From Homoserinimonas sedimenticola (GTDB lineage Bacteria; Actinomycetota; Actinomycetes; Actinomycetales; Microbacteriaceae): DNA of 64,000 bases. The notes beneath the pieces were generated by a model, which was not told the origin of the DNA, did not search any database, and worked only from the letters and a program-made list of their open reading frames with translations. This document shows, one piece after another, positions 1 through 64,000 of the stretch. The stretch is from positions 777,171 through 841,170 of the forward strand of contig NZ_JAPELL010000001.1 of NCBI RefSeq assembly GCF_026094475.1, written 5' to 3'. Each line of letters starts with the position of its first letter. Positions within the stretch are counted from its first letter, which is position 1. Made by a program: the position numbers and the translations under genes.

Positions 1-100
1 ACCACGCAGCATCCGGAAGCTGCTCGAGAAGGGCCACGAAATCGTCGATCGTGCGCCGAGCCACAGCGACATAGCCGGCGAGGCGCTGCTGGTCCCTCAT
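1..100 (-). CDS. N-terminal fragment of a hypothetical protein, possibly DinB/maleylpyruvate-isomerase-N-like (cut by window edge)
   Basis: Only the first 33 residues are in the window, beginning MRDQQRLAGYVAVARRTI; the rest lies beyond the left edge. The start is an ATG whose complement occupies 98-100. The stretch is a helical N-terminus ending in an acidic-hydrophobic run LLEQLPDAAW. That pattern resembles the first helix of the DinB / mycothiol-dependent maleylpyruvate isomerase N-terminal superfamily common in actinobacteria, but 33 residues cannot settle it. It lies 35 bp downstream of the ffh stop on the same strand, so it could be cotranscribed with ffh. The open frame is sure; the family is a guess. 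Confidence 0.45.
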   Translation of the reverse strand, partial: MRDQQRLAGYVAVARRTIDDFVALLEQLPDAAW

Positions 101-135
101 GACCACACCCTATCCGCGGGGCGCCGGCGAGGGCG

Positions 136-1701
136 TCAGCGACCGCCGAGCATCTTCTGGAGCGCAGCGAGCTCCTCCTCGCTCGGGGTGCCGTCGCCCT
201 TGGCGCCGCCGAGACCGAAGCCCGAGCCGGTCGGCGCGCTGGGGGCCGCCTTGCCGGCCGCGAGGGCCTTCTCCTCAGCCGCGCGCTTCGCGGGGTTTCC
301 CGAACGGGACTTCTTCTGCGGGGCCTTGCCCTTCTTGCGGCCGCCGTGCCCGCCGCCGCCCGGGATGGGACCCATGCCGGGGATCTGGGGCATGCCGCCC
401 TTCGCGACGGTCTTCATCATCTTGGCCGCCTGCTCGAAGCGCTGGATGAGTCCGTTGACCTCGGTGACGGTCGTGCCCGAGCCGCGCGCGATGCGCAGCC
501 GGCGAGACCCGTTGAGGAGCTTCGGGTTGCGACGCTCCGCCGGCGTCATCGACTGGATGATCGCCTCGGTGCGGGTCAGCTCCGACTCGTCGAAGTTCTC
601 GAGCTGCTCGCGCATGCCGCGCGCGCCGGGGAGCATTCCCATGAGCCCCTTGAGGGAGCCCATCTTCTTGAGCTGCTGCATCTGAGCGAGGAAGTCCTCG
701 AGCGTGAAGCTGTCGGTCGCGAACTTCTCCGCGACCTTCTTCGCCTCCTCCTCGTCGAAGTTCTTCTGCGCCTGCTCGATGAGGGTCAGGATGTCGCCGA
801 GGTCGAGGATGCGGCTCGCCATGCGCTCGGGGTGGAAGGGCTCGAACTCGTCGAGGCGCTCACCCGTGCTCGCGAAGATGATGGGACGCCCGGTCACCGA
901 GGCGACGGAGAGCGCCGCGCCACCGCGGGTGTCGCCGTCGAGCTTCGTGAGCACGACGCCCGTGAAGTCCACGCCCTCCTGGAAGGCCTTCGCCGTCGCG
1001 ACGGCGTCCTGGCCGATCATGGCGTCGATGACGAAGAGCACCTCGTCGGGGTCGACCGCCTTGCGGATGTCCGCGGCCTGCTTCATCATCTCGGCGTCGA
1101 CGCCGAGGCGGCCGGCCGTGTCGACGATGACGACGTCGTGGACCTTGTCGTTGGCGTACTTGATGGCATCCTTGGCGACCTTGACGGGATTTCCGACGCC
1201 GTTGCCGGGCTCGGGCGCGAAGACCTGCACGCCCGCCTGCTCGCCCACGACCTGCAGCTGTGTCACGGCGTTGGGGCGCTGGAGGTCCGCGGCCACGAGG
1301 AGGGGAGTGTGGCCCTCTCCCCCGAGCCACTTCGCGAGCTTGCCCGCGAGGGTCGTCTTGCCGGCACCCTGCAGGCCCGCGAGCATGATGACGGTTGGAC
1401 CCGTCTTGGCGAACTGCAGTCGGCGCTGCTCGCCGCCCAGGATGCCGATGAGCTCGTCGTTGACGATCTTGACGACCTGCTGCGCGGGGTTGAGCGCCTT
1501 GTTGACCTCGTCGCCGAGGGCGCGCTCGCGCACGGCGGCCGTGAACTGCTTGACGACGTCGAGCGCGACATCCGCCTCGAGCAGGGCGCGACGGATCTCG
1601 CGGACGGTGCCGTCGACATCCGCTGGACTGAGCTTGCCCTTGTTGCGGAGGTTCTTGAAGGTGTCCGCGAGGCGGTCGGTGAGGTTTCCAAAAGTGGCCA
1701 T
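136..1701 (-). CDS. ffh: Signal recognition particle GTPase Ffh
   Basis: 521 aa, the GTPase of the SRP, which binds signal sequences and 4.5S RNA and docks ribosomes on FtsY for cotranslational membrane insertion. Helical N domain about 1-95; G domain with P-loop GLQGAGKTT (109-117), DTAGRL (194-199) and TKLDGD (252-257); methionine-rich M domain about 325-455; then a Gly/Lys-rich tail of about 65 residues, typical of actinobacterial Ffh. The frame is open 33 codons further upstream, but MATFGNL at 1701 is the conserved N-terminus. No Shine-Dalgarno precedes it; a TAAACT hexamer lies 10 bases upstream, so the leader is only about 4 nt. The divergent neighbour starts 23 bp away. Confidence 0.97.
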   Translation of the reverse strand: MATFGNLTDRLADTFKNLRNKGKLSPADVDGTVREIRRALLEADVALDVVKQFTAAVRERALGDEVNKALNPAQQVVKIVNDELIGILGGEQRRLQFAKTGPTVIMLAGLQGAGKTTLAGKLAKWLGGEGHTPLLVAADLQRPNAVTQLQVVGEQAGVQVFAPEPGNGVGNPVKVAKDAIKYANDKVHDVVIVDTAGRLGVDAEMMKQAADIRKAVDPDEVLFVIDAMIGQDAVATAKAFQEGVDFTGVVLTKLDGDTRGGAALSVASVTGRPIIFASTGERLDEFEPFHPERMASRILDLGDILTLIEQAQKNFDEEEAKKVAEKFATDSFTLEDFLAQMQQLKKMGSLKGLMGMLPGARGMREQLENFDESELTRTEAIIQSMTPAERRNPKLLNGSRRLRIARGSGTTVTEVNGLIQRFEQAAKMMKTVAKGGMPQIPGMGPIPGGGGHGGRKKGKAPQKKSRSGNPAKRAAEEKALAAGKAAPSAPTGSGFGLGGAKGDGTPSEEELAALQKMLGGR

Positions 1702-1710
1702 GGTGCCGAC

Positions 1711-1717
1711 TAGTTTA
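1711..1717. promoter_or_regulatory. Overlapping divergent -10 elements for ffh and the gamma-CA gene
   Basis: Only 22 bp separate the two start codons. On the plus strand TAGTTT (1711-1716) ends 7 bases before the ATG at 1724. On the minus strand TAAACT (1717-1712) ends 10 bases before the ATG at 1701. Both fit TANNNT and share five positions, so the two promoters overlap almost completely. There is no room for a ribosome binding site on the plus side; leaderless translation is inferred. Confidence 0.5.
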
Positions 1718-1723
1718 ACTGCC

Positions 1724-2254
1724 ATGACACCATCGCCGCTGATCGTCACCATCGAGGGCAACAGCCCCGTCGTCGCCGAGACCGCGTGGGTCGCCCCCAA
1801 CGCGACGCTCGTGGGCAGGGTGACGCTCCACGAGCAGTCGAGCGTGTACTACGGCACGGTGCTGCGGGCCGATGTCGACAGCATCACCGTCGGTGCGCGC
1901 AGCAACCTGCAGGACAACGTGACGGTGCACTGCGACGCCGGGGTGCCCGCGACGATCGGCGAGGGCGTGAGCGTCGGCCACGCCGCCATGCTGCACGGCT
2001 GCACGATCGAGGACGAGTGCCTCATCGGCATGAGCGCGACGGTCTTGAACGGGGCCGTCATCGGGGCGGGGTCGCTCGTCGCGGCAGGCGCCGTCGTACT
2101 GGAGGGCACAGTCATCCCTCCGGGATCCCTCGTGGCGGGCGTGCCTGCGAAGGTACGACGCGCGCTCACGGAGGAGGAGCGCGCGGGGCTCCGCGAGAAC
2201 GGCGTCCGCTACCTCGGCTACACCGATCTCCATCGAGAGGCGCTGAGCGACTGA
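1724..2254 (+). CDS. Gamma carbonic anhydrase family / hexapeptide-repeat protein
   Basis: 176 aa left-handed beta-helix protein with hexapeptide repeats over about 25-150. Three histidines sit where the gamma-class trimer binds its metal: H69 (NVTVH), H86 and H91 (VGHAAMLHG). Most actinobacterial members of this YrdA/CaiE-like family are of unproven activity; some have CO2 hydratase activity and others act as acetyltransferase-like scaffolds. The start at 1724 is taken because TAGTTT lies 7 bases before the ATG and the frame before it is antisense to ffh. It ends 51 bp before lipB. Confidence 0.85.
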   Translation: MTPSPLIVTIEGNSPVVAETAWVAPNATLVGRVTLHEQSSVYYGTVLRADVDSITVGARSNLQDNVTVHCDAGVPATIGEGVSVGHAAMLHGCTIEDECLIGMSATVLNGAVIGAGSLVAAGAVVLEGTVIPPGSLVAGVPAKVRRALTEEERAGLRENGVRYLGYTDLHREALSD

Positions 2255-2269
2255 CGCGCCGCCACGCTT

Positions 2270-2299
2270 ATTTGGACTGAGTCCAATTAACGCTACGCT
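2270..2299 (+). promoter_or_regulatory. lipB promoter with a palindromic operator over the -35 region
   Basis: A perfect 7-1-7 palindrome TTGGACTGAGTCCAA (2272-2286) lies inside a 23 bp near-palindrome. Its left arm starts with a plausible -35 TTGGAC (2272-2277), followed after 16 bp by TACGCT (2294-2299), then 6 bases and the lipB ATG at 2306. The geometry is that of a leaderless promoter with a TetR- or MarR-type repressor site covering the -35. The regulator is not in the window. The palindrome is seen; the repression is inferred. Confidence 0.6.
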
Positions 2300-2305
2300 C
2301 GGCGA

Positions 2306-2941
2306 ATGGTGGACATCATCCGGGTTGGTCTCGCGCCCCGCTTCGTTCCCTACTCCGAGGGCTGGGAGCTGCAACGACGCATCCATCGCGAGGTCGTGGA
2401 CGGCCGCTCCCCCGACACGCTCCTGCTGCTGGAGCACGAGCCCGTCTTCACCGCCGGCACACGCACGGTCGAGAGCGAACGCCCCGTCGACGGTACGCCC
2501 GTCATCGATGTCGACCGGGGCGGCAAGATCACCTGGCACGGCCCCGGCCAACTCATCGGCTACCCCATCCTCCGCCTCCCCCAGCCTCTCGACGGGGTGG
2601 CGTACGTGCGTCGGCTCGAGGGCGTGCTGACGGGGGTGCTCAGTCCGTTCGGCATTGCGGGCAGGAGCATCCGTGGCCGCACCGGCGTCTGGGTTGACAC
2701 CGTATCGGGACCCGCGAAGGTCGCGGCGATCGGAGTGCGGGTCGCCGAGGGCGTGAGCATGCACGGCTTTGCGCTCAACTGCAGCAACAGCCTCGAGCCC
2801 TACCGCCGCATCGTGCCCTGTGGAATCCGCGACGCCGGGGTGACGAGCGTCAGCGAGCTGCTCGGGCGCACGGTCACGCCGGCCGAGGTGGTCGAGCAGG
2901 TCGCCACGGCCTTCGCGGCCGAGCTGGAGGCGGCGGCGTGA
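2306..2941 (+). CDS. lipB: Lipoyl(octanoyl) transferase LipB
   Basis: 211 aa. Transfers octanoate from acyl carrier protein to a lipoyl-domain lysine of 2-oxoacid dehydrogenases or GcvH, the first step of lipoate assembly. The family hallmarks are present: [15 protein letters not shown] near 40-55, [16 protein letters not shown] near 72-87, [10 protein letters not shown] carrying the catalytic lysine, and the PCGI motif with the catalytic cysteine near 172. The next gene, lipA, overlaps by 4 bp (GTGA), so the two are translationally coupled. It is apparently leaderless, from TACGCT six bases upstream, under a palindromic operator. Confidence 0.97.
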
Positions 2942-3969
2942 GTGGCTGCGGTTCGTCGAATGGGTCTGTCGTCGCGGCATCCGGGCCCGCCCAGGCCCCC
3001 GGTGGTCGACGGATGCTGCGCCTCGAGATCCGGAATGCGGAGACGCCGATCGAGCGCAAGCCCGAGTGGATCAAGACCCGCGCCCGCATGGGACCCGAGT
3101 ACTCCGCGCTGCAGGCGCTCGTGCGGGACGAGAAGCTCCACACCGTGTGCCAGGAGGCCGGCTGCCCCAACATCTACGAGTGCTGGGAGGATCGCGAGGC
3201 GACCTTCCTCATCGGGGGCTCGCAGTGCACGCGGCGCTGCGACTTCTGCCAGATCGACACCGGCAAGCCTGCCGACTATGACCGCGACGAGCCTCGCCGT
3301 GTCGCCGAGTCGGTCGCCAGCATGCGGCTGCGCTACGCGACAGTGACGGGGGTGGCGCGAGATGACCTGCCCGACGAGGGCGCGTGGCTGCACGCCGAGA
3401 CCGTCCGGGCCATCCACGAGCGCACGCCGGGCACGGGCGTCGAGATACTCGCGACCGACTTCTCTGGTGACCCCGGGCTCCTCGGGGAGGTGTTCTCGGC
3501 GCGGCCGGAGGTCTTCGCGCACAATGTCGAGACGGTCCCCCGGCTCTTCAAGCGCATCCGCCCCGCCTTCCGCTACGAGCGCTCACTCGGAGTCCTGACG
3601 CACGCGCGCAACGCGGGTCTCGTCACGAAGTCGAATCTCATCCTCGGTATGGGCGAGGAGCGCCACGAGATCTCGCAGGCGCTGCGGGACCTCCGCGAGG
3701 CCGGCACCGACATCATCACGCTCACGCAATACCTCCGCCCCTCGCCGCGGCACCTTCCCGTCGCGCGCTGGGTGCGGCCCGAGGAGTTCGTGGAGCTGCG
3801 CGAGGAGGCCGAGTCGCTCGGCTTTTCGGGCGTGCTCGCCGGTCCGCTCGTGCGCTCCTCCTACCGAGCAGGGCGGCTCTGGGCGCAGGTCATGCTCGCG
3901 CAGGGCCGCGCGATCCCGCCCGAGTTGGAGCACCTGGCAGAGAAGGGTTTCGCGCAGGCGGCAGGCTAG
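2938..3969 (+). CDS. lipA: Lipoyl synthase LipA
   Basis: 343 aa radical-SAM enzyme that inserts two sulfurs into the octanoyl chain placed by LipB. The auxiliary 4Fe-4S cluster ligands C71, C76 and C82 ([12 protein letters not shown]) and the radical-SAM motif C97xxxC101xxC104 (CTRRCDFC) are intact, and RSSYRAG near 310 carries the C-terminal serine ligand. The GTG at 2938 overlaps the lipB stop as GTGA and gives a short disordered leader before GRRMLRLE; an ATG at 3013 is an alternative. It converges on ftsY with only 6 bp between stops and no visible terminator. Confidence 0.97.
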
Positions 3970-3975
3970 GCTCGC

Positions 3976-4851
3976 TCAGCCGACGAGGTTCTGCACGAAT
4001 ACGTGCGGCGTGAAGCCCGTGAGGTCGCCGATCTTCTCGCCCTGGCCGATGAGCTTGATGGGGATGCCCGTGCGCTCCTGCACCGCGAGCACGAAGCCGC
4101 CCTTGGCGGAGCCGTCGAGCTTCGTGATGACGAGCCCCGTCACGCCCGCGTGCTGGATGAAGGCCTCCGCCTGTGCGACGCCGTTCTGACCGGTCGTCGC
4201 GTCGAGCACGAGCAGCACCTCGGCGATCTCCGTCTGCTTCTCGATGACGCGCCGGATCTTGGCCAGCTCATCCATGAGCCCGCTCTTCGTCTGCAGACGA
4301 CCAGCTGTGTCGATGATCGCGATCTCGATGCCCTCCCGCATGGCCTTCTCGACCGTCTGGAAGGCGACGGATGCCGGGTCCTGCCCCTGCTGCTGCGGCC
4401 GCACGATCTGGGCGCCGCCGCGCTCCGCCCACGTGGCGAGCTGCTCGACCGCAGCCGCGCGGAAGGTGTCCGCCGCACCCACGACGACGCTGCGCCCGTA
4501 GTTGCCGAGGAACTTCGCGAACTTGCCGATCGTCGTCGTCTTGCCGACGCCGTTGACGCCCACGACCAGCACGACCGCGGGGCGCGCCGTGAGGGTGAGC
4601 GTGGGGTCGAGCTTGGCGAAGCGTTCCTCGAGGTTCTCCCGCAGCATCCGCTTGAGGTCCGTCGGGTCTGTCGTGTTGTAGCGCCGCACCTGCTCGCGCA
4701 GCTGCTCGATGACGGCATCCGTGATGTCGGGGCCGAAGTCGGCCGTGATGAGCGCCGTCTCGAGGTCGTCCCAGGTGTCCTCATCGATCGTCGGCTTCGC
4801 GAACATGCCGCGGAGGGCGCCGGAGAGAGACCAGGGGGTGCGTTCAGCCAT
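3976..4851 (-). CDS. ftsY: SRP receptor GTPase FtsY
   Basis: 291 aa, the membrane-associated partner of Ffh. N domain about 1-80, then P-loop GVNGVGKTTT, DTAGRLQTKSGL, TKLDGSAKGG and the closing GEKIGDLTGF. The long acidic A domain of E. coli FtsY is absent, as is usual in many actinobacteria. The open frame extends about 104 codons upstream, but MAERTPW at 4851 is chosen because TACGCT lies exactly six bases before the ATG and the extension has no family likeness. Its strand and identity match the conserved smc-ftsY-ffh series, here separated by inserted genes. Confidence 0.96.
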   Translation of the reverse strand: MAERTPWSLSGALRGMFAKPTIDEDTWDDLETALITADFGPDITDAVIEQLREQVRRYNTTDPTDLKRMLRENLEERFAKLDPTLTLTARPAVVLVVGVNGVGKTTTIGKFAKFLGNYGRSVVVGAADTFRAAAVEQLATWAERGGAQIVRPQQQGQDPASVAFQTVEKAMREGIEIAIIDTAGRLQTKSGLMDELAKIRRVIEKQTEIAEVLLVLDATTGQNGVAQAEAFIQHAGVTGLVITKLDGSAKGGFVLAVQERTGIPIKLIGQGEKIGDLTGFTPHVFVQNLVG

Positions 4852-4857
4852 GCCTCC

Positions 4858-4863
4858 AGCGTA
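4858..4863 (-). promoter_or_regulatory. Leaderless-type -10 (TACGCT) of ftsY
   Basis: TACGCT on the minus strand, then GGAGGC and the ATG at 4851, so transcription would begin at the A of the start codon. The GGAGG is too close to the ATG to serve as an ordinary Shine-Dalgarno. Confidence 0.55.
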
Positions 4864-4951
4864 GGCCAGCACCCGGCAAGCCTCAGCGACCACGCAGGGA
4901 GCCGTGGTTACGTCACCAGCGACAGCAGCCACATCAAGGAAGGGACGACCC

Positions 4952-5941
4952 GTGACCGTGATCGGCTGGCACGCCTCGCACGAGCAGCTCCACCCGAAGG
5001 ACCTCCTCACCTCCCTGCAGCACGCGGAACAGGCGGGGTTCACCGCCGCGATGTGCAGCGACCACTTCGCTCCGTGGAGCGAGCGGCAGGGGCATTCGGG
5101 GTTCGCGTGGTCATGGCTCGGCGCCGCACTGCAGGCGACCGAGCTGCCCGTCGGGGTCGTCAACGCCCCAGGGCAGCGCTACCACCCCGCGATCATCGCG
5201 CAGGCGGCGGCGACGCTCGAGGCGATGTTCCCCGGGCGCTTCTGGGCCGCACTCGGCAGCGGTGAGGCCATGAACGAGCACATCACGGGCGACGCGTGGC
5301 CGCGCAAGGAGCACCGCAACGAGCGGCTGCTCGAGAGCGTCACGGTCATGCGCTCCCTGCTCGCGGGGCACGAGGTCAGTCACGAGGGCCACGTGACGGT
5401 CGATCGCGCGCGGCTGTGGACGAGACCGGATGCCCCGCCACCCCTCCTCGCCGCTGCGGTCTCTGCAGAGACGGCTGCGTGGGCGGCAGAGTGGGCCGAC
5501 GGCCTCGCGACCGTCAACCAGTCACCTGATGCGCTGCGGAACGTCGTCGACGCCTACCGCTCCGCCGGCGGGCGCGGCGCCCTCGTGTTGCAGGTGCATG
5601 TGAGCTACGCGGCGAGCGACGAGGAGGCCCTCGCGATCGCCCACGACCAGTGGCGCACCAACGTCTTCTCCCCTCCGCTGTGCTGGGATCTCGACAGCGC
5701 CGAGTCCTTCGACATCGCGGCCTCGCACGTCGAGCCGGAGGACCTGCGCGGCTCCGTGATCGTGTCGTCCGCGACATCCGAGCATGCCGACAGGCTCGCC
5801 GAACTCATCGACATCGGCTTCGACGAGGTCTACCTGCACCATGTCGGCCGAGAGCAGCGCGAGTTCATCGACGCCTTCGGCGAGCGCGTGCTGCCGCAGC
5901 TCTCCGTCACCTCGAAGCTGTCGGGGGGTGCCGCCGCGTGA
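4952..5941 (+). CDS. LLM-class flavin oxidoreductase, TIGR03885-like
   Basis: 329 aa luciferase-like TIM barrel beginning MTVIGWHASHEQ, the characteristic N-terminus of the TIGR03885 group (predicted FMN- rather than F420-dependent). Other matching stretches are SDHFAPWSERQGHSGFAW, the region AAALGSGEAMNEHI and, near the C-terminus, FDEVYLHHVGREQ. The frame is open to 4904, but the GTG at 4952 is preferred: AAGGAAGGGA ends about seven bases before it and the family begins there. Its stop overlaps the GH13 start as GTGA. The substrate is unknown; close coupling to an alpha-glucan enzyme is the main clue. Confidence 0.85.
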   Translation: MTVIGWHASHEQLHPKDLLTSLQHAEQAGFTAAMCSDHFAPWSERQGHSGFAWSWLGAALQATELPVGVVNAPGQRYHPAIIAQAAATLEAMFPGRFWAALGSGEAMNEHITGDAWPRKEHRNERLLESVTVMRSLLAGHEVSHEGHVTVDRARLWTRPDAPPPLLAAAVSAETAAWAAEWADGLATVNQSPDALRNVVDAYRSAGGRGALVLQVHVSYAASDEEALAIAHDQWRTNVFSPPLCWDLDSAESFDIAASHVEPEDLRGSVIVSSATSEHADRLAELIDIGFDEVYLHHVGREQREFIDAFGERVLPQLSVTSKLSGGAAA

Positions 5942-7605
5942 GGATCACCGACACGAGCGACCTGTGGTGGAAGAACGCCGTCATCTACTGCCTCGACGTC
6001 GAGACCTTCATGGACTGGAACGGCGACGGCCAGGGCGACTTCGACGGCCTCGCCCACCGCCTCGACTACCTCGCCGAACTCGGGGTCACCTGCCTGTGGC
6101 TCATGCCCTTCTACCCGACACCGGACAAGGACGACGGCTACGACGTCACCGACTTCTACGGGGTCGACAGGCGCTTCGGCAGCCTCGGCGACGTCGTCGA
6201 AGTGATCCGCTCGGCGCGTGACCGCGGCATGCGCGTGATCGCAGACCTCGTCGTCAACCACACGTCGGAGAAGCATCCGTGGTTCATGTCGGCGCGATCG
6301 AGCCGGACCTCCCCGTACCGCGACTACTACGTATGGCGCGATGAGATCCCCGAGGATCCCCGCGAGACCATCTTCCCCGGGCAGGAGGACGGGGTGTGGA
6401 CCCTCGACGAGAAGACGGGCCAGTACTACCTGCACCGCTTCTTCCACCACCAGCCAGACCTCAACGTTGCGAACCCGCGGGTGCGCGAGGAGATCGGCAA
6501 GATCATCGGCTTCTGGCTCGAGCTGGGGCTCTCAGGGTTCCGGGTGGATGCCGTGCCCTTCTTCATCGAACACGACGGCGGGGCGAGCGCCGACTATGAC
6601 GACCCGCACGTATACCTGCGCGAGCTCAGTGAGATGACGAAACGTCGCCGCGGCGACTCGATCCTGCTCGGTGAGGTCAACCTCCCATACAAGGAGCAGG
6701 TGCAGTTCTTCGGCGGCGACGATGGTGACGAGCTCGCGATGCAGTTCGACTTCGAGGCCATGCAGCGCTGCTACCTCTCCTTCGCGAGGGGCGACGCGCG
6801 GCCGCTGGCCAGCACACTCGCCAAGCGGCCTGCGCTCGCGCGGCGCTCGCAGTGGGCCAACTTCCTGCGCAATCACGACGAGCTCACGCTCGACAAACTG
6901 AGCGACTCGGAACGCGAGGAGGTCTTCGCCGCCTTCGGCCCGGAGGAGCGGATGCGCGCCTTCGGCCGCGGGATCACGCGACGCCTGCCCCCCATGCTGG
7001 AAGGCGATCCCCGCCGCATCCGCATGGCCTACAGTCTGCTGTTCTCGATGCCGGGTACACCAGTGCTCTTCTACGGTGAGGAGCTCGGCATGGGCGAGAA
7101 CCTCGAGGCGGAAGGTCGCCACGCCGTGCGCACGCCCATGCAGTGGAACAGCGGAAAGAACGGCGGCTTCTCGACCGCCAGGCGTCGTGCCCTGCCCGGC
7201 CCTGTCACGGAGGGGCCCTACGGTCCCGAGTTCGTCAACGCCGACCAGCAGGTGCGCGACCCCGACTCGCTGCACAACTTCATCCGCCTGCTCACAAGCC
7301 GCTACCGCTCGTCGCCCGAGATCGGCTGGGGCGAACTCACGATCCTGAAGCAACCCCACGATGCGGTGCTCGCCCACCGGATGACCGGCCCTCTCGGGAG
7401 CATGATCGCGCTTCACAACTTCTCGGGCGAGTCCCTCTCGGTCGCCATCGACGTCGAGGGCGGCGATGAGGACACGAACCTCGTCGATCTGTTGCACGAT
7501 GGCAGCACGGAGGTGTCGGCCGAGGGCACGGCGGAGCTTGCGCTCGGTCCGTACGGTTACCGCTGGCTTCGTGTGACCGACCCCGGCTCGCGCCGCATCG
7601 GGTGA
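5938..7605 (+). CDS. GH13 alpha-amylase family protein, trehalose synthase-like
   Basis: 555 aa glycoside hydrolase family 13 enzyme. The four conserved regions are present: DLVVNHTS (103-110), GFRVDAVPF with nucleophile D204, LLGEVN with acid/base E246, and NFLRNHDEL with D314. The N-terminus (WWKNAVIYCLDVETFMDWNG) and length resemble the trehalose synthase / maltose glucosyltransferase subfamily (GH13_16) without a fused maltokinase; plain alpha-glucosidase activity cannot be excluded. The GTG at 5938 overlaps the oxidoreductase stop, so the two proteins are translationally coupled. No other trehalose or glycogen gene lies nearby. Confidence 0.87.
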   Translation: MRITDTSDLWWKNAVIYCLDVETFMDWNGDGQGDFDGLAHRLDYLAELGVTCLWLMPFYPTPDKDDGYDVTDFYGVDRRFGSLGDVVEVIRSARDRGMRVIADLVVNHTSEKHPWFMSARSSRTSPYRDYYVWRDEIPEDPRETIFPGQEDGVWTLDEKTGQYYLHRFFHHQPDLNVANPRVREEIGKIIGFWLELGLSGFRVDAVPFFIEHDGGASADYDDPHVYLRELSEMTKRRRGDSILLGEVNLPYKEQVQFFGGDDGDELAMQFDFEAMQRCYLSFARGDARPLASTLAKRPALARRSQWANFLRNHDELTLDKLSDSEREEVFAAFGPEERMRAFGRGITRRLPPMLEGDPRRIRMAYSLLFSMPGTPVLFYGEELGMGENLEAEGRHAVRTPMQWNSGKNGGFSTARRRALPGPVTEGPYGPEFVNADQQVRDPDSLHNFIRLLTSRYRSSPEIGWGELTILKQPHDAVLAHRMTGPLGSMIALHNFSGESLSVAIDVEGGDEDTNLVDLLHDGSTEVSAEGTAELALGPYGYRWLRVTDPGSRRIG

Positions 7606-7622
7606 CGCTCTCGGCCCGCCCC

Positions 7623-7684
7623 ATCGAGTTGCCCACTTCGCACGCTTCTGGGTCGGGTTCAGCAGCAGAAGTAGGCAATTCGAT
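7623..7684. repeat. Palindromic REP-like element, copy 1
   Basis: ATCGAGTTGCCCACTT (7623-7638) faces AAGTAGGCAATTCGAT (7669-7684); 14 of 16 positions pair. The same arm sequence recurs in an intergenic palindrome at 20315-20372. It lies 17 bp after the GH13 stop and could fold in RNA. Sharing with a second, distant intergenic site argues for a dispersed repeat rather than a gene-specific terminator. Confidence 0.6.
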
Positions 7685-7735
7685 TGCGGGAAGCCGTTCA
7701 GGGAGAATGGATGTCTCCGACACGAGAGTGAGCAC

Positions 7736-8302
7736 ATGACGATCGCCTTCATCCGCCACGGCCAGACCGACTGGAACGCCGAAGGGCGCATGCAGGGAGG
7801 CAGCGACATCCCGCTCAACGATGTGGGGCGCGAACAGGCGCGGGAAGCGGCATCCGTGCTGGTGGATGGCGGCTGGGACGTCATCGTCAGCTCCCCCCTC
7901 TCGCGGGCCCGGGAGACCGCCGCGATCATCGCGGACGGCATCGAACTCGAACTCGGCCGCAGCTACGAGCAGCTCATCGAGCGCAACTACGGCGAGGGTG
8001 AAGGGCTGACGCGCGACGAGATCGAGTCGCGCTGGGGCTCCGTGCAGAAGACCCCCGGCATGGAAACCCTCGACTCGGTCGTCGGCCGGGGCACCGCCGC
8101 CCTGCAGCAGATCTCCGAGGAGTACGCGGGCCGCAACGTCGTGGTCGTGTGCCACGGCACGATCATCCGCTACACCCTCGCGAAGCTGGCGGGGCGACCC
8201 CTCGACCAGATCATGAACGGCTCCATCTCGACGCTCGACTACCGCGACGAGGCGTGGCGCGTACTGAGCGTCAACGGCGTCGAACTCGTCGTCGAGGCCT
8301 GA
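7736..8302 (+). CDS. Histidine phosphatase family protein (phosphoglycerate mutase-like)
   Basis: 188 aa. The RHG motif with the phosphorylated histidine is FIRHGQTDWN (H8), followed by SPLSRARETA, the acidic LIERNYGEGEG loop and the second catalytic histidine in VCHGTIIR. The dPGM/PhoE-like fold removes phosphate from small molecules or sugars; the substrate cannot be read. The ATG at 7736 follows a weak GAGAGTGAG. It converges on the MFS gene (35 bp between stops) and is separated from the GH13 gene by the palindromic repeat, so it probably has its own promoter. Confidence 0.9.
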   Translation: MTIAFIRHGQTDWNAEGRMQGGSDIPLNDVGREQAREAASVLVDGGWDVIVSSPLSRARETAAIIADGIELELGRSYEQLIERNYGEGEGLTRDEIESRWGSVQKTPGMETLDSVVGRGTAALQQISEEYAGRNVVVVCHGTIIRYTLAKLAGRPLDQIMNGSISTLDYRDEAWRVLSVNGVELVVEA

Positions 8303-8337
8303 GCCCGGCCGTCAACGGCGGGGCGCCCCTCGACCCG

Positions 8338-9591
8338 CTATCGCCTTCGGTGAAGGGGCGCGCGCAGCACCGCCCACAGCACGACGACGCCGACCAGCAC
8401 CATCGTCGTGGCCCCGAGACCTGAGTAGCCGAGCATCGTCAGCACGGGGCCCGACAGCGCGCCGCCGGCGGCGCCCGCGATGTTCATGAGCAGGTCCGAG
8501 ACGCCCTGTACGCCCGGGCGATCGGTCACCGGGACCGAATCAACCAGGAGCGCCGAGCCCGCAATCGTCGACGCCGACCACCCGAAGCCCAACAGCACAA
8601 GGCTCACCGTCACGGCCGCATGCGACTCGCTCGCGAGCCAGGCGAGGACGAGAGAGGCGAGCAGAAGACCCTGCCCGCCCAGCAGCACGGGCAAGCGGCC
8701 TACCCGGTCGGAGAGCCAGCCGAAGACGGGTGACAGGGAGAACATTCCCGCGATATGGAGACTGATCGTGAGCCCCACGACCGCTAGGGATGCACCGTGC
8801 CCGTGCAGGTGCACGGGGGTCATCGCCATGATCGCCACCATGGTCGCGTGACTGAGCGCGACAGCGCCGACCGCAAAGCGTGCGAGCGGGGTCGCCCGCA
8901 GGGTCGCGAAACCGAGGCGTGGCCGCTCCCCCGTCGTCGCGCCAAGCGCGGCACGCGCCGTCAGCAGCGGGTCGGGCCTCAGCAGCACGGCGTACACGAG
9001 CACCGTCACTATCTGGGCGGCGAGCGCGAAGAGGAAGGGGCCCGTGAGGGCGGGGAGTCCGAGCATCCGCCCGACCGCCTCGCCCGGCTCTATCAGGTTC
9101 GGCCCGAGCACCGAGCCGATTGTCGTCGACCAGACGACGAGCGAGAGGTCGCGTCCGCGATGCCGCGGGGAGGCGAGGTCGCTTGCGGCAAAGCGTGCCT
9201 GCAGGTTAGTGGCCGTGCCCGCCCCCGCGAGCGCGAAGGCAAGGAGCAGCAGCGGGAACGACGGCAGAGCCGCCGCGACGATGAGCAAAACAGCGGATGC
9301 CGCGGCAAGAGCCGACCCTGTGGCGAGCGCCACGCGGCGGCCCCTCGCCCGCGCATACCGCGCCAGGGGAAGTGCGAGCACGGCCGCGCCCAACGTCGAC
9401 ATCGTCGACGCCATACCCGACCAGGCGTCGGCACCCGAGACTTCGGCGGCGAGGAGCGCCCCCACCGAGACCGTCGCGCCGATCCCGAGCCCGCCCACGA
9501 CCTGAGCGGCCACGAGCACCCACACGATCCTGCTCTGCAGGTGCTGCACATCGGCGCTCTGCCCCGCGAGGGCGGTGGGACTTTCGGTCAC
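8338..9591 (-). CDS. Major facilitator superfamily transporter
   Basis: 417 aa, about 12 hydrophobic segments in two halves. The loop between helices 2 and 3 has ARYARARGRR, and the second half has GWLSDRVGRLP, the usual MFS A-like motif. The general style (LGAAVLALPLARYARARGRR) is that of drug/metabolite exporters; no substrate is implied by the neighbours. The GTG at 9591 is preceded by TAGGAT and six bases (leaderless pattern) with no Shine-Dalgarno. Confidence 0.88.
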   Translation of the reverse strand: MTESPTALAGQSADVQHLQSRIVWVLVAAQVVGGLGIGATVSVGALLAAEVSGADAWSGMASTMSTLGAAVLALPLARYARARGRRVALATGSALAAASAVLLIVAAALPSFPLLLLAFALAGAGTATNLQARFAASDLASPRHRGRDLSLVVWSTTIGSVLGPNLIEPGEAVGRMLGLPALTGPFLFALAAQIVTVLVYAVLLRPDPLLTARAALGATTGERPRLGFATLRATPLARFAVGAVALSHATMVAIMAMTPVHLHGHGASLAVVGLTISLHIAGMFSLSPVFGWLSDRVGRLPVLLGGQGLLLASLVLAWLASESHAAVTVSLVLLGFGWSASTIAGSALLVDSVPVTDRPGVQGVSDLLMNIAGAAGGALSGPVLTMLGYSGLGATTMVLVGVVVLWAVLRAPLHRRR

Positions 9592-9597
9592 TCGCCA

Positions 9598-9603
9598 ATC
9601 CTA
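9598..9603 (-). promoter_or_regulatory. Leaderless-type -10 (TAGGAT) of the MFS gene
   Basis: TAGGAT, TGGCGA, then GTG at 9591: six-base spacing, as for lipB, ftsY, recG and rsmD. Confidence 0.5.
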
Positions 9604-9664
9604 AGGAGACCCACCGACGTTTTCCCGCCGTCGCGCCTCAATAAGCTGCCGAATACTTGGCGTC

Positions 9665-11297
9665 TCACCGCGGCTCGAGCAGACCCCGCTCCTCGACGGC
9701 CTCCCGCGACAGCACCTTGTAACCCTCATGCTCAAAGAAAACCGTGATGCGATCCCCGTCAACATCCATGACCGTGCCGGCGCCGAACTCCTCGTGCGAG
9801 ACGGGGGTGTTGGGGAGAAACGCGCCGCTCGCGTCGGAACCCGCGTCCGCGGCATCCGCGTGCCCGCTCTCACAGGTGTCGCAATTGCCGCACCTCTCGC
9901 CCGTCTCCTCCCCGAAATAGCCCAGTAGAAACGCACGGCGGCAGCGGCTCGTCTCGGCGTAGCCGCGCATCATCTCGATGCGTGACTCCTCGATGCGCTC
10001 GCGCTCCTCCGCCGCAGCACGGGCCCGTTCCGCAGCAGTGGCCGGGTCGACCTGCTCGATCACGACCGCGCCCCTGCGATCCCAGCGCACGAGACCGGCA
10101 TCGGAGAGCAGGTTGAGTGCTGAGGTGACGGTGCGCGGAGACACCTCGAGTTCCGCGGCGATGCTCTTCGGCCGCGCAGCCCCGGGAGCCTCGACCACAG
10201 CGCGGTAGGCGCCCTCCACAACGCCCGCCCCCGGGAGACCCCGCCGCGAAGAAGCGCCTCAGCCCTAGATCCTCGGCACGGTAGTGCAGTCGCACCTCCG
10301 CCGGCTCCTCATCGCGGCCCGCACGCCCCGCCTCCTGGTAGTAGGCGTCGAGAGACTCCGGCGGGGCAGAGTGCACGACGAAGCGCACATCCGGCTTGTC
10401 GATTCCCATGCCGAAGGCCGAGGTCGCGACCACGACCTCGGCGTCGCCGTCATGAAAGGCCGCATGGACCTCTCGCCGCGCCGGTGCCCCCATGCCCCCG
10501 TGATAGGCGGATGCTCTCACCCCGCGCTCCGACAACGCGCTCGCATAGTCCTCCGTCTCGCGACGCGTCGCGACATAGAGCAGCCCCGTTCCGCTCCGCC
10601 CCGCGACATCGTCGACGACAGCGCGGCGTTTGCTCGCGTCATCCGCATGCCGCTCAACCGCCAGGTGAAGATTTGGGCGGTCGAAACCGCGGACCAGCAC
10701 GAGAGGGTCGCGCATTCCCAGGCGAGCCGAGATCTCCCTCTGCACGGGGCCAGGAGCCGTCGCCGTGAGTGCGGCGACAGGAGGGCGGCCCAGACGCTCG
10801 GCGGCGGCCCCCAAGCGCAGATAGTCGGGGCGGAAGTCGTGCCCCCACGAAGAGATGCAGTGCGCCTCATCCACGACGAGAAGATCGACGACTGCCCGGC
10901 CGAGACGCTCAAGGACTTCATCTGACGCCAACTGCTCGGGGGCGAGCAGAAGGATGCGCGGGCCCTCGCCCTCGACGAGAGACCACGCCTCTGCGGCCCG
11001 GCGTGCGCCGACGCGAGAATTCAAAGCGGCCGCTGGGGGTGCATCGGGAGCCTCACGCAGGCCGTCGAGCTGGTCTGCCTGCAGCGCGATGAGCGGCGAG
11101 ACGACGAGCGTGAGCCCGCCCCGCACGGCCGTCGCGAGCTGGTAGATCGCCGACTTGCCGTAGCCCGTCGCCATGACCGCGAGGGTGTCGCGGCCCTCCA
11201 CGAGTGCCTCGACAGCCCGCAACTGCCCCGCCTGCACGTGCTCCCAACCGAATCGCTCGCGGGCGGTCGTCTCGATCTGCTTTTTGTGATTCACCAC
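9665..11297 (-). pseudogene. recQ: recQ ATP-dependent DNA helicase, interrupted by one frameshift
   Basis: Part 1 (from the GTG at 11297) has the helicase core: Walker A ATGYGKSAIYQ, box DEAH in VVDEAHCISSWGHDFRPDY, AALTATAP, the C-terminal helicase motifs VVVATSAFGMGIDKPDVRF and YYQEAGRAGRDEEP, ending at DLGLRRFFAAG. The frame is then wrong. Part 2, in another frame, continues with a winged helix (SPRTVTSALNLLSDAGLVRWD), the zinc motif CRRAFLLGYFGEE...CGNCDTC, and a small C-terminal beta domain (EEFGAGTVMDVDGD). The switch falls at about 10229-10243, in a GGGGG-rich run; one extra base or two missing bases would restore a helicase of about 540 aa. It is either a sequencing error or a recent inactivation. 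Confidence 0.85.
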
Positions 11298-11373
11298 CCC
11301 AGTGAACGTGCAACCAGCAATGCGAGCACGCGGTGGACTCCCAGCCGCGGGGCTACTGCCAGCCCGCTGTGGG

Positions 11374-14300
11374 TCAGCTCGCGCGCTCCTCCGGCGCCAC
11401 GACGCGCTGCCCGACGACTGCGCTCACACCGTCCTGCCGCATGGAGACGCCGTAGAGGGCATCCGCGATCTCCATCGTGCGCTTCTGATGCGTGATGACG
11501 ATGAGCTGGGAGGTCTCGCGCAGATCCTCGAAGATCTGCAGGAGCCGACCCAGGTTGGAGTCGTCGAGGGCCGCCTCGACCTCATCCATGATGTAGAAGG
11601 GGCTCGGGCGCGCCTTGAAGATCGCGATCAGCAGTGCGACCGCCGCGAGCGAGCGCTCCCCGCCGCTCAACAGGGAGAGCCGCTCGATCTTCTTGCCCGC
11701 AGGCTTGACCGAGACCTCGATGCCCGTCGTAAGCAGATTGTCGGGGTCAGTGAGACGGATGCTGCCCGCACCGCCCGGGAACAGCACGGGGAACACCTCG
11801 TTGAAGGCCGTACGGGTGTCCTCGAACGCCGCCTGGAAGATGCCGCGCATCTTCTCGTCGAGCTCGTCGATGATCGTCAACAAATCCTTGCGGGTGTTCG
11901 TGAGGTCGGTGAGCTGCTCCGTGAGGAAGCGGTGGCGTTGCTCGAGCGCCGAGAACTCCTCGAGCGCGAGCGGATTGACACGGCCGAGCTGGCTGAGCTT
12001 GCGCTCCGCGCGTGCGAGCCGGGCCTCCTGCTCGGCGCGCACGAACGGCACGCCCTCGGGGCCCTCTTCTGGAAATTCAGGAACCGCGGCAGCCGCAGAC
12101 TCGGAATCAGTGGGTTTCGGGTCGGCTTCGGCACCGGTTTCCTGAGTTTCCGACGCGGGCGCCGACTCGGCGTCCTGAGTTTCCGACGCGGGCGCAGCGT
12201 CTCCGTCCTGAGTCTCCGACGCGCGCGCAGCGTCTCCGTCCTGAGTTTCCGACGGGGCAGGCATGGCACCATCGGGCGGCACCGGCACGTTCGGCCCGTA
12301 CTCGGCGATCAGCACGTCCTCGACGAGGCCGAGTTCCTGGCCGGCGCGCTCGAGCAGCGTCGAGAGGTGCAGCTTCTTCTCGTAGATCTGCATCTCGAGC
12401 CCGTGCACCGTCTCGCTCACGGCGTGCAGGCGCTCCCGGAGAGACGCCTCGGTTCGGCGCAGCTCGGCGAGCTCCTCGTTCTGCTGGGCCCTCTCTGCCT
12501 CGGCGGCGGCGAGCCGCACCCGTGCTTCCGAAACGGAGCGGTCGACGGAGTCGAGCACGGCGGGCAGGGCGTCGAGCACGCGCTGGGCCGCCTCCATCTG
12601 GCGGCGACGGATGACGGCCCTTCGGGCCGCGAGTTCCGCGGCTGCCCGCTCCGCCTCCAGCTGCTCCTCGAGCTGCCGCGCCCGCAGCTCCTGCGCGCGC
12701 ACGCGTTCACGCGCCGTCTCGACCTGCAGCCGCGCCTCGACCTCGCGCTCGCGCGTCGCGTCGAGCTCCTCCGCGAGTTCGTCGCGGGCGCTGACATCGA
12801 GGATGGGTCGCGGGCGGGATTTCGCCGACTCCAACTCGGACTTGGCTCGCTCGGCGGCCGCCTCGGCATCGGAGACCGACTCCTGAGCGAGCGCGAGGCC
12901 CTTCTCGACGCGCTGCGCCTCCGCCTCGGCTGCCTCGACCTGCACGCGTGCCCGGTTGAGCTTCTCTGACTGGGCTGCAAGCTGGGAATCGAACTCGCGG
13001 AGGGCGGCGAGCGCTCGGGTCGACTGCTCCTTGGCGACCTGGACGACGCCGCGCTGCTCGGCGAGCTCGAACTGCGCCCGCTCGATCAGGGATTTCACCT
13101 CGCCGAGGCGCTCCGTCGCGGCATCCCGGTCGGCGACAAGTTCGAGGCGGGAGCGCTTCGCCCCCGAGCCGCCGCGCAGCACGTAACGGCTGAGCACGTC
13201 GCCGGCCTTGGTGATGACGGTGACGTCCCGCGATTCGAGCTCGGCCCACGCCTCGCGCGCGGCGGCGAGGTCTTCCGCGATAACGACGTGGGCAAGAATG
13301 CCGAGCACGCCGGCGGGCGCAGAGACCACTGATGTCGCAGCTACCGCTCCCTCGGGAAGGGGGCTTCGATCCGCGCCTTCGTCGCTACTCAACCCACGAG
13401 GCTCGGCGAGCACGAGCTCGACACGTCCCAGCTCGTCGTTCTGGACGTAGCCCAGCGCGTCGACGGCGGCGCCGCGGTCGTCGGCGAGCACAGCATCGGC
13501 GAGCGAGCCGAGTGCCGCCGCGATCGCCGCCTCGTAGCCGGGCTGCACCTGCACGTGCTCGGCCACGAGACCCCGGATGCCCGGGCGGGAGGCCTTCACG
13601 AGGGCGCTCGAGCCGTCCTTCTGGTCAAGCGCGCTCGAGAGAGCGCTCTGGCGGGCGGCGAGCGCATCACGCTCACGCTCGAGCGCGTGGAGTTGCTCGC
13701 GCAGCCGGTCGATCTCCGTCTCCGCTGCGGTGACCTCTGCCTGTGCCGTCTGGTAGGCGGCGTCGAGGTCGGTCTCGCTCGTGTCGTCAAGGGTGGCCTC
13801 CGCCTCGACCTGCTCGAGGGCGTCGCGGGCCTGGTCGCGGCGCGAGCGCGCGGCATCCAGGGCGTTCTGCTGTCGCAGCACTTCGCCCCGCACAGCCGCG
13901 AGCCGCGAGGCGGCCGTGTCGGCCTGCCCCGTGAGCTTCGAGATCTCGAGGTCGTGCTTCGAGACGAGGGAGCTTTGCAGAGCGATTTCCTCGTCGAGTG
14001 CATCGAGGGCGGCGCGGGCCTCCCCCGTGCGACCCTGAGCCTCCCGCCAGGCATCCTCGGCCTCGGCGATCGTCTCCTCGATGCGCAGCGCCTCGGCACG
14101 GGCATCCGCCACCATCTGCGGGGTCACGGCGGGCGTGACATCCGCCGTCTCGCCCTGGCTGCTCAGCAGCGCGATCTTCTGGTTGGCGAGGCTGTAGAGG
14201 CTGCGCAGGCGCTCCTGCACGGACTCGAGGCCGAAGGCGACGCGGCGGGCCTGGTCGACCGAGTCACCGACCTGCTCCTGCTCGATGCGAGCCTCGCGCA

Positions 14301-15099
14301 GTTTCGCCTGGTCGAGCTGCTCCTGCAGCACGATCCGTTCCGTTTTGCGCTCCGACTCGCTCCGGCTGTGTGCCGTGAGCGAGGCCCGCAGTTCGACGAC
14401 CTCGTCGGCGAGCAACCGCGCACGCGCATCACGCACGATCGCGGCGATCGACTGGGCTTCACGCGCGATCTCCGCCTGCCGACCGAGCGGCTTCAACTGG
14501 CGACGGATCTCCCCCGCGAGGTCGCTCAGGCGCGTCAGGTTGGCCTGCATCGCGTCGAGCTTGCGGAGCGTCTTCTCCTTGCGACGACGATGCTTGAGGA
14601 TGCCCGCCGCCTCCTCGATGAAGCCGCGGCGATCCTCGGGGCTTGCGTGCAGCACGGCGTCGAGCTGGCCCTGGCCGACGATCACGTGCATCTCTCGTCC
14701 GAGACCGGAATCGCTCAGCAGCTCCTGCACGTCGAGCAGGCGACAGTTCTCGCCGTTGATCGCGTATTCACTGCCGCCGTTGCGAAACAGGGTGCGGCGG
14801 ATCGTGACCTCGGAGTACTCGATCGGCAGCGCCCCGTCGGAGTTGTCGATCGTGAGGGTCACCTCGGCGCGGCCGAGCGGTCCACGCGTGGCGGTACCGG
14901 CGAAGATGACATCTTCCATCTTGCCGCCGCGCAGCGTCTTCGCCCCCTGCTCGCCCATGACCCAGGCGAGAGCATCGACGACGTTCGACTTGCCGGAACC
15001 GTTGGGGCCGACGACACACGTCACGCCCGGTTCGAAGGCGAAGGTGGTCGGCTGCGCGAACGACTTGAAGCCCTTGATCGTGAGGCTCTTCAGGTACAC
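11374..15099 (-). CDS. smc: Chromosome segregation protein SMC
   Basis: 1241 aa condensin ATPase. Head: Walker A GPNGSGKSN (31-39) near MYLKSLTIKGFKSFA. Coiled coils flank a hinge at about 505-640 (GIRGLVAEHVQV and downstream). C-terminal head: signature LSGGERSL and Walker B FYIMDEVEAALDD. GTG at 15099 is chosen because GGGAGGG precedes it at normal spacing and the conserved N-terminus begins there; the frame is open 21 codons further. Just before the C-terminal head is an acidic, disordered insert with four 11-residue repeats of SETQDGDAAPA type (about residues 943-990). ScpA/ScpB are not in the window. Confidence 0.97.
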   Translation of the reverse strand: MYLKSLTIKGFKSFAQPTTFAFEPGVTCVVGPNGSGKSNVVDALAWVMGEQGAKTLRGGKMEDVIFAGTATRGPLGRAEVTLTIDNSDGALPIEYSEVTIRRTLFRNGGSEYAINGENCRLLDVQELLSDSGLGREMHVIVGQGQLDAVLHASPEDRRGFIEEAAGILKHRRRKEKTLRKLDAMQANLTRLSDLAGEIRRQLKPLGRQAEIAREAQSIAAIVRDARARLLADEVVELRASLTAHSRSESERKTERIVLQEQLDQAKLREARIEQEQVGDSVDQARRVAFGLESVQERLRSLYSLANQKIALLSSQGETADVTPAVTPQMVADARAEALRIEETIAEAEDAWREAQGRTGEARAALDALDEEIALQSSLVSKHDLEISKLTGQADTAASRLAAVRGEVLRQQNALDAARSRRDQARDALEQVEAEATLDDTSETDLDAAYQTAQAEVTAAETEIDRLREQLHALERERDALAARQSALSSALDQKDGSSALVKASRPGIRGLVAEHVQVQPGYEAAIAAALGSLADAVLADDRGAAVDALGYVQNDELGRVELVLAEPRGLSSDEGADRSPLPEGAVAATSVVSAPAGVLGILAHVVIAEDLAAAREAWAELESRDVTVITKAGDVLSRYVLRGGSGAKRSRLELVADRDAATERLGEVKSLIERAQFELAEQRGVVQVAKEQSTRALAALREFDSQLAAQSEKLNRARVQVEAAEAEAQRVEKGLALAQESVSDAEAAAERAKSELESAKSRPRPILDVSARDELAEELDATREREVEARLQVETARERVRAQELRARQLEEQLEAERAAAELAARRAVIRRRQMEAAQRVLDALPAVLDSVDRSVSEARVRLAAAEAERAQQNEELAELRRTEASLRERLHAVSETVHGLEMQIYEKKLHLSTLLERAGQELGLVEDVLIAEYGPNVPVPPDGAMPAPSETQDGDAARASETQDGDAAPASETQDAESAPASETQETGAEADPKPTDSESAAAAVPEFPEEGPEGVPFVRAEQEARLARAERKLSQLGRVNPLALEEFSALEQRHRFLTEQLTDLTNTRKDLLTIIDELDEKMRGIFQAAFEDTRTAFNEVFPVLFPGGAGSIRLTDPDNLLTTGIEVSVKPAGKKIERLSLLSGGERSLAAVALLIAIFKARPSPFYIMDEVEAALDDSNLGRLLQIFEDLRETSQLIVITHQKRTMEIADALYGVSMRQDGVSAVVGQRVVAPEERAS
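12142..12273 (-). repeat. 33-bp tandem repeat inside smc (four units)
   Basis: Units begin at 12142, 12175, 12208 and 12241, each starting CTGAGT(T/C)TCCGACG on the plus strand. They encode 11-residue repeats of the type SETQDGDAAPA and keep the reading frame. The central two are nearly identical, implying recent expansion. Confidence 0.8.
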
Positions 15100-15214
15100 G
15101 CGATGGCCCTCCCTGTTCACGCCCCGGATGCCCGCGCATCGGCCGCGCGGAAACTCTCGCACAACGGTACCGAAAGCAGCGGGAGAAGTCTGGCGCGACG
15201 CGACAGGCGCACCC

Positions 15215-15220
15215 TATGCT
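15215..15220 (+). promoter_or_regulatory. Probable -10 (TATGCT) for the GNAT gene
   Basis: TATGCT at 15215-15220 would start a leader of about 38 nt that contains AAGGAG (15251-15256) eight bases before the ATG at 15265, an ordinary leadered arrangement unlike the leaderless genes around it. Confidence 0.4.
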
Positions 15221-15264
15221 TTAGCGCCCCCACTCAACGCCGACGGCGCGAAGGAGCCCGAGAC

Positions 15265-16311
15265 ATGAGCATCGAGATCACAGAACTGAGGCTGCCCGAC
15301 GCGATCGACGGCAGTCCGGATGCGGATGCCTTCAGCGAGATGGTGCGGGTGCGCAACGAGATCGAGGCGGCGATCATCGGCAACTACGACCTCGGGGTCG
15401 AGCCGGCCGAACTCCTCGCCATCGCCAAGAACCCCTACGACATCTGGCGCTGCTTCGTCGCGCGGATCGACGGGCGCGTCGTCGCCCGCGGGCTCTACGA
15501 GGTGCAGGGCCGGGACGACGCCGACTCCGCGTGGTTCCAGATCGAGGTGCTCCCCGCCTTCCGCAGGCGCGGCGTCGGCGGCGCCCTCTACGAGCGGCTC
15601 TCGGCCATCGCCCACGATGAGGGCCGCAGCATCCTGCAGAGCAGCGCCTACCACCTGCCGGGGGGCGAGGGCGAGCACATCACCTCACCGACGGGCTTCG
15701 GCTCCGTGCTCGCCGACGATGAGCCCGTCCGGTTCCTCACCTCCCGGGGCTTCCGCTTGGCCCAGGTAGAGCGGATGAGCCGACTCCCGCTGCCCTCCGG
15801 CGTCGGCGAGCCCGTGGCGCCCGAGGGATATGAGGTCCTCACGTGGGAGGGCGCGACGCCCGAGGAGCATCTCGCCGACATGGCGGTGCTGCACGCCCGG
15901 ATGAGCACCGACCCGCCCCTCGGCGAGGTCGACTGGACCCCGGAGGTCTGGGACGAGGAGCGGGTGCGCGACAACGACGCGCGCCGGGGCGAGGACGGCA
16001 GGCTGTGGCTGACGGCCGTCGTGCGGCACGGGGCGTCCGGCCGTCTCGTCGGTTTCACCGACCTCTCCGTGCCGCCCGAGCAGGATCGACCGGTCTTCCA
16101 GATGGACACGGTCGTGATCGCGGAGCACCGCGGACACCGCCTCGGGATGCTGCTGAAGCGCGCCAACCTGCACGCCCTCGACACCCGTGCCCCCGGGCAT
16201 CCGGCGATCTACACGTGGAATGCGGAAGAGAACCGGCACATGCTTGGCGTCAACGAAGCGGTCGGCTTCGTCGCCTTCGGCTACGAGAGCTCGTGGCGAC
16301 GGGACGTCTGA
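15265..16311 (+). CDS. Tandem GNAT acetyltransferase
   Basis: 348 aa with two GNAT folds. The first half has the acetyl-CoA loop VLPAFRRRGVGGALYERL (near 90-110); the second has IAEHRGHRLGMLLKRANLHAL (near 290-310). The two-domain layout resembles mycothiol synthase and related actinobacterial acetyltransferases, but the second-half WNAEENRHMLGVNEAVGF is typical of the broader tandem-GNAT group of unknown substrate. The start has a strong AAGGAG. It converges on the solute-binding protein gene across a bidirectional terminator. Confidence 0.88.
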   Translation: MSIEITELRLPDAIDGSPDADAFSEMVRVRNEIEAAIIGNYDLGVEPAELLAIAKNPYDIWRCFVARIDGRVVARGLYEVQGRDDADSAWFQIEVLPAFRRRGVGGALYERLSAIAHDEGRSILQSSAYHLPGGEGEHITSPTGFGSVLADDEPVRFLTSRGFRLAQVERMSRLPLPSGVGEPVAPEGYEVLTWEGATPEEHLADMAVLHARMSTDPPLGEVDWTPEVWDEERVRDNDARRGEDGRLWLTAVVRHGASGRLVGFTDLSVPPEQDRPVFQMDTVVIAEHRGHRLGMLLKRANLHALDTRAPGHPAIYTWNAEENRHMLGVNEAVGFVAFGYESSWRRDV

Positions 16312-16318
16312 CGCACGA

Positions 16319-16346
16319 CGGCCCCGGCGCTCTCACGCCGGGGCCG
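16319..16346. terminator. Bidirectional terminator hairpin
   Basis: Perfect 11-bp stem CGGCCCCGGCG / CGCCGGGGCCG with a 6-base loop, 7 bp after the GNAT stop and 19 bp before the end of the convergent solute-binding gene. No long T run, as is common in high-GC actinobacteria. Confidence 0.8.
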
Positions 16347-16365
16347 CACGTGCAGTAGTGAGGAA

Positions 16366-17349
16366 CTACTCGAGGATCAACTCGTCGAGGTCGATCTCCT
16401 CCTCCATGAACTCGTACTTCACCATGAGCTCCTGCAGAGCCTGGAGGGAGTCGACGTTGAGCTCGGGGCCGAAGTCCTCCATCGCGAGGTTCGCCGCCGC
16501 CTCCTCGGGCATGCCCAGGAAGTCGGGCAGCATCGAGCGCGCCGCATCCACATCGCCATTGGCAAGCTCGCGCGTCTCCGCCAGGGCGTCCTGGAAGGCC
16601 TTGACGACGGCGGGGTTCTCGCTGGCGTAGGCGCCGCTCGTGAAGCCGACGAGCGTCGTCAGACCGGGGATGGTGTCCTGGTAGTTGTAGGTCACGAGGT
16701 GCCCGCCCTCGGCGATCGTCCTGCTCAGGAACGGCTCCGGCAGCCAGGCGGCGTCAAGCTCACCGGCGACGAGCTGTGCCTGCATCTCCGGGAACGGCAC
16801 CTCGATCCACTCGACGTTGCTCGGGTCGCCGCCGTCCTGCTCGATCGCCTCCATGATCGTGAGGTCACCGGCCGCCTTGAGCGTGTTGACCGCGACGCGC
16901 TTGCCCTCGAGGTCGGCGGGCGACTGGATCGACTCGTCGAGTGCCGCGACACCGTTGATGTCGTCGCCTTCAGCGTAAGACGCGGCATAGTTGCCGACGA
17001 TCTGCACATCGATGCCCTTGCTGGCGGCGAGGATGATGGGCAGCGGCTGGCCGATCGCGAAGTTGACCTGCCCCTGGGCGACAGCGGGAAGGATGGCCGC
17101 GCCACCCTGACCCGTCGAGAGGTCAACCTCGAGGTTGTATTTCTCGAAGATGCCCTCCTCGATGCCCAGCAGCAGGGCGGCGGTGGGCGCGATCGGGAGT
17201 GCCGCTACAGAGATGGTCGTCATCTCTGTCAACTCTTCAGCGCTCTCCAGATCGGGCTCGGAGTCGGCGCCGGCGCAGCCTGCGGCGACGAGTGCGGTCA
17301 CGGTTGCGACGGCAGCGACGCTGCCGGCTCGCGTGAGGGAGAACTTCAT
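16366..17349 (-). CDS. ABC transporter substrate-binding lipoprotein (NMT1/SsuA-like)
   Basis: 327 aa. Signal peptide with lipobox VAAGC, so C25 is the lipidated residue. The body shows the periplasmic fold of the SsuA/THI5/NMT1 type: LPIAPTAALLLGIEEGIFEKYNLEVDL at the N-terminus, then a two-lobe pattern with DLEGKRVAVNT and LDAAWLPEPF. This group captures sulfonates, taurine, nitrate-like anions or pyrimidine precursors. No permease or ATPase gene is adjacent, so it is an orphan that must borrow a transporter from elsewhere. A good AGAGGAAACA precedes the ATG. It runs in the same direction as the MarR gene, 43 bp downstream of it, and may belong to the same regulated module. Confidence 0.85.
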   Translation of the reverse strand: MKFSLTRAGSVAAVATVTALVAAGCAGADSEPDLESAEELTEMTTISVAALPIAPTAALLLGIEEGIFEKYNLEVDLSTGQGGAAILPAVAQGQVNFAIGQPLPIILAASKGIDVQIVGNYAASYAEGDDINGVAALDESIQSPADLEGKRVAVNTLKAAGDLTIMEAIEQDGGDPSNVEWIEVPFPEMQAQLVAGELDAAWLPEPFLSRTIAEGGHLVTYNYQDTIPGLTTLVGFTSGAYASENPAVVKAFQDALAETRELANGDVDAARSMLPDFLGMPEEAAANLAMEDFGPELNVDSLQALQELMVKYEFMEEEIDLDELILE

Positions 17350-17392
17350 TGTTTCCTCTTTCTCTTGGGTGCGGGATGCGCTCCGGTTCGGG

Positions 17393-17860
17393 TCAGAACG
17401 CCACCTTCAGGAGCAGTCGGGTGAGCGTCTCTCGCTCTTCGGGCGAAAGTTTGTGGAGGGATTCCTCGCGGGCCGCTGTCACGGCGTCCCTGGCCTTCGT
17501 GTAGGTCTCGATGCCGAGGTCTGTCGCCTCGACGATGTTGACCCTGCGATCCCGGGGGCTCTGGGCGCGCCGAACATACCCGGCGGACTCCAGCATGTCG
17601 ATCACGGCGACGACCTGACTCGGGTCGAGCTGGAGGAACTCGGCGATGTCGCGCTGGGTCGGGCTGACAGCCCCGCAAGCGAGTGAGAGCACGGCGAACC
17701 CCCGCACGGGAAGGCCCAGGGGGCGCAGAGCCTCCCTCGCGTGCTGCGAGCCGATGGCGCGAACGCGGGCGACGAGGAATTCGATGTCGCCGAGCAGATC
17801 GGAACCGTCGACGCGCACATCGTCGTCGACGCGAGTGGCCGCAAGCTTCGCATCCGTCAT
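17393..17860 (-). CDS. MarR-family transcriptional regulator
   Basis: 155 aa winged-helix regulator. The DNA-binding region is SPTQRDIAEFLQLDPSQVVAVIDMLESAGYVRR followed by the wing SPRDRRVNIVEATDLG, a clear MarR signature. The start MTDAKLAA at 17860 is taken over the open extension to 17926 because GGAAGG lies upstream and the extension codes from the AT-rich promoter DNA. It is divergent from the SDR operon and upstream of the solute-binding gene; MarR proteins commonly repress such divergent genes and respond to an aromatic or acidic ligand, which fits the neighbouring catabolic genes. Confidence 0.9.
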   Translation of the reverse strand: MTDAKLAATRVDDDVRVDGSDLLGDIEFLVARVRAIGSQHAREALRPLGLPVRGFAVLSLACGAVSPTQRDIAEFLQLDPSQVVAVIDMLESAGYVRRAQSPRDRRVNIVEATDLGIETYTKARDAVTAAREESLHKLSPEERETLTRLLLKVAF

Positions 17861-17870
17861 TGGGTGGGCC

Positions 17871-17940
17871 TTCCGTAAAGGTTGATTGGAATAGTAATTG
17901 AATTTGTCAACGATTCGCAAGATCATTTAGAGTGCACACG
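17871..17940. promoter_or_regulatory. AT-rich divergent promoter and probable MarR operator
   Basis: The only strongly AT-rich stretch in the first 40 kb. Plus strand: TTGTCA (17904-17909), 18 bp, TAGAGT (17928-17933) drives the SDR operon with a leader of about 25 nt. Minus strand: TACTAT (17896-17891) is a candidate -10 for the MarR gene, with TTGCGA 18 bp upstream. GTTGA (17881-17885) and TCAAC (17907-17911) are inverted ends that could bound an operator. Confidence 0.55.
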
Positions 17941-17964
17941 CACACTCGACGAGGAGAGGGATCA

Positions 17965-18873
17965 ATGGATCTTCAAGGAAACGTGGCCATCGTGACCGGC
18001 AGTGGCCGAGGACTCGGGCTCGCGTACGCCCAAGAACTCGCCCGTCGCGGCGCAAAGGTCGTCATCAACGATATCGACGCCGACACAGCACAGGCCGCCG
18101 TCGACAGCATCACCTCAGCGGGAGGCGAAGCAGCCGCCCTCGTCGGCGCCGTGGGCCCGACCGAGACGGCTGACGCCCTCGTCGCGAAGGCTGTGGACAC
18201 CTGGGGCCGCCTCGACATCCTCGTCACCAACGCCGGGGTTCTCCGCGACACGGTGCTCTGGAAGATGAGCGATGAGGACTTCGACCTCGTCATCAACGTG
18301 CACCTGCGCGGTACCTTCACCTGCGTGCGCGCCGCCGCGACGAAGATGCGCGAGCAGGGCGAGGGCGGTCGCATCATCACGATCGGCTCTCCCACCGGCC
18401 AGGTCGGCAACTTCGGCCAGACCAACTACGCCGCCGCCAAGGCTGGCATCGTCGGCATGACCCGCACGTGGGCTCTTGAGCTCGCCCGCGCTGGCATCAC
18501 CGTCAACACCGTCGTACCGGTCGCCGCGACCGCCATGACCGAGACCGTCCCCTTCTTCAAGCAGTTCGTCGACGCCATGGCCAATGGCGAGGAGATGCCG
18601 CCCTTCGCACGCCAGGAGCTGGGCTTCGGCACCCCCGAGGATGTCGCGGGCGTCATCGCCTTCCTCGCCTCTAAGGAAGCGGCGGATGTCACGGGCCAGG
18701 CCATCAGCGTCGGTGGCGACCGTCTCGCCCTCTACTCGCACCCCTCGATGATCGTCAAGGAGATCAAGGAGGGCGGCTGGAGCGCCGAGGACATCGCCGC
18801 GGCGTGGGGCGAGAAGTTCGCGCCGTCGCAGCAGCAGGTCGGCGAGAAGCTCCCCGAGCCGCCCGCCAACTGA
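17965..18873 (+). CDS. SDR-family oxidoreductase, 3-hydroxyacyl-CoA dehydrogenase-like
   Basis: 302 aa classical short-chain dehydrogenase: TGSGRGLG cofactor loop (about 11-18), NAG, catalytic YAAAK and a preceding serine in TIGSPTG. The C-terminal extension (SHPSMIVKEIKEGGWSAEDIAAAWGEKFA) resembles SDRs linked to multifunctional beta-oxidation enzymes and to MaoC partners. ATG at 17965 follows GAGGAGAGGG; the frame is open 11 codons further through the promoter. It is first in a three-gene operon with the amidohydrolase and MaoC genes. Confidence 0.9.
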   Translation: MDLQGNVAIVTGSGRGLGLAYAQELARRGAKVVINDIDADTAQAAVDSITSAGGEAAALVGAVGPTETADALVAKAVDTWGRLDILVTNAGVLRDTVLWKMSDEDFDLVINVHLRGTFTCVRAAATKMREQGEGGRIITIGSPTGQVGNFGQTNYAAAKAGIVGMTRTWALELARAGITVNTVVPVAATAMTETVPFFKQFVDAMANGEEMPPFARQELGFGTPEDVAGVIAFLASKEAADVTGQAISVGGDRLALYSHPSMIVKEIKEGGWSAEDIAAAWGEKFAPSQQQVGEKLPEPPAN

Positions 18874-18884
18874 GCGGAGCAGCC

Positions 18885-19766
18885 ATGACCACCCGCTACG
18901 AGAGCGCGATCGACGCCGACTCACTCGTCGCCGTCGACACTCACGTCCACATCGAGTCGGAGCACGGCTGCCATTCTCTCCCCGATGACCTGCGGGTCGC
19001 CGCGGCGAAGTACTTCGCCAACGGCGGGGAGTTCCCCGGTGCAGACGAGACGTCGGCGATGTACCGCGAGCGATCGATGGCTGCCGTCATCTTCACGGTC
19101 GATTCGCAGCGCAAGCTCGACCACAAGGGCATCAGCAACGACGCCATCATCGACGGAGCCATCCGGCACCCTGACGTGCTCATCCCCTTCGTGAGCATTG
19201 ATCCCGCCCGTGGCGAGGAGGGCGTCGCTGAGGCGCACCGGCTCGTGACGGAGCGCGGGGCGCGGGGCTTCAAGTTCCACCCCACAGTGCAGGACTTCGA
19301 TCCGAGCGACCGGAGCAACTGGGACCTCTTCGATGCCGTCGCCGAGCTGGGTGTTCCCGCGATCTTCCACACGGGCCAGACCGGCATCGGCGCGGGCACC
19401 CCGGGGGGCCACGGCTTTCGCCTCGGGCTTTCCAACCCGATGCTGCTGGATGGGGTCGCCGCGGCGTTCCCGAAGATGCAGATCGTGATGGCGCATCCGT
19501 CGGTCCCCTGGCAGGACGAGGCGATCTCGGTCGCGACCCACAAGTCCAACGTGTGGATCGATCTCTCCGGCTGGTCGCCCAAGTACTTCCCGCCGCAACT
19601 CGTGAAGCAGTTCAATTCGCGCCTGCAGGACCGCGTGCTCTTCGCATCCGACTACCCCATGATCCATCCGGATCGCTGGGTCGCAGACTTCGCCGAGCTC
19701 GAGGTGAAGGATGCTGTGCGCCCCAAGATCATGCGCGAGAACGCCATCCGGCTGCTCGGGCTCTGA
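18885..19766 (+). CDS. Amidohydrolase 2 family protein (ACMSD/TIM-barrel decarboxylase-like)
   Basis: 293 aa metal-dependent TIM barrel. The HxH metal site is DTHVHI (residues about 20-25); others are FKFHPTVQDF, FHTGQTGIG, MAHPSVPWQDE and FASDYPM, the C-terminal Asp of the amidohydrolase-2 set. Members decarboxylate or hydrolyse aromatic acids (ACMSD, gamma-resorcylate decarboxylase, 4-oxalomesaconate hydratase-like). The ATG at 18885 lies 11 bp after the SDR stop. Between an SDR and a MaoC hydratase, it suggests ring or side-chain breakdown of an aromatic or polyketide-like acid. Confidence 0.88.
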   Translation: MTTRYESAIDADSLVAVDTHVHIESEHGCHSLPDDLRVAAAKYFANGGEFPGADETSAMYRERSMAAVIFTVDSQRKLDHKGISNDAIIDGAIRHPDVLIPFVSIDPARGEEGVAEAHRLVTERGARGFKFHPTVQDFDPSDRSNWDLFDAVAELGVPAIFHTGQTGIGAGTPGGHGFRLGLSNPMLLDGVAAAFPKMQIVMAHPSVPWQDEAISVATHKSNVWIDLSGWSPKYFPPQLVKQFNSRLQDRVLFASDYPMIHPDRWVADFAELEVKDAVRPKIMRENAIRLLGL

Positions 19767-19809
19767 ACGCAACCGGCTCTGCCACCACAACAACCTCAGG
19801 AGATACACA

Positions 19810-20262
19810 ATGGCCACCACCACCACTCTCGCCGAGCTGAACGACCTCGTCGGCAAGGACCTCGGCACCAGCTCGTGGATCGAGATCACCCAGGAGCGCG
19901 TCAACACCTTCGCCGACGCGACGGACGACCAGCAGTGGATCCACGTCGACCCCGAGCGCGCCAAGGAGGGCCCATTCGGAGCACCCATCGCCCACGGCTT
20001 CCTCACGCTCTCGCTGACGATCCCGCTGTGGGGCGAACTCCTCGACGTGACGGATGCCACGACCAAGGTCAACTACGGCCTCAACAAGGTGCGCTTCCTC
20101 TCCCCCGTCAAGGTGGGCTCGCGAATTCGCCTGGCGGCGACGATCGCCTCGGTCGAGGAGGTCAAGGGCGGTCTGCAGATCACGGTCGACATGACAGTCG
20201 AGATCGAGGGCGCTGAGAAGCCTGCCGCTGCCGCGCAGGCGATCCACCGCTTCTACGCGTAA
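19810..20262 (+). CDS. MaoC-family dehydratase (R-specific enoyl-CoA hydratase-like)
   Basis: 150 aa single hotdog domain. The hydratase-2 motif is ATDDQQWIHVDPERAKEGPFGAPIAHGFLTLSL, with catalytic D and H in the D-x4-H arrangement. It hydrates trans-2-enoyl-CoA to the R-3-hydroxy form. A clear CAGGAGA precedes the ATG. As the last gene of the SDR operon it could pair with the SDR in an R-specific hydration/oxidation sequence. A strong terminator follows 13 bp after the stop. Confidence 0.9.
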   Translation: MATTTTLAELNDLVGKDLGTSSWIEITQERVNTFADATDDQQWIHVDPERAKEGPFGAPIAHGFLTLSLTIPLWGELLDVTDATTKVNYGLNKVRFLSPVKVGSRIRLAATIASVEEVKGGLQITVDMTVEIEGAEKPAAAAQAIHRFYA

Positions 20263-20274
20263 GCACCGCCTGCC

Positions 20275-20302
20275 AACGGGCCGCCCTGATGGGCGGCCCG
20301 TT
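20275..20302 (+). terminator. Terminator of the SDR-amidohydrolase-MaoC operon
   Basis: Perfect 12-bp stem AACGGGCCGCCC / GGGCGGCCCGTT with tetraloop TGAT, followed by TGTCGTTTC. Confidence 0.9.
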
Positions 20303-20314
20303 GTCGTTTCCCAC

Positions 20315-20372
20315 CGAGTTGCCCACTTTTGCGGCACTCCGCCGCACAGGAACCACAAAAGTGGGCAACTCG
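20315..20372. repeat. Palindromic REP-like element, copy 2
   Basis: Perfect 17-bp arms CGAGTTGCCCACTTTTG (20315-20331) and its complement (20356-20372) around a 24-base spacer, just after the operon terminator. The arms share GAGTTGCCCACTT with the element at 7623-7684. No other complete copy was seen in the window. Confidence 0.7.
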
Positions 20373-20449
20373 AGATGGGGACGGGCGCATCCCGCACGCC
20401 GACCCGATGTCGCCGAATGCCGCGCGGCGGGCTTCAGCGTGACGAAGTG

Positions 20450-21418
20450 CTACCCGGCGGCCCGACGCCGCTGGCAGTGCGCGCAGAAGTGGGAGCCCCG
20501 GTTCATGAACTGCTCGCGCACGATCTGCCGCGAGCAGCGCGGACACGGTTTGCCCTGCTGCCCGTAGGCGTTGAGCGAGTGGGCGAAGAAGCCTGACTCG
20601 CCATTGACGTTGAGGTACTGCGTGTCGAAGCTCGTCCCGCCCTCCGCGAGAGCCTTCGTGAGCACATGCCGCACCTCCTGCAGCAGCCGCTTCGCGCGCG
20701 GGCGACTGAGAGCATCCGTCGGCTCGTCGTAGTGGATGCGCGCGGCCCAGAGTGCCTCGTCGGCGTAGATGTTGCCGATGCCGCTGATGAGCGTCTGGTC
20801 GAGCAGGGCCCTCTTGATGCCGGTGCGGCGCGCCGCGAGACGGGTGAGGAAGCGCCGCTCGTCGAAGTGCTCGTCGAGCGGGTCGCGGGCGATGTGTGAA
20901 ACCTGGCTCGGCACGTGCCCCCCGAGCCCGTCGGCGGGCGCGACGAGGCGGTCGACCGCCATCGACCCGAAGATGCGCTGATCGACGAAGTTGAGCCGCA
21001 GGGGCCCGTGGGTGGGGTGTGACACATCGAGACGGATGCGCGTGAGCCGGTCATCCGTCGCCCGGTCACGCAGCAGCACCTGGCCGCTCATGCCGAGATG
21101 CACCATCAGCACCTCGGAGTCGCCTTCGCTCGCGTCGAATGGTCGCGTACCGGCCGCCGGCACGACCATTTCGCGCGACTCGGGCGCGGGCGCGGCGGCA
21201 GGCGAGGCGGCGGGCGCGAGTGGGATCCAGAGAAACTTGCCGCGACGCTCAGGGGTCAGCATCACGCGGTCCTCGAGCCGCTCCACGAAATCCTCGGCCG
21301 GGCCCTCATGGCGGCGCAGAGAGCGCTCGTCGAACACTGTGACACTTTCGATGCGTGCATCAGTGGCCGCCGGCGCGAGGCCCGCGCGCACGACCTCGAC
21401 CTCGGGTAGCTCAGGCAC
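20450..21418 (-). CDS. mutM: Formamidopyrimidine-DNA glycosylase MutM
   Basis: 322 aa base-excision enzyme for 8-oxoguanine and Fapy lesions. N-terminal PELPEV with catalytic P2 and E3, K61 in RRGKFLW, the helix-two-turn-helix region near ISGIGNIYADEALW, and a C4 zinc finger CPRC...HFCAHC at the C-terminus. It is somewhat long: residues 68-100 are an Ala/Pro-rich insert in the N-terminal beta sandwich. GTG start at 21418, 9 bp after the rnc stop; part of the yceD-rpmF-rnc-mutM operon. Confidence 0.96.
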   Translation of the reverse strand: MPELPEVEVVRAGLAPAATDARIESVTVFDERSLRRHEGPAEDFVERLEDRVMLTPERRGKFLWIPLAPAASPAAAPAPESREMVVPAAGTRPFDASEGDSEVLMVHLGMSGQVLLRDRATDDRLTRIRLDVSHPTHGPLRLNFVDQRIFGSMAVDRLVAPADGLGGHVPSQVSHIARDPLDEHFDERRFLTRLAARRTGIKRALLDQTLISGIGNIYADEALWAARIHYDEPTDALSRPRAKRLLQEVRHVLTKALAEGGTSFDTQYLNVNGESGFFAHSLNAYGQQGKPCPRCSRQIVREQFMNRGSHFCAHCQRRRAAG

Positions 21419-21427
21419 GACGGATGC

Positions 21428-22156
21428 TCAGCCAGCGCTCTGCTGCAGCAGAGTCCATGCCTGCAGCGCGGCCGCCATCTCGGCATGCTTCTTGCTGCTG
21501 CCCTCGCCGGAGGCGACATCCTCGCCGTCCAGCACGACGGTGGCATGGAACCGCTTCAGGTGGTCCGGCCCGCTGTCCGCAATGCGGTAGGCGGGCGCCC
21601 CGCGGCCCAGGCGGGCGGCGAGTTCCTGCAGGCTCGTCTTCGGGTCCATTGCAGCGCCGAAGCGGTCCGGATCCGCGAGGAGGGGCTCGATGAGCCTCAG
21701 CACGAGCGCAGTGGCCTCATCGTGCCCCGCGCTCAAGTAGGCGGCACCGATGAGAGCCTCGACCGTGTCGGCGAGGATCGACGACTTGTCTCGGCCTCCC
21801 GTGAGCTCCTCGCCCCTACCGAGACGCAGGTAGTCACCCAGCTCGAGCCCACGCGCGATCTCTGCAAGCGCCGCGCTGCTGACGAGGCTCGACCGGCGCT
21901 TCGCGAGCTCGCCCTCGTCCCGCTCCGGGTGAGAGGTGTAGAGCATGACCGTGACGGCCTGCCCGAGGATCGAGTCGCCGAGGAACTCAAGACGCTCATT
22001 GTGGGCGATGCCACCATGCTCGTAGGCGTAGGAGCGATGCGTGAGTGCAAGCTCGAGTAGCTCGGGATCGAGCTCTACCGCGAGAGAGAGCGCGAGGTCG
22101 GCGGCATCACGGGGACCCGCTGCCGCGGCCCCCCGCCGCGAATCAGCGGAGTCCAT
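21428..22156 (-). CDS. rnc: Ribonuclease III
   Basis: 242 aa double-stranded RNA endonuclease. Signature ERLEFLGDS (54-62), second acidic cluster D130/E133 in ADTVEALIGA, and a C-terminal dsRNA-binding domain (DPKTSLQELAARLGRGAPAY to KKHAEMAAALQAW). Processes rRNA precursors and structured mRNA. It begins 19 bp after the rpmF stop and precedes mutM by 9 bp, the conserved actinobacterial order. Confidence 0.97.
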   Translation of the reverse strand: MDSADSRRGAAAAGPRDAADLALSLAVELDPELLELALTHRSYAYEHGGIAHNERLEFLGDSILGQAVTVMLYTSHPERDEGELAKRRSSLVSSAALAEIARGLELGDYLRLGRGEELTGGRDKSSILADTVEALIGAAYLSAGHDEATALVLRLIEPLLADPDRFGAAMDPKTSLQELAARLGRGAPAYRIADSGPDHLKRFHATVVLDGEDVASGEGSSKKHAEMAAALQAWTLLQQSAG

Positions 22157-22175
22157 GGATGCTGGACCCCGTCGA

Positions 22176-22379
22176 TCAGACGTCGGCGACCTTGCGGCCC
22201 TTGTACTCCATGTAGAGTGCGGTGCCGGCGGAGTCCTCGACGACCTTGGCGCGGTGCGGCAGGCTGTAGACGACCTTGCCGCCCTCGATCGTCTTCACGA
22301 GTGCGGGCGCGGTGGCCTTCCACTGCGCGCGACGGGCACGCGTGCTCGCACGGGACATCTTCCGCTTGGGTACTGCCAT
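22176..22379 (-). CDS. rpmF: 50S ribosomal protein L32
   Basis: 67 aa, beginning [22 protein letters not shown], the invariant L32 start. It lacks the CxxC pairs of zinc-binding L32 forms, so it is a C-minus type. The gap to yceD is 2 bp; both genes are cotranscribed, as in most bacteria. Confidence 0.97.
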
Positions 22380-22381
22380 GG

Positions 22382-22966
22382 CTATCTCTTCTCTCTATCG
22401 GCACCGTCATTCGAACGGTCGCCGAGGGCGTCATCGGTGGGAGCCTCGGTCAGGCCTTCGAGCCCGGCAAGCTTCGCCCAGCGAGGATCGATGGGTTCTT
22501 CATGCTCGTGACCCGGGTTGTCGAGTAGCCGCACCCCGCACTGGGGGCACAGGCCGAGGCAATCCTCTCGACATACCGGCTGGAACGGCAGTGACAACAC
22601 CACCGCATCCCTGATCACCGGTTCAAGATCCACGTGATCATCTTGAACCTGATACTCAAAAGCTTCGTCCTTATCGTAGGCGAAAACCTCCTGGATTTCG
22701 ACTTCGACCGGTTGCGTCACCTCCGTGAGGCATCGCACGCATTCCCCGGATGCCACGGCGTCGACGTCTGCCGTGACGAGAATGCCGTCGTGGAGCGACT
22801 CGAGGCGCACGTCGAGCTGCATCTCAGTGTCGGGGGCGATGCCGATGACGGCGTTGCCCATGCGCTCTTGGACGGTGACGTCGATCTCGAGTTCGCGCAT
22901 CTCGCCCGGTCGGCGCGCAAGGTCGACCACGTTGATCATGAAGGGGGAACGGTTGTGTTGAGCCAC
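22382..22966 (-). CDS. YceD/DUF177 family protein
   Basis: 194 aa, the conserved partner encoded before rpmF, implicated in 23S rRNA accumulation/large subunit assembly in plants and bacteria. Four-plus-two cysteines suggest metal binding: C76xxC79 and C132, C136, C140, C143 ([12 protein letters not shown]). The GTG at 22966 has TACACT six bases upstream, a leaderless arrangement that makes this the first gene of the yceD-rpmF-rnc-mutM operon. Confidence 0.92.
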
Positions 22967-22972
22967 CCGAAG

Positions 22973-22978
22973 AGTGTA
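22973..22978 (-). promoter_or_regulatory. Leaderless-type -10 (TACACT) of the yceD-rpmF-rnc-mutM operon
   Basis: TACACT, CTTCGG, GTG at 22966. Spacing six, no Shine-Dalgarno. Confidence 0.55.
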
Positions 22979-23000
22979 GCCGCGCGGGCTGGGCGGGGCC

Positions 23001-24329
23001 TCAGCCCTGCCCGACGGCCGTCAGCGCCTCGTCATAGATCGCGAGGGCGCGGGCGACTTCGGCGGGGGTCACGACACACGGTGGAACGACATGGATGCGG
23101 TTCTCGACCGTGATGCTCAGTAGGCGCAGGTCGCTAAGCCGCTTCTTGAGGTCGGCCATGACGCTCGCGCCGACGGGTTCCCGTGTGCCGCGATCTCGCA
23201 CGAGCTCGAGCGCCCAGAAGACGCCGCGACCCCGCACCTCCCCGATCATGGGGTGGGCATCCGCGAGGGCCTGAAGCCCGGGCCCCAGGTGCTCCTGCCC
23301 GATCTCGCGGGCGTGGTCCACGATCTTCTCCGAGCGCATCGCGTCGATCGTGGCGACGATCGATGCCATCGCGAGCGGATGCCCCGAATATGTGAGGCCG
23401 CCGGGGAACACTCGCTCGGTGAATACGGAGGCGATGGCCTCGGTCATGATGACCCCGCCCGCGGGCACGTAACCAGAGTTGGAACCCTTGGCGAAGGTGA
23501 CGAGATCCGGCGTGACGGAGTCGCGCCCGTCGCCGAAGTCGCCGCGGAACGCCAGCCATTCGCCTGTGCGCCCGAAACCGCACATGACCTCGTCGAGGAT
23601 GAGCGCGATGCCATGCTTCTCGGTCAGGGCACGAACTCCCCTGAGGTAGCCGGGCGGCGGCACGAGCACGCCGGCGCCGCCAGGAACCGTCTCGACGAGC
23701 ACTGCCGCGATCGTGCCAGGCCCCTCGCTCTCGATGACACGTTCGAGGTGCCGCAGCGCCCGCTCCGACTCCTCCTCGGGGCTCGACGCCCAGAAGTCGC
23801 TGCGATAGAGGAAGGGCCCGAAGAAGTGGACATGGCCGTGCGCGTACTCGTTGGGGATCCGCCGCCAGTCCCCCGTTGCGGCGATCGCCGCCCCCGTGTT
23901 GCCGTGATACGAGCGGTAGCTCGAGAGAATCTTGTCGCGCCCTGTCGAGAGGCGGGCGAGCCGGATCGCGTTCTCCACCGCATCCGCCCCCGCGTTCGTG
24001 AAGAACACCTTGCTGAACGCGCGACCCGCGACATCGAGGATGCGACGTGCCGCCTCACCCCGCGAGAGCGTCGCGTGCTGCGGCGCAAGCGTCGCGAGTG
24101 TCTCGGCCTGCCGCGCGATGGCCTCGATGACGGCCGGATGCTGGTGGCCGATATTGGTGTTGACGAGCTGACTGGAGAAGTCGAGGTAGCGGGTGCCCTC
24201 GTAGTCCCACACGGTGCTGCCCTGCCCTCCCGCGATGGGGAGCGGGGAGAGGGCCCCCTGCGCACTCCAGGAGTGGAAGACGTGGGCGCGGTCGAGGTCG
24301 ACGACGCGCGCGTTCAGGTCGGAACTCAT
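23001..24329 (-). CDS. Class III (PLP-dependent) aminotransferase
   Basis: 442 aa fold-type I aminotransferase. GAxxVE region TNAGADAVENAIRLAR (near 111-126), YHGNTGAA, acidic D246 in LILDEVMCGFGRTG, and the PLP lysine K281 in TFAKGSNSGYVPAGG. The N-terminus HVFHSWSAQGALSPLPIAGGQG matches the omega-amino-acid / beta-alanine-pyruvate-like group. Substrate not readable; the neighbours do not point to one. ATG at 24329 has TAGCGT six bases upstream. Confidence 0.9.
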   Translation of the reverse strand: MSSDLNARVVDLDRAHVFHSWSAQGALSPLPIAGGQGSTVWDYEGTRYLDFSSQLVNTNIGHQHPAVIEAIARQAETLATLAPQHATLSRGEAARRILDVAGRAFSKVFFTNAGADAVENAIRLARLSTGRDKILSSYRSYHGNTGAAIAATGDWRRIPNEYAHGHVHFFGPFLYRSDFWASSPEEESERALRHLERVIESEGPGTIAAVLVETVPGGAGVLVPPPGYLRGVRALTEKHGIALILDEVMCGFGRTGEWLAFRGDFGDGRDSVTPDLVTFAKGSNSGYVPAGGVIMTEAIASVFTERVFPGGLTYSGHPLAMASIVATIDAMRSEKIVDHAREIGQEHLGPGLQALADAHPMIGEVRGRGVFWALELVRDRGTREPVGASVMADLKKRLSDLRLLSITVENRIHVVPPCVVTPAEVARALAIYDEALTAVGQG

Positions 24330-24335
24330 GCCGCC

Positions 24336-24341
24336 ACGCTA
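24336..24341 (-). promoter_or_regulatory. Leaderless-type -10 (TAGCGT) of the aminotransferase gene
   Basis: TAGCGT, GGCGGC, ATG at 24329. Confidence 0.5.
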
Positions 24342-24381
24342 TCGGCCCGGCGGCGCGCGCCGGTTTCGCCCGGCCGCAGGC

Positions 24382-26601
24382 TCACGAGATCGCGTTCACG
24401 AGCCGCTCGAGGAGGGTGCGCGGCCAGAGCATCGCCGCGAGCCGGCTGCGGGCCGGAGAGGCGCCGTGGAGACGGCGCAGCACCGCGCGAACCGAGCTCG
24501 TGACATCCGCGGCACCGCTGCCTGCCGGGCGGTATGCCTCTCCCTCGACCGCGCCGAGTACGGCGTCAAGATCGTGGTCTGGTGCGTTCATGGCGGCCGC
24601 AATCGCGGCGGCGTTGGACCGCGGTGTTGCTGTGGCCGACACGGGGATCTCGAGATCGCGCGCCGTCTCCATGAGTTCACGCCAGGCGAGCTCGGAACCC
24701 GCGCGGCCGCGGCGCACCAGACCGAGGCGGCGGCGGCGAAGGACCTCTCGCACGAGGGCGGGCAGGAGGGCCAGCGCGAGAAGGCCGAGAAGCACGAACA
24801 CGGGAAGAGGCACGCCGGCCTCGTCATCATCACCCAGGACGTCGACAGCGCCCACGTCACCGCGCTCGGGCGCCTGGGTGCTCGGGCTCGCGCTCGGCAG
24901 TGGGGTGGGGGTGTCGGGCAGGAGGGGCGTCTCGGCGCCGAGCTCGTCGAGCGCGCCGGATTCCGCATAGTCGGCGGGCTCGCCCCGCTGCGTCGTCGGC
25001 TCGAAAGGTATCCAGCCGACACCCTCGAAGTAGAGCTCGGGCCACGCGTGCAGGTCGTCGGATGTCACGCGCCAGCGCTGCTCGTCGCCCCCCGTGTCGA
25101 CCTCCTCTCCGGGCAGGAAGCCGAGCCCGATCCTGGAGGGGATCCCCAGCGTCCGCGCCATGAGCGCCATCGCGGAGGCGAACTGCACGCAGTAGCCGCT
25201 CTTCACGTCGAGGAAGGCCGCCACGGCTCCCGCACTCGTGTCGTCGTAGCCGTCGCGCTCGGGCGCGATCTCGGAGTACTCGAATGGCCCGGAACGCAGG
25301 TATTCCTGCAGGGCGAGTGCGCGCTCGTAGCTTGTCGCGCTGCCCGCCGTGACTGATGCCGCGGTCTCCGCGATCACGGAGGGCCACGCCGTGTCGGCCG
25401 CCGCGAGGGGTGCGAGGTCCTCGGGCACGATGGTTCCGGCCGCCTGCAGCTGCTGGGGAGTGGGGGTGAGAACGAGCGACGTCGCGACAAAATCGGTCCC
25501 TCGCACGCTGCGCCGGTCGAGGCGGAGGGCCGTGAGTTGCGGGTCCCACTCGGCGTCCTGCTCAAGGCCCTCCACGCCGAGCGCCGGGTATGGAAGGGGC
25601 ACCCAGGCTCCGCCGAGGGAGCTCACCTCGACGGCGGTCACCTCCGTCTCGCGCAGGACGGCGTCGCTGAGCCCGCGCGGGGCGGGTGCCACTTCGGGTA
25701 GGGAGTCCGGGTCGGGAACGGGATCGCCCTCCCAGCCTTCCTCGGTGAAGCGATCGACGGAGGTCAGCCGCAGGTAGTGTCCCGCCCCCGACTCGGTCGT
25801 GTAGTGGAGCGCCGTGATGGTCTCCTCACGGCGCAGGTCCTCCCCCAGCGTCACGACGGGGTTGACGCCCGATCGGATGGACCCCGTCGTCGCGGAGCCC
25901 CCGCCGCTTGCCGAGGGCGTGGGGGCGATCATGGTGGCGACGATGGCGGCGGCGACTCCCCCACCGACGACCCCGACGACATCCCAGGCGCGTCGTCCCC
26001 GCGAGGGCCGCTGTGCGACCAGCACAAGGAGCCAGGCGACGATCGCGAGCGCGATCCAGAAGTAGTCGTCAATCGGGACGATCGCGGCGGGTGCGAGGGC
26101 GGCGGGGATGAGGAGGCAGCCGGTCAGCGCCGGGGTGCGCAGGGTTGCCGCCCAGAGATCACAGAGCACAGCGAGGAAGCCTGCCCCCGCTGTGAAGAGC
26201 AGGATGACGCCGGGGTCGGCGATGGCCGGCGCCGGTTGGGCCGCAAGGGAGGCGAGACCCTGCCCCGCCACCTGGGCGAGCGCCTCGAGCGTGGCCGGGG
26301 TGGGCAGACCGAACAATGTCGTCTGCGGAGCCGAGCCTAGCGAGACGACGACCACGGCGGTCAGTGCCGCCGCGAGGGTGGGAATGGATGCCCGGAGCCC
26401 GCGTCTAACCTCGGGCACGAGCGCGCGTGCTCCCGCCGCGGCGCCAAGCACCAGGGTCGAGGTCAGTGCGATCGCGAACCACCAGTCGTTCTGCTGCAGC
26501 ACCTCGCGATAGCTCGCGAACGCGAGCGGGATTGCGAGTGCGAGCGCCGCGGAGCTGCGCCAGGGCGGAGCCACGGGGGGTTGCGGACGAGCGTCCCTCA
26601 T
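24382..26601 (-). CDS. Membrane transglutaminase-like protein (TgpA family, DUF3488)
   Basis: 739 aa. Five to six N-terminal membrane segments (about 17-230), an extracytoplasmic region, then a transglutaminase core with C471 (SGYCVQFASAMALMARTLGIPSR) and H518 (DDLHAWPELYFEGVGW), a further membrane helix (VPLPVFVLLGLLALALLPALV) and a cytoplasmic DUF4129-like tail. ATG at 26601 overlaps the DUF58 stop as ATGA. With MoxR and DUF58 it forms a conserved three-gene module thought to remodel envelope proteins; the real substrate is unknown. Confidence 0.92.
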   Translation of the reverse strand: MRDARPQPPVAPPWRSSAALALAIPLAFASYREVLQQNDWWFAIALTSTLVLGAAAGARALVPEVRRGLRASIPTLAAALTAVVVVSLGSAPQTTLFGLPTPATLEALAQVAGQGLASLAAQPAPAIADPGVILLFTAGAGFLAVLCDLWAATLRTPALTGCLLIPAALAPAAIVPIDDYFWIALAIVAWLLVLVAQRPSRGRRAWDVVGVVGGGVAAAIVATMIAPTPSASGGGSATTGSIRSGVNPVVTLGEDLRREETITALHYTTESGAGHYLRLTSVDRFTEEGWEGDPVPDPDSLPEVAPAPRGLSDAVLRETEVTAVEVSSLGGAWVPLPYPALGVEGLEQDAEWDPQLTALRLDRRSVRGTDFVATSLVLTPTPQQLQAAGTIVPEDLAPLAAADTAWPSVIAETAASVTAGSATSYERALALQEYLRSGPFEYSEIAPERDGYDDTSAGAVAAFLDVKSGYCVQFASAMALMARTLGIPSRIGLGFLPGEEVDTGGDEQRWRVTSDDLHAWPELYFEGVGWIPFEPTTQRGEPADYAESGALDELGAETPLLPDTPTPLPSASPSTQAPERGDVGAVDVLGDDDEAGVPLPVFVLLGLLALALLPALVREVLRRRRLGLVRRGRAGSELAWRELMETARDLEIPVSATATPRSNAAAIAAAMNAPDHDLDAVLGAVEGEAYRPAGSGAADVTSSVRAVLRRLHGASPARSRLAAMLWPRTLLERLVNAIS

Positions 26602-27869
26602 GCGGCACCCCTCTTCAATGAGGACGCCCAGGCGTCGCGAGGCTCGTCGACGACCCCGACGGGAATGCAGGTCCACCCGGCCGCTGCGAGTCGTGCAAGG
26701 TCCTCGTCGGAGCTCCAGGCGGGCACGAACGCGACGGCGGAGTCGTAGGGCGCTCGCCCCGCCACCAGATCGCCGACAGTCGCGTCATCCAGCTCGGCGA
26801 GCACGGCGAAGATGGAGCCAAGACGGGAGCTGCCGAGACGGCCGGGCGGCACCAGGGAGACGCCTGTCGTGCGCTCGAGGGAGGTGAGGGCGACGCGAGC
26901 GAGGCCGTCGAGGTCGGCGCCCGCGTGAGCGGCGAGCTGCGGAGCCCCCGTCTCAATGAGGTGCACGCGGTAGCCGATCGCGTCGAGATGCACGGCGAGT
27001 GAGGCGGCCATCGACACCGCCCACTCGAAGGAGTCGCTCTCGAGCGGGTCGCCCGGCTCCGCGTCCGGGTGACGATCTCGCCGCGTCTCGAGCAGAACGC
27101 TCACCTCGGCGGCGCTTCGCTGCTCCTCCTGCCTCACCATGAGTTCACCGTGGTGGGCGGAGGCGCGCCAGTGGACTCGGCGCAGGGGGTCGCCCACTCG
27201 GTAGGCGCGGGTCGTGAGCTCGTGCTCTCCCCCTGTCGCCCGATGGTCGGCCCGGTGCGCCTGCCCGTCGGCGCGGCGGAGGCCGAAGGTTGCGTCGTCG
27301 AGTGCCTGTACCTCGGGCAGCACCAGCAGGCGCGTGGTGTCCCCCGCCTGCACGGTCGCGGTCGCGAGGCCGAATGGGTCACCGACGGTCACCCGCACCG
27401 GGCCGACCTCGATGTCGCCGCGGAGGGGCGGCTCGAACTCCCACGAGACGGACACCGCCGTCTGCACGTCACCCCATCGGCCGCGCAAGGGCGGCAGCTC
27501 CGACGACTCGCTTGAGCCGGTGGCGCCGCGCGCGAGCATGCCTGCGGGCGAGACCCACCGCCATCCGTCGGTCCAGGTGGCGGCACCGACGGCACGCAAT
27601 GACCGATTGGCGATCGTGAGGTCGACCGACAGCGGATGCCCGGGCATGACGCGTTCGGATCCGAAGGAGCGGTGCACCGCGAGTGCGGGGCGGCGGTGCC
27701 GCGCGGCAAGCACGGCCGCCGCGACGACCGCGACGAGCATGACCGCCACAAAGAGGATTGCGTCGATCCTGGAGGTATAGGCGACGACGAGCCCCACGAG
27801 ACCCAGCGCCAACACGACGCGGCCCCTGAGGGTCAGCGCTGTGCCGCGGCGGCGTCGCTCTCGAGCCAC
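26598..27869 (-). CDS. DUF58 domain protein
   Basis: 423 aa. Two N-terminal membrane helices (about 15-55), a beta domain, then the DUF58/vWA-like core containing YRVGDPLRRVHWRASAHHGELMVRQEE, the family hallmark. Partner of MoxR ATPases. GTG at 27869 follows AGGGGCGACGAC; 10 bp after the moxR stop. It ends within the start of the transglutaminase gene. Confidence 0.93.
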   Translation of the reverse strand: MARERRRRGTALTLRGRVVLALGLVGLVVAYTSRIDAILFVAVMLVAVVAAAVLAARHRRPALAVHRSFGSERVMPGHPLSVDLTIANRSLRAVGAATWTDGWRWVSPAGMLARGATGSSESSELPPLRGRWGDVQTAVSVSWEFEPPLRGDIEVGPVRVTVGDPFGLATATVQAGDTTRLLVLPEVQALDDATFGLRRADGQAHRADHRATGGEHELTTRAYRVGDPLRRVHWRASAHHGELMVRQEEQRSAAEVSVLLETRRDRHPDAEPGDPLESDSFEWAVSMAASLAVHLDAIGYRVHLIETGAPQLAAHAGADLDGLARVALTSLERTTGVSLVPPGRLGSSRLGSIFAVLAELDDATVGDLVAGRAPYDSAVAFVPAWSSDEDLARLAAAGWTCIPVGVVDEPRDAWASSLKRGAA

Positions 27870-27879
27870 GTCGTCGCCC

Positions 27880-28878
27880 CTAACGGTGAGCCTTCGCGGC
27901 GATCGGCACGGGGGTGGCCGCCACGATGCGCTGCACGATCGCCTCCGCGACCCCCGTCGCGGTCGACCCGACGACCTGACCGGCGGGGATGACTCGGTGC
28001 GCCAGCACGGGCACGGCGAGCGCGTCGAGGTCGTCGGGGAGCACGAAGTCCCTTCCCGCGAGTGCGGCGCGGGACTTGGCGGCCCGCACGAGCTGCAGGG
28101 TGGCGCGAGGGCTCGCCCCGAGCCGAAGTTCCGTGTCCATGCGAGTCGAGTGGGCGATCGCGACGGCGTAGCGTTCGACGGCGGGCGCGACGTACACGGC
28201 GCGGACGGTGGCGATCATCTCCAGGAGCTCGTCGATCGTGACGACGGGTGTCAGCCGGTCGAGCGGGCTCGACGACTCGCGCGTGCGAAGCATCGCCTGC
28301 TCGGCGGCCTCGTCGGGGTAGCCCATCGAGATCCGCGCCATGAAGCGGTCGCGCTGCGCCTCAGGCAGCGGGTAGGTGCCATCCATCTCGATGGGATTCT
28401 GCGTCGCCACGACCGCGAAGGGGGCGTGCAGAGGATGTGTCACACCGTCGACCGTGACCTGCCGCTCCTCCATGCTCTCGAGCAACGCCGACTGGGTCTT
28501 GGGGCTTGCGCGGTTGATCTCGTCGCCGATCACGATGTTGGCGAAGATGGGGCCGGGAGTGAACTCGAAGCGGCGCTCGCCCTGGTTGTACACCGACACC
28601 CCCGTGATATCGGAGGGCAGCAGGTCAGGAGTGAACTGGATGCGGCTGACCGAGCAGTCGACCGAGCGCGCGAGAGCGCGAGCCAGCATCGTCTTGCCGA
28701 CACCCGGCACGTCCTCGATGAGCAGGTGCCCCTCGGCCAGGAGCGTCGCGAACGCGAGCTCGACGGCGGCGCGCTTGCCATCGATGACCGTCTCGATGCT
28801 CGACAGGACCGCTGCCCCAAGAGTCTCGAAGCGCTCGGCCGACATGGTCGTGGGCACCGGGGCGGCGTCGTTCAGCAT
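27880..28878 (-). CDS. MoxR-family AAA+ ATPase
   Basis: 332 aa. Walker A PGVGKTM (58-64), Walker B IVIGDEINRA with D119/E120, sensor region VATQNPIEMDGTYPLPEAQRDRF. Chaperone-like AAA+ that works with vWA/DUF58 proteins. First gene of the moxR-DUF58-transglutaminase operon. AGAGGTGA lies about eight bases before the ATG at 28878. Confidence 0.95.
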   Translation of the reverse strand: MLNDAAPVPTTMSAERFETLGAAVLSSIETVIDGKRAAVELAFATLLAEGHLLIEDVPGVGKTMLARALARSVDCSVSRIQFTPDLLPSDITGVSVYNQGERRFEFTPGPIFANIVIGDEINRASPKTQSALLESMEERQVTVDGVTHPLHAPFAVVATQNPIEMDGTYPLPEAQRDRFMARISMGYPDEAAEQAMLRTRESSSPLDRLTPVVTIDELLEMIATVRAVYVAPAVERYAVAIAHSTRMDTELRLGASPRATLQLVRAAKSRAALAGRDFVLPDDLDALAVPVLAHRVIPAGQVVGSTATGVAEAIVQRIVAATPVPIAAKAHR

Positions 28879-28951
28879 TCAGAAATCACCTCTCGGGTGA
28901 GTCTTTCATCTCAACGGCACCGCACACCAGTGCCCACGTTCCGGTTGAACG

Positions 28952-29944
28952 TCAGTCGATCGCGGCGGCGGCCTCCGCGAGGATGCCGACGTACTCCTCG
29001 ACCCCCCACGTCATGGAGAGCACGGTGGGCGGCGACACTGCGGCGATGAGGTCGGAACCGATCACGTTGGCGACACCGCCATTCGCCACGGCGGGGATGG
29101 ACTGGGCGTAGGGCTGGGCGAGGAATGTCTCGGCCGCCTCCTCCGTGTCGCTGTAGTTCACGATGAGGTCGCTCTCGAGCAGGTCGAGCTGCTCGTAGCT
29201 CAGGGTGTAGTAGAAGGTCGACTCGCCGTTGGCCAGTTCGTCGACGGCGGGGGCGTTCTCCAGACCGAGCCCGAAGAGGAACTCGACGCGCGGGTCGGCC
29301 GCACGGTAGACGTAGAAGGTTCCCGCGACATCCCAGATGGCGGCGACCGTTTTGCCCTCGAGCTCGGGGTGCGCCTCTGCCTGCTCCACGAGGGTCTCCT
29401 CGACGTCGGCCACAATCGCCTCGGCTTCCTCCGCCATGCCGAGGGACTCGCCCACCATGGTGGCGACCTCGCGCCACGGCGTCGTCCACGCCTCGTCGGG
29501 GTAGGCGACCGTCGGCGCGATGTCGGAGAGCACCTCGTACTGCTCCTCCGTGATGCCGGAGTAGACGGCGAGGATCAGGTCGGGCTCGAGCTCGACGATC
29601 TCCTCATAGGCGGGCTCCTCCGTCGTGGCGGGGAACATGGTCGGCGTCTCGGCGCCGAGCTCCTCGAGCTCCTCGGCGATCCACGGCAGCACGCCGTCCT
29701 CGTTGGCCCCGTAGGTCTGGGCCTCCATTCCGACGGGTACGACGCCGAGGGCGAGCGCGGCATCCGCACTGCCCCAGCCGAGTGTCACAACGCGTTCGGG
29801 GTTCGACGGCAGCTCCGTCTCTCCGAAGGCGTGCGTGATGGTGGCCGCGCCGCCCTCCTCGTTTGGGGTGTCGCCGCCGTCGGTGGCGCATCCGCTCAGC
29901 GCGATGACAGCGGCTGCGACGAGCGCGATGGATTTCTTCTTCAC
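28952..29944 (-). CDS. Iron-siderophore ABC transporter substrate-binding lipoprotein
   Basis: 330 aa. Starts VKKKSIALVAAAVIALSGC: Sec signal with a lipobox. FepB/FhuD-type TroA fold: NPERVVTLGWGSADAALALGVVPVG, ELEPDLILAVYSGITEEQYEVL, and a long linking helix in the second half. The GTG at 29944 has CAGGAG seven bases upstream; the ORF is open further but that part would precede the signal peptide. Last gene of the siderophore uptake operon, 46 bp after the ATPase. Confidence 0.92.
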   Translation of the reverse strand: MKKKSIALVAAAVIALSGCATDGGDTPNEEGGAATITHAFGETELPSNPERVVTLGWGSADAALALGVVPVGMEAQTYGANEDGVLPWIAEELEELGAETPTMFPATTEEPAYEEIVELEPDLILAVYSGITEEQYEVLSDIAPTVAYPDEAWTTPWREVATMVGESLGMAEEAEAIVADVEETLVEQAEAHPELEGKTVAAIWDVAGTFYVYRAADPRVEFLFGLGLENAPAVDELANGESTFYYTLSYEQLDLLESDLIVNYSDTEEAAETFLAQPYAQSIPAVANGGVANVIGSDLIAAVSPPTVLSMTWGVEEYVGILAEAAAAID

Positions 29945-29990
29945 GTGTTCTCCTGGTGTGTGGGTTGTGCGGGAATGTAAGGGACTGGGG

Positions 29991-30809
29991 TCAGGCGCGC
30001 GCCGGCGCGCCGTGGAAGCGCCCGATAGGCACGACCATGGGGGCGCCGCAGACGGGGTCGTCGACGACGCGGGCATCGAGCCCGAAAGCGGCGCTCACGA
30101 TCTCGGGGGTGATGACCTCGCGCGGTCCGCCAGAGGCCACGATGCTGCCGCGCGACATCACGACGATGTGGTCGGCGTAGCGCGCCGCGAGATTGAGGTC
30201 GTGCAGCACCATGACAACGGTCGTGCCGCGCTCCCGGTTGAGGCCCATCAGCAGGTCGAGCACCTCAAGCTGGTGGGTGACGTCGAGGAAGGTCGTCGGT
30301 TCGTCGAGGAGCAGGATGTCGGGATCCTGGGCGAGGGCCATGGCGATCCAGGCGCGCTGCCGCTGGCCCCCCGAGAGCGCCTCGACCGGACGATCGGCGA
30401 GCTCCGTGCAGTCCGTCGCCGCGAGAGCCTCTGCCGTGACGCGGTCGTCCTCGCTCGTGTGCCGACCGAACCACCCCTGGTGTGGGTAGCGACCGCGTGC
30501 CACGAGGTCGGCGACCGTGATGCCCTCGGGCGCCGTCGGCGACTGCGGCAGGATGCCGACGATGCGCGCGAAGTCGCGGCCTGAGTAGGAGCGAATGTCG
30601 CGACCGTCGAGGGTCACACGACCGGAGCCGGGCGTGAGGATGCGGGCGAGGCCACGCAGGAGGGTCGATTTGCCGCAGGCGTTCGAGCCGACGATGACGG
30701 TGATCTCGCCCGCAGGGATTGCGATGTCGAGATCCTCGATCACGGACCTCGAGTCGTAGGCGAGGCTCAGCGCCTCCGCCTGAAGCGTGTGGCTCGGCTT
30801 GTGCGTCAT
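29991..30809 (-). CDS. Siderophore ABC transporter ATPase (FecE/FepC-like)
   Basis: 272 aa. Walker A GSNACGKST (41-49), Q-loop LPQSPTAPEG, signature LSGGQRQRAW (145-154), Walker B ILLLDEPTTFLD, switch histidine in VVMVLHDLNLA. ATG at 30809 overlaps the permease stop as ATGA. Pattern and the extended C-terminus are those of the iron-chelate family. Confidence 0.95.
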   Translation of the reverse strand: MTHKPSHTLQAEALSLAYDSRSVIEDLDIAIPAGEITVIVGSNACGKSTLLRGLARILTPGSGRVTLDGRDIRSYSGRDFARIVGILPQSPTAPEGITVADLVARGRYPHQGWFGRHTSEDDRVTAEALAATDCTELADRPVEALSGGQRQRAWIAMALAQDPDILLLDEPTTFLDVTHQLEVLDLLMGLNRERGTTVVMVLHDLNLAARYADHIVVMSRGSIVASGGPREVITPEIVSAAFGLDARVVDDPVCGAPMVVPIGRFHGAPARA

Positions 30810-31855
30810 GGTGTCTGCCTTCCGCGATCGGCAGTGGCCAGTAGCCACAGGAGGTAGGGGGCGCCGATGATGCCCGTGACGATGCCCGCGGGCACAGCCG
30901 CCCCCGGCAGCAGGTTCCCGCCCACGAGGTCCGCGACGAGCACGACGATCGCCCCGACGAGCGCGGAAGGGATGAGGGAGAGTCGACCGCCCCCCACGAT
31001 CCTGCGGGCGATCGGCGCCGACACGAAGGCCACGAATGCCACGGGGCCCGCGTAGGCTGTCGCGACCGCCGTGAGCGCGACGGCGACGACGAGGATCGTG
31101 AGTCGCGTGCGCTCGACCCTGATGCCGAGACTGGCCGCCGTGTCATCGCCCAGCTGCAGCATCCGTAGGCGCGGGGCCACGACGGCTGTGAGAGTGAACA
31201 GCGCCGCGAGGGCGAGAGCGACCACGAGGTTGTCCTCCCACTCCGCTCCCCCGAGGCCGCCGACGATCCAGACGAGAGCCTGGCTCGCTTCGCGTACGTC
31301 GCCGCGCGTCGTGAGGTAGCCGATCGCGGCCTGGGCGACGAACGCGAAGCCGACGCCGATCAGCACGAAGCGGTAGCCGGAGATGCCCCCGCGTGCTGAC
31401 AGGAGGGCGATTGCCGCCGCGACCACGATCGCGCCGGCGAAGGACAGGAGGGAGAGGATGGCACCGCTCACGCCGAGGATGAGGATTCCGAACGCCGACG
31501 CGACGCTCGCTCCGCCGCTGATGCCGATGATGTCGGGGCTCGCGAGGGGGTTGCGGAGGAGGGTCTGGAAGAGCGCACCCGCGATTCCGAACGCCGCGCC
31601 CACGAGCAGCCCGAGCACGATCGAGGGGAGACGGAGCCTGAACAGCACGAACGCCTCACGCGCCTCCCCCTGCCCAAGGAGGGTGAGGATGAGCCGATCG
31701 GGGCTCAGGGGATACGCACCGGTCGCGACCGCCGTCGTCACGACCGCGGCCAGCAGGAGCGACAGCACGACCGTGGTGACGACTGCGCGCCGAGCGATCC
31801 CCGCGCGGACCTGACCGACCGGGGCCTGCTGCCGTGCCGAGGTTGCCGTACTCAC
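30806..31855 (-). CDS. FecCD-family siderophore permease (second subunit)
   Basis: 349 aa with about ten membrane segments. GAAFGIAGALFQTLLRNPLASPDIIGISGGAS is the FecCD signature, and GPVAFVAFVSAPIARRIVG is the coupling helix that contacts the ATPase. GTG at 31855 overlaps the upstream permease stop (GTGA). Pairs with the first permease as a heterodimer. Confidence 0.93.
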   Translation of the reverse strand: MSTATSARQQAPVGQVRAGIARRAVVTTVVLSLLLAAVVTTAVATGAYPLSPDRLILTLLGQGEAREAFVLFRLRLPSIVLGLLVGAAFGIAGALFQTLLRNPLASPDIIGISGGASVASAFGILILGVSGAILSLLSFAGAIVVAAAIALLSARGGISGYRFVLIGVGFAFVAQAAIGYLTTRGDVREASQALVWIVGGLGGAEWEDNLVVALALAALFTLTAVVAPRLRMLQLGDDTAASLGIRVERTRLTILVVAVALTAVATAYAGPVAFVAFVSAPIARRIVGGGRLSLIPSALVGAIVVLVADLVGGNLLPGAAVPAGIVTGIIGAPYLLWLLATADRGRQTP

Positions 31856-32934
31856 AGCGACCCCAGCCTGACTCGTCGCACGAGGGCGATCATGACGGGC
31901 GCGCCGACGGCGGCGACGACGAGTCCCACCTCGAGCTCGCTCGGGGCGACGACCAGGCGGCCGAGCACATCCGCCAGCAGCACCAGCACGGGGCCGAGCA
32001 CGAGCGAGAACGCGAAGATCCAGCGGTAGTCGGGCCCCGTGATGGCGCGCGCGATGTGCGGGATGACGAGACCGACGAAGACGATCGGCCCGGCGATCGC
32101 GGTCGCGGTGCCGCAGAGGAGCACGACCGAGACTCCGGCGAGAGCTCGCGTAAGGGCAGCATTGTGCCCGAGGCCCCGAGCCACATCGTCGCCGAAGGCG
32201 AGAAGGTTGAGGTCTCGCGTGAGCAGGAGGGCGAGCAGCGCGCCCACCGCGATGAAGGGCCACAGCACCGTGAGGATGTCGACGCCGCGCCCCGCGAGGG
32301 ACCCCACCTGCCAGAAGCGGTAAGCGCTGAGGGTCTCGATGTCGGTGATGAGCAGGAGGGTCACGACGGATGTCGCGGCCGCCGTGATCGCCGTCCCCGC
32401 GATCGCGAGCTTGACCGGCGTCGCCCCGTCTCGGCCGAGTGCACCGATCCCGTAGACGAGCGCCGCCGCCGCGGCCGCCCCCGCGAAGGCGAACCAGATG
32501 AAGCCGAGGGGAGCGGTCACGCCGAAGACCGCGATCGCAATCACAACGAGCAGGGAGGCGCCCGCGTTGACACCGAGGATGCCCGGGTCGGCGAGCGGAT
32601 TGCGCGTCACACCCTGCATGAGGGTGCCCGCGAGCCCCAGCGCGAGCCCCACCGCGATGCCGATCAGGGTGCGCGGCACCCTCAGGTCCCGCACGATCAC
32701 CTGGAGGGGATCCCCTGGGGCGGTCGTGAAGAGGGCCGCCAGGACGTCGGGGAGCGGGATCGCGCGCGTGCCGAGGGCCAGGCTCAGCACGACCGCCACC
32801 ACGAGAAGCACGACGGATGCCGCGAGCCCCCACGCGCGGATGCGACGACGCCGACCATCCGCACGCGGCGCGGGCGCAGCATCCGTCACGGCGCCCGGCT
32901 CGGTGGCCTTCGCGCCCGCTGTCGCCACGGTCAC
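31852..32934 (-). CDS. FecCD-family siderophore permease (first subunit)
   Basis: 360 aa. Signature GLALGLAGTLMQGVTRNPLADPGILGVNAGAS and coupling region GPIVFVGLVIPHIARAITG. Starts with GTG at 32934 directly after the SIP stop (no gap). N-terminal 30 residues are polar before the first membrane helix. Confidence 0.93.
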   Translation of the reverse strand: MTVATAGAKATEPGAVTDAAPAPRADGRRRRIRAWGLAASVVLLVVAVVLSLALGTRAIPLPDVLAALFTTAPGDPLQVIVRDLRVPRTLIGIAVGLALGLAGTLMQGVTRNPLADPGILGVNAGASLLVVIAIAVFGVTAPLGFIWFAFAGAAAAAALVYGIGALGRDGATPVKLAIAGTAITAAATSVVTLLLITDIETLSAYRFWQVGSLAGRGVDILTVLWPFIAVGALLALLLTRDLNLLAFGDDVARGLGHNAALTRALAGVSVVLLCGTATAIAGPIVFVGLVIPHIARAITGPDYRWIFAFSLVLGPVLVLLADVLGRLVVAPSELEVGLVVAAVGAPVMIALVRRVRLGSL

Positions 32935-33900
32935 CTACTGCAGCTCGGACTTGCCGCGACGCCAGTAGCCCATGAAGGCGATGCGCTTGCGGTCGATCCC
33001 CGTCTCGGTCACGAGGAACCGGCGGAGTGACTTGATGACGGATGACTCGCCCGCGAGCCAACCGTAGAAACCCACCTCAGCGCGCTCGGGCGACTCCCAC
33101 AGCAGCTCGGAGTCGACATCCACATCGGTGATGGTCTGGGCGCGGGCAGCGCGAGCCGCCGTGACGATCGGCTCGTTCTGCGCGACCCACTCGCGGACGG
33201 CCGCGTCGAGCAGGCTGCCGTGCTCAGCGCCGTTACGGCCGAGCCACGTGACCTCGACGCCCTCGTGGGCTGCGACGGGCAGGGCATCCGCTGCCCCGGG
33301 CACCTCGATGAAGGCGCGCGCAGAGACGCCGAGCGGAAGGGATTCAAGGATGCTGCAGATCGCCGGTGCCGCCGTCTCGTCGCCGATGAGGAGCAGCTCG
33401 TTGGCGTCGCCCGGATGCCAGTCGATGCCGACCGCGGAGTCGATGCTGCGGGCGTTGGGGCCGACGACGATCAGCGGGTCGCCCACCTTCGCGCCCATGA
33501 GCCAGCGGGACGCGGGCCCGCCGCCGTCGGTGTGGAACACCATGTCGACGTCGATCTCGCCCTCCCGGGGCCGCGCGGCGCGAATCGTGTAGGTGCGGAA
33601 GGGGCTGCGAAGCTCGTCGGGGAGCTCGCGCCACCGCGCATACCAGGTGCCTGCCGCGATGACGTCCGGGTCATCCGCCCCGACATCGCACAGTTCGCCA
33701 CGCCGCGGACCCTCCTCCAGCGGGAAGACGAGCTTGATGCGCTGGTCGAGGCCGTCGACGCCGAAATCGGCGAGGCTTTCGCCCGCGAAGGTGACCCGCA
33801 CGAAGTGGGGGCTCAGCCGACGCAGCGCACCCACCGTGACAAGGTAGGGGCGGTAGGCCGGGCGGGCATCCTTCTCGACCGCGACATCCAAGGTAAGCAT
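32935..33900 (-). CDS. Siderophore-interacting protein (ViuB-like, FAD-dependent ferric-siderophore reductase)
   Basis: 321 aa. FAD-binding RTYTIRAARP motif near 102-111, NAD(P)-binding LLLIGDETAAPAI, and the C-terminal YWRRGKSELQ typical of the SIP family. Reduces ferric siderophores after uptake so that iron is released. First gene of the operon, with two iron-box-like sites over its start. No siderophore synthesis gene is in the window, so xenosiderophore use is possible. Confidence 0.93.
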   Translation of the reverse strand: MLTLDVAVEKDARPAYRPYLVTVGALRRLSPHFVRVTFAGESLADFGVDGLDQRIKLVFPLEEGPRRGELCDVGADDPDVIAAGTWYARWRELPDELRSPFRTYTIRAARPREGEIDVDMVFHTDGGGPASRWLMGAKVGDPLIVVGPNARSIDSAVGIDWHPGDANELLLIGDETAAPAICSILESLPLGVSARAFIEVPGAADALPVAAHEGVEVTWLGRNGAEHGSLLDAAVREWVAQNEPIVTAARAARAQTITDVDVDSELLWESPERAEVGFYGWLAGESSVIKSLRRFLVTETGIDRKRIAFMGYWRRGKSELQ

Positions 33901-33927
33901 TGCCTAAGTATGGCATGCCTAACCTTT
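33889..33927 (-). promoter_or_regulatory. Two IdeR/DtxR-type iron boxes at the siderophore operon start
   Basis: On the minus strand TTAGGCAATGCTTACCTTG (33907-33889) matches the consensus TWAGGTWAGSCTWACCTWA at 16 of 19 positions and spans the ATG at 33900. A weaker site, AAAGGTTAGGCATGCCATA (33927-33909), matches 12 of 19 one base upstream. Iron repression is inferred from established IdeR/DtxR sites. Confidence 0.7.
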
Positions 33928-33951
33928 GAATGCGACCCCCATCGTCGGCAG

Positions 33952-34455
33952 CTACGAGTCCATCGTCGGCGACTCGGGCGACTGCAGGAAGTCAGCGACC
34001 GCACGCGGCACATAGGGTGCGACATCCCCGCCGAGCGACGCGACCTGCCGCACGAGCGAGCTCGAGACATGCGCATGCGCCGGGTCGGGCAGCAGGAACA
34101 CCGTCTCCACGCCCGCCAGGTTGCGGTTGACGATCGCCATGGGCGTCTCATAGGAGACGTCCACGCCCGAACGCACGCCCTTCACGAGCACGCTCGCGCC
34201 GACATCCGTGCAGTAGTCGACCAGAAGGCCCACCATCCAGGAGGTGACGCGGATGTTGCCGGGCAGCCGAGCATCCTGAATCGAACGCTCCAGCAGGTTG
34301 ATGCGCTGCGCCACCGGCAGAAGGGCCGTCTTGTCGGGATTGTGCACGACGAGCACGTGAATCTCGTCGAAGAGCCCAGCGGCGCGCTCGATGACATCGA
34401 GGTGGCCCCGCGTGACGGGGTCGAACGATCCGGGTACGACGGCGATCCTAGGCAT
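33952..34455 (-). CDS. coaD: Phosphopantetheine adenylyltransferase CoaD
   Basis: 167 aa nucleotidyltransferase, the penultimate step of coenzyme A synthesis. The TxGH-type motif [14 protein letters not shown] opens the protein, and [17 protein letters not shown] provides the (I/V)SSS-type signature. The frame is open 25 codons further, but the family begins at [13 protein letters not shown] (34455). TAGGGT lies 7 bases before the ATG, a leaderless spacing, though GGGGGA could also act as a weak ribosome site. Confidence 0.97.
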
Positions 34456-34462
34456 GTCCCCC

Positions 34463-34468
34463 ACCCTA
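34463..34468 (-). promoter_or_regulatory. Leaderless-type -10 (TAGGGT) of coaD
   Basis: TAGGGT, seven bases, ATG at 34455. Confidence 0.4.
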
Positions 34469-34501
34469 TCGAGCCACCCCCGGCGGAGGCCCAGCTGTGA
34501 C

Positions 34502-36661
34502 TCAGCCCTGCGCGAGAAACTCCCGGGCACTCTCGTCGAGCCGACGCGCCAACGCCTCCTTCAGCGCAGGATGCCCGGCCAGGGTGGGATCGTCGGCGAG
34601 GGTCTGCTCGGCGACCGCCCGGGCCTCCGTGATGAGGCCGGCATCCTTCGCGACCCGCAGCAGGCGCAGACTCGACCGGCCGCCGGATTGCACGCTGCCG
34701 AGCACGTCGCCCTCCTGCCGCAGTTCGAGGTCCTTCTCGGCGAGCGCGAAGCCATCGAGAGTCGCCGCGACCGCCTCGACGCGCTCGCGGGCAAGCGACT
34801 CGCTCTCCGCCCGAGTCACCATGAGACACAGCCCGGGAAGCCCGCCTCGGCCGACGCGGCCTCTCAGCTGGTGCAGCTGGGAGACGCCGAAACGGTCGGC
34901 GTCGAGGATCACCATGGTCGAAGCATTCGGCACATCGACGCCCACCTCGATCACAGTCGTCGCAACGAGCACATCGATGTCGCCCGCCGCGAAGGCTCGC
35001 ATGATGGCGTCCTTCTCCTCCCCCTGCATGCGCCCGTGGAGCGCCTCGATTCGCGCGTCGGCGAGGGCGGGGTTGGCTCGAAGCTCCTCAAGCACACCGA
35101 CAACGCTCGCGGGCTTCACGCCCGGCGTCTCCTCCGGGGCAGGCGCGTCGCTCTCCTCCTCGCTGCCCGCGTCGATCGCGGGGCACACGACGAAGGCCTG
35201 CCTGCCCTGCTGCAACTCCTCCCCGACCCGTTGCCATACCCGCGGCATCCACCCGGGCCTGTCGGCGAGGGGCACGACGTGCGACTCGATCGGCTGTCGT
35301 CCGGAGGGGAGCTGCGCGATCGTCGACACGTCGAGGTCGCCGAAGACCGTCATCGCGACCGTGCGGGGGATCGGGGTCGCCGTCAGCACGAGCACGTGCG
35401 GCGGCACAGAGCCTTTGCGCCGCAGGGCCTCCCGCTGGGCGACGCCGAATCGGTGCTGCTCGTCGACCACGACAAGCCCCAGGTCAAAGAACTCGACCGA
35501 GCCGCTCATGAGTGCGTGAGTGCCGACGATGATGTGGGCGCTGCCCGACACGGCGGCGAGGGTCGCCCGGCGCCGATCGGCCGTGGGCATCTGGCCCGTG
35601 ATGAGGGTCGGCCGCAGGCGCGCGGCGAGGTCGGGACCGAGCGCCGCCACGATCGACCGCAGGTGCTGCGCCGCGAGAACCTCGGTGGGGGCGAGCAGCG
35701 CCGACTGGCCGCCCGACTCCGCGACCGCGAGCATCGCCCGCAGCGCCACGAGCGTCTTGCCCGACCCCACCTCGCCCTGCACGAGGCGATTCATGGGAAC
35801 CTCCTGCCCGATATCGTTCGCGATCGCCTCGCCCACGGCAATCTGGTCGTCGGTGCGCGAGAACGGCAGGGCGGCGTCGAAACGCTCGAGGAACCCGCCC
35901 GGCTGCGGATGCCGCGGAGTCGCGCGCCTCGCCCGCAGGGCCGCGCGCTGCTCCAGCAGGGCCGCCTGCAGCACGAAGGCCTCCTGGAAGCGCAGGGACT
36001 TGCGCGCTGCGCGCCACTCGATGTCCTTCGTGGGACGGTGGATCAACTCGAGCGCCCGACGGTGGTCCATGAGGGTGCGCTCCTTGCGGACGCTCGCAGG
36101 CACGGGGTCGGGCAGGGGCGGAAGAGTGTCGAGCACCACGCCGACAGCTTTCGCGATCTGCCATGAGGGAACCGTCGCGGTTGCCGGGTAGATCGGCACC
36201 GGCTGCTGCGCCCACCTCTCGTAGGCGCCAGAGTCGGAGCCCGAGGCATCCGTGTCGAAGAGTTCGTAGTCGGGGTGCGCCAGCTGAAGACTGCCGCGAT
36301 AGTCCCCCACCTTGCCCGCGAAGATGCCCCTGACCCCCGGGCGCAGGTCTTTGGCGCGCCAGGACTGGTTGAAGAAGGTGAGCGAGAGGACGCCCTTGCC
36401 ATCACTGATGCGCACCTCGAGGATCGACCCGCGCCGGTTTCGCATGGGACGGTCGCGCACCTCCACGACCTCGGCGACGATCGTGACGTTCTCGTCAACG
36501 GGAAGCGCACCCAGCTCCGTCAGTTCGCCCCGCAGAGCGTAGCGGCGCGGATAGTGGCTGAGCAGGTCGCCGACCGTCTCGAGACCCAGGTTTCGGGAGA
36601 ACGACTGCGCCGTGCGACCGCCCAGCGCGGAGGAGAGCTTGGCATCGAGCGGCGAATCCAC
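34502..36661 (-). CDS. recG: ATP-dependent DNA helicase RecG
   Basis: 719 aa fork-remodelling helicase. N-terminal wedge/OB domain ([24 protein letters not shown]), Walker [20 protein letters not shown] box [18 protein letters not shown], and the C-terminal motifs [13 protein letters not shown] and [12 protein letters not shown] at 36661 lies six bases after TACGCT. The gene is divergent from rsmD, 52 bp away, which has an identical hexamer facing the other way. Confidence 0.97.
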
Positions 36662-36667
36662 GCAACG

Positions 36668-36707
36668 AGCGTACCGGCGACCCCCGATATGCCCGGGAAG
36701 CTACGCT
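36668..36707. promoter_or_regulatory. Divergent leaderless promoters of recG and rsmD
   Basis: Minus strand: TACGCT (36673-36668), CGTTGC, GTG at 36661. Plus strand: TACGCT (36702-36707), CGAAGG, ATG at 36714. Both have six-base spacing and an identical hexamer. Confidence 0.6.
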
Positions 36708-36713
36708 CGAAGG

Positions 36714-37268
36714 ATGACGCGCATCATCGCCGGGTTCGCCGGATCGCTCGCCATCGCGGTGCCTCCCAAGGGCACCCGGCCCACGAGCGACCGGGTGCGG
36801 GAGGCGATCTTCTCCGCGCTCGAAGCCCGGGACGCCATCGCCGGCGCGACCGTGTTCGATCTCTACGCGGGATCAGGCGCGCTGGGGCTCGAGGCGGCGA
36901 GTCGCGGCGCCGCAAGCGTGACGCTTGTCGAGAGGAATGCCGCGGCATCCGCCATCTGCCGCCGCAACGCCCAGCTGATCTCGTCGCGCGCTCCCCGGGG
37001 CGTGCGCATCACTGTCGCGCCGGTCTCGGTGCAGAGCTTCCTCACCAGCGGGCCCCCTCCCGCCGACCTCGTCTTCATGGACCCGCCCTACGACCTCGGC
37101 GATGACGCCCTCTCGGCCGATCTCGCCGCGCTGCCGCTCGCGCCCGGGGCGATCGTGCTCGTGGAGCGCTCGTCCCGCTCGGCAGAGCCGACCTGGCCCG
37201 TCGGCCTCGAACTCGACCGCAGCAAGCGGCATGGCGACACCACCCTGTGGTGGGCGTCGGCGGAATAG
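36714..37268 (+). CDS. rsmD: 16S rRNA (guanine-N2)-methyltransferase RsmD
   Basis: 184 aa. SAM-binding DLYAGSGALGLEAASRGA and catalytic DPPY in VFMDPPYDLG, with the characteristic N-terminus RIIAGFAGSLAI...TRPTSDRVREAIFSALE. Methylates m2G966-equivalent of 16S rRNA. The frame is open to 36612, but the ATG at 36714 follows TACGCT and six bases. Confidence 0.95.
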   Translation: MTRIIAGFAGSLAIAVPPKGTRPTSDRVREAIFSALEARDAIAGATVFDLYAGSGALGLEAASRGAASVTLVERNAAASAICRRNAQLISSRAPRGVRITVAPVSVQSFLTSGPPPADLVFMDPPYDLGDDALSADLAALPLAPGAIVLVERSSRSAEPTWPVGLELDRSKRHGDTTLWWASAE

Positions 37269-37394
37269 CTGCTGCAAACACTCCTCCACAGCGCCCAGAT
37301 CTTGGCGTTGTGCACAGAGTGCCTGCGCTGTCGCGTGACCGCTGTCGTCGCTCAGTAGCGTTCCCGTGCCCTCGAGGCGCGAAAGGAACCACTG

Positions 37395-39653
37395 ATGATG
37401 CCACGCCGCATGACCACCGCCGCCAGCGCGGCACTGCTTGCACTCGTGCTCGGGGGATGCTCCTTCCCCGCATTCGCCGAGCGCCCCCTCGTCGAAGTCG
37501 GGACGGAACGGATCGATGTTCCCGAGTCAATGCTTCCGAGCGAAGACTCGATCTCGGTGGGCGCGATCCTTCCCGCCACCGACGGGGCGCCCTGGGCCTT
37601 CGGCGGAGCTCGCGCTCCCGTCGGCGGTACGGCCGAACCGACCGTGTGGACGAGTTCCGACGGGCGCACGTGGACCGATGCCGTGGTCGACGACGTCGAC
37701 GGCTCCTTCTCGGGAACGCTCGCCGGTAGCGCAGAGATCACGGCGCTCGCGGGCGAGGTGTGGAAGGACGGCCGCTACACCCCTGCTCTCTGGACTTCGC
37801 ACGACCGGATGACCTGGACGCCGGTCGCCGTGCCGGGAAGCTTCGCCGCGTCGGGCCAGATCGATCTCGTCACCGTGGTCGGCTCAGAGGTACATCTGAT
37901 CTCGACCGACAACGAGGGGGCGGCGACGGGAGTCACGATCGCCGATGGGGAGCCCCGTGAGCTGAGCCTTCCCGCGGTTGAGGGAGAGGACCTCCTCAAC
38001 GTCGGCGGACTCGCTGGCAACGGCGAGGGCACTCTACTGCTCACGACCGCACCCTCTCCTCGCGGCGTGAGCGCCGCGACGGTCACCTACCTGTCGGACG
38101 ACGGCGGTGCGACGTGGAAGCGCGGCGGAGAGATCGGCGACGAGGCAAGTTGGGTTGCCGCGGTAGCCCCTGTGCGCGACGGCTTCGTCGCAACGGGATC
38201 CGTCGCCGACGCAGCGGGCACCGCTCAGGCCAGGGCATGGTTCTCCCACGATGGCGAATCCTGGCGCGAGGAGGCCCTTCCCTTCGGCAACTACGAGGGC
38301 TGGCAGCCGACGGCGGCAGGAACATGGCTCGGCGTTCCCAGCACGTCGGACGGGGGACTTGTCGTCATGCTTGCGGCCGATAACGCGCTGAAGGCCGCGA
38401 TCCTGCATCGCGATGCGGAGGGCGCGTGGCAGAACGTGACACTCACCGCGGCCACCCCCGGGAACGGTGTCGGCGGCTATGCCGCCATGTCGGGTGAGCA
38501 GATTGTCGGCCTCACCAGTGGAAGCGGAGAGATCCGCCTCGGTCGGGTTGTCGACGGGTCGTGGCATCGGACGATGACGCTATCGAAGCGCGAGGACATC
38601 CTTCGGATCACAGATGTTCACACCACGAAGGAGGGAGCCGGTCTCACGCTTTCGCGCCCCGCCTTCACCTACTCACCGCTCGGATGGTGGCGCTCCTTCT
38701 CGGAGATCAGTGGCGGGATGCTCCGTGGCGGAGAGATCGTGGAGGCCCGTCTCGTGCCAAGCCGACTCGAATCTCTCACCTCCACCGAGCACCTCCGAGT
38801 GCCCGAGGGCGAACTCGTGCTGGGGACCGAATTCACGGCGACCGGCGAGGTGCTCGTACACGGTTACTTCCGCGCGACGGAGAGCGAAAAGCACCAGGCC
38901 GTCACGGGCTTCCCCACCGCCGGGGTACTCTCTCCCGACGCTCTCCACTATTTTGACGGCGAGTGGATCGCCGTTATGGAGAGGCGAGCATCGGCGGCGG
39001 TCGGTACGCCGACCTACACAGAAGTGTGGTCGTCGACCGACGGCATCACGTGGAGCAAGAAGACGGATGCCGCGGGTGACGGCGCGAACACCGACGGAAC
39101 CAGCACGGGCTACTCGGCATCATGCGTGCTCCCTGACGGTTCGCTCCTGCTCGTCGGGCATAAACGTGATGCGGCGGACCGCTACTTCCCCACTGCCTGG
39201 AGATTCGACGACGAATGGCTGGAGGTCGATCTGGGCGATGCGGCGGCGCGCGAGGGCTACGCCACGAGCTGCGCCTCTCGAGACGACGGCATCGTCCTCT
39301 CCCTCGCCACGCAGGGTCACCGAACACTCATGCACAGTGTCGACGGCACGAATTGGGCCGCCGTGTTCGACGCGGAGCCCTGGATGGTGTTCGCTGACCC
39401 CATCGCCGTCGACGGGGGCTACGCGTCGGCCGGCATATGGCGAGATGGCGCGCACGAGGTCGGTGCGGTGTGGCTCTCCGCGGACGGCACGGAATGGACC
39501 CCGGTCGCGATCCCGGCGCCCCGCCCGTTCGGCGTCACGCGGATCGACGCCGTCGGGGACGACCTACTCGTGTCGCGCTCCGCAGACTCCGGGGCGCCAG
39601 TCCTCATGATCCGGAACATCGCAGATGCGATTCAGGAGCACGCGACTCGATGA
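37395..39653 (+). CDS. Secreted lipoprotein with Asp-box (BNR) repeats, probable beta-propeller
   Basis: 752 aa. Signal peptide with lipobox LALVLGGC, so it is anchored outside the membrane. At least seven Asp-box-like motifs recur: SSDGRTW, SHDRMTW, SDDGGATW, SHDGESW, SSTDGITW, SVDGTNW and SADGTEW. They indicate a sialidase-type beta-propeller or two. Catalytic residues of sialidases are not evident, so it is likely a binding or structural protein. GAAAGG precedes the ATG at 37395; TAGCGT (37357-37362) may be its -10. Converges on thiL with a 4 bp gap. Function unknown. Confidence 0.8.
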   Translation: MMPRRMTTAASAALLALVLGGCSFPAFAERPLVEVGTERIDVPESMLPSEDSISVGAILPATDGAPWAFGGARAPVGGTAEPTVWTSSDGRTWTDAVVDDVDGSFSGTLAGSAEITALAGEVWKDGRYTPALWTSHDRMTWTPVAVPGSFAASGQIDLVTVVGSEVHLISTDNEGAATGVTIADGEPRELSLPAVEGEDLLNVGGLAGNGEGTLLLTTAPSPRGVSAATVTYLSDDGGATWKRGGEIGDEASWVAAVAPVRDGFVATGSVADAAGTAQARAWFSHDGESWREEALPFGNYEGWQPTAAGTWLGVPSTSDGGLVVMLAADNALKAAILHRDAEGAWQNVTLTAATPGNGVGGYAAMSGEQIVGLTSGSGEIRLGRVVDGSWHRTMTLSKREDILRITDVHTTKEGAGLTLSRPAFTYSPLGWWRSFSEISGGMLRGGEIVEARLVPSRLESLTSTEHLRVPEGELVLGTEFTATGEVLVHGYFRATESEKHQAVTGFPTAGVLSPDALHYFDGEWIAVMERRASAAVGTPTYTEVWSSTDGITWSKKTDAAGDGANTDGTSTGYSASCVLPDGSLLLVGHKRDAADRYFPTAWRFDDEWLEVDLGDAAAREGYATSCASRDDGIVLSLATQGHRTLMHSVDGTNWAAVFDAEPWMVFADPIAVDGGYASAGIWRDGAHEVGAVWLSADGTEWTPVAIPAPRPFGVTRIDAVGDDLLVSRSADSGAPVLMIRNIADAIQEHATR

Positions 39654-39657
39654 GGAC

Positions 39658-40632
39658 TCAGCCGAGACCGCCCGCCCAGCCCTCGTAAGGGTCCCAACCC
39701 TCAACATCGTGCGGCGCGCCATCCAGCAGCACCTCGGAGCCGGCAGGCTCGACCACGGTTCCCACCCGGCGAAAGCCGCCGGGGAGCGGTGCCCCCGGAG
39801 GGAAGGTTGCGAAGAGCGAATGATCCTCCCCACCCGCGAGAGCAAGAGCGACGTCCTCCCCGAGCGTCGCCGAATCGAAGTCGATGCTCACCCCGCTCGC
39901 CTGCGCAACACGCGCCGCATCCCGGGCGAGACCGTCGCTCAGGTCGAGCATCGCCGTAGCCCCCGCGGCAGCCGCGAGTGCGCCATCCGCAATTGGCGGG
40001 GACGGCCGGCGCTGGGCGAGCGTGCGGTCAGCGACAGCGGATGCCCGTGCCGCATCCGGCTCGCCAGCCTCGTCCACGCCCTCGCTGAAGAGCAAGCGCA
40101 GCCCTGCCGCCGCCGCACCGAGCGCCCCCGACACGGCCACGACATCGCCCGGCCGCGCCCCGGAGCGGGTGACAAGCGGCCGTCCCTCCAGGTCGCCGAA
40201 CGCCGTCACGGCGAAGGTCATGGTCGGCGACACGGAGAGATCGCCGCCCACAACGCCGCAGCCGGGCGCGAGCGCCTCGCAGGCGTCGCGGAGACCATCG
40301 GCGATCTCCTCGAGGGCGGTCACCGGCGTGTCAGATGGGAGGGCGAGCGCCACGACGAGGGCGGTCGGCGTGGCACCCATCGCCGCGACATCCGACAGGT
40401 TTGTCGCCGCCGCCTTCCAGCCGAGGTCGTACGGGCTCGACCAGGCGAGCCTGAAGTCGGGGCCGTGGATCATCATGTCCGTCGTGACGACGAAACGGCC
40501 GTCCGACGCTGCGAGCACGGCGGCGTCATCGCCCGGCCCCAGCAGGGTCGCCCGCGACTCCGGCAGGCGCGGAAAGATGCGGCGGAGGGCGCCGGCCTCC
40601 CCGGCGGACGAGAGGGTCTCGGCGTCGCACAT
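39658..40632 (-). CDS. thiL: Thiamine-monophosphate kinase ThiL
   Basis: 324 aa AIR-synthase-like kinase making thiamine diphosphate. GPGDDAAVL (32-40), TTDMMIHGPDFR, the Mg-binding LSDVAAMGATP, and C-terminal LDLSDGLARDAARVA are family hallmarks. ATG at 40632 is preceded by TACCGT and seven bases. Divergent from the DUF3515 gene with overlapping promoters. Confidence 0.95.
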   Translation of the reverse strand: MCDAETLSSAGEAGALRRIFPRLPESRATLLGPGDDAAVLAASDGRFVVTTDMMIHGPDFRLAWSSPYDLGWKAAATNLSDVAAMGATPTALVVALALPSDTPVTALEEIADGLRDACEALAPGCGVVGGDLSVSPTMTFAVTAFGDLEGRPLVTRSGARPGDVVAVSGALGAAAAGLRLLFSEGVDEAGEPDAARASAVADRTLAQRRPSPPIADGALAAAAGATAMLDLSDGLARDAARVAQASGVSIDFDSATLGEDVALALAGGEDHSLFATFPPGAPLPGGFRRVGTVVEPAGSEVLLDGAPHDVEGWDPYEGWAGGLG

Positions 40633-40639
40633 GATTCAC

Positions 40640-40649
40640 ACGGTAGCCT
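40640..40649. promoter_or_regulatory. Overlapping divergent -10 elements of thiL and the DUF3515 gene
   Basis: Minus strand TACCGT (40645-40640) ends seven bases before the thiL ATG; plus strand TAGCCT (40644-40649) ends seven bases before the DUF3515 ATG at 40657. The two share the bases at 40644-40645, so only one RNA polymerase could occupy the site at a time. Confidence 0.5.
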
Positions 40650-40656
40650 GACAGCG

Positions 40657-41160
40657 ATGTTCTCGAAGACCCGAACGGCCCGCGTTCTCGCCGCCGCCGG
40701 CACGATCGCCGCCCTGAGCGGGTGCTCCCCCGTCGTTCCCATGACAGCCGCCCCGGATGCAACGTCAGTCGAGTGCGCCGACGTGACGGTGCGACTGCCC
40801 GACGCCATCGACGAACTCGAGCGCAGGGAGACCGACGCACAGTCGACAGCGGCGTGGGGCTCACCCGCCGCCGTATTCTTCCACTGCGGCGTCGAGGTCC
40901 CCGGCCCGTCCGCCCTTCCGTGCTTCTCGGTGCGCGGCATCGACTGGCTGCGCGACGACGCGGATGCCCCCACCTTCGTCTTCACGACCTACGGGCGCGA
41001 CCCTGCCGTGCGTGTCGTGGTCGACAGCACCGTCTCGTCGGGCACCTCGGCTCTCGTCGCCATGGCCAACGCGGTCGGTACGGTGCCCGCCGAGCGCGAA
41101 TGCACCGCCGCGGAGGACGTGCTCGGCGTGCCCGAGGTCAGCGGCGACGGCGCAGAGTAG
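40657..41160 (+). CDS. DUF3515 family lipoprotein
   Basis: 167 aa. Signal peptide ending in the lipobox IAALSGC, then a short extracytoplasmic domain with conserved cysteines (VECADVTVRLP, FFHCGVEVPGP, CFSVRGIDW). DUF3515 proteins are actinobacterial, of unknown function, and regularly lie between ddl and thiL, as here. It ends 9 bp before the convergent ddl-like gene. Confidence 0.9.
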   Translation: MFSKTRTARVLAAAGTIAALSGCSPVVPMTAAPDATSVECADVTVRLPDAIDELERRETDAQSTAAWGSPAAVFFHCGVEVPGPSALPCFSVRGIDWLRDDADAPTFVFTTYGRDPAVRVVVDSTVSSGTSALVAMANAVGTVPAERECTAAEDVLGVPEVSGDGAE

Positions 41161-41169
41161 GCCTCTCCC

Positions 41170-42312
41170 CTACCCGCGTGGGCCGTCGAGGCCCACGAGC
41201 TTGCCCGCGATGCCGCCGGCGGCGCGCAGTGCGGCGCCCGAGCCGAAGCCTCCTGCGGGGAGCGTGAAGGGCTTGTCGCGGGCCTCGACGAGGGCATCGC
41301 GCAGCACCTCCGCGGCGGGCCGCTGCGGCGCCCAGAGGTAGAGCGACATGGCCCCGGGGATCGAGTTGACCTCGTTGACATAGAGCTCGCCGCTGGCCTC
41401 ATCAAGCAGCAGGTCGACGCGCACGATGCCGGTCAGGCCGGTCGCGTCGGCGACACGGCGCGCAAGCTCGGCGGCACGGTCGGCGACCGTCTCGGGGACG
41501 TCGGCCGGGAATTCGCGCGGGGCGCTCGTGAGCCCGGCATCCGCTCCCGCCTCGCCCGCGAGGTACTTCTCGGCGTAGGAGTAGAGCCCCGACTCGCTGT
41601 TGCCGCGCAGCGGCTTCTCCAACTGCGTGACCTCAAGCGTGGGAGCCGTGCGGAAGCTGATGTTCAGGTCGACGAGTTCCGGACGATAGGGCTCAAGCAC
41701 GGCGCCGGCCCGCAGGTGCGTGCTCGCCTTGCCGATCGCCCGCGCCGCGGCGATGTCGTCGACGATCTCGATGCCGATCGAGGAGCCGCCGAAGCGAGGC
41801 TTGACGATGTACGGCCCCCCGAAGCTCGGCTCGCTCAGCTGCGAGAGCGGTTCGCGCGGGAGCGAGGGGATGCCCGCGGTCGCCATGAGCCCGCCGAAGG
41901 CGAGCTTGTCCATGCCGACCGCCCCGGCGAAGAGGCTCGACCCGGTTGCGGGGATGCCCAGCAGACTGAAGAGCGCCGCGGCCCCGCCGCCCTCGCCGAC
42001 ACCGCCGTGGAGGCACAGCAGCGCCGCTTCAGGGCTGAGCTCGTCCTCCCCGAAGCGCTTCTTGATGAAGAGGCCCGCGTTCTCACCGAGCCGCACATCG
42101 ATGGCCTTGGAACCCTTCGGCACGCCCTCGAGGTAGTCCTTCGCCTCGGTCTTGTTCGGCACGAGGAAGAATCCGCCGGCGGGTGCCCAATAGAGGGGCA
42201 ACACGGTGTCGCCCGCGTCGAGAAGTACGCGCTCCGACTGGAGGCCCGTGAGGATCGAGATCTCGTGCTCGGGAGAGGGACCTCCGAAGACGACCGCCCA
42301 GATGTTGCTCAT
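41170..42312 (-). CDS. Divergent D-alanine-D-alanine ligase-like ATP-grasp ligase
   Basis: 380 aa. N-terminal AVVFGGPSPEHEISI and C-terminal NEVNSIPGAMS are Ddl motifs, as is the central KPRFGGSSIGIEI phosphate loop. Unusual features: the ATP-side motif reads HGGVGEGG where Ddl has HGxxGEDG, and the E-x-EL-V segment is replaced by LEPYRPELVDLNISF. It sits in the classical ddl position next to DUF3515 and thiL, so it may be the housekeeping Ddl or a relative with another second substrate. GGAGG lies only three bases from the ATG. Last gene of the hydrolase-murF-like-ddl operon. Confidence 0.8.
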   Translation of the reverse strand: MSNIWAVVFGGPSPEHEISILTGLQSERVLLDAGDTVLPLYWAPAGGFFLVPNKTEAKDYLEGVPKGSKAIDVRLGENAGLFIKKRFGEDELSPEAALLCLHGGVGEGGGAAALFSLLGIPATGSSLFAGAVGMDKLAFGGLMATAGIPSLPREPLSQLSEPSFGGPYIVKPRFGGSSIGIEIVDDIAAARAIGKASTHLRAGAVLEPYRPELVDLNISFRTAPTLEVTQLEKPLRGNSESGLYSYAEKYLAGEAGADAGLTSAPREFPADVPETVADRAAELARRVADATGLTGIVRVDLLLDEASGELYVNEVNSIPGAMSLYLWAPQRPAAEVLRDALVEARDKPFTLPAGGFGSGAALRAAGGIAGKLVGLDGPRG

Positions 42313-42402
42313 GTTCCTCCGGCGCGCGACGCGCTAACGTGCGGCCCGCATCCGGCCTGATCACCGGCCAGCCCCGATGCGTCCCCTCAGGCGCTTCGCC
42401 GA

Positions 42403-43968
42403 TCAGGGGTAGTGGTCTGGCAGGTCGTTCTCATAGAGGATAACGCCTCGGTCCCCCGCCTGATCGAGAGCCGCCTGCACCGCGTCTGGCCTGCGATCGA
42501 AGACCAGCGCGGGATGCGCTGCGCCCTCCGCACCCGCGAGCAGCGCCGCGCGGTTGGTGCGGCCGACGACGAGCAGGGTTCCGCCGCGTGCGGTGACGGA
42601 TGCTGCGAATGCCCGGTTGCGCTCGAACTGCACGCTGCCCAGCTCGACCATGCCCGGGGTGACCACGACGAGGGTTCCCCCGCGCTCCTCCGCGAGGGCT
42701 GCCGCCCCCTCGAGGGCACGCTCGGACCCCACGGGGTTGGAGTTGTAGGTGTCGTCGATGATGACGGTGCCGTTCGGTGCCTCCTGCACCTCGGCGCGGT
42801 GCTGCGAACCGGGCAGGGCCGTGAGCCGCGGGCCGATCGCCGCCGGCTCCATCCCAAGGGCGAGCGCGATGCCGACCGTGACGGCGACGTTGACCGCGTG
42901 CCCCGTGCCCGAGAGCTCGAGGGGTGCCGTCGAGGTGCCGGCGGGCGTCGCCATCGTGACGACGCCGGTTGCGGCATCCACCACCACGTCGGCCTCAGTG
43001 CCAGGCACTGTGGAGACCGTGATGACGCGTTTGCCCTCGGCGCGGCAGCGTTCGATGAGGGCCCGCAGCTCCGGCTCATCGACGGGCAGCACGACCGTCT
43101 TGGCGCGCTCGGTGATCTCGCCCTTGGCGCGGGCGATGGTCTCCTTGGTCTTCATGCGGGCGAGGTGGGCCTCGCCGATGGTCGTGATGGCCGCGACATC
43201 CGGGGGGAAGCTTTCGCTGAGCTCGCGGATCTCGCCGGGGCCGTAGACACCCATCTCGGCCACGAAGACCTCGGTGCCGGGCACGACCCGGTCGTTGACG
43301 GCACGGGAGAGGCCCATGAGGTTGTTGAAGGATGCCGGGCTTGCGACAACCGAGAACGCTCCCGCGAGCACGTGGGCGACATAGCCCTTGGTCGAAGTCT
43401 TGCCGTAGGAGCCCGTGATGGCCACGACGGTGGGGCGCACCTGGCCGAGGCGTTTGCGTGCGCTCACGAGGTATTTGTGCGAGAGGCGCTTCTCGACGGC
43501 GTTCATGGGCACGAGCACGGCATCCATGAGCACGGGCGCGAGGAGGATCGTGAGCGCGGCTCCCGCAGCGCCGAGGATCCACCAGAAGAGCGCCCCGATC
43601 GCCAGCAGCGCGACCGAGAACGCGAGGGCAAGGCGCCGGGCCCGGGGTGTCCAGTTGAGGGGCGCGCTCGTGCCGCGCACACCGAGCCCGAACGGGAGGA
43701 GCGCGGCGGCGAGGAGGGCGAGGAGCGCGGTAATGGCGGAGGCCAGCTCAGCCCCCGCGACGCCGAGGAGCACGGCGGCCGCCACGAGGAGCAGGGCGAG
43801 CGCTGTCGTGATCGCGTTCTCGATCCGGCGCGCCACCCAGAGTGCGGCGATGCGGCCGACCCAGCCGGCGATGTAGTGCTCGCGCTGGGCGACGCGCAGC
43901 CAGCGCAGCACGGCAAGCGCTGCGGCGCCGAGGCCGAGCACGAGGGTCACGATCAGCAGGGGCGTCAT
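42403..43968 (-). CDS. Membrane-anchored MurF-like Mur ligase
   Basis: 521 aa. The first 165 residues form about five membrane helices (LLIVTLVLGLGAAALAVLRW, AITTALALLLVAAAVLLGVAG and others). The rest is the ATPase and C-terminal domain of a Mur ligase: GSYGKTSTKGY P-loop, FNNLMGLSRAV, EMGVYGPGEI, and DDTYNSNPVG, which is closest to MurF. The usual N-terminal UDP-sugar domain is missing and replaced by the membrane part. Its ATG overlaps the hydrolase stop (TGATG). Substrate unknown; a lipid-linked or membrane-bound amino acid acceptor is suggested by the architecture. Confidence 0.82.
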   Translation of the reverse strand: MTPLLIVTLVLGLGAAALAVLRWLRVAQREHYIAGWVGRIAALWVARRIENAITTALALLLVAAAVLLGVAGAELASAITALLALLAAALLPFGLGVRGTSAPLNWTPRARRLALAFSVALLAIGALFWWILGAAGAALTILLAPVLMDAVLVPMNAVEKRLSHKYLVSARKRLGQVRPTVVAITGSYGKTSTKGYVAHVLAGAFSVVASPASFNNLMGLSRAVNDRVVPGTEVFVAEMGVYGPGEIRELSESFPPDVAAITTIGEAHLARMKTKETIARAKGEITERAKTVVLPVDEPELRALIERCRAEGKRVITVSTVPGTEADVVVDAATGVVTMATPAGTSTAPLELSGTGHAVNVAVTVGIALALGMEPAAIGPRLTALPGSQHRAEVQEAPNGTVIIDDTYNSNPVGSERALEGAAALAEERGGTLVVVTPGMVELGSVQFERNRAFAASVTARGGTLLVVGRTNRAALLAGAEGAAHPALVFDRRPDAVQAALDQAGDRGVILYENDLPDHYP

Positions 43969-44702
43969 CAAGGCAGCTCCTCCAGCAGGTCGAGTAGTTC
44001 TTCGCGGACGGCGGTGACAAGCTCGCCCTCCAGCAGGTGGCCGGTACCGGGGACGATGCGGAAGCGCGCTCCCGCGATCAGCTCGCTCGCAGCACGACCG
44101 GCGTCGGCGGGGGCGGCGGTGTCGTGCTCGCCCCACACCGTCCGCACGGGAGCGCTGATCTTTGCGAGGTCGTCGCGGTAGTCCTCCCCCACGACCCTCA
44201 CCATGACGTCGCGCATGACGCCCTGTGCGGCGCGGTAGTCGGCCGAGCCGTGCTTCTGCCGCTGCGCCTCGAGCGCCTTCTGCGAGACGAGTCCGCGCTT
44301 CGCGAGCCAGCGGACGAGCCGGTAGGAGGCGGCGGCCTTGGGTGCCGCCTGCAGACGCAGGAGCGGGACCCCCGTCAGCACAAGGCCCGTGACGAGCTCC
44401 GGATGCCGCGCCGCAAGCCGCACGGCGACGCGCCCGCCGAAGGAGTGCCCCACGATGACGGCGGGGCCGTTCTCGCGCAGCACGTCGACGAGGTTGGCGG
44501 CGTAGTCTTCGCTGCCCCAGGCATCCGCGGGTTCTGGCGTGATGCCGAAGCCGGGCAAGTGGATCGCGAGGGCGTCGAGGCCCTCGACCACCCTGCCGAA
44601 GTCGGCACCCGTGCGCGCCCAACCGTGAAGTGCGATCACCCGTGCGGGGCTTGCCCCCGTCTTCTCGGCAAGCAGCCGCCCGTCTGCCAACGCCGTAATC
44701 AC
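43968..44702 (-). CDS. Alpha/beta-fold hydrolase
   Basis: 244 aa. Oxyanion-side HGWART, nucleophile elbow GHSFGG, acid GEHDTAAP and histidine GHLLEGE complete the triad. Family members are esterases, lipases or small-amide hydrolases. The GTG at 44702 is chosen because TACTGT lies six bases upstream; the frame is open to 44861 but without likeness. It overlaps the MurF-like gene by one base, so the hydrolase, the MurF-like ligase and the Ddl-like ligase form one transcription unit. Confidence 0.85.
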   Translation of the reverse strand: MITALADGRLLAEKTGASPARVIALHGWARTGADFGRVVEGLDALAIHLPGFGITPEPADAWGSEDYAANLVDVLRENGPAVIVGHSFGGRVAVRLAARHPELVTGLVLTGVPLLRLQAAPKAAASYRLVRWLAKRGLVSQKALEAQRQKHGSADYRAAQGVMRDVMVRVVGEDYRDDLAKISAPVRTVWGEHDTAAPADAGRAASELIAGARFRIVPGTGHLLEGELVTAVREELLDLLEELP

Positions 44703-44708
44703 CCAGCC

Positions 44709-44714
44709 ACAGTA
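44709..44714 (-). promoter_or_regulatory. Leaderless-type -10 (TACTGT) of the hydrolase/MurF-like/Ddl-like operon
   Basis: TACTGT, GGCTGG, GTG at 44702. Confidence 0.5.
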
Positions 44715-44954
44715 CACCGAGGCCTCCCTGGGCGGTGGGCTGACGAGCCGACCCGCGGGCACGGAGAACTCGCCCTCAGATCGTTGGGGACGCGAGTATG
44801 CGATCCAGCGGGCCACTGATCTGGTTGTGCCTCTCGTGCGGGCTGCGATCGGTCGTTCCACGGCAACCCAGCTCGTCGAGAATCACCTCGAGGAGTCGCT
44901 CATTCGAAGGACGGCAGCGCTATTCGGCCTGACCAGATCGAGAGGCGTATCCCG
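44715..44954. other. Gene-poor stretch between the hydrolase operon and the RHS array
   Basis: No convincing coding frame on either strand. The base composition becomes AT-richer towards 44950, marking the edge of the RHS-associated low-GC region. Confidence 0.5.
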
Positions 44955-45146
44955 TCAACTAAGCGACCCCAGAAGGACGACTGCTGTGATGACTGTGAGT
45001 GCCACCAGGGCGCCGGCGACGCCGATCCAGAGTGGGCGCAGCTGCGCTCGTCGCCCCTTGAACGCGTAGGTACCAGCCAAGAGCGCAAACAGAACCAGGG
45101 TCGCCGCGACGCCGATTAGGAGGAAACAACCACGATCGAGTTCCAT
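44955..45146 (-). CDS. Small two-helix membrane protein (candidate orphan immunity)
   Basis: 63 aa, MELDRGCFLLIGVAATLVLF...; two hydrophobic helices (about 8-24 and 38-60) joined by a basic loop KGRRAQLR. It lies just downstream of the degenerate third RHS tip, the same relative position as the other small membrane genes here. No good Shine-Dalgarno. Homologues are not known to me; immunity is inference from position and shape. Confidence 0.4.
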   Translation of the reverse strand: MELDRGCFLLIGVAATLVLFALLAGTYAFKGRRAQLRPLWIGVAGALVALTVITAVVLLGSLS

Positions 45147-45258
45147 GATCAACAGTTCGGTTAGTAACGGTAGCGCTCGGTCAGAATCCACGATCGTCGC
45201 CCCGCTAGTGGGATGGATGCCGCTGGGGACTGCTGCACAAGTAGGTGACATCTGATCT

Positions 45259-45297
45259 GGGTTGCACGCGGTATACGAGTACGGGTTGGTCTCCTGC
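45259..45297 (-). repeat. Degenerate third RHS tip remnant
   Basis: On the minus strand this codes QETNPYSYTACNP, matching QEANPYSYAACNP and QEANPYAYAGCNP of the two other RHS tips, with a stop codon immediately before it. Only this 39-base core is recognisable. Confidence 0.7.
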
Positions 45298-45414
45298 TAG
45301 TACCCTTAGGATCCGATGCATTTACCAGAATGCAGCTTCTGTAGTGCATTGCTGTCAGCCTGGATTTGGCGCGACTTTTCTCCCGGCACTCGTGCTCGGC
45401 TCGCAGTCGGGCAC

Positions 45415-45627
45415 TCAGTCGTCTTCACGATGTCGGTGGTAATAGATGACGAACGCCAGACTGCATAAGAAGCCAACCACGCAGGCGCTCAATCCGAACC
45501 ATGCACCCTCAGAGGAATCAGTCGTCGCTATCTGCCAGACAGATAGGATTGCTCCAACTGCGAATGCAATCGTGCACAGCCACTCGATTACGAGCCGACC
45601 GTCGTTGCTTGATTGGTTCTCATCCAT
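45415..45627 (-). CDS. Small two-helix membrane protein (candidate immunity to displaced RHS tip)
   Basis: 70 aa, MDENQSSNDGRLVIEWLCTI...; hydrophobic segments at about 13-34 and 43-62, ending in YYHRHREDD. It begins 38 bp after the stop of the displaced RHS tip. No clear ribosome site. It differs in sequence from the other small membrane proteins. Immunity role inferred from context only. Confidence 0.5.
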   Translation of the reverse strand: MDENQSSNDGRLVIEWLCTIAFAVGAILSVWQIATTDSSEGAWFGLSACVVGFLCSLAFVIYYHRHREDD

Positions 45628-45665
45628 TCTTGCCCGCCCGTGTTAGTTGAACCCGCCCCGCGACT

Positions 45666-46309
45666 TCAGGACCTGTTTATGAGTGTTCCGACGTTATACA
45701 CGAGACTTGCCGCCGAATAGGCGAATCGAACGGCACCGGGAGCACCGAGCACTAGTGTCGGGGCGCCTGCCACGAGGGCAACGGTGGAGTATCCCAAACT
45801 GAGCACCGCCACCGACGTTCTGGTGATGGCCTGCCAGCATTCGAGCGAGGCAGTTCCGGTCGGGTCAATTGAGTTGACTGGGTTACACGCCGCATAGGAG
45901 TACGGGTTGGCTTCCTGCCCCGACGGATCGAACTGGGTGAACCGTCCCGTGCTGGCGTCGTAGTAGCGGGCTCCGAGTTTGTAGAGCCCGGAGGCTTCGT
46001 CCCAGTAGCCGCTGATGTAGCGCAGGCTGTTCTTGCCGATGTCGAGGTTGCTGCTGATGGCACGTTGTTCTCCGTAGGGGCTATAGGAGTAGCCGCCGTA
46101 GTAGGTGCCGGTCTTGCTAAACATCCCCACCACCGAGTTGAGGTGGTCGGTGACGTAGTAGTACCGGGACCCACCACCGAGCCTGGCGCCGACCGCGTCC
46201 CCGTCGGGGGTGCGGGTGAAGCCGCGCTGGGAGCCGACCGCGCCGGAGAGTTCCTCCCCCATCAACCCCAGACCGCTAGTGAGGTAGCTGGTCGTGGTGG
46301 AGGAGGCGA
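45666..46309 (-). pseudogene. Displaced RHS C-terminal tip with alternative tail
   Basis: About 215 codons that duplicate the end of the intact RHS gene (ASSTTTSYLTSGLGLMGEE through GLYKLGARYYDASTGRFTQFDPSG). After SIDPTG the sequence diverges to a different hydrophobic tail of 62 residues (TASLECWQAITRTSV... ending GTLINRS). Homology to the intact gene starts abruptly at 46309. The ORF is open to 46412, but its upstream part is unrelated and no secretion signal is present, so this is a silent cassette that could swap its tail into the full gene by recombination. Confidence 0.85.
45875..46309 (-). repeat. Duplicated RHS core, displaced copy
   Basis: This 435 bp aligns with 46969-47403 at a constant offset of 1,094 bp, with only scattered differences by eye. 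It is a direct repeat, and homologous recombination between copies would delete the intervening DNA and exchange the tail. Confidence 0.85.
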
Positions 46310-46353
46310 GCCACTGGACAGCCGTTCCGTTTCCGCAGGATCCGCGCTGAAAC

Positions 46354-46557
46354 TCACTCGCCGCGACGTTCTCTCTGGCGTGCAATCGCTCGGCCCACGG
46401 TCGCGATGACAAGCAATCCTGTGCCTACAACTACTCCCCTCAGGAGCAGATGCGGTTCTGGTATCGCTAACGACCAAACCAGCACGCCAAGAAAGACGGC
46501 CGCAACCGCAGTAGCCGCAATCCACATCCGGCGATTCTGATTGCTGGCCCTATTCAC
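46354..46557 (-). CDS. Small two-helix membrane protein overlapping the first immunity candidate
   Basis: 67 aa starting MNRASNQNRRMWIAATAVAAV (GTG at 46557, overlapping the preceding stop as GTGA). Helices at about 11-31 and 39-57, then RAIARQRERRGE. The overlap indicates translational coupling to the RHS gene and the first small protein. It may be a second immunity or accessory subunit. No family recognised. Confidence 0.6.
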   Translation of the reverse strand: MNRASNQNRRMWIAATAVAAVFLGVLVWSLAIPEPHLLLRGVVVGTGLLVIATVGRAIARQRERRGE

Positions 46558-46748
46558 AGCGTTCTCATAACCGTTAGGGAAAAGCCGACGAATACGACAG
46601 TAGTTGCGATTAGTAGCAAGAAGCGGACAGCCCGCTTTCTTTCGATGGGCGTGTGCATCTCCCGTGGGTGGACCAAGAACCATCTTGCGCTCGCCGCGAG
46701 AATGAAGATATACAGTACGCCAGAGACTATCCAAGCTGCTATGAGCAT
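46554..46748 (-). CDS. Small two-helix membrane protein, candidate RHS immunity
   Basis: 64 aa, MLIAAWIVSGVLYIFILAAS...; helices at about 2-22 and 43-61. Its ATG shares one base with the RHS stop (TGATG), so it is cotranslated with the toxin-like gene. Position immediately after the variable RHS tail is where immunity genes of polymorphic toxins lie. A membrane immunity protein fits a tail that is itself membrane-active. Function is inferred. Confidence 0.6.
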   Translation of the reverse strand: MLIAAWIVSGVLYIFILAASARWFLVHPREMHTPIERKRAVRFLLLIATTVVFVGFSLTVMRTL

Positions 46749-49700
46749 CAGAAGGGTCCTTGGTAGTCCTGCATGAGGAGCGCCGCGCTTGTCGTGCCGA
46801 ACACCCCGCATCCCCACACGCCGAGGGCACCGATGCCTCCCGTGAGCCCCATGACCAAGACGGCGCAGGTTGCCGTTATCGCACCACCGATTAGACCCCC
46901 GATGGCATGACCCAGGAGCGTGTTGGCAGAACTCTGCCAGGTGGCCAGGCCAGTCGGGTCCGCAGCTACCACCGGGTTGCACCCGGCATACGCATACGGG
47001 TTGGCTTCCTGCCCGGACGGGTCGAACTGGGTGAACCGTCCTGTGCTGGCGTCGTAGTACCGGGCTCCCAGCTTGTAGAGGCCGGATGCTTCATCGAAGT
47101 ATCCGCTGATGTAGCGCAGGTTGTTCTTGCCGATGTCGACGTTGCTGCTGATGGCGCGTTGTTCACCATAGGGGCTGTAGGAGTAGCCGCCGTAGTAGGT
47201 GCCGGTCTTGCTGAACATCCCCACCACCGAGCCCTGGTGGTCGGTGACGTAGTAGTAGCGGGACCCACCGCCGAGCCTGGCGCCGACGGCGTCGCCTTCG
47301 GGGGTGCGGGTGAAGCCGCGCTGGGAGCCGACCGCGCCGGAGAGTTCCTCCCCCATCAACCCCAGACCGCTAGTGAGGTAGCTGGTCGTGGTGGAGGAGG
47401 CGACCCTCCCCAGCTGGGTCGTGTTGCCCTTCCCGAAGCTGTCATAGGTTCCCGAGCCGATGCCGGTGACCGCACCGCGACTGTTGTAGGTCGCGGTCTG
47501 CCCGGTGATGCCGTTGACCGTCTGATTCCCTGCCGCGTCATACGCCCAACTGGTCGTATCGGCGGTGGCGGCGGTGAGCCTGCCAGCCGCATCGTACGTG
47601 TAGTCGATCGTGCCGGCTGCGGCACCGGTGGCGCCGGTCCTCACCTGCTGGGTGCGGTTGCCGGCGTTGTCATAGGCGTAAGCCCACCACGCGCTGGTGG
47701 TGGCCCCGACTTTCTCGGTTGCGGTGGCGAGTCGGTTCAGGGAGTCATACCCGTAGGTGGTGATCGCCCCGGCGGTGATGCCCTCCTCGGCATGGCTGGT
47801 GCGGGTTTGGATGGCGGTGCGGTCAGCGGCGGGGCCGGAACCGCCGGGGGCGGTGTAGGAGTAGCCGATGTCGACTTTCACTGCGCCGGTGGTGTCCTTG
47901 GCCCGGATGCGGAGGATGCGTCCGGCGGCGTCGTAGCTGGTGTCGATGCCGGCGTTGCCGGGGAAGGTGCGGCGGGTCTCGTTGCCGTTGGCGTCGTAGC
48001 CGAACTTGATACATCCCGAGTTCGCCGGGGACCCCGCCGCCGAGGTGCAGGCACCGCCGGGTTCGATCACCCGCACGAGTTGGTTGGCGTCGTCGTAGGC
48101 GTAGGTGACCTGCCCGTAGATGGCGTCGTAGTAGCCGGTCATGTTCCCGGCCGCGTCATAGTCGTAGAACATGTTGACCGTGGAGGAACGGATGATCTGC
48201 TGCACCGTCATGCGTCCCAGGACGTCGTAGGCGTACTGCTGGAACGGGCCCGTGCTGTCGGTGTCCTTCGACTTCAACCCGTTGAAGTAGTACGAGGTCG
48301 TCAACGTCTGCCCGCCGTCGAAGGTGGTGGAAACGATCTCGTCGCGCACGTTATACCCGTAGGTGGTGGTGTCCCCGTTGCCGTCGGTGACCGTCAGCAC
48401 CCGGCCGAGGGAGTCATGGGTGTAGGTGGTGGGCCCTTGCGGGGCCGGTGGGGTGACCGTGGCGAGGTTGCCGTCCGCATCGTAGGCGTAGCTGGTGGTG
48501 TGCCCGTTGCCGTTGGTCGAGGTGCACACCTGCCCGGCGAAACCGCCACAGACTGCACCGTTGGTTTCGTAGGTGTACTGCTCGGGCACCGCCCCGGTGC
48601 CCCCGGCGGTGGTGTCGGTGACCTTCGTCAGATTCCCCGCCGCGTCGTACTCGAACGCCTTCCCGTTGCCGGCCGCATCCGTCGTGCACTTCGGCTGGAA
48701 CGCGGTCCCGCCGGTTCCGGCGCACCCCACCCCGGTGGCATACGCGGCGCTGGCCGCCGCCCCTGTCGGCAGCGACACCCCGACCGCATTGTTCAACGCA
48801 TCGTAGGAGTAGGTGGTCGTGTTACCCGGCGTGCTGCCGGAGGCGAGCGCATCCGTTGTGGTCGCCACATCACTGTTCGGCGTCCACGTCTGTGACCGGG
48901 TCCGGTTCAGCGGATCAGTGACGGACGTCACCCGGCCGGAGCTGTCGATCGCGAAGGTCGACACCTTCCCCCGCGGATCCGTCAGCGCCGTCTGCCCGGA
49001 CGCGTAGGCGTAACTGGTGGTGCTCAGCGACGTCGAGGACGACGCCGCCATCCGCTCCACCGCCACCACCCGGTGCTGGGCGTCATACACAAACTCCGCC
49101 TTCGTATCCGCGGCCGCCGACGTGCCCCGAGTGCGGATCTCCGTCAGCCGACCCGCCGCATCATACGAATACTCCTCCCACAACCCACCAGGCGAATCCA
49201 CCCGGGTCAACTGACCGGAAGAATTGTGGGAGTAGGTGACGGTGCGACCGGCAGAGTCAGTGATCGAGGAGATCACATCCGCCCCACCCGCGGTGCCCCA
49301 GGTAATCGTGTAGCTACGACCGGAAGCCTCCGTCACCGACGCCACCTTCGCCCCGCTCGTATACGAATAGGTTGCCCCGACCCCGTTGCGGTTCTCATTC
49401 TTGATGATCCACCCGGAACTGTTGAACTCGACCCGCTCCCCGGTCTGGTTGTAGGTCAGCACCTTCGAGTACGGCTCATCCGTCAAGGTCGCGTTGAACC
49501 CTGCCGGCGTCACCCACGCCGACCCACTCCTAGTGAACTGCGCCGTGAACCCGTTAGGGCCGGTGAAGGTCGCCGTCGTCGAGGTGACCGCAAGCCCCAC
49601 ATCCTTCGCCGACAACGGCGACGACCACCCCGCGCCGAAGGACCCGACCGAGGAGGACAACCCGTTGTAGAAACGGTCATTGCGCACCGACAAACCCGGA

Positions 49701-50116
49701 CCGTGCAGCATCCCCTCATTCGCCGTCAACAACAGGTTGCCGTTCGCCAGATTCACCCGAGCAATCGTGCTCACCGAGATCTCAGTCTCATCGAATGCGA
49801 AATACGGCAGCGCCCCCAACCCGGGAGCGCCCACCACGGTGCCCACCGGAGCCCGACGCAGCTGCGACCTCTCACCCAAAACCCGATCCTCCGCAGGCGC
49901 CTCCCACGCCTCCTCCGGAGCCGCAGGCTCCGGAATCACCGCATCACCAGCAGCAGCCTCCGGCACCCACCCCTCGCTATAGGGCGTATCCGGCACCTCA
50001 ATCAGAGACTGATCGTCAGGATCCTTCGACGGCATCGCCGACACCCCCGTCGAGGTGACAAGCACAGCGCTAATGGAAATAATCGCGAGCAGACCAAGAT
50101 TTCGAGCAGAACGCAT
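46748..50116 (-). CDS. Secreted RHS/YD-repeat protein with variable hydrophobic C-terminal tail
   Basis: 1122 aa. Sec signal peptide at 1-27 (LLAIISISAVLVTSTGVSA). Disordered acidic/proline region to about 80; then a long series of YD repeats (YSYDAAGRLTEI, YAYDADGNLATV, YTYDAAGRLTAA and more) forming the RHS cocoon. The RHS core ends with GLYKLGARYYDASTGRFTQFDPSG and DPTG near 1056. After it comes a 66-residue Gly-rich hydrophobic tail that differs from the displaced copy. Two overlapping small membrane genes follow. The Shine-Dalgarno is weak; an inverted repeat TTGAG/CTCAA lies at 50205-50220 upstream. It is likely a wall-associated or exported polymorphic toxin. Confidence 0.92.
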   Translation of the reverse strand: MRSARNLGLLAIISISAVLVTSTGVSAMPSKDPDDQSLIEVPDTPYSEGWVPEAAAGDAVIPEPAAPEEAWEAPAEDRVLGERSQLRRAPVGTVVGAPGLGALPYFAFDETEISVSTIARVNLANGNLLLTANEGMLHGPGLSVRNDRFYNGLSSSVGSFGAGWSSPLSAKDVGLAVTSTTATFTGPNGFTAQFTRSGSAWVTPAGFNATLTDEPYSKVLTYNQTGERVEFNSSGWIIKNENRNGVGATYSYTSGAKVASVTEASGRSYTITWGTAGGADVISSITDSAGRTVTYSHNSSGQLTRVDSPGGLWEEYSYDAAGRLTEIRTRGTSAAADTKAEFVYDAQHRVVAVERMAASSSTSLSTTSYAYASGQTALTDPRGKVSTFAIDSSGRVTSVTDPLNRTRSQTWTPNSDVATTTDALASGSTPGNTTTYSYDALNNAVGVSLPTGAAASAAYATGVGCAGTGGTAFQPKCTTDAAGNGKAFEYDAAGNLTKVTDTTAGGTGAVPEQYTYETNGAVCGGFAGQVCTSTNGNGHTTSYAYDADGNLATVTPPAPQGPTTYTHDSLGRVLTVTDGNGDTTTYGYNVRDEIVSTTFDGGQTLTTSYYFNGLKSKDTDSTGPFQQYAYDVLGRMTVQQIIRSSTVNMFYDYDAAGNMTGYYDAIYGQVTYAYDDANQLVRVIEPGGACTSAAGSPANSGCIKFGYDANGNETRRTFPGNAGIDTSYDAAGRILRIRAKDTTGAVKVDIGYSYTAPGGSGPAADRTAIQTRTSHAEEGITAGAITTYGYDSLNRLATATEKVGATTSAWWAYAYDNAGNRTQQVRTGATGAAAGTIDYTYDAAGRLTAATADTTSWAYDAAGNQTVNGITGQTATYNSRGAVTGIGSGTYDSFGKGNTTQLGRVASSTTTSYLTSGLGLMGEELSGAVGSQRGFTRTPEGDAVGARLGGGSRYYYVTDHQGSVVGMFSKTGTYYGGYSYSPYGEQRAISSNVDIGKNNLRYISGYFDEASGLYKLGARYYDASTGRFTQFDPSGQEANPYAYAGCNPVVAADPTGLATWQSSANTLLGHAIGGLIGGAITATCAVLVMGLTGGIGALGVWGCGVFGTTSAALLMQDYQGPF
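46969..47403 (-). repeat. Duplicated RHS core, resident copy
   Basis: Partner of the repeat at 45875-46309, within the intact RHS gene; identical at most positions and in the same orientation. Confidence 0.85.
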
Positions 50117-50204
50117 ACCGAAAGACCAACCTCAATGTCGGGGAAACGAGGGGTGAAGCGACTACTCCCCCGACGCTACGACGACGAACCCTCAAAGTTC
50201 AGTC

Positions 50205-50220
50205 TTGAGTTCTCCCTCAA
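50205..50220 (-). promoter_or_regulatory. Inverted repeat upstream of the RHS gene
   Basis: TTGAG (50205-50209) and CTCAA (50216-50220) with a six-base spacer, about 90 bp before the RHS ATG. TAGCGT on the minus strand near 50173-50178 is a possible -10. Could bind a regulator; weak evidence. Confidence 0.3.
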
Positions 50221-50259
50221 AACCAGGCTACGGTTATTAGCGCCGATGCCACCGTGCCC

Positions 50260-51297
50260 TCACTCCCCCTGGGGCAGCTCCGAGTCGGTGGTGAGGTGCG
50301 GCGCGAGGTCGCGGGGGCTCATGGTGCCGGCGAGCACCTCGGCGACCTGCGAGACGATCGGCATGACGACACCCTTCGCCTGCGCGAGCTCCAGGATCGG
50401 GGCGACCGAGGCGAGGCCCTCCGCCGTCTGGTTCATCTGCTTGACGACGTCGGCGAAGGAGAGCCCCTGCCCGAGCAGGCGGCCCGCCGTGTTATTGCGG
50501 GAGAGCGACGACTCGCAGGTCGCGATGAGGTCACCGAGGCCCGCGAGGCCGGACAGGGTCGAGGCTTTGGCGCCGTAGGCGACCGCGAAGTCGGTCATCT
50601 CGACAAGGCCGCGCGTGATGATCGACGCCTTCGTGTTCTCGCCGTAGCCGACACCGTCGACGATGCCGATCGCGACCGCGATGAGGTTCTTGAGCACGCC
50701 GCCGAACTCGGTGCCCGTGACATCCGTGTTGACAAAGGTCCTGAAGTAGGGGTTTGTCGCGAGCATCGCGACGCGCGTCGCCGTGTCGAGACTGGCGGAG
50801 GCGACAACGGCCGCGGTCGGCTGCTCCTTCGCGATCTCGAGCGCGAGGTTGGGTCCGGATGCCACAGCGATGCGATTCGCGTCGAGCCCGAGCTCCTCAG
50901 TGATGACCTCGCTCATGCGGGCCCTCGTGCCCTTCTCGACGCCCTTCATCAGGCTCACGACGAGGGCGTCACGGGGAATCATCGTGCCGAACTCGCGCAG
51001 GTTGCTGCGCAGCGTCTGGCTCGGCACGGAGAGGAACACGACCTCGGCCCCGTCGAGCGTCTCCTCGATCACGTGGCTCGACCAGAGGGTGCGCGGCAGG
51101 TTGATGCCCGGCAGGTAGTCGCTGTTGCGCCTGCTCTCCGCGATCTCGCGGGCGAGCTCGGCGCGGCGCGCCCACAGCGCGACATCCGCTCCCCCATCGG
51201 CGAGGATCTTGGCGAACGTCGTGCCCCAGCTGCCGGCGCCGAGCACGGCGACGCGCGTCGCCCCGGGAACAGGGATGCGAATGGGCCTCGTGCTCAT
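50260..51297 (-). CDS. gpsA: Glycerol-3-phosphate dehydrogenase [NAD(P)+] GpsA
   Basis: 345 aa. Rossmann start AVLGAGSWGTTFAKIL, then SLMKGVEKGT, ASGPNLALEIAKEQPTA and KNLIAVAIGIVDGVGYGENTKA with the catalytic lysine. Supplies glycerol-3-phosphate for phospholipids, the substrate line of the neighbouring PlsC. Its ATG overlaps the plsC stop by one base (TGATG). Last gene of the leuC-leuD-murA-plsC-gpsA operon. Confidence 0.97.
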   Translation of the reverse strand: MSTRPIRIPVPGATRVAVLGAGSWGTTFAKILADGGADVALWARRAELAREIAESRRNSDYLPGINLPRTLWSSHVIEETLDGAEVVFLSVPSQTLRSNLREFGTMIPRDALVVSLMKGVEKGTRARMSEVITEELGLDANRIAVASGPNLALEIAKEQPTAAVVASASLDTATRVAMLATNPYFRTFVNTDVTGTEFGGVLKNLIAVAIGIVDGVGYGENTKASIITRGLVEMTDFAVAYGAKASTLSGLAGLGDLIATCESSLSRNNTAGRLLGQGLSFADVVKQMNQTAEGLASVAPILELAQAKGVVMPIVSQVAEVLAGTMSPRDLAPHLTTDSELPQGE

Positions 51298-52097
51298 CAG
51301 AAGCGCCCCGTCTCACTCTGATTGTTGCGGGCGGGGTCCCAACGCTCGGCGGGCGCCTCCTCCTGCCGAATGTCGGCAAGGAGCGCGGTGATCGCGTCCA
51401 TGACCCGCTCGGTCGCCTCCGTGAGCACGGCCGAGGAGATCGGCCGACCGCGGAACTCCGAGAGGTCGACCGGATCGCCGATCTTCACCGTGATCGTCTT
51501 GCGCGGGAACAGGCTGATCTTGCGCCCGTAACGCGGCATCACCAGCTGCGTGCCCCAGTGGGCCGCGGGGACGAGTGGCACCCCCGCCTCGAGCGCCATC
51601 CGCACGGCCCCCGTCTTGCCCCGCATGGGCCACAGGTCAGGGTCGCGCGTAAGGGAACCCTCGGGGTAGATGACGACCGCGAGCCCCTTCTCGACGAGCG
51701 TCGCCGCCGCCTTGAGAGGCTCCGAGCCGCGCGCGCTCCCCGCCCGCTCGACCGGGATCTGCCCCGAGGCGCGCAGGATGCCACCCACGATCGGGTTCTT
51801 GAAGACGGATGCCTTCGCCAGGAAGCGGGGCATGCGATTGAGCTTCCACATGACGACGCCCATGACGACGGGGTCGATCTCGCTGTAGTGGTTGGGCGAG
51901 AAGACGAATGCGCCCTCCCTGGGCATCTTGTGTCCGTCGATGATGCGGAAGCGCGCGAGCGCATACATGATCGGCAGGATGACCGCCGCGAGGAAGCGGA
52001 AAGTCGGCGTCTTCTCCGATTTGGGCTTCGACGACGGCGTCGAGCTCGTGGTCTCACTCACAGGGGCGGAATCACTCTCCGTAGACGACGTCGGCAC
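51297..52097 (-). CDS. plsC: 1-acyl-sn-glycerol-3-phosphate acyltransferase PlsC
   Basis: 266 aa. HX4D motif in FSPNHYSEIDP, and PEGSLTRD as the third acyltransferase block. One N-terminal membrane anchor (FRFLAAVILPIMYALARF). Makes phosphatidic acid from lysophosphatidate. The GTG at 52097 lies inside the end of murA (26 bp overlap); another GTG at 52061 would give a 12-residue shorter protein with no overlap. Neither has a clear ribosome site, as expected for coupled translation. Confidence 0.92.
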   Translation of the reverse strand: MPTSSTESDSAPVSETTSSTPSSKPKSEKTPTFRFLAAVILPIMYALARFRIIDGHKMPREGAFVFSPNHYSEIDPVVMGVVMWKLNRMPRFLAKASVFKNPIVGGILRASGQIPVERAGSARGSEPLKAAATLVEKGLAVVIYPEGSLTRDPDLWPMRGKTGAVRMALEAGVPLVPAAHWGTQLVMPRYGRKISLFPRKTITVKIGDPVDLSEFRGRPISSAVLTEATERVMDAITALLADIRQEEAPAERWDPARNNQSETGRF

Positions 52098-53439
52098 CCA
52101 GCGCGTGCAGCTTCTCGATGATGTGCTCGTAGCCGCGACTGATGATGCCGATGTTGCTGATGGTCGACTGGCCCTCGGCGCTCAACGCCGCGATGAGGTG
52201 ACTGAAACCACCGCGCAGGTCGGGCACGTGCAGCGGCGCCCCGTGCAGCGGGGTCGGGCCCACGATCGTCGCCGCCTGCTCGAAGTCGCGGCGCGCCACG
52301 CGGCGCGGGTGGTCGGGCAGACCCTTCTCGTGCACGACGATGCTGGCGCCCATCTTTCCGAGCGCCTCCGTGAACCCGAAGCGGTTCTCGTAGACGGTCT
52401 CGTGCACGATCGAGGTGCCCTCAGCCTGGGTCAGCGCGACGATGAGCGGCTGCTGCCAGTCCGTCATGAAGCCGGGGTGGACATCCGTCTCGATCGTGAC
52501 CGCCTTGAGCGTGCCGCCAGGGTGCCAGAAGCGGATGCCGTCGTCCTGCACGTCGAACGCCCCGCCCACCTTGCGAAAGACGTTGAGGAAGGTCATCATC
52601 TCGGACTGCTTGGCGCCCTCGACGAAGATGTCGCCCCTCGTGACGAGCGCCGCGCAGGCCCAGCTCGCGACCTCATTGCGGTCGAAGAGGGCGCTGTGAC
52701 GGTAGCCATCGAGGCGGTCAACGCCCTCGATCAGGATGACGCGGTTGGGCTCGACCGAGATGATGGCGCCCATCTTCTGCAGGATCGCGATGAGATCCAT
52801 GATCTCGGGCTCGATCGCGGCATTCTTGAGCTCCGTGACGCCCTTCGCGCGCACGGCAGTGAGGAGCACCTGCTCGGTCGCCCCCACACTCGGGTAGGGC
52901 AGCTCGATGTTGGCGCCGTGCAGCCCGTTGGGGGCCGTCAGCTCGATGCCCTCGAAACTCTTGTCTACGACAGCGCCGAAGGCACGCAGGGCGTCGAGGT
53001 GGTAGTCGATGGGACGGTCACCGATGCGGCATCCGCCGAGGTCGGGGATGCGCGCCTCGCCCAGCCGGTGCAGCAGCGGCCCGCAGAACAGTATGGGGAT
53101 GCGGCTTGCCCCGGCATGCGCGTCGATCTCGGCGAAGTGCGCCTTCTCGACGTTGGCGGTGTCGAAGTGCAGCTCCCCCGCCGTCGGGCTCGTCACGCCG
53201 ACACCGTAGACCTCCAGCAGGCCCCGAACGACCTGGACGTCGCTGATGTCGGGCACCCCGCGCAGCACGCTCGGCGTCTCCCCCAGGAGCGCCGCGACCA
53301 TCGCCTTCGTCACGAGGTTCTTGGCGCCACGCACCTGGATGCGACCCTGGAGCGGCTTGCCGCCGTTGACCACGATCTCGTCGGAGGAGAGACCGACTCG
53401 CTCGGCTGCCATCCGGGAGTCCTTCGTGAGCGGGTTCAC
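52072..53439 (-). CDS. murA: UDP-N-acetylglucosamine 1-carboxyvinyltransferase MurA
   Basis: 455 aa. First committed step of peptidoglycan synthesis (enolpyruvyl transfer to UDP-GlcNAc). Two-domain inside-out barrel with [16 protein letters not shown] and the active loop [16 protein letters not shown]. The catalytic Cys of fosfomycin-sensitive MurA is kept (GGC), unlike the Asp seen in mycobacteria. The GTG at 53439 overlaps the leuD stop as GTGA; ATG at 53412 is an alternative. Confidence 0.95.
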
Positions 53440-54050
53440 TCGGCGACCGCTGCCGCTCGGGCGGGAAGCGTCGTGGGACGCCACGCCGCACGACGGGACT
53501 CGAAGTCGGTGATCGACTCCTCCTCGCGGAGGGTCAGGGCGATGTCGTCAAGGCCTTCCAGGAGGCGCCACCGCGTGTAGTCGTCGATCTGGAACGGGAT
53601 CTCGAGGTCGCCCAGCGTCACCGTGCGGGTCTCAAGATCGACCGTGATCTCGACGCCGGGCTCCGCCTCGATGCGCTCCCAGAGCGCCTCCGTGTCTTCC
53701 TCCGAGATCTGCCCCGCGAGCAGACCCTGCTTGCCCGAGTTGCCGCGGAAGATGTCGCCGAAACGCGGGCTCAGCACGGCAGCGAAGCCGAAGTCGCGCA
53801 GCGCCCACACGGCGTGCTCACGGCTCGAACCCGTGCCGAAGTCGGGCCCGGCGACAAGCACGCGTGCCCCCTGATATTCGGGGCGGTTGAGCACGAAGTC
53901 CTCATCCTGACGCCAGCCGTGGAAGAGGGCGTCTTCGAAGCCCGTCTTCGTCACCCGCTTGAGGAAGACCGCCGGGATGATCTGATCGGTGTCGACGTTG
54001 GAGCGTCGCAGCGGCGCCGCGACCCCCGTGATCGTCGTGACTTTCTCCAT
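53436..54050 (-). CDS. leuD: 3-isopropylmalate dehydratase small subunit LeuD
   Basis: 204 aa. [17 protein letters not shown] at the N-terminus, [17 protein letters not shown] and [15 protein letters not shown]. Forms isopropylmalate isomerase with LeuC in leucine synthesis. Overlaps leuC by one base (TGATG). Confidence 0.97.
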
Positions 54051-55561
54051 CAGGCGCCTACCTCGCTCACTGCCGTGGGGAACTGACGCGCGACGGCGTC
54101 ATAGATGGGGGTGTCGCTGACCTCCGCGGGGCCCGAAGCGGATGCCGCGGCATCCGTCTCCTCCAGGTCCCACGGGCTCGACAGGGTGCCGCGCACGGCG
54201 GTGGCCGCCGCGACAAGCGGCGACACGAGGTGGGTGCGACCGCCCTTGCCCTGGCGGCCCTCGAAGTTGCGGTTGGAGGTCGATGCGCAGCGCTCACCGG
54301 GGGCAAGCTGGTCGGGATTCATGCCGAGGCACATGGAGCAGCCGGCGAAGCGCCACTCGGCACCGAACTCGGTGAACACCTTGTCGAGGCCCTCGGCCTC
54401 TGCCTCAAGCCGCACTCGCGCCGACCCCGGCACGACCATGACGCGAACGCCCTCCGCCTTCTTGCGCCCCTTGACGATCGAGGCGAAGGCCCGGAGGTCC
54501 TCGATGCGGCTGTTAGTGCAGGAACCCATGAAGACGGCGTCGACCGGGATCTCCTTCATAGGCGTGCCCGCCTCGAGCTCCATGTACTCGAGGGCGCGCT
54601 CGGCCGCGGCGCGCTCATTGGGGTCGATCATGGTCGACGGGTCGGGCACCGTGTCACTCAGGGAGACGCCCTGGCCGGGGTTGGTGCCCCACGTCACGAA
54701 GGGCTCGAGCTCGTTCGCGTCGAGGAAGACCTCGGCGTCGAAGACCGCGTCGTCGTCGGTCGCGAGCGTGTTCCAGTACTCGACCGCGGCATCCCAGTCC
54801 TCACCCTCGGGCGCGTGCGGGCGGCCCTTGAGGTAGTCGTAGGTGGTCTGGTCGGGCGCGACCATGCCGGCGCGCGCGCCCGCCTCGATCGACATGTTGC
54901 AGATCGTCATGCGGCCCTCCATCGAGAGCGAACGGATGGCGCTGCCGCGGTATTCGAGCACGTAGCCCTGGCCGCCACCCGTGCCGATCTTCGCGATGAC
55001 CGCAAGGATGATGTCCTTTGCCGTCACGCCGGGACGCAGCTCGCCCTCGACCGTGATCGCCATGGTCTTGAAGGGCTTGAGCGGCAGGGTCTGGGTCGCG
55101 AGCACGTGCTCGACCTCGCTCGTGCCAATGCCGAACGCCATCGCGCCGAAGGCGCCGTGCGTCGAGGTGTGACTGTCGCCGCAGACGACCGTGATGCCAG
55201 GCATCGTCAGCCCCAGCTGCGGTCCGACCACGTGCACGATGCCCTGCTCGACATCCCCCAGCGGGTGCAGGCGCACGCCGAACTCCTCGCAGTTGCGGCG
55301 GAGCGTTTCGATCTGCGTGCGGCTCGTGACATCCGCGATCTGCTTGTCGATGTTGAGCGTAGGCGTGTTGTGATCCTCCGTCGCGATCGTCAGATCGGGG
55401 CGGCGCACGGGGCGCCCCGCCATGCGCAGACCGTCGAACGCTTGAGGGCTCGTGACCTCGTGGACGAGGTGGAGGTCGATGTAGAGAAGATCCGGGTTGC
55501 CGTCTTCGCCCCTGACGACGACGTGGTCGTCCCAGACTTTCTCTGCCAGCGTCCTGCCCAC
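54050..55561 (-). CDS. leuC: 3-isopropylmalate dehydratase large subunit LeuC
   Basis: 503 aa aconitase-type enzyme. [31 protein letters not shown] and the cluster cysteines in [11 protein letters not shown] and [16 protein letters not shown] at 55561 follows GAGAGG. Leads an operon mixing leucine, peptidoglycan and phospholipid genes; the likely -10 TAGAAT is 57 bp upstream. Confidence 0.97.
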
Positions 55562-55608
55562 AGTGGTGCCTCTCTCTTGGATCCGAGCGCGCCGGAATGC
55601 ACGCGCTC

Positions 55609-55639
55609 AATCTCGACATTCTACGGTGCCGAATCTCGA
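55609..55639 (-). promoter_or_regulatory. leuC operon promoter with a direct repeat
   Basis: TAGAAT on the minus strand (55623-55618) gives a leader of about 50 nt. AATCTCGA occurs at 55609-55616 and 55632-55639 on the plus strand, one copy on either side of the -10 and 23 bp apart, compatible with a dimeric activator or repressor. No leader peptide rich in leucine was found. Confidence 0.4.
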
Positions 55640-55650
55640 AGCGTGCTGCG

Positions 55651-56277
55651 TCAGCCGCGCTGGGCGCGGATCTCGAATTCGCCCAGATGAATGGTCGCGC
55701 CATTCTCGACCGGATGAGGTGTTCCCGGAACGACATCGACCTCATCGCCGTTCGGGTAGCTCAACCAGACCCCGTTGGTCGAGTTGAGGTCGTGAATGAG
55801 GAGAGCGCCGGATGCCTCGGCCACGAGTGCGGCGTGGGTCTTCGAGACCGAGCGCTGCGGGTCGTCGACCGCGAGCAGCTCGGCGGAGGGCCACTCGGGA
55901 AGAGCCGCCGGATCGCGTCCGAGCAGGAGCGAACCGTGCGTCAGACGACGCTGACCAGACCCCGCGATATCGATCGTCCAGCTTGGCTGGCGGCTGGGGG
56001 CGACCCGCGTGGCGTCATCGACCTCGGCGGTCGGCAGCTGCGGCGGAAGGCCGGGAGCGACGGTCGGCACAAAGACCGGGGCTTCCTTAGCGACGACAGG
56101 TTCGCTGCGACGGGGCGTCTCGACCCGGTAGGTCGCCGAATCGAAGTTGGCCATGCCGGGCGGCAGGCTGATGAACTCGGACTCGTCAGGCGGAGCGGGA
56201 GCCGCAGCATCCCGCGCCGTAGGAGGCGGAGTCACGGGCGCTGGCGGAACGACGAAGTTCGCATCATCACCGGTCAC
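55651..56277 (-). CDS. FHA-domain protein of the type VII locus
   Basis: 208 aa. N-terminal 110 residues are disordered and proline-rich; the C-terminal FHA domain (about 115-205) shows LLLGRDPAALPEW, SVSKTHAALVAE and the LNSTNGVWL turn, all phosphothreonine-binding hallmarks. GTG at 56277 with AGGAGGGGG upstream. Lies at the leuC-side end of the type VII cluster on the same strand; the large motor also carries an FHA domain, so phospho-signalling is a plausible shared theme. Confidence 0.88.
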   Translation of the reverse strand: MTGDDANFVVPPAPVTPPPTARDAAAPAPPDESEFISLPPGMANFDSATYRVETPRRSEPVVAKEAPVFVPTVAPGLPPQLPTAEVDDATRVAPSRQPSWTIDIAGSGQRRLTHGSLLLGRDPAALPEWPSAELLAVDDPQRSVSKTHAALVAEASGALLIHDLNSTNGVWLSYPNGDEVDVVPGTPHPVENGATIHLGEFEIRAQRG

Positions 56278-56301
56278 CGCTACCCCCTCCTGTCGCGGGC
56301 A

Positions 56302-56316
56302 ATGCTAGTACAGCCG
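56302..56316 (-). promoter_or_regulatory. Promoter of the FHA gene, direct repeat copy 1
   Basis: On the plus strand ATGCTAGTACAGCCG; on the minus strand it contains TAGCAT (56307-56302), a -10 that would start RNA about 18 nt before the GTG at 56277. The same 15 bp recurs at 56480-56494. Confidence 0.4.
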
Positions 56317-56324
56317 ACCCTGCT

Positions 56325-56353
56325 CCGGCCTTCCTAGCCGGCGCAGAGGCCGG
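56325..56353. terminator. Possible terminator hairpin between GPP34 and FHA genes
   Basis: CCGGCCT (56325-56331) and AGGCCGG (56347-56353) form a 7-bp stem with a 15-base loop in the 240-bp gap. Weak, but the only hairpin there. Confidence 0.35.
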
Positions 56354-56479
56354 TCCCCGTGAAAGCCCGCTCCACTGACATCACCGGCGCGACGATGGAG
56401 CCGCCTCAATCGCGCCGTGGGTCCGTGAGCGAGCCGACCTTGCCGACGACATCGGCCCGACCACCGGCCGCACACGGGC

Positions 56480-56494
56480 ATGCTAGTACAGCCG
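56480..56494 (-). repeat. Direct repeat copy 2 of the promoter element
   Basis: ATGCTAGTACAGCCG, 178 bp from the first copy and including the same TAGCAT -10 on the minus strand. No gene start follows it closely, so it may be left from a duplication or a lost gene. The gap between GPP34 and FHA (56278-56517) holds nothing else convincing. Confidence 0.5.
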
Positions 56495-56517
56495 CTTCGG
56501 GCAACACGGACCCCGAG

Positions 56518-57210
56518 CTAGCTCTCGTATCCGGCTCCGGGGCCTGCCGTCGCCCTCTCCGCCGCGAAGATCTCGATGAGAGCATCACAAATCTCTGGCG
56601 GATACCAATCGCGCTCGATTACAGGGGCATTCTCGACACCGTGCGGCCGTTGAGCACCACGATTGAAGCGGTCATCCGCGTTGCGCATCAGGTCGACGAA
56701 CACGGCGTCGCGGATGTCTGAAACCGCTTCCGGAGTGAGCCATGCTGCGTTCAGCCGAAAGATCGCATCCCGCTGCTGGGCGCCATCGACAATCCAAAGA
56801 GAGGACCTGAGGCCGCCGAACCGCCCTTCTCGCCGAATCACCCCTCGTTCGATGAGCGCCTCCTGAACTGCAGAGGCCACAGGCTTCCATACCTTTGGCA
56901 GTATTCCGAAGGCGTCTCGAGGTTTCGTGCCCATCGACATCATCGCGACAAGGGCGCCATCGAGGGCAGGAGCGCCCACCGGATCGGCTGACAACACAAC
57001 GAGCTTGTGCTTGCCCTTGCGCGACATGAAGCCGGTTTCGGGCACAGACCCTACCCGCCCCAACAGCACCAACTCGGCGAGAGCCGCCGCAGCAACCTCC
57101 ATGCCGCCCACGTGCAGTTGTCCATCGCCGATGTCGAGGACGAGTTGCACGTCTTCACATAGCAGCGGCGTCGTCGCTGTGTATGCCGTTCCGGAACCGG
57201 AAGTCTCCAT
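56518..57210 (-). CDS. GPP34 (GolPH3)-family protein
   Basis: 230 aa. All-helical GPP34 layout: start TPLLCEDVQLVLDIGDGQLHVGG, EVAAAALAELVLLGRV, then the KHKLVVLSADPVG strand, ALIERGVIRREGRFGGLRSSLWIVDG and a helical end. In eukaryotes GolPH3 binds phosphoinositides and glycosyltransferases; bacterial members are common in actinobacteria with no known role. It is 5 bp after the unknown 224-aa gene and thus part of the type VII operon. Family assigned by pattern only. Confidence 0.72.
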   Translation of the reverse strand: METSGSGTAYTATTPLLCEDVQLVLDIGDGQLHVGGMEVAAAALAELVLLGRVGSVPETGFMSRKGKHKLVVLSADPVGAPALDGALVAMMSMGTKPRDAFGILPKVWKPVASAVQEALIERGVIRREGRFGGLRSSLWIVDGAQQRDAIFRLNAAWLTPEAVSDIRDAVFVDLMRNADDRFNRGAQRPHGVENAPVIERDWYPPEICDALIEIFAAERATAGPGAGYES

Positions 57211-57215
57211 CTGAA

Positions 57216-57890
57216 TCAGGCCTTGACGAAGTCGGTGACGAAACTCACCAGATCGCTGAGCGTCTCTGCTGCCCCCACGTTCTCCACGAGCTTCTCGGGC
57301 TCGCTGCTGCCTGTTTCCCCGAACGCGTATCCGTAAACATCGTGATCGCGGCGGAAACTGAAGGCGCGGCTCTCTTCGAGCGTTGCCATCTGCACGATCA
57401 CCCCGGACTTCTCCGCCTGCTCTGCCAGACCGAAAGCGCTCCGAGCGACGACATCCGACGGCACGGACTCGGGGTCAAGGATGATGAACCACCAGGTACC
57501 GAGAATTCTCGGTTGCGCGAGCAGACCACCGTGCGGGGACTCGATGAACAGTCCAAGGTCGGCAGCGTCATCGGCGGCGCCGGAGATCGACGTCCAGCGC
57601 ACGGCGTTCGTCAGAATGTACGCCACGACCAGCGCTGAATCGAGCAGGGTGAACTCTCCTCCCTCCGCGAACTTGAGCTGGCCACGCGCGAGAAGCGCCG
57701 CCCCTCCCGTCAAGATGGTCTCGTCAACACTCGGGACGGGCGCCACATTGAGCACTTCGGCGCTCCTGTCAGCCTTCGGCCCCGGCGCGACGCTGAGGAG
57801 GTACTCGAGTTCGGCAACGGAGTAGCCGATATCCGGAACCTGCTCCTGCTGCGCTGTTCCCGGGGCAGCAGCCGCGTTGGTCTCAATCAT
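57216..57890 (-). CDS. Hypothetical type VII locus protein (possible chaperone or immunity)
   Basis: 224 aa, no signal or membrane segment. N-terminal 20 residues disordered, then YSVAELEYLLSVAPG and a mixed alpha/beta body (LKFAEGGEFTLLDSALVVAYILTNAVRW, GTWWFIILDPESVPSDVVARSAFGLAEQAEK, and an acidic helical end SDLVSFVTDFVKA). Not recognised. Its general layout recalls EspG-type ESX chaperones, but no motif proves this. Position directly after the candidate effector would also suit an immunity protein. Weak GAGAG before the ATG. Confidence 0.6.
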   Translation of the reverse strand: MIETNAAAAPGTAQQEQVPDIGYSVAELEYLLSVAPGPKADRSAEVLNVAPVPSVDETILTGGAALLARGQLKFAEGGEFTLLDSALVVAYILTNAVRWTSISGAADDAADLGLFIESPHGGLLAQPRILGTWWFIILDPESVPSDVVARSAFGLAEQAEKSGVIVQMATLEESRAFSFRRDHDVYGYAFGETGSSEPEKLVENVGAAETLSDLVSFVTDFVKA

Positions 57891-57933
57891 CGTAGATCTC
57901 TCAATCGCTTCGAGTCAGCACAGTCTCGCGGTG

Positions 57934-58980
57934 CTACCAGGGCCAGACGTCATCGACGAAATCCCCGACGCTGGATGCGGCGTCGCTCACGAAATCAACC
58001 GTAGCGCTCGCGGCGTTGCCGATGTGGTCAAGGCCGGTGTTGCCATTCTCATCTTCGCCGAAGAGCCAGCGACCGGCGGTGTAGGCGAGCCCTGCTCCAG
58101 CGAAGACGAGGCCGACGGGAGGGGGAGCGAGAGATCCGATGCTGGTTACCGTTCCCACAAGGCCGTCAGCGACAGCCCAGGCGTCATCGGAGCTGACCTC
58201 GCCATCCATCATGCCGCTCACGCCCGTGGCGATGTTTGCGACGCCTCCGACGGCCCCCAGAACACCGAAACCCTTGCCGGCGACCGTGGCAACCCTGCTT
58301 GCCGCTGAGACGACACCGGCGTTGGGTACATGAAGTCGAGAGATCCATGCGGGCGGCTTGGCATGTCGGCCAACCGAATGGATACCGCTCGGGTTGATGA
58401 GGTTCCACGGCTTCAACTTGTTGCCTGAGACATACATCGAGCGCAACCACCACGGCGCCGCGCTCGAACCGAGGGTGAACTGGCGTAGCGCCTGGCTGCC
58501 CGCCGAAGTCCCTCTCAGCCACCAATTCCTGACGTTCATGCCCGTGGCCCATGCCGGAGATCCCTGCATGGCAAGCATTCGAACCGCAGCGGGAAGCTCC
58601 AGGATGGTGCGCGGCCATGAAATCCAGCGACGCCACCACGAGATGTCTCCCAGGACTCCGTAGGTCCCTGCGGCAACGTCAAGGAATCCGTTGCCTGACG
58701 CTTCGTGCTGAGCCGCCGCCTCTGCACCAAGCCGTTGAAGGAGCGCCGTTGCCGCACTCTGCGCCGAGATGATGGACGAGCGGGCAGTAGAGACATGGTG
58801 CAATGACCATGGCGCAACGGTGCGTTCGCCCGAGTCGATGCCGTACGCATGAGGGGCGTGGGCGGCTGCGGTGGTCGCGAAAAGGTCGCTGGCGATCACG
58901 GAGAGAGCATCCACCTGGGCCTGCATGGATGACCGCTTGTCGGCAACAACCTCGGGGTCCATGCCCCATACGTCATTCAT
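57934..58980 (-). CDS. Candidate type VII-secreted effector with WXG-like N-terminus
   Basis: 348 aa. The first 100 residues form a helical region starting MNDVWGMDPEVVADKRSSM, resembling LXG/WXG effectors. A tryptophan-rich middle (ISWWRRWISW, APWWLRSMYV; about 110-210) follows. The C-terminal 120 residues are Gly/Ala-rich and hydrophobic (KGFGVLGAVGGVANIATGVSG, PPPVGLVFAGAGLAYTAG), suggesting membrane insertion. No Sec signal is present. ATG at 58980 is only 8 bp after the WXG100 stop; the open frame upstream is shadow. Likely a partner-dependent effector exported with the adjacent WXG100 proteins. No known toxin domain was identified. Confidence 0.7.
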   Translation of the reverse strand: MNDVWGMDPEVVADKRSSMQAQVDALSVIASDLFATTAAAHAPHAYGIDSGERTVAPWSLHHVSTARSSIISAQSAATALLQRLGAEAAAQHEASGNGFLDVAAGTYGVLGDISWWRRWISWPRTILELPAAVRMLAMQGSPAWATGMNVRNWWLRGTSAGSQALRQFTLGSSAAPWWLRSMYVSGNKLKPWNLINPSGIHSVGRHAKPPAWISRLHVPNAGVVSAASRVATVAGKGFGVLGAVGGVANIATGVSGMMDGEVSSDDAWAVADGLVGTVTSIGSLAPPPVGLVFAGAGLAYTAGRWLFGEDENGNTGLDHIGNAASATVDFVSDAASSVGDFVDDVWPW

Positions 58981-58988
58981 GCGTGCTC

Positions 58989-59204
58989 CTACTCGACCGT
59001 CTCGAAGGACACACTGTCCATGTGACCGGCGGCGGCGATGAGCAGCGTGTGCACCTGGTCGTGCCAGTCCTGTGCGAAACGGTCGGCGTCTGGCCCGCTC
59101 CAGATGCCCGGGCCGACGATCTCTCCGAGCAGGCGTTCGAGATTCGTGTCGATCCCGCGCACTTGCGCTGCGGCACCCGACATTTCCCACGATGACATCA
59201 ACAT
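58989..59204 (-). CDS. Short WXG100-family protein
   Basis: 71 aa, shorter than the usual 95-100. Central GIWSGPDADRF is the WXG turn between two helices. ATG at 59204 follows GAGAGGG; the protein lacks most of helix 1. It probably pairs with the 88-aa WXG protein or with the effector next door. Eight bp before the effector gene. Confidence 0.8.
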   Translation of the reverse strand: MLMSSWEMSGAAAQVRGIDTNLERLLGEIVGPGIWSGPDADRFAQDWHDQVHTLLIAAAGHMDSVSFETVE

Positions 59205-59238
59205 ACGGACCCTCTCGAGAATGAGTGAACCGGCTCAG

Positions 59239-59263
59239 TGGTCGACGCGCAGTGCGCCGACCA
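59239..59263 (-). terminator. Hairpin between the two WXG100 genes
   Basis: TGGTCG (59239-59244) pairs with CGACCA (59258-59263), and an inner GCGC-AGT-GCGC stacks on it. No T run follows. It may attenuate readthrough or protect the short WXG100 transcript so more of the small protein is made. Confidence 0.45.
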
Positions 59264-59273
59264 CCGATACCGA

Positions 59274-59540
59274 CTAGGAGGAGGCGATCCGCTGGTTCTC
59301 AGCGTCCTCGCGAGCAGCGGTTGCCGCCGTACGCATCTGCTCTGCAGCGTTGCGCAGGTTCTGCGCGATAGTGCCCGTCCACTGCTCCTCAAAACGGTTG
59401 TAGTCCGTTCCCGTCCAGGTCGTGCCCTGAAGCTTCGTGGTCAGCGTGGTGAGCACGGTGTCAAGGTCTCCCGCCTTGGTGTCAAGCTGTGTCGCCAGCT
59501 CGTCGACCTCTTCGGGAATCATTCCGAGTTGACCGCTCAT
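59274..59540 (-). CDS. WXG100-family (ESAT-6-like) protein
   Basis: 88 aa, two helices with the WTG turn GTTWTGTDYNRFEEQW at the centre. Starts MSGQLGMIPEEVDELATQLD. AAGAGGAGAAAG precedes the ATG. Type VII substrate, likely a dimer with the neighbouring 71-aa protein. TAGAGT (59619-59614) is a possible -10. Confidence 0.92.
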   Translation of the reverse strand: MSGQLGMIPEEVDELATQLDTKAGDLDTVLTTLTTKLQGTTWTGTDYNRFEEQWTGTIAQNLRNAAEQMRTAATAAREDAENQRIASS

Positions 59541-59664
59541 GTCTTTCTCCTCTTCTCTCTGTTGGCACTACAGGCTCCGCGTAACCCCCTCGCGGCGATT
59601 ACCTCACGGAGTGACTCTAGCGGTGGTGAAAACCTGCGGCGATGGGCAGCTCTCCCCATGGTGA

Positions 59665-62600
59665 TCAGATGTCAGGCAGAGCCATCTGCACTGTCCGGAC
59701 CTTGCCCGCCTGCACGAAGTTGCCTCGACCCTCCGGGAACTCCGACCGCTTGATGCGAGGGAACGACGTCTTGAACAGCAGATCGCCCTCATGAGGCTCA
59801 GGCTGGAGCGCGAAGCCTCGGCGAGCCGCTTTGAACTCCATAAGCAGTGGCCAGGACTGGCTCCACGTGCTGTTCTCGGACTCAGCCACGACGAAGTGGT
59901 CGTTGCGCTTTGCAGCCTTGATCAGGGCCGTGAGGTCCTGATCGGCCGGAGTGCTGAGAAAGTCCGTAATCGACTCGATGAGTATCGCGAGGCGCGCCCC
60001 CTGCGTTGCAGGGGCGGAGGCGCGCTCCAGCAGGCTCTTGGCGAGAGTGGCGGCAACATCAGGGCTAGTCGCGGTCCCCGACCATCCCGGCGCCAGCGAC
60101 AACGATGATCTCGCGTTGCCGAAGTAGAAGAGTTCGACTCCGGGAGGGCCCTCCCGAAGAGCCTGCGCAAGCGTTGCCAGAGCCGTTGATCGACCACTCG
60201 CGGGTGGTCCGGTCAGCATGAAGGCGCCCTCAGGCACAATCGCAAACGGCTGCAGATCGTCCGAGGCGACGCCGATAGCGATCTGACCCGGGCGCGTGCG
60301 CGCTCCTCGCAGTTCCGACAGTGCAATCTCGCCGGCTAGCCTCTCGATCGCCGGGGCGTCGGCGATTCCATTGTCCCGCATGGCTTTCGCTAGCTTCTCG
60401 ATCGCTCTCGCCTGCTCGGCCACGTTCGCCGTTCCGCCGAAGACGGCGACCTGGGTCTCGAGCTGGTCGAGCACGGCGCGGCCAGGCGGGGACGCGGCGG
60501 AGAGGACATCCGATGGCGCGTCGACCATTGCATAGTCGTTCTCATCCGTCAGTCGTAGTGTGACCTTGCGCTGGAAGGACGCGCTGACGGAGGGCGAGAT
60601 CGAGCCGGGCCTGTCAGCCGACACTATGACATGGATGCCGACCTGTCGGCCGTCGGAAAGCACCTGGAGAAACTGGTTGAACAGCGACGATGATGCTGTG
60701 AACTCGTACTCCTGTCGAAACGTCGCCATACCGTCGATGAGCAAGAGCACGCGAGGTTCCTTCGGCTGTGAGGCGAGAGCACGATACTCGGCCACCGTGC
60801 TCGCCCTGACGGCCCCATAGCGGAGCACACGATCATCGATCATCTCCCGCAGCATTCGGATCAGTCGTCCCACCCGCTCCGTGTCATCGGCGCCAATCAC
60901 CGCGCCAACGTGCGGCAAAGCCTCAAGCATCCGAAGTCCACCTGAGGCGAAGTCGAGGGCGTAGACCTGCACTGGCCCGCCACGCGGGGTGATCGCGGCA
61001 GCGATCGCCAGCGATCTGAGCGCGACGCTCTTGCCCGAGCCACCCGTGCCATACACGGCGAGGTGGCCGTCGATATCGGGACGGAAGTAGACGGGATACT
61101 GGCTCTGCTTCTCGGCATCATCAACCACTCCGATCACGAGCTCCGCATCGGTGCGCTGCCGCAGCATGCTCAAATCGTAAACAGGTGAGAGCTCATCAAG
61201 CCATGGCTTGCGAGGGGCAGGAATTCCCGCGGCGGTAGCAGCCTGCGACATCGAGGTCACGAGCCTCGCGGTGTCATTCGGACCAAGGTTGACGTCCTCG
61301 TCGCTTCCCTGAGGCTTCGGAGCCTCCCACTTCCGCTCTATGCCGAACGCGAGCTCTGCCACCTCGACCGAGGGCGCCGACTGTGCGTCACTCGTCCATC
61401 CGCCCGCATATCCCGTCTGAAAGCTGGTGAGACGCCCCGGCCCCGTTTTGGCGATGCCCCTTCCCGGCACGGAGGGGTCAAACCCGGCGGCGACCGCTGA
61501 GCCAACAACGTCGGTTGAATCCGACTCATCGGCCATACGAAGGGCAACTCTCAAGTTGGTGTTCGCTCGCAAATTGTCCTTGATGACACCGGCGGGGCGC
61601 TGCGTCGCCATGATCAGGTGGATGCCCAGGGAACGGCCACGCTGCGCTATATCGACGACACCATCAACGAACTCGGGCACCTCCCCCACGAGAGCAGCAA
61701 ACTCGTCGATGACAAGAACGAGAGCAGGGGGACATTCCGGGTCACCCCGCTTCTCAAGCTCGATGAGATCCTTCACCTTTTTGCGGTTAAAGAGGTGCTC
61801 GCGAAAATGTAGTTCCGCCCGAAGGCTGGTCAGCGCTCGACGCACCAGGTGCGGACTGAGGTCAGTGACCAATCCGACCGTGTGAGGGAGGTCGACGCAA
61901 TCGGCGAAGGCGGATCCGCCCTTGTAGTCGACAAAGAGAAAGGTCACTCGGTCAGGGCTGTACTCCGCGGCCATGCCCAGCACCCAGGCTTGGAGGAACT
62001 CGCTCTTGCCCGCACCGGTCGTTCCGCCGACTAGGGCGTGCGGACCATGCGTGCGGAGGTCGAGATGGAGAGAGTCGACGTTTGACTGACCGACGACTGC
62101 TCGGAGCTTGCCCGCACGGCGTGCCTTCAACGGGGCATCGGGAGTGCGGTCATTGACGGATTCGTTCTGATTCCAGCGGTCGATGACCGCTTCGCTCGAG
62201 GTGGCCATATCGTGGCCCAGCAGATCGAGGAATGACACCGACCGGGGAATATCACTTTCGTCTGCGATGAATGCCCCCGCATCCGCGACGGCAGCCAGCC
62301 GACGCGCGAACTCCAGAGCACGCGATGTCGAGACGCGACTGATCTCTACATCGTCGATGAGTTGTCCAGTGCGAACGAGACCGACCTTGGCCTTTGGCTC
62401 TGCCTCGTGAACCTCCAAGAAGGTCCGGCACGCAGCCGGTAGCGACGTGCGCGTCGTGGCGATCCAGATCGGGAACACTCCTGCAGCGGGAGCTTTTTCA
62501 ATGAGTTGAGTGACCCGTGCGCGGTCAATCGGAGCGTCATCTGAGATAACCACGATGACGCAAGGCAGCTCGGGCGGCTGATCGGAGCTGCTGGGCTTCT

Positions 62601-64000
62601 CGTCGCCGACCTCGGCACCGCGGGCCATCACGGCGTCATCGAGCGCCAGTGCTCCCCTGTTTTGAGTCGCGCGCTCACGGCTCGCGCTCAGTCGAGACTC
62701 CACCAACTCCTCAAGGTCAGCCAGCAGCTTCGTTCCGGTTGCAGCGCCATCAGCGAGGTGGACGCCAGGGAGGGGGCTGCCGGTTGCGCCTGTATGGGGC
62801 AGCCACTTGATCCACTCAAGGTCCTTCGACCACGACGGGCTCAGGATTGCACTGAAGGCAAGCTCTGCGGGTGAATGCAACGCAGCCAACTGCACGAGCA
62901 CGCTGTGGGTCGCCTCGAGGACGGGTACCTCGTCGCCGCTCAAGCCGAGAGCGCCGGCGTCGCGGAGGCTGTCGACGATCGGCACACCTGAAATGTGTTC
63001 GAAGTAGTCAATGGTTGCATCGAGACGCTCGGCGTACTCCGGCAGACCATTGGCATTGTTCTTGCCACGAATCTCATTTCGAGACGGTGCCGTACCGATC
63101 CCAAGCCGTACGTTGAGGAATGACCAGTGCTCTGGCCGACGCGTCCACAGGAGCGGCCCCAAGCAGTCGGCATCATCGAGGAGTTCCTCGGTCGAGGGCG
63201 CCTCGGCGAGACGCACCTGCCGTTCGAGAGTGACCTCCTTCTCCATCAGTTGTCCCAGCTGGGAGAGCTTGCGCGTGAACTTCTCGATGTCCGCCTTGAG
63301 CTTGCGCCTCTCCCTCATGCGCTGCGTGAAGTAGGTACCGGCCATCATGATCGGCGACAGAGCGACGAACACGAGCGAGAGCGGACTCTGCGTAAACGCG
63401 TACAGGATCGGGCCCATCAGCAGAGGAGCGACGAGCGCAAGCCAGGGGAAACCTATGGGCTCAGACTCTCGGGGCACGTCGGGCCCGTCATACTGCTCGC
63501 CCGGGTACCGAGCTTCGATGCGAGGCGAGCGATTGAACGCGATTGGGCCGACCCGCGTTGCCGTTTCGACCGGCGTCGAACGCACAAATAGCTCGATGCG
63601 GAGGACGGTGTCACCCAGGGTGACTGTCTGACCGGAGGTGAGGCTGACTCGAGTGACTTCGCCACCGCCGACCACGATTCCATTGGCAGAGTTGAGGTCG
63701 ATTAGATCGACCGTATCCCCCACTTCCAACCTGGCGTGCCGCTTGGACACGAGCGGGTCGGTGAGCCGGAGGTCACTGTCTTGCTCGCGTCCAATGACCA
63801 TCGACCCCACACGCAGTTCAAAGTCCCTTCCTTGGTCAGGACCAGCGTCAACCCTCATGATGCCGACGGGAGGACTCAGCTCGGTTGTCGATGAGCCTCC
63901 CCGCTGCACGACCTGTACTCGAGCTCCCGATGCGATCACAGCCTCCGCGATGGGCGTATCGGGGTCAAGGATGCGGGACGAGGGCGCTCCGGGAAAAGAG
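59665..64000 (-). CDS. eccC: Type VII secretion FtsK/SpoIIIE ATPase with FHA domain (EccC/EssC-like), 5' end beyond window
   Basis: At least 1444 aa visible. The frame stays open to the right edge (SSRILDPDTPIAEAVIASGARV precedes the apparent GTG at 63939), so the real start lies outside. FHA domain (about 63800-63600): VIGREQDSDLRL, LVSKRHARLEV, LNSANGIVV. Two membrane helices (about 63450-63340), then three ATPase modules. Module 1 Walker A GGTTGAGKSEF (near 62015) and Walker B VLVIDEFAAL are intact. Module 2 has GTGGSGKSV but Walker B reads LLLIDGM. Module 3 has GPPASGRST with Arg for the P-loop Lys. It pumps WXG100 proteins. The eccB/eccD/mycP genes are not in the window. Confidence 0.93.
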   Translation of the reverse strand, partial: SFPGAPSSRILDPDTPIAEAVIASGARVQVVQRGGSSTTELSPPVGIMRVDAGPDQGRDFELRVGSMVIGREQDSDLRLTDPLVSKRHARLEVGDTVDLIDLNSANGIVVGGGEVTRVSLTSGQTVTLGDTVLRIELFVRSTPVETATRVGPIAFNRSPRIEARYPGEQYDGPDVPRESEPIGFPWLALVAPLLMGPILYAFTQSPLSLVFVALSPIMMAGTYFTQRMRERRKLKADIEKFTRKLSQLGQLMEKEVTLERQVRLAEAPSTEELLDDADCLGPLLWTRRPEHWSFLNVRLGIGTAPSRNEIRGKNNANGLPEYAERLDATIDYFEHISGVPIVDSLRDAGALGLSGDEVPVLEATHSVLVQLAALHSPAELAFSAILSPSWSKDLEWIKWLPHTGATGSPLPGVHLADGAATGTKLLADLEELVESRLSASRERATQNRGALALDDAVMARGAEVGDEKPSSSDQPPELPCVIVVISDDAPIDRARVTQLIEKAPAAGVFPIWIATTRTSLPAACRTFLEVHEAEPKAKVGLVRTGQLIDDVEISRVSTSRALEFARRLAAVADAGAFIADESDIPRSVSFLDLLGHDMATSSEAVIDRWNQNESVNDRTPDAPLKARRAGKLRAVVGQSNVDSLHLDLRTHGPHALVGGTTGAGKSEFLQAWVLGMAAEYSPDRVTFLFVDYKGGSAFADCVDLPHTVGLVTDLSPHLVRRALTSLRAELHFREHLFNRKKVKDLIELEKRGDPECPPALVLVIDEFAALVGEVPEFVDGVVDIAQRGRSLGIHLIMATQRPAGVIKDNLRANTNLRVALRMADESDSTDVVGSAVAAGFDPSVPGRGIAKTGPGRLTSFQTGYAGGWTSDAQSAPSVEVAELAFGIERKWEAPKPQGSDEDVNLGPNDTARLVTSMSQAATAAGIPAPRKPWLDELSPVYDLSMLRQRTDAELVIGVVDDAEKQSQYPVYFRPDIDGHLAVYGTGGSGKSVALRSLAIAAAITPRGGPVQVYALDFASGGLRMLEALPHVGAVIGADDTERVGRLIRMLREMIDDRVLRYGAVRASTVAEYRALASQPKEPRVLLLIDGMATFRQEYEFTASSSLFNQFLQVLSDGRQVGIHVIVSADRPGSISPSVSASFQRKVTLRLTDENDYAMVDAPSDVLSAASPPGRAVLDQLETQVAVFGGTANVAEQARAIEKLAKAMRDNGIADAPAIERLAGEIALSELRGARTRPGQIAIGVASDDLQPFAIVPEGAFMLTGPPASGRSTALATLAQALREGPPGVELFYFGNARSSLSLAPGWSGTATSPDVAATLAKSLLERASAPATQGARLAILIESITDFLSTPADQDLTALIKAAKRNDHFVVAESENSTWSQSWPLLMEFKAARRGFALQPEPHEGDLLFKTSFPRIKRSEFPEGRGNFVQAGKVRTVQMALPDI

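Follow-up and report, generated by a model that had tools for sequence, protein, structure and literature searches.

A probable actinobacterial RHS polymorphic toxin locus with short hydrophobic tails, two-TM partner genes and displaced core cassettes

The locus described here, within the window (the whole 64,000-nucleotide stretch of Homoserinimonas sedimenticola DNA that was analysed), is probably an actinobacterial Sec-exported RHS polymorphic toxin with a membrane-acting hairpin tail, immunity proteins with two transmembrane segments (two-TM) and displaced cores that act as cassettes. Toxicity, immunity, the hairpin and its disulfide are properties that we infer. Because a two-TM partner gene adjoins the tail, the units are better described as candidate toxin-immunity modules than as bare tips.

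Main RHS gene, shell and core end

The earlier note had described an intact secreted RHS gene, and this description holds: the ORF at 46748-50116 (minus strand) encodes 1122 aa, and a hydrophobic run at residues 7-25, located by hydropathy, reads as an N-terminal signal peptide. The product consists of this predicted Sec signal peptide (about residues 1-27; 50036-50116, minus strand), a YD-repeat shell, an RHS core and a 66-aa tail; the signal peptide call uses the hydrophobic run together with a basic start and small residues before MPSKD, the latter two read by eye. Both YD repeats and an Rhs-associated core domain were found in the protein, which matched PF05593 in Pfam (E = 1e-50, 169 bits) and TIGR01643 and TIGR03696 in NCBIfam (75 bits for the latter, above its cut-off of 32.5). 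The other Pfam listings were DUF6531 and two sub-threshold families, and the carrier is of the RHS_repeat type. Neither Pfam nor NCBIfam revealed a T6SS delivery domain (PAAR/VgrG-linked N-terminus), the Pfam scan gave no LXG domain, and no CdiA carrier was seen, the protein being an RHS carrier with a predicted signal peptide. The AlphaFold2 model of the shell had pLDDT values mostly of 80-96 over residues ~100-1000, and with Foldseek it matched Rhs shells at E-values down to 4e-47, with TM-scores of only about 0.25-0.5. These matches included Tse5 (8cp6_B, E = 1e-42), which was also matched in sequence. As modelled, the main protein has a barrel-shaped Rhs shell fold.

The upstream region with the first codons (50103-50251, minus strand) gave two matches in the genome, and a second locus, described below, is 96% identical to it. 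This repeat begins right behind the stop codon of gpsA, at the point (50256-50264) where four congeners likewise cease to be homologous; the RHS protein was matched in 0/4 of these congeners. As a folded RNA the upstream region scored no better than shuffles (z = -0.4), and scans for promoters and terminators remained at chance level.

The core end (46949-47023, minus strand) carries the motif DPSG-X17-DPTG, predicted from sequence to be an aspartyl autoprotease site and the cassette junction. D1032, D1053 and G1056 are invariant in a 22-sequence alignment, and the spacing is one residue shorter than in the DPXG-X18-DPXG motif of Rhs toxins; among the 71 short-tail cores surveyed below, the spacing was 17 in 35 and 15 in two, while 34 fell outside the search pattern.

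Displaced cores, tails and two-TM partner ORFs

Downstream of the main gene lies a displaced core (45855-46312, minus strand), for which the earlier note had claimed a 435-bp copy, an abrupt homology edge near 46309 and a conserved DPTG junction. All three features were recovered. The displaced copy (45875-46309) and the main core end (46969-47403) aligned at 91.5% identity across 435 nt with zero gaps, and BLAST widened the match to 45877-46312 versus 46971-47406 (436 nt, 91.7%, E = 2e-179, well outside what chance would give). At the 5' side homology breaks off abruptly, since identity per 30-nt block drops from 24-30/30 inside the displaced core to 4-11/30 from 46320 on, and DPTG is present in both the main and displaced copies. 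Measured against the second genomic locus, the 3' homology edge of the displaced copy coincides with DPTG (45856); measured against the main gene, it lies 21 nt earlier. Differences per site between the displaced and main cores were 0.267 at synonymous and 0.050 at nonsynonymous sites. Further along, a third core remnant, QETNPYSYTACNP (45259-45297, minus strand), shares 85% identity with the displaced copy across 41 nt and 90% with the second locus across 39 nt, in agreement with its previous designation; it contains neither DPTG nor a hydrophobic tail, the tail having been lost.

The second genomic locus, about 196 kb off, is an orphan with the RHS upstream region, the start and five codons, which jumps from these first five codons to the core end and then to a third tail. 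It follows the same plan, with its own two-TM ORF at a one-base overlap. The three paralogous core ends of the host genome carry three different tails at 89.7-90.6% DNA identity, which fits the earlier proposal of RHS tail cassette exchange at DPxG; the tails may have been exchanged by recombination at DPTG, and no strain pair displaying such an event was found.

Tail 1 (66 aa; 46751-46948, minus strand) is Gly/Ala-rich and hydrophobic, with two Cys (28, 47) flanking TGG and one predicted TM segment at residues 15-33, and tail 2 (62 aa; 45669-45854, minus strand) is hydrophobic with one Cys and one predicted TM segment (24-42), a predicted TM being a 19-residue Kyte-Doolittle mean of at least 1.5, with no trained predictor. 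Tails of 62-66 aa that are Gly/Ala-rich, membrane-like and mutually unrelated had been reported before, and the present data agree, the BLASTP comparison of tails 1 and 2 (16 bits, E = 0.019) giving no clear relation. Modelled separately, tail 1 formed helices at 3-36 and 41-62 with low confidence (pLDDT 59, pTM 0.30), and in the full shell model it was unmodelled (pLDDT about 23). Because each of the host genome's three tails has one hydropathy TM and not two, the two-helix hairpin draws on this weak model (pLDDT 59) and on layout, and our confidence in both the main reading and the stapled-hairpin class discussed below is slightly reduced; a disulfide staple is inapplicable to tail 2, which has a single Cys. 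Tail 1 had no convincing match among PDB sequences (best E = 0.44), and in 269 family genomes it had three matches, namely itself and two weak hits, which by eye are ORFs of transporters. Neither the tails nor the small ORFs matched a Pfam or NCBIfam family above its cut-off, PADLOC gave one weak match (E = 0.02), and PHROGs matches were weak (best E = 8e-4, for the second-locus partner).

Four two-TM ORFs lie on the minus strand among these elements. The start of imm1 (64 aa; 46554-46748) shares one base with the tail-1 stop (TGATG), and immX (67 aa; 46354-46557), a candidate second or orphan immunity gene, overlaps imm1 (GTGA) and has matches in 10 of 269 family genomes, its own copy being strong and nine weak. 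Beyond tail 2, imm2 (70 aa; 45415-45627) starts 38 nt past the stop, and imm3 (63 aa; 44955-45146) is without a toxin tail, its frame being open from 45251. These ORFs and the second genomic locus were absent from the earlier note. The arrangement of a displaced core with its own tail and two-TM ORF downstream of the main gene is the orphan rhs layout of the enterobacterial type.

Short and long RHS tails in related genomes

A tail-blind survey, in which a short tail was defined as 40-130 aa, yielded 117 non-redundant core ends, comprising 71 with short tails, 36 with long tails and 10 that were dropped (tail <40 or 131-150 aa, or too little downstream DNA). The long-tail class came partly from 40 hand-picked places in the match table, plus loci from other searches, and protein starts of relatives were taken as the first start codon of the ORF. 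A partner was defined as a two-TM ORF of 45-130 aa starting -40 to +100 nt from the tail stop. Such an ORF was found near 56/71 short-tail and 1/36 long-tail RHS stops and near 3/342 stops of other ORFs of at least 300 aa, although the two-TM gene could track lineage and not tail type because tail length and RHS lineage are confounded: where the ORF is complete, short tails belong to proteins of 1,112-1,523 aa (the match table reaches about 1,800), and long tails mostly to RHS proteins of about 1,700-3,100 aa. The host genome also has its own 2342-aa RHS (L006). Under a stricter rule, with the first start codon per frame, the counts were 45/71, 0/36 and 1/351, respectively (Fisher, short versus long, P = 6e-12). 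By tail cluster, 50/61 had a two-TM partner, as did 45/51 hydrophobic Gly/Ala-rich representatives, and start offsets (n = 57; start nearest the stop taken) were -4 in nine and -1 in four. A two-TM ORF also accompanies the polar, apparently non-hairpin tails of L074 and L176, and L084 has one at a greater distance; among the 15/71 short tails without one, L160, L161, L125 and L157 look non-hairpin by eye.

The 71 short tails from related genomes, which are Gly/Ala-rich, fell into 61 clusters at a global identity of at least 45%, in line with the expectation of diverse tails and not one constant tail. Single-linkage BLAST clustering without composition correction merged 64/71 tails and was discarded as a low-complexity artefact. 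The Cys count was even in 58/61 clusters and exactly two in 49 (even-Cys excess versus a Poisson model, P = 4e-14), with a variance/mean ratio of 0.32, whereas eight other residues gave 0.94-1.95. In 7 of the 49 clusters with exactly two Cys the pair is just 6-8 residues apart, which fits a hairpin staple poorly. GxxxG occurred 190 times in the 61 representatives versus 138 +/- 10 after shuffling, a value reached by 0/500 shuffles. Tail similarity correlated with partner similarity (Mantel r = 0.41, 0/1000), a signal carried by few clearly homologous pairs. A hydropathy dip midway between wide cysteines was weak (18/28) and was left out of the argument. Ten tails aligned with tail 1 were chosen for central cysteines, and a search of the 11 central-Cys tails for pre-toxin Pfam families (E 0.1) returned just DUF6861, MtrA and Acetyltransf_4, in one member each. 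Viral contigs gave nine pattern matches, none confirmed. Upstream of an RHS gene in L039, a two-TM gene (3407-3679) is 48% identical to the L013 partner ORF and fits the orphan-immunity pattern.

Proposed mechanism, rival explanations and known systems

In the mechanism that we propose, Sec would export the shell protein, as the predicted signal peptide suggests, and the shell would enclose the tail and self-cleave it at the DPxG aspartyl site, a step suggested by the conserved motif and the shell model. The freed tail would be released at the target cell, where the warhead, a putative 62-66-residue glycine-rich helical hairpin, would insert into and permeabilise the cytoplasmic membrane; the two cysteines in most relatives' tails could staple this hairpin by a disulfide outside the cell. 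The two-TM ORF next to the tail gene, with which it often overlaps, would be the membrane immunity protein, as its co-occurrence with short tails suggests. The downstream displaced cores, with their other tails and two-TM genes, would be orphan cassettes able to supplant the tail of the main gene via homologous recombination in the core, and where a tail has decayed the immunity gene would stay behind. A broader and doubtful extension is a large actinobacterial RHS class in which a disulfide-stapled hairpin of two helices and ~50-100 residues is the entire warhead; it would derive from the translocation hairpin by which longer RHS toxins bring an enzyme through the membrane, and would co-assemble with a similar-sized two-helix membrane antidote (near-mirror hairpins). 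No name for such a class was found in the open-access literature.

The short tails might instead be anchors that hold the RHS shell at the membrane of the producing cell, with the two-TM ORF as an anchoring or export partner and no toxin involved. Anchoring would agree with hydrophobic tails that often contain one or two predicted TM segments, and with partners that are membrane proteins; yet anchors need neither 61 tail clusters on a conserved core nor a place in displaced cassettes, the conserved self-cleavage motif ahead of the tail would cut them off, and two-TM genes without their own tail exist (imm3, L039). We consider this reading unlikely. A two-component pore, in which the two-TM ORF is a second toxin or holin-like subunit acting with the tail and not immunity, is likewise unlikely: partner genes outlast the toxin tail (imm3, possibly immX, and L039) as immunity genes do, and their size, two TMs and position agree with CdiI of CDI ionophores (PMC11630599), although tail and partner are both small and hydrophobic and the weak matches of imm2 include the holin families PF23778 (E = 0.006, below cut-off) and phrog_2359 (E = 0.08).

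In several long tails (e.g., L006, L132, L151) a further domain is preceded by a hydrophobic stretch of similar kind, Gly-rich and with two Cys, as would be expected if the short tails were the pre-toxin translocation hairpin left once a long toxin had lost its enzyme. Against this stand the 71 non-redundant short tails, with a two-TM ORF near 56/71 versus 1/36 long tails, and decayed remains would hardly be expected to retain dedicated partners or even Cys counts; this origin is regarded as unlikely.

If the polymorphic toxin reading is true, Tse5 and the CDI ionophores would have an actinobacterial counterpart that is exported by Sec and carries RHS warheads of very small size. Dozens of toxin-immunity pairs would become available as candidates, recognisable by simple features (two cysteines, GxxxG and a partner with two TMs), together with a rule to locate small immunity genes in actinobacterial genomes, and the question would arise of whether a translocation hairpin turns into a pore.

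Tse5, a pore-forming Rhs effector of Pseudomonas aeruginosa (PMC10684867), and its membrane immunity protein Tsi5 (PMC12744356) share with this locus an Rhs shell around a membrane-acting tail, an aspartyl self-cleavage motif and membrane immunity, functions that are putative here. Tse5 is delivered by the T6SS and has a tail of 149 residues (1169-1317; PMC10684867), whereas here a signal peptide is predicted and no T6SS domain was found, the tails have 62-66 residues, the host is an actinobacterium and the cassettes form a very diverse family. The CDI ionophores resemble the locus in their membrane-acting polymorphic tail (predicted here), and CdiI, like our partners, is small, hydrophobic, two-helical and highly polymorphic (72-100 aa versus 63-70 aa here); they differ in their CdiA carrier, entry domain plus five-helix ionophore bundle and Gram-negative hosts (PMC11630599), and neither of these two domains was seen in tail 1, whose 66 residues form two helices in a weak model. 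In Salmonella and other enterobacteria, orphan rhs-CT/rhsI modules likewise have a downstream displaced core with its own tail and immunity gene (the latter putative here), the core being 522 bp at 95% there and 435 bp at 91.5% here; recombination and toxin deployment have been demonstrated for them, whereas the present modules are described from their anatomy and include a further orphan about 196 kb off with a copied upstream region and start codon (PMC3967940). The LXG toxins EsxX and TelE are Gram-positive with a glycine-zipper membrane-depolarising tail, and EsxX immunity is membrane-bound, but they use an LXG domain and type VII secretion and have no RHS shell (PMC12744356). Tox-WTIP, Imm-CdiI and Imm17 show that two membrane-spanning helices can serve as polymorphic toxin or immunity; Tox-WTIP, listed for proteobacteria, has RxxR and Wx[ST]IP motifs and Imm17 has WxW (PMC3482391), motifs absent by eye from the tails and partners of this locus. 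Finally, the bacterial teneurin-like protein BiTLP also combines an RHS/YD shell, a hydrophobic C-terminal fragment with a predicted TM and downstream immunity genes (putative here), but is far larger and teneurin-like, with the TM region at residues 2165-2185 (PMC13018210).

Main RHS locus and its insertion site

The main RHS gene, carried by a 2.84-Mb genome of the family Microbacteriaceae, is intact and occupies 46748-50116 on the minus strand. Its 1122-aa product begins with a stretch resembling a signal peptide and contains a YD-repeat shell as well as a TIGR03696 core; the junction DPSG-X17-DPTG is followed directly by a 66-residue Gly/Ala-rich tail (tail 1, 46751-46948). The shell was modelled confidently from a 22-sequence alignment (residues ~100-1000 mostly at pLDDT 80-96), and no model was obtained for the tail in the whole-protein prediction (pLDDT ~23). 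Foldseek and HMMER matched this shell to solved Rhs shells, pore-forming Tse5 among them. The two Asp residues of the protease motif do not vary across the 22 aligned sequences; in Tse5, such residues are required to cleave off the pore-forming tail (PMC10684867).

The locus is flanked on one side by gpsA (50260-51297) and on the other by a hydrolase/murF/ddl block (all named by eye). RHS matches were found in none of four congeners. Homology of all four to the window breaks off where gpsA stops (50256-50264) and restarts at 44717-44722, and the same site holds 2-3 kb of other genes instead in each of them. Given this break in homology and the other genes found there in 4/4 congeners, the gpsA-hydrolase/murF interval is a variable insertion point in the genus. 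The contents of the site (44722-50256) also differ among the congeners (L050-L053), examples read by eye being a decarboxylase-like gene, a dehydrogenase-like gene with an SMP-30-like gene, and an MFS transporter with a MerR-like gene.

Orphan cassettes and their two-TM neighbours

An earlier note on this DNA had described a displaced copy of the main core end and a third remnant beyond it, and both are borne out. The displaced core (45875-46309) covers 435 nt at 91.5% identity without gaps, has an abrupt 5' edge, and is followed by tail 2 (45669-45854), while the third remnant (45259-45297) has lost both DPTG and tail. Compared with the main core, synonymous sites differ about five times as often as nonsynonymous ones (0.267 vs 0.050 per site), and the orphan core was therefore protein-selected until recently or else renewed from a selected copy.

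The earlier note had missed small two-TM ORFs (63-70 aa), one of which lies downstream of each of tails 1 and 2, with two further such ORFs at the locus. The ORF imm1 (46554-46748) shares one base with the tail-1 stop and is itself overlapped by immX (46354-46557), imm2 (45415-45627) starts 38 nt past tail 2, and imm3 (44955-45146) adjoins the tail-less third remnant.

A second locus lies at 626669-627505 of the same contig, ~196 kb from the main locus. Here, 149 bp of the main-gene upstream region and first codons recur at 96% identity (two matches to this upstream region in the genome), and the ATG and five codons are kept before the sequence jumps to ~residue 823 of the core. The ORF is closed by a third tail, overlapped by one base by its own two-TM ORF. 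Within the extracted locus, this in-frame fusion of an orphan RHS end to the copied upstream region and five codons spans L005 4628-5509 (~626.6-627.6 kb, contig 9). The upstream region is retained and the signal peptide absent, and the second locus looks like a copy of the main gene with an in-frame shell deletion. Its tail, if expressed, would be a cytosolic product.

Tail length and two-TM partners across genomes

The survey query (A1) was an alignment restricted to the core end, so that neither tails nor neighbouring genes could influence the searches. At E 1e-3 it matched 34 loci in named contigs, and there were matches in 73 of 299 genomes of the family and 83 of 347 of the order; the 184 loci collected contained 117 non-redundant core ends followed by a stop. 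Tails of 40-130 aa were classed as short and those over 150 aa as long, and an ORF counted as a partner if it lay on the same strand, encoded 45-130 aa with two or more predicted TMs (by hydropathy only, as throughout) and began between -40 and +100 nt relative to the stop. Such partners accompanied 56 of 71 short tails, compared with 1 of 36 long tails and 3 of 342 other ORFs (300 aa or longer); a stricter rule gave 45/71, 0/36 and 1/351, respectively. Short- and long-tailed proteins are also distinct in RHS lineage and size, so that the presence of a partner could reflect lineage rather than tail type.

Global clustering at 45% identity yielded 61 tail clusters (median pairwise identity 28%, by the shorter sequence), and in 50 of these at least one member had a partner. 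Partner similarity correlates with tail similarity, but this is driven by a few homologous pairs. Short hydrophobic tails with two-TM partners are a consistent, wide class, found in Microbacteriaceae, Cellulomonas, Kitasatospora and others, for which no name was found in the open-access papers searched.

Behind another RHS gene and its displaced core (L042, 4747-7487, RHS orientation), five small predicted-TM ORFs stand in a row, resembling a poly-immunity island. The tails of L074, L084 and L176 (111-135 aa) are of another type, polar and Gly-rich, with CxxxC or similar near the start; L074 and L176 likewise have a two-TM ORF, and L084 has one at greater distance. The alternating pattern in these tails could be beta-strands.

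Shared tail features and proposed mechanism

The short tails are alike in composition and layout more than in sequence. Their median Gly+Ala content is 37%, and GxxxG is enriched (190 vs 138 +/- 10). Cysteine counts are even in 58 of the 61 clusters, exactly two in 49, and under-dispersed (variance/mean 0.32 vs 0.94-1.95 for eight other residues). The spacing in two-Cys tails is 44-72 residues in 26/49, mostly near both tail ends, 19-33 in 16/49, and only 6-8 in 7/49, this last group being a poor fit to a hairpin staple. Tail 1 belongs to the middle class, with C28 and C47 flanking LTGGIG, and both cysteines are nearly invariant when it is aligned with ten tails picked for that layout. C28 and C47 would be similarly distant from the turn in the low-confidence AlphaFold2 model of this tail (pLDDT 59; helices 3-36 and 41-62). 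Hydropathy argues against a two-helix hairpin, as each of the three tails in this genome shows a single TM segment rather than two. A tail disulfide is plausible for an exported protein, and is impossible for tail 2 because it has one Cys.

The locus is ordinary in kind, an RHS toxin with orphan cassettes. What was observed in it and its relatives is a modular anatomy with orphan cassettes, diverse tails attached to a conserved core, co-occurring partners and Cys counts that are even. In the most likely mechanism, the RHS protein would be exported by Sec, the shell would enclose the tail until self-cleavage frees it, and the tail, once delivered, would permeabilise the membrane; the two-TM protein would confer immunity, and the cassettes would recombine. 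The two-TM partners resemble the CdiI hairpins of CDI ionophores, which have 72-100 residues and two helices (PMC11630599), and the arrangement of the cassettes corresponds to that of the orphan module in Salmonella, whose displaced core is 522 bp long and 95% identical (PMC3967940). Membership of CDI or T6SS does not follow; the locus yielded neither CdiA nor a five-helix ionophore nor any T6SS domain.

Some long tails begin in a similar manner. The second, large RHS gene of the same genome (L006 2251-9264; open frame 2342 aa) has a tail of 407 residues, in which a two-Cys glycine-rich hydrophobic stretch precedes further sequence; no two-TM ORF was found beside it by the stricter rule. In two alphaproteobacterial MAG contigs (L082 and L083), RHS genes carry near-identical 482-residue tails that open with hydrophobic, Gly-rich sequence and, farther on, read by eye like an intein/Hint domain.
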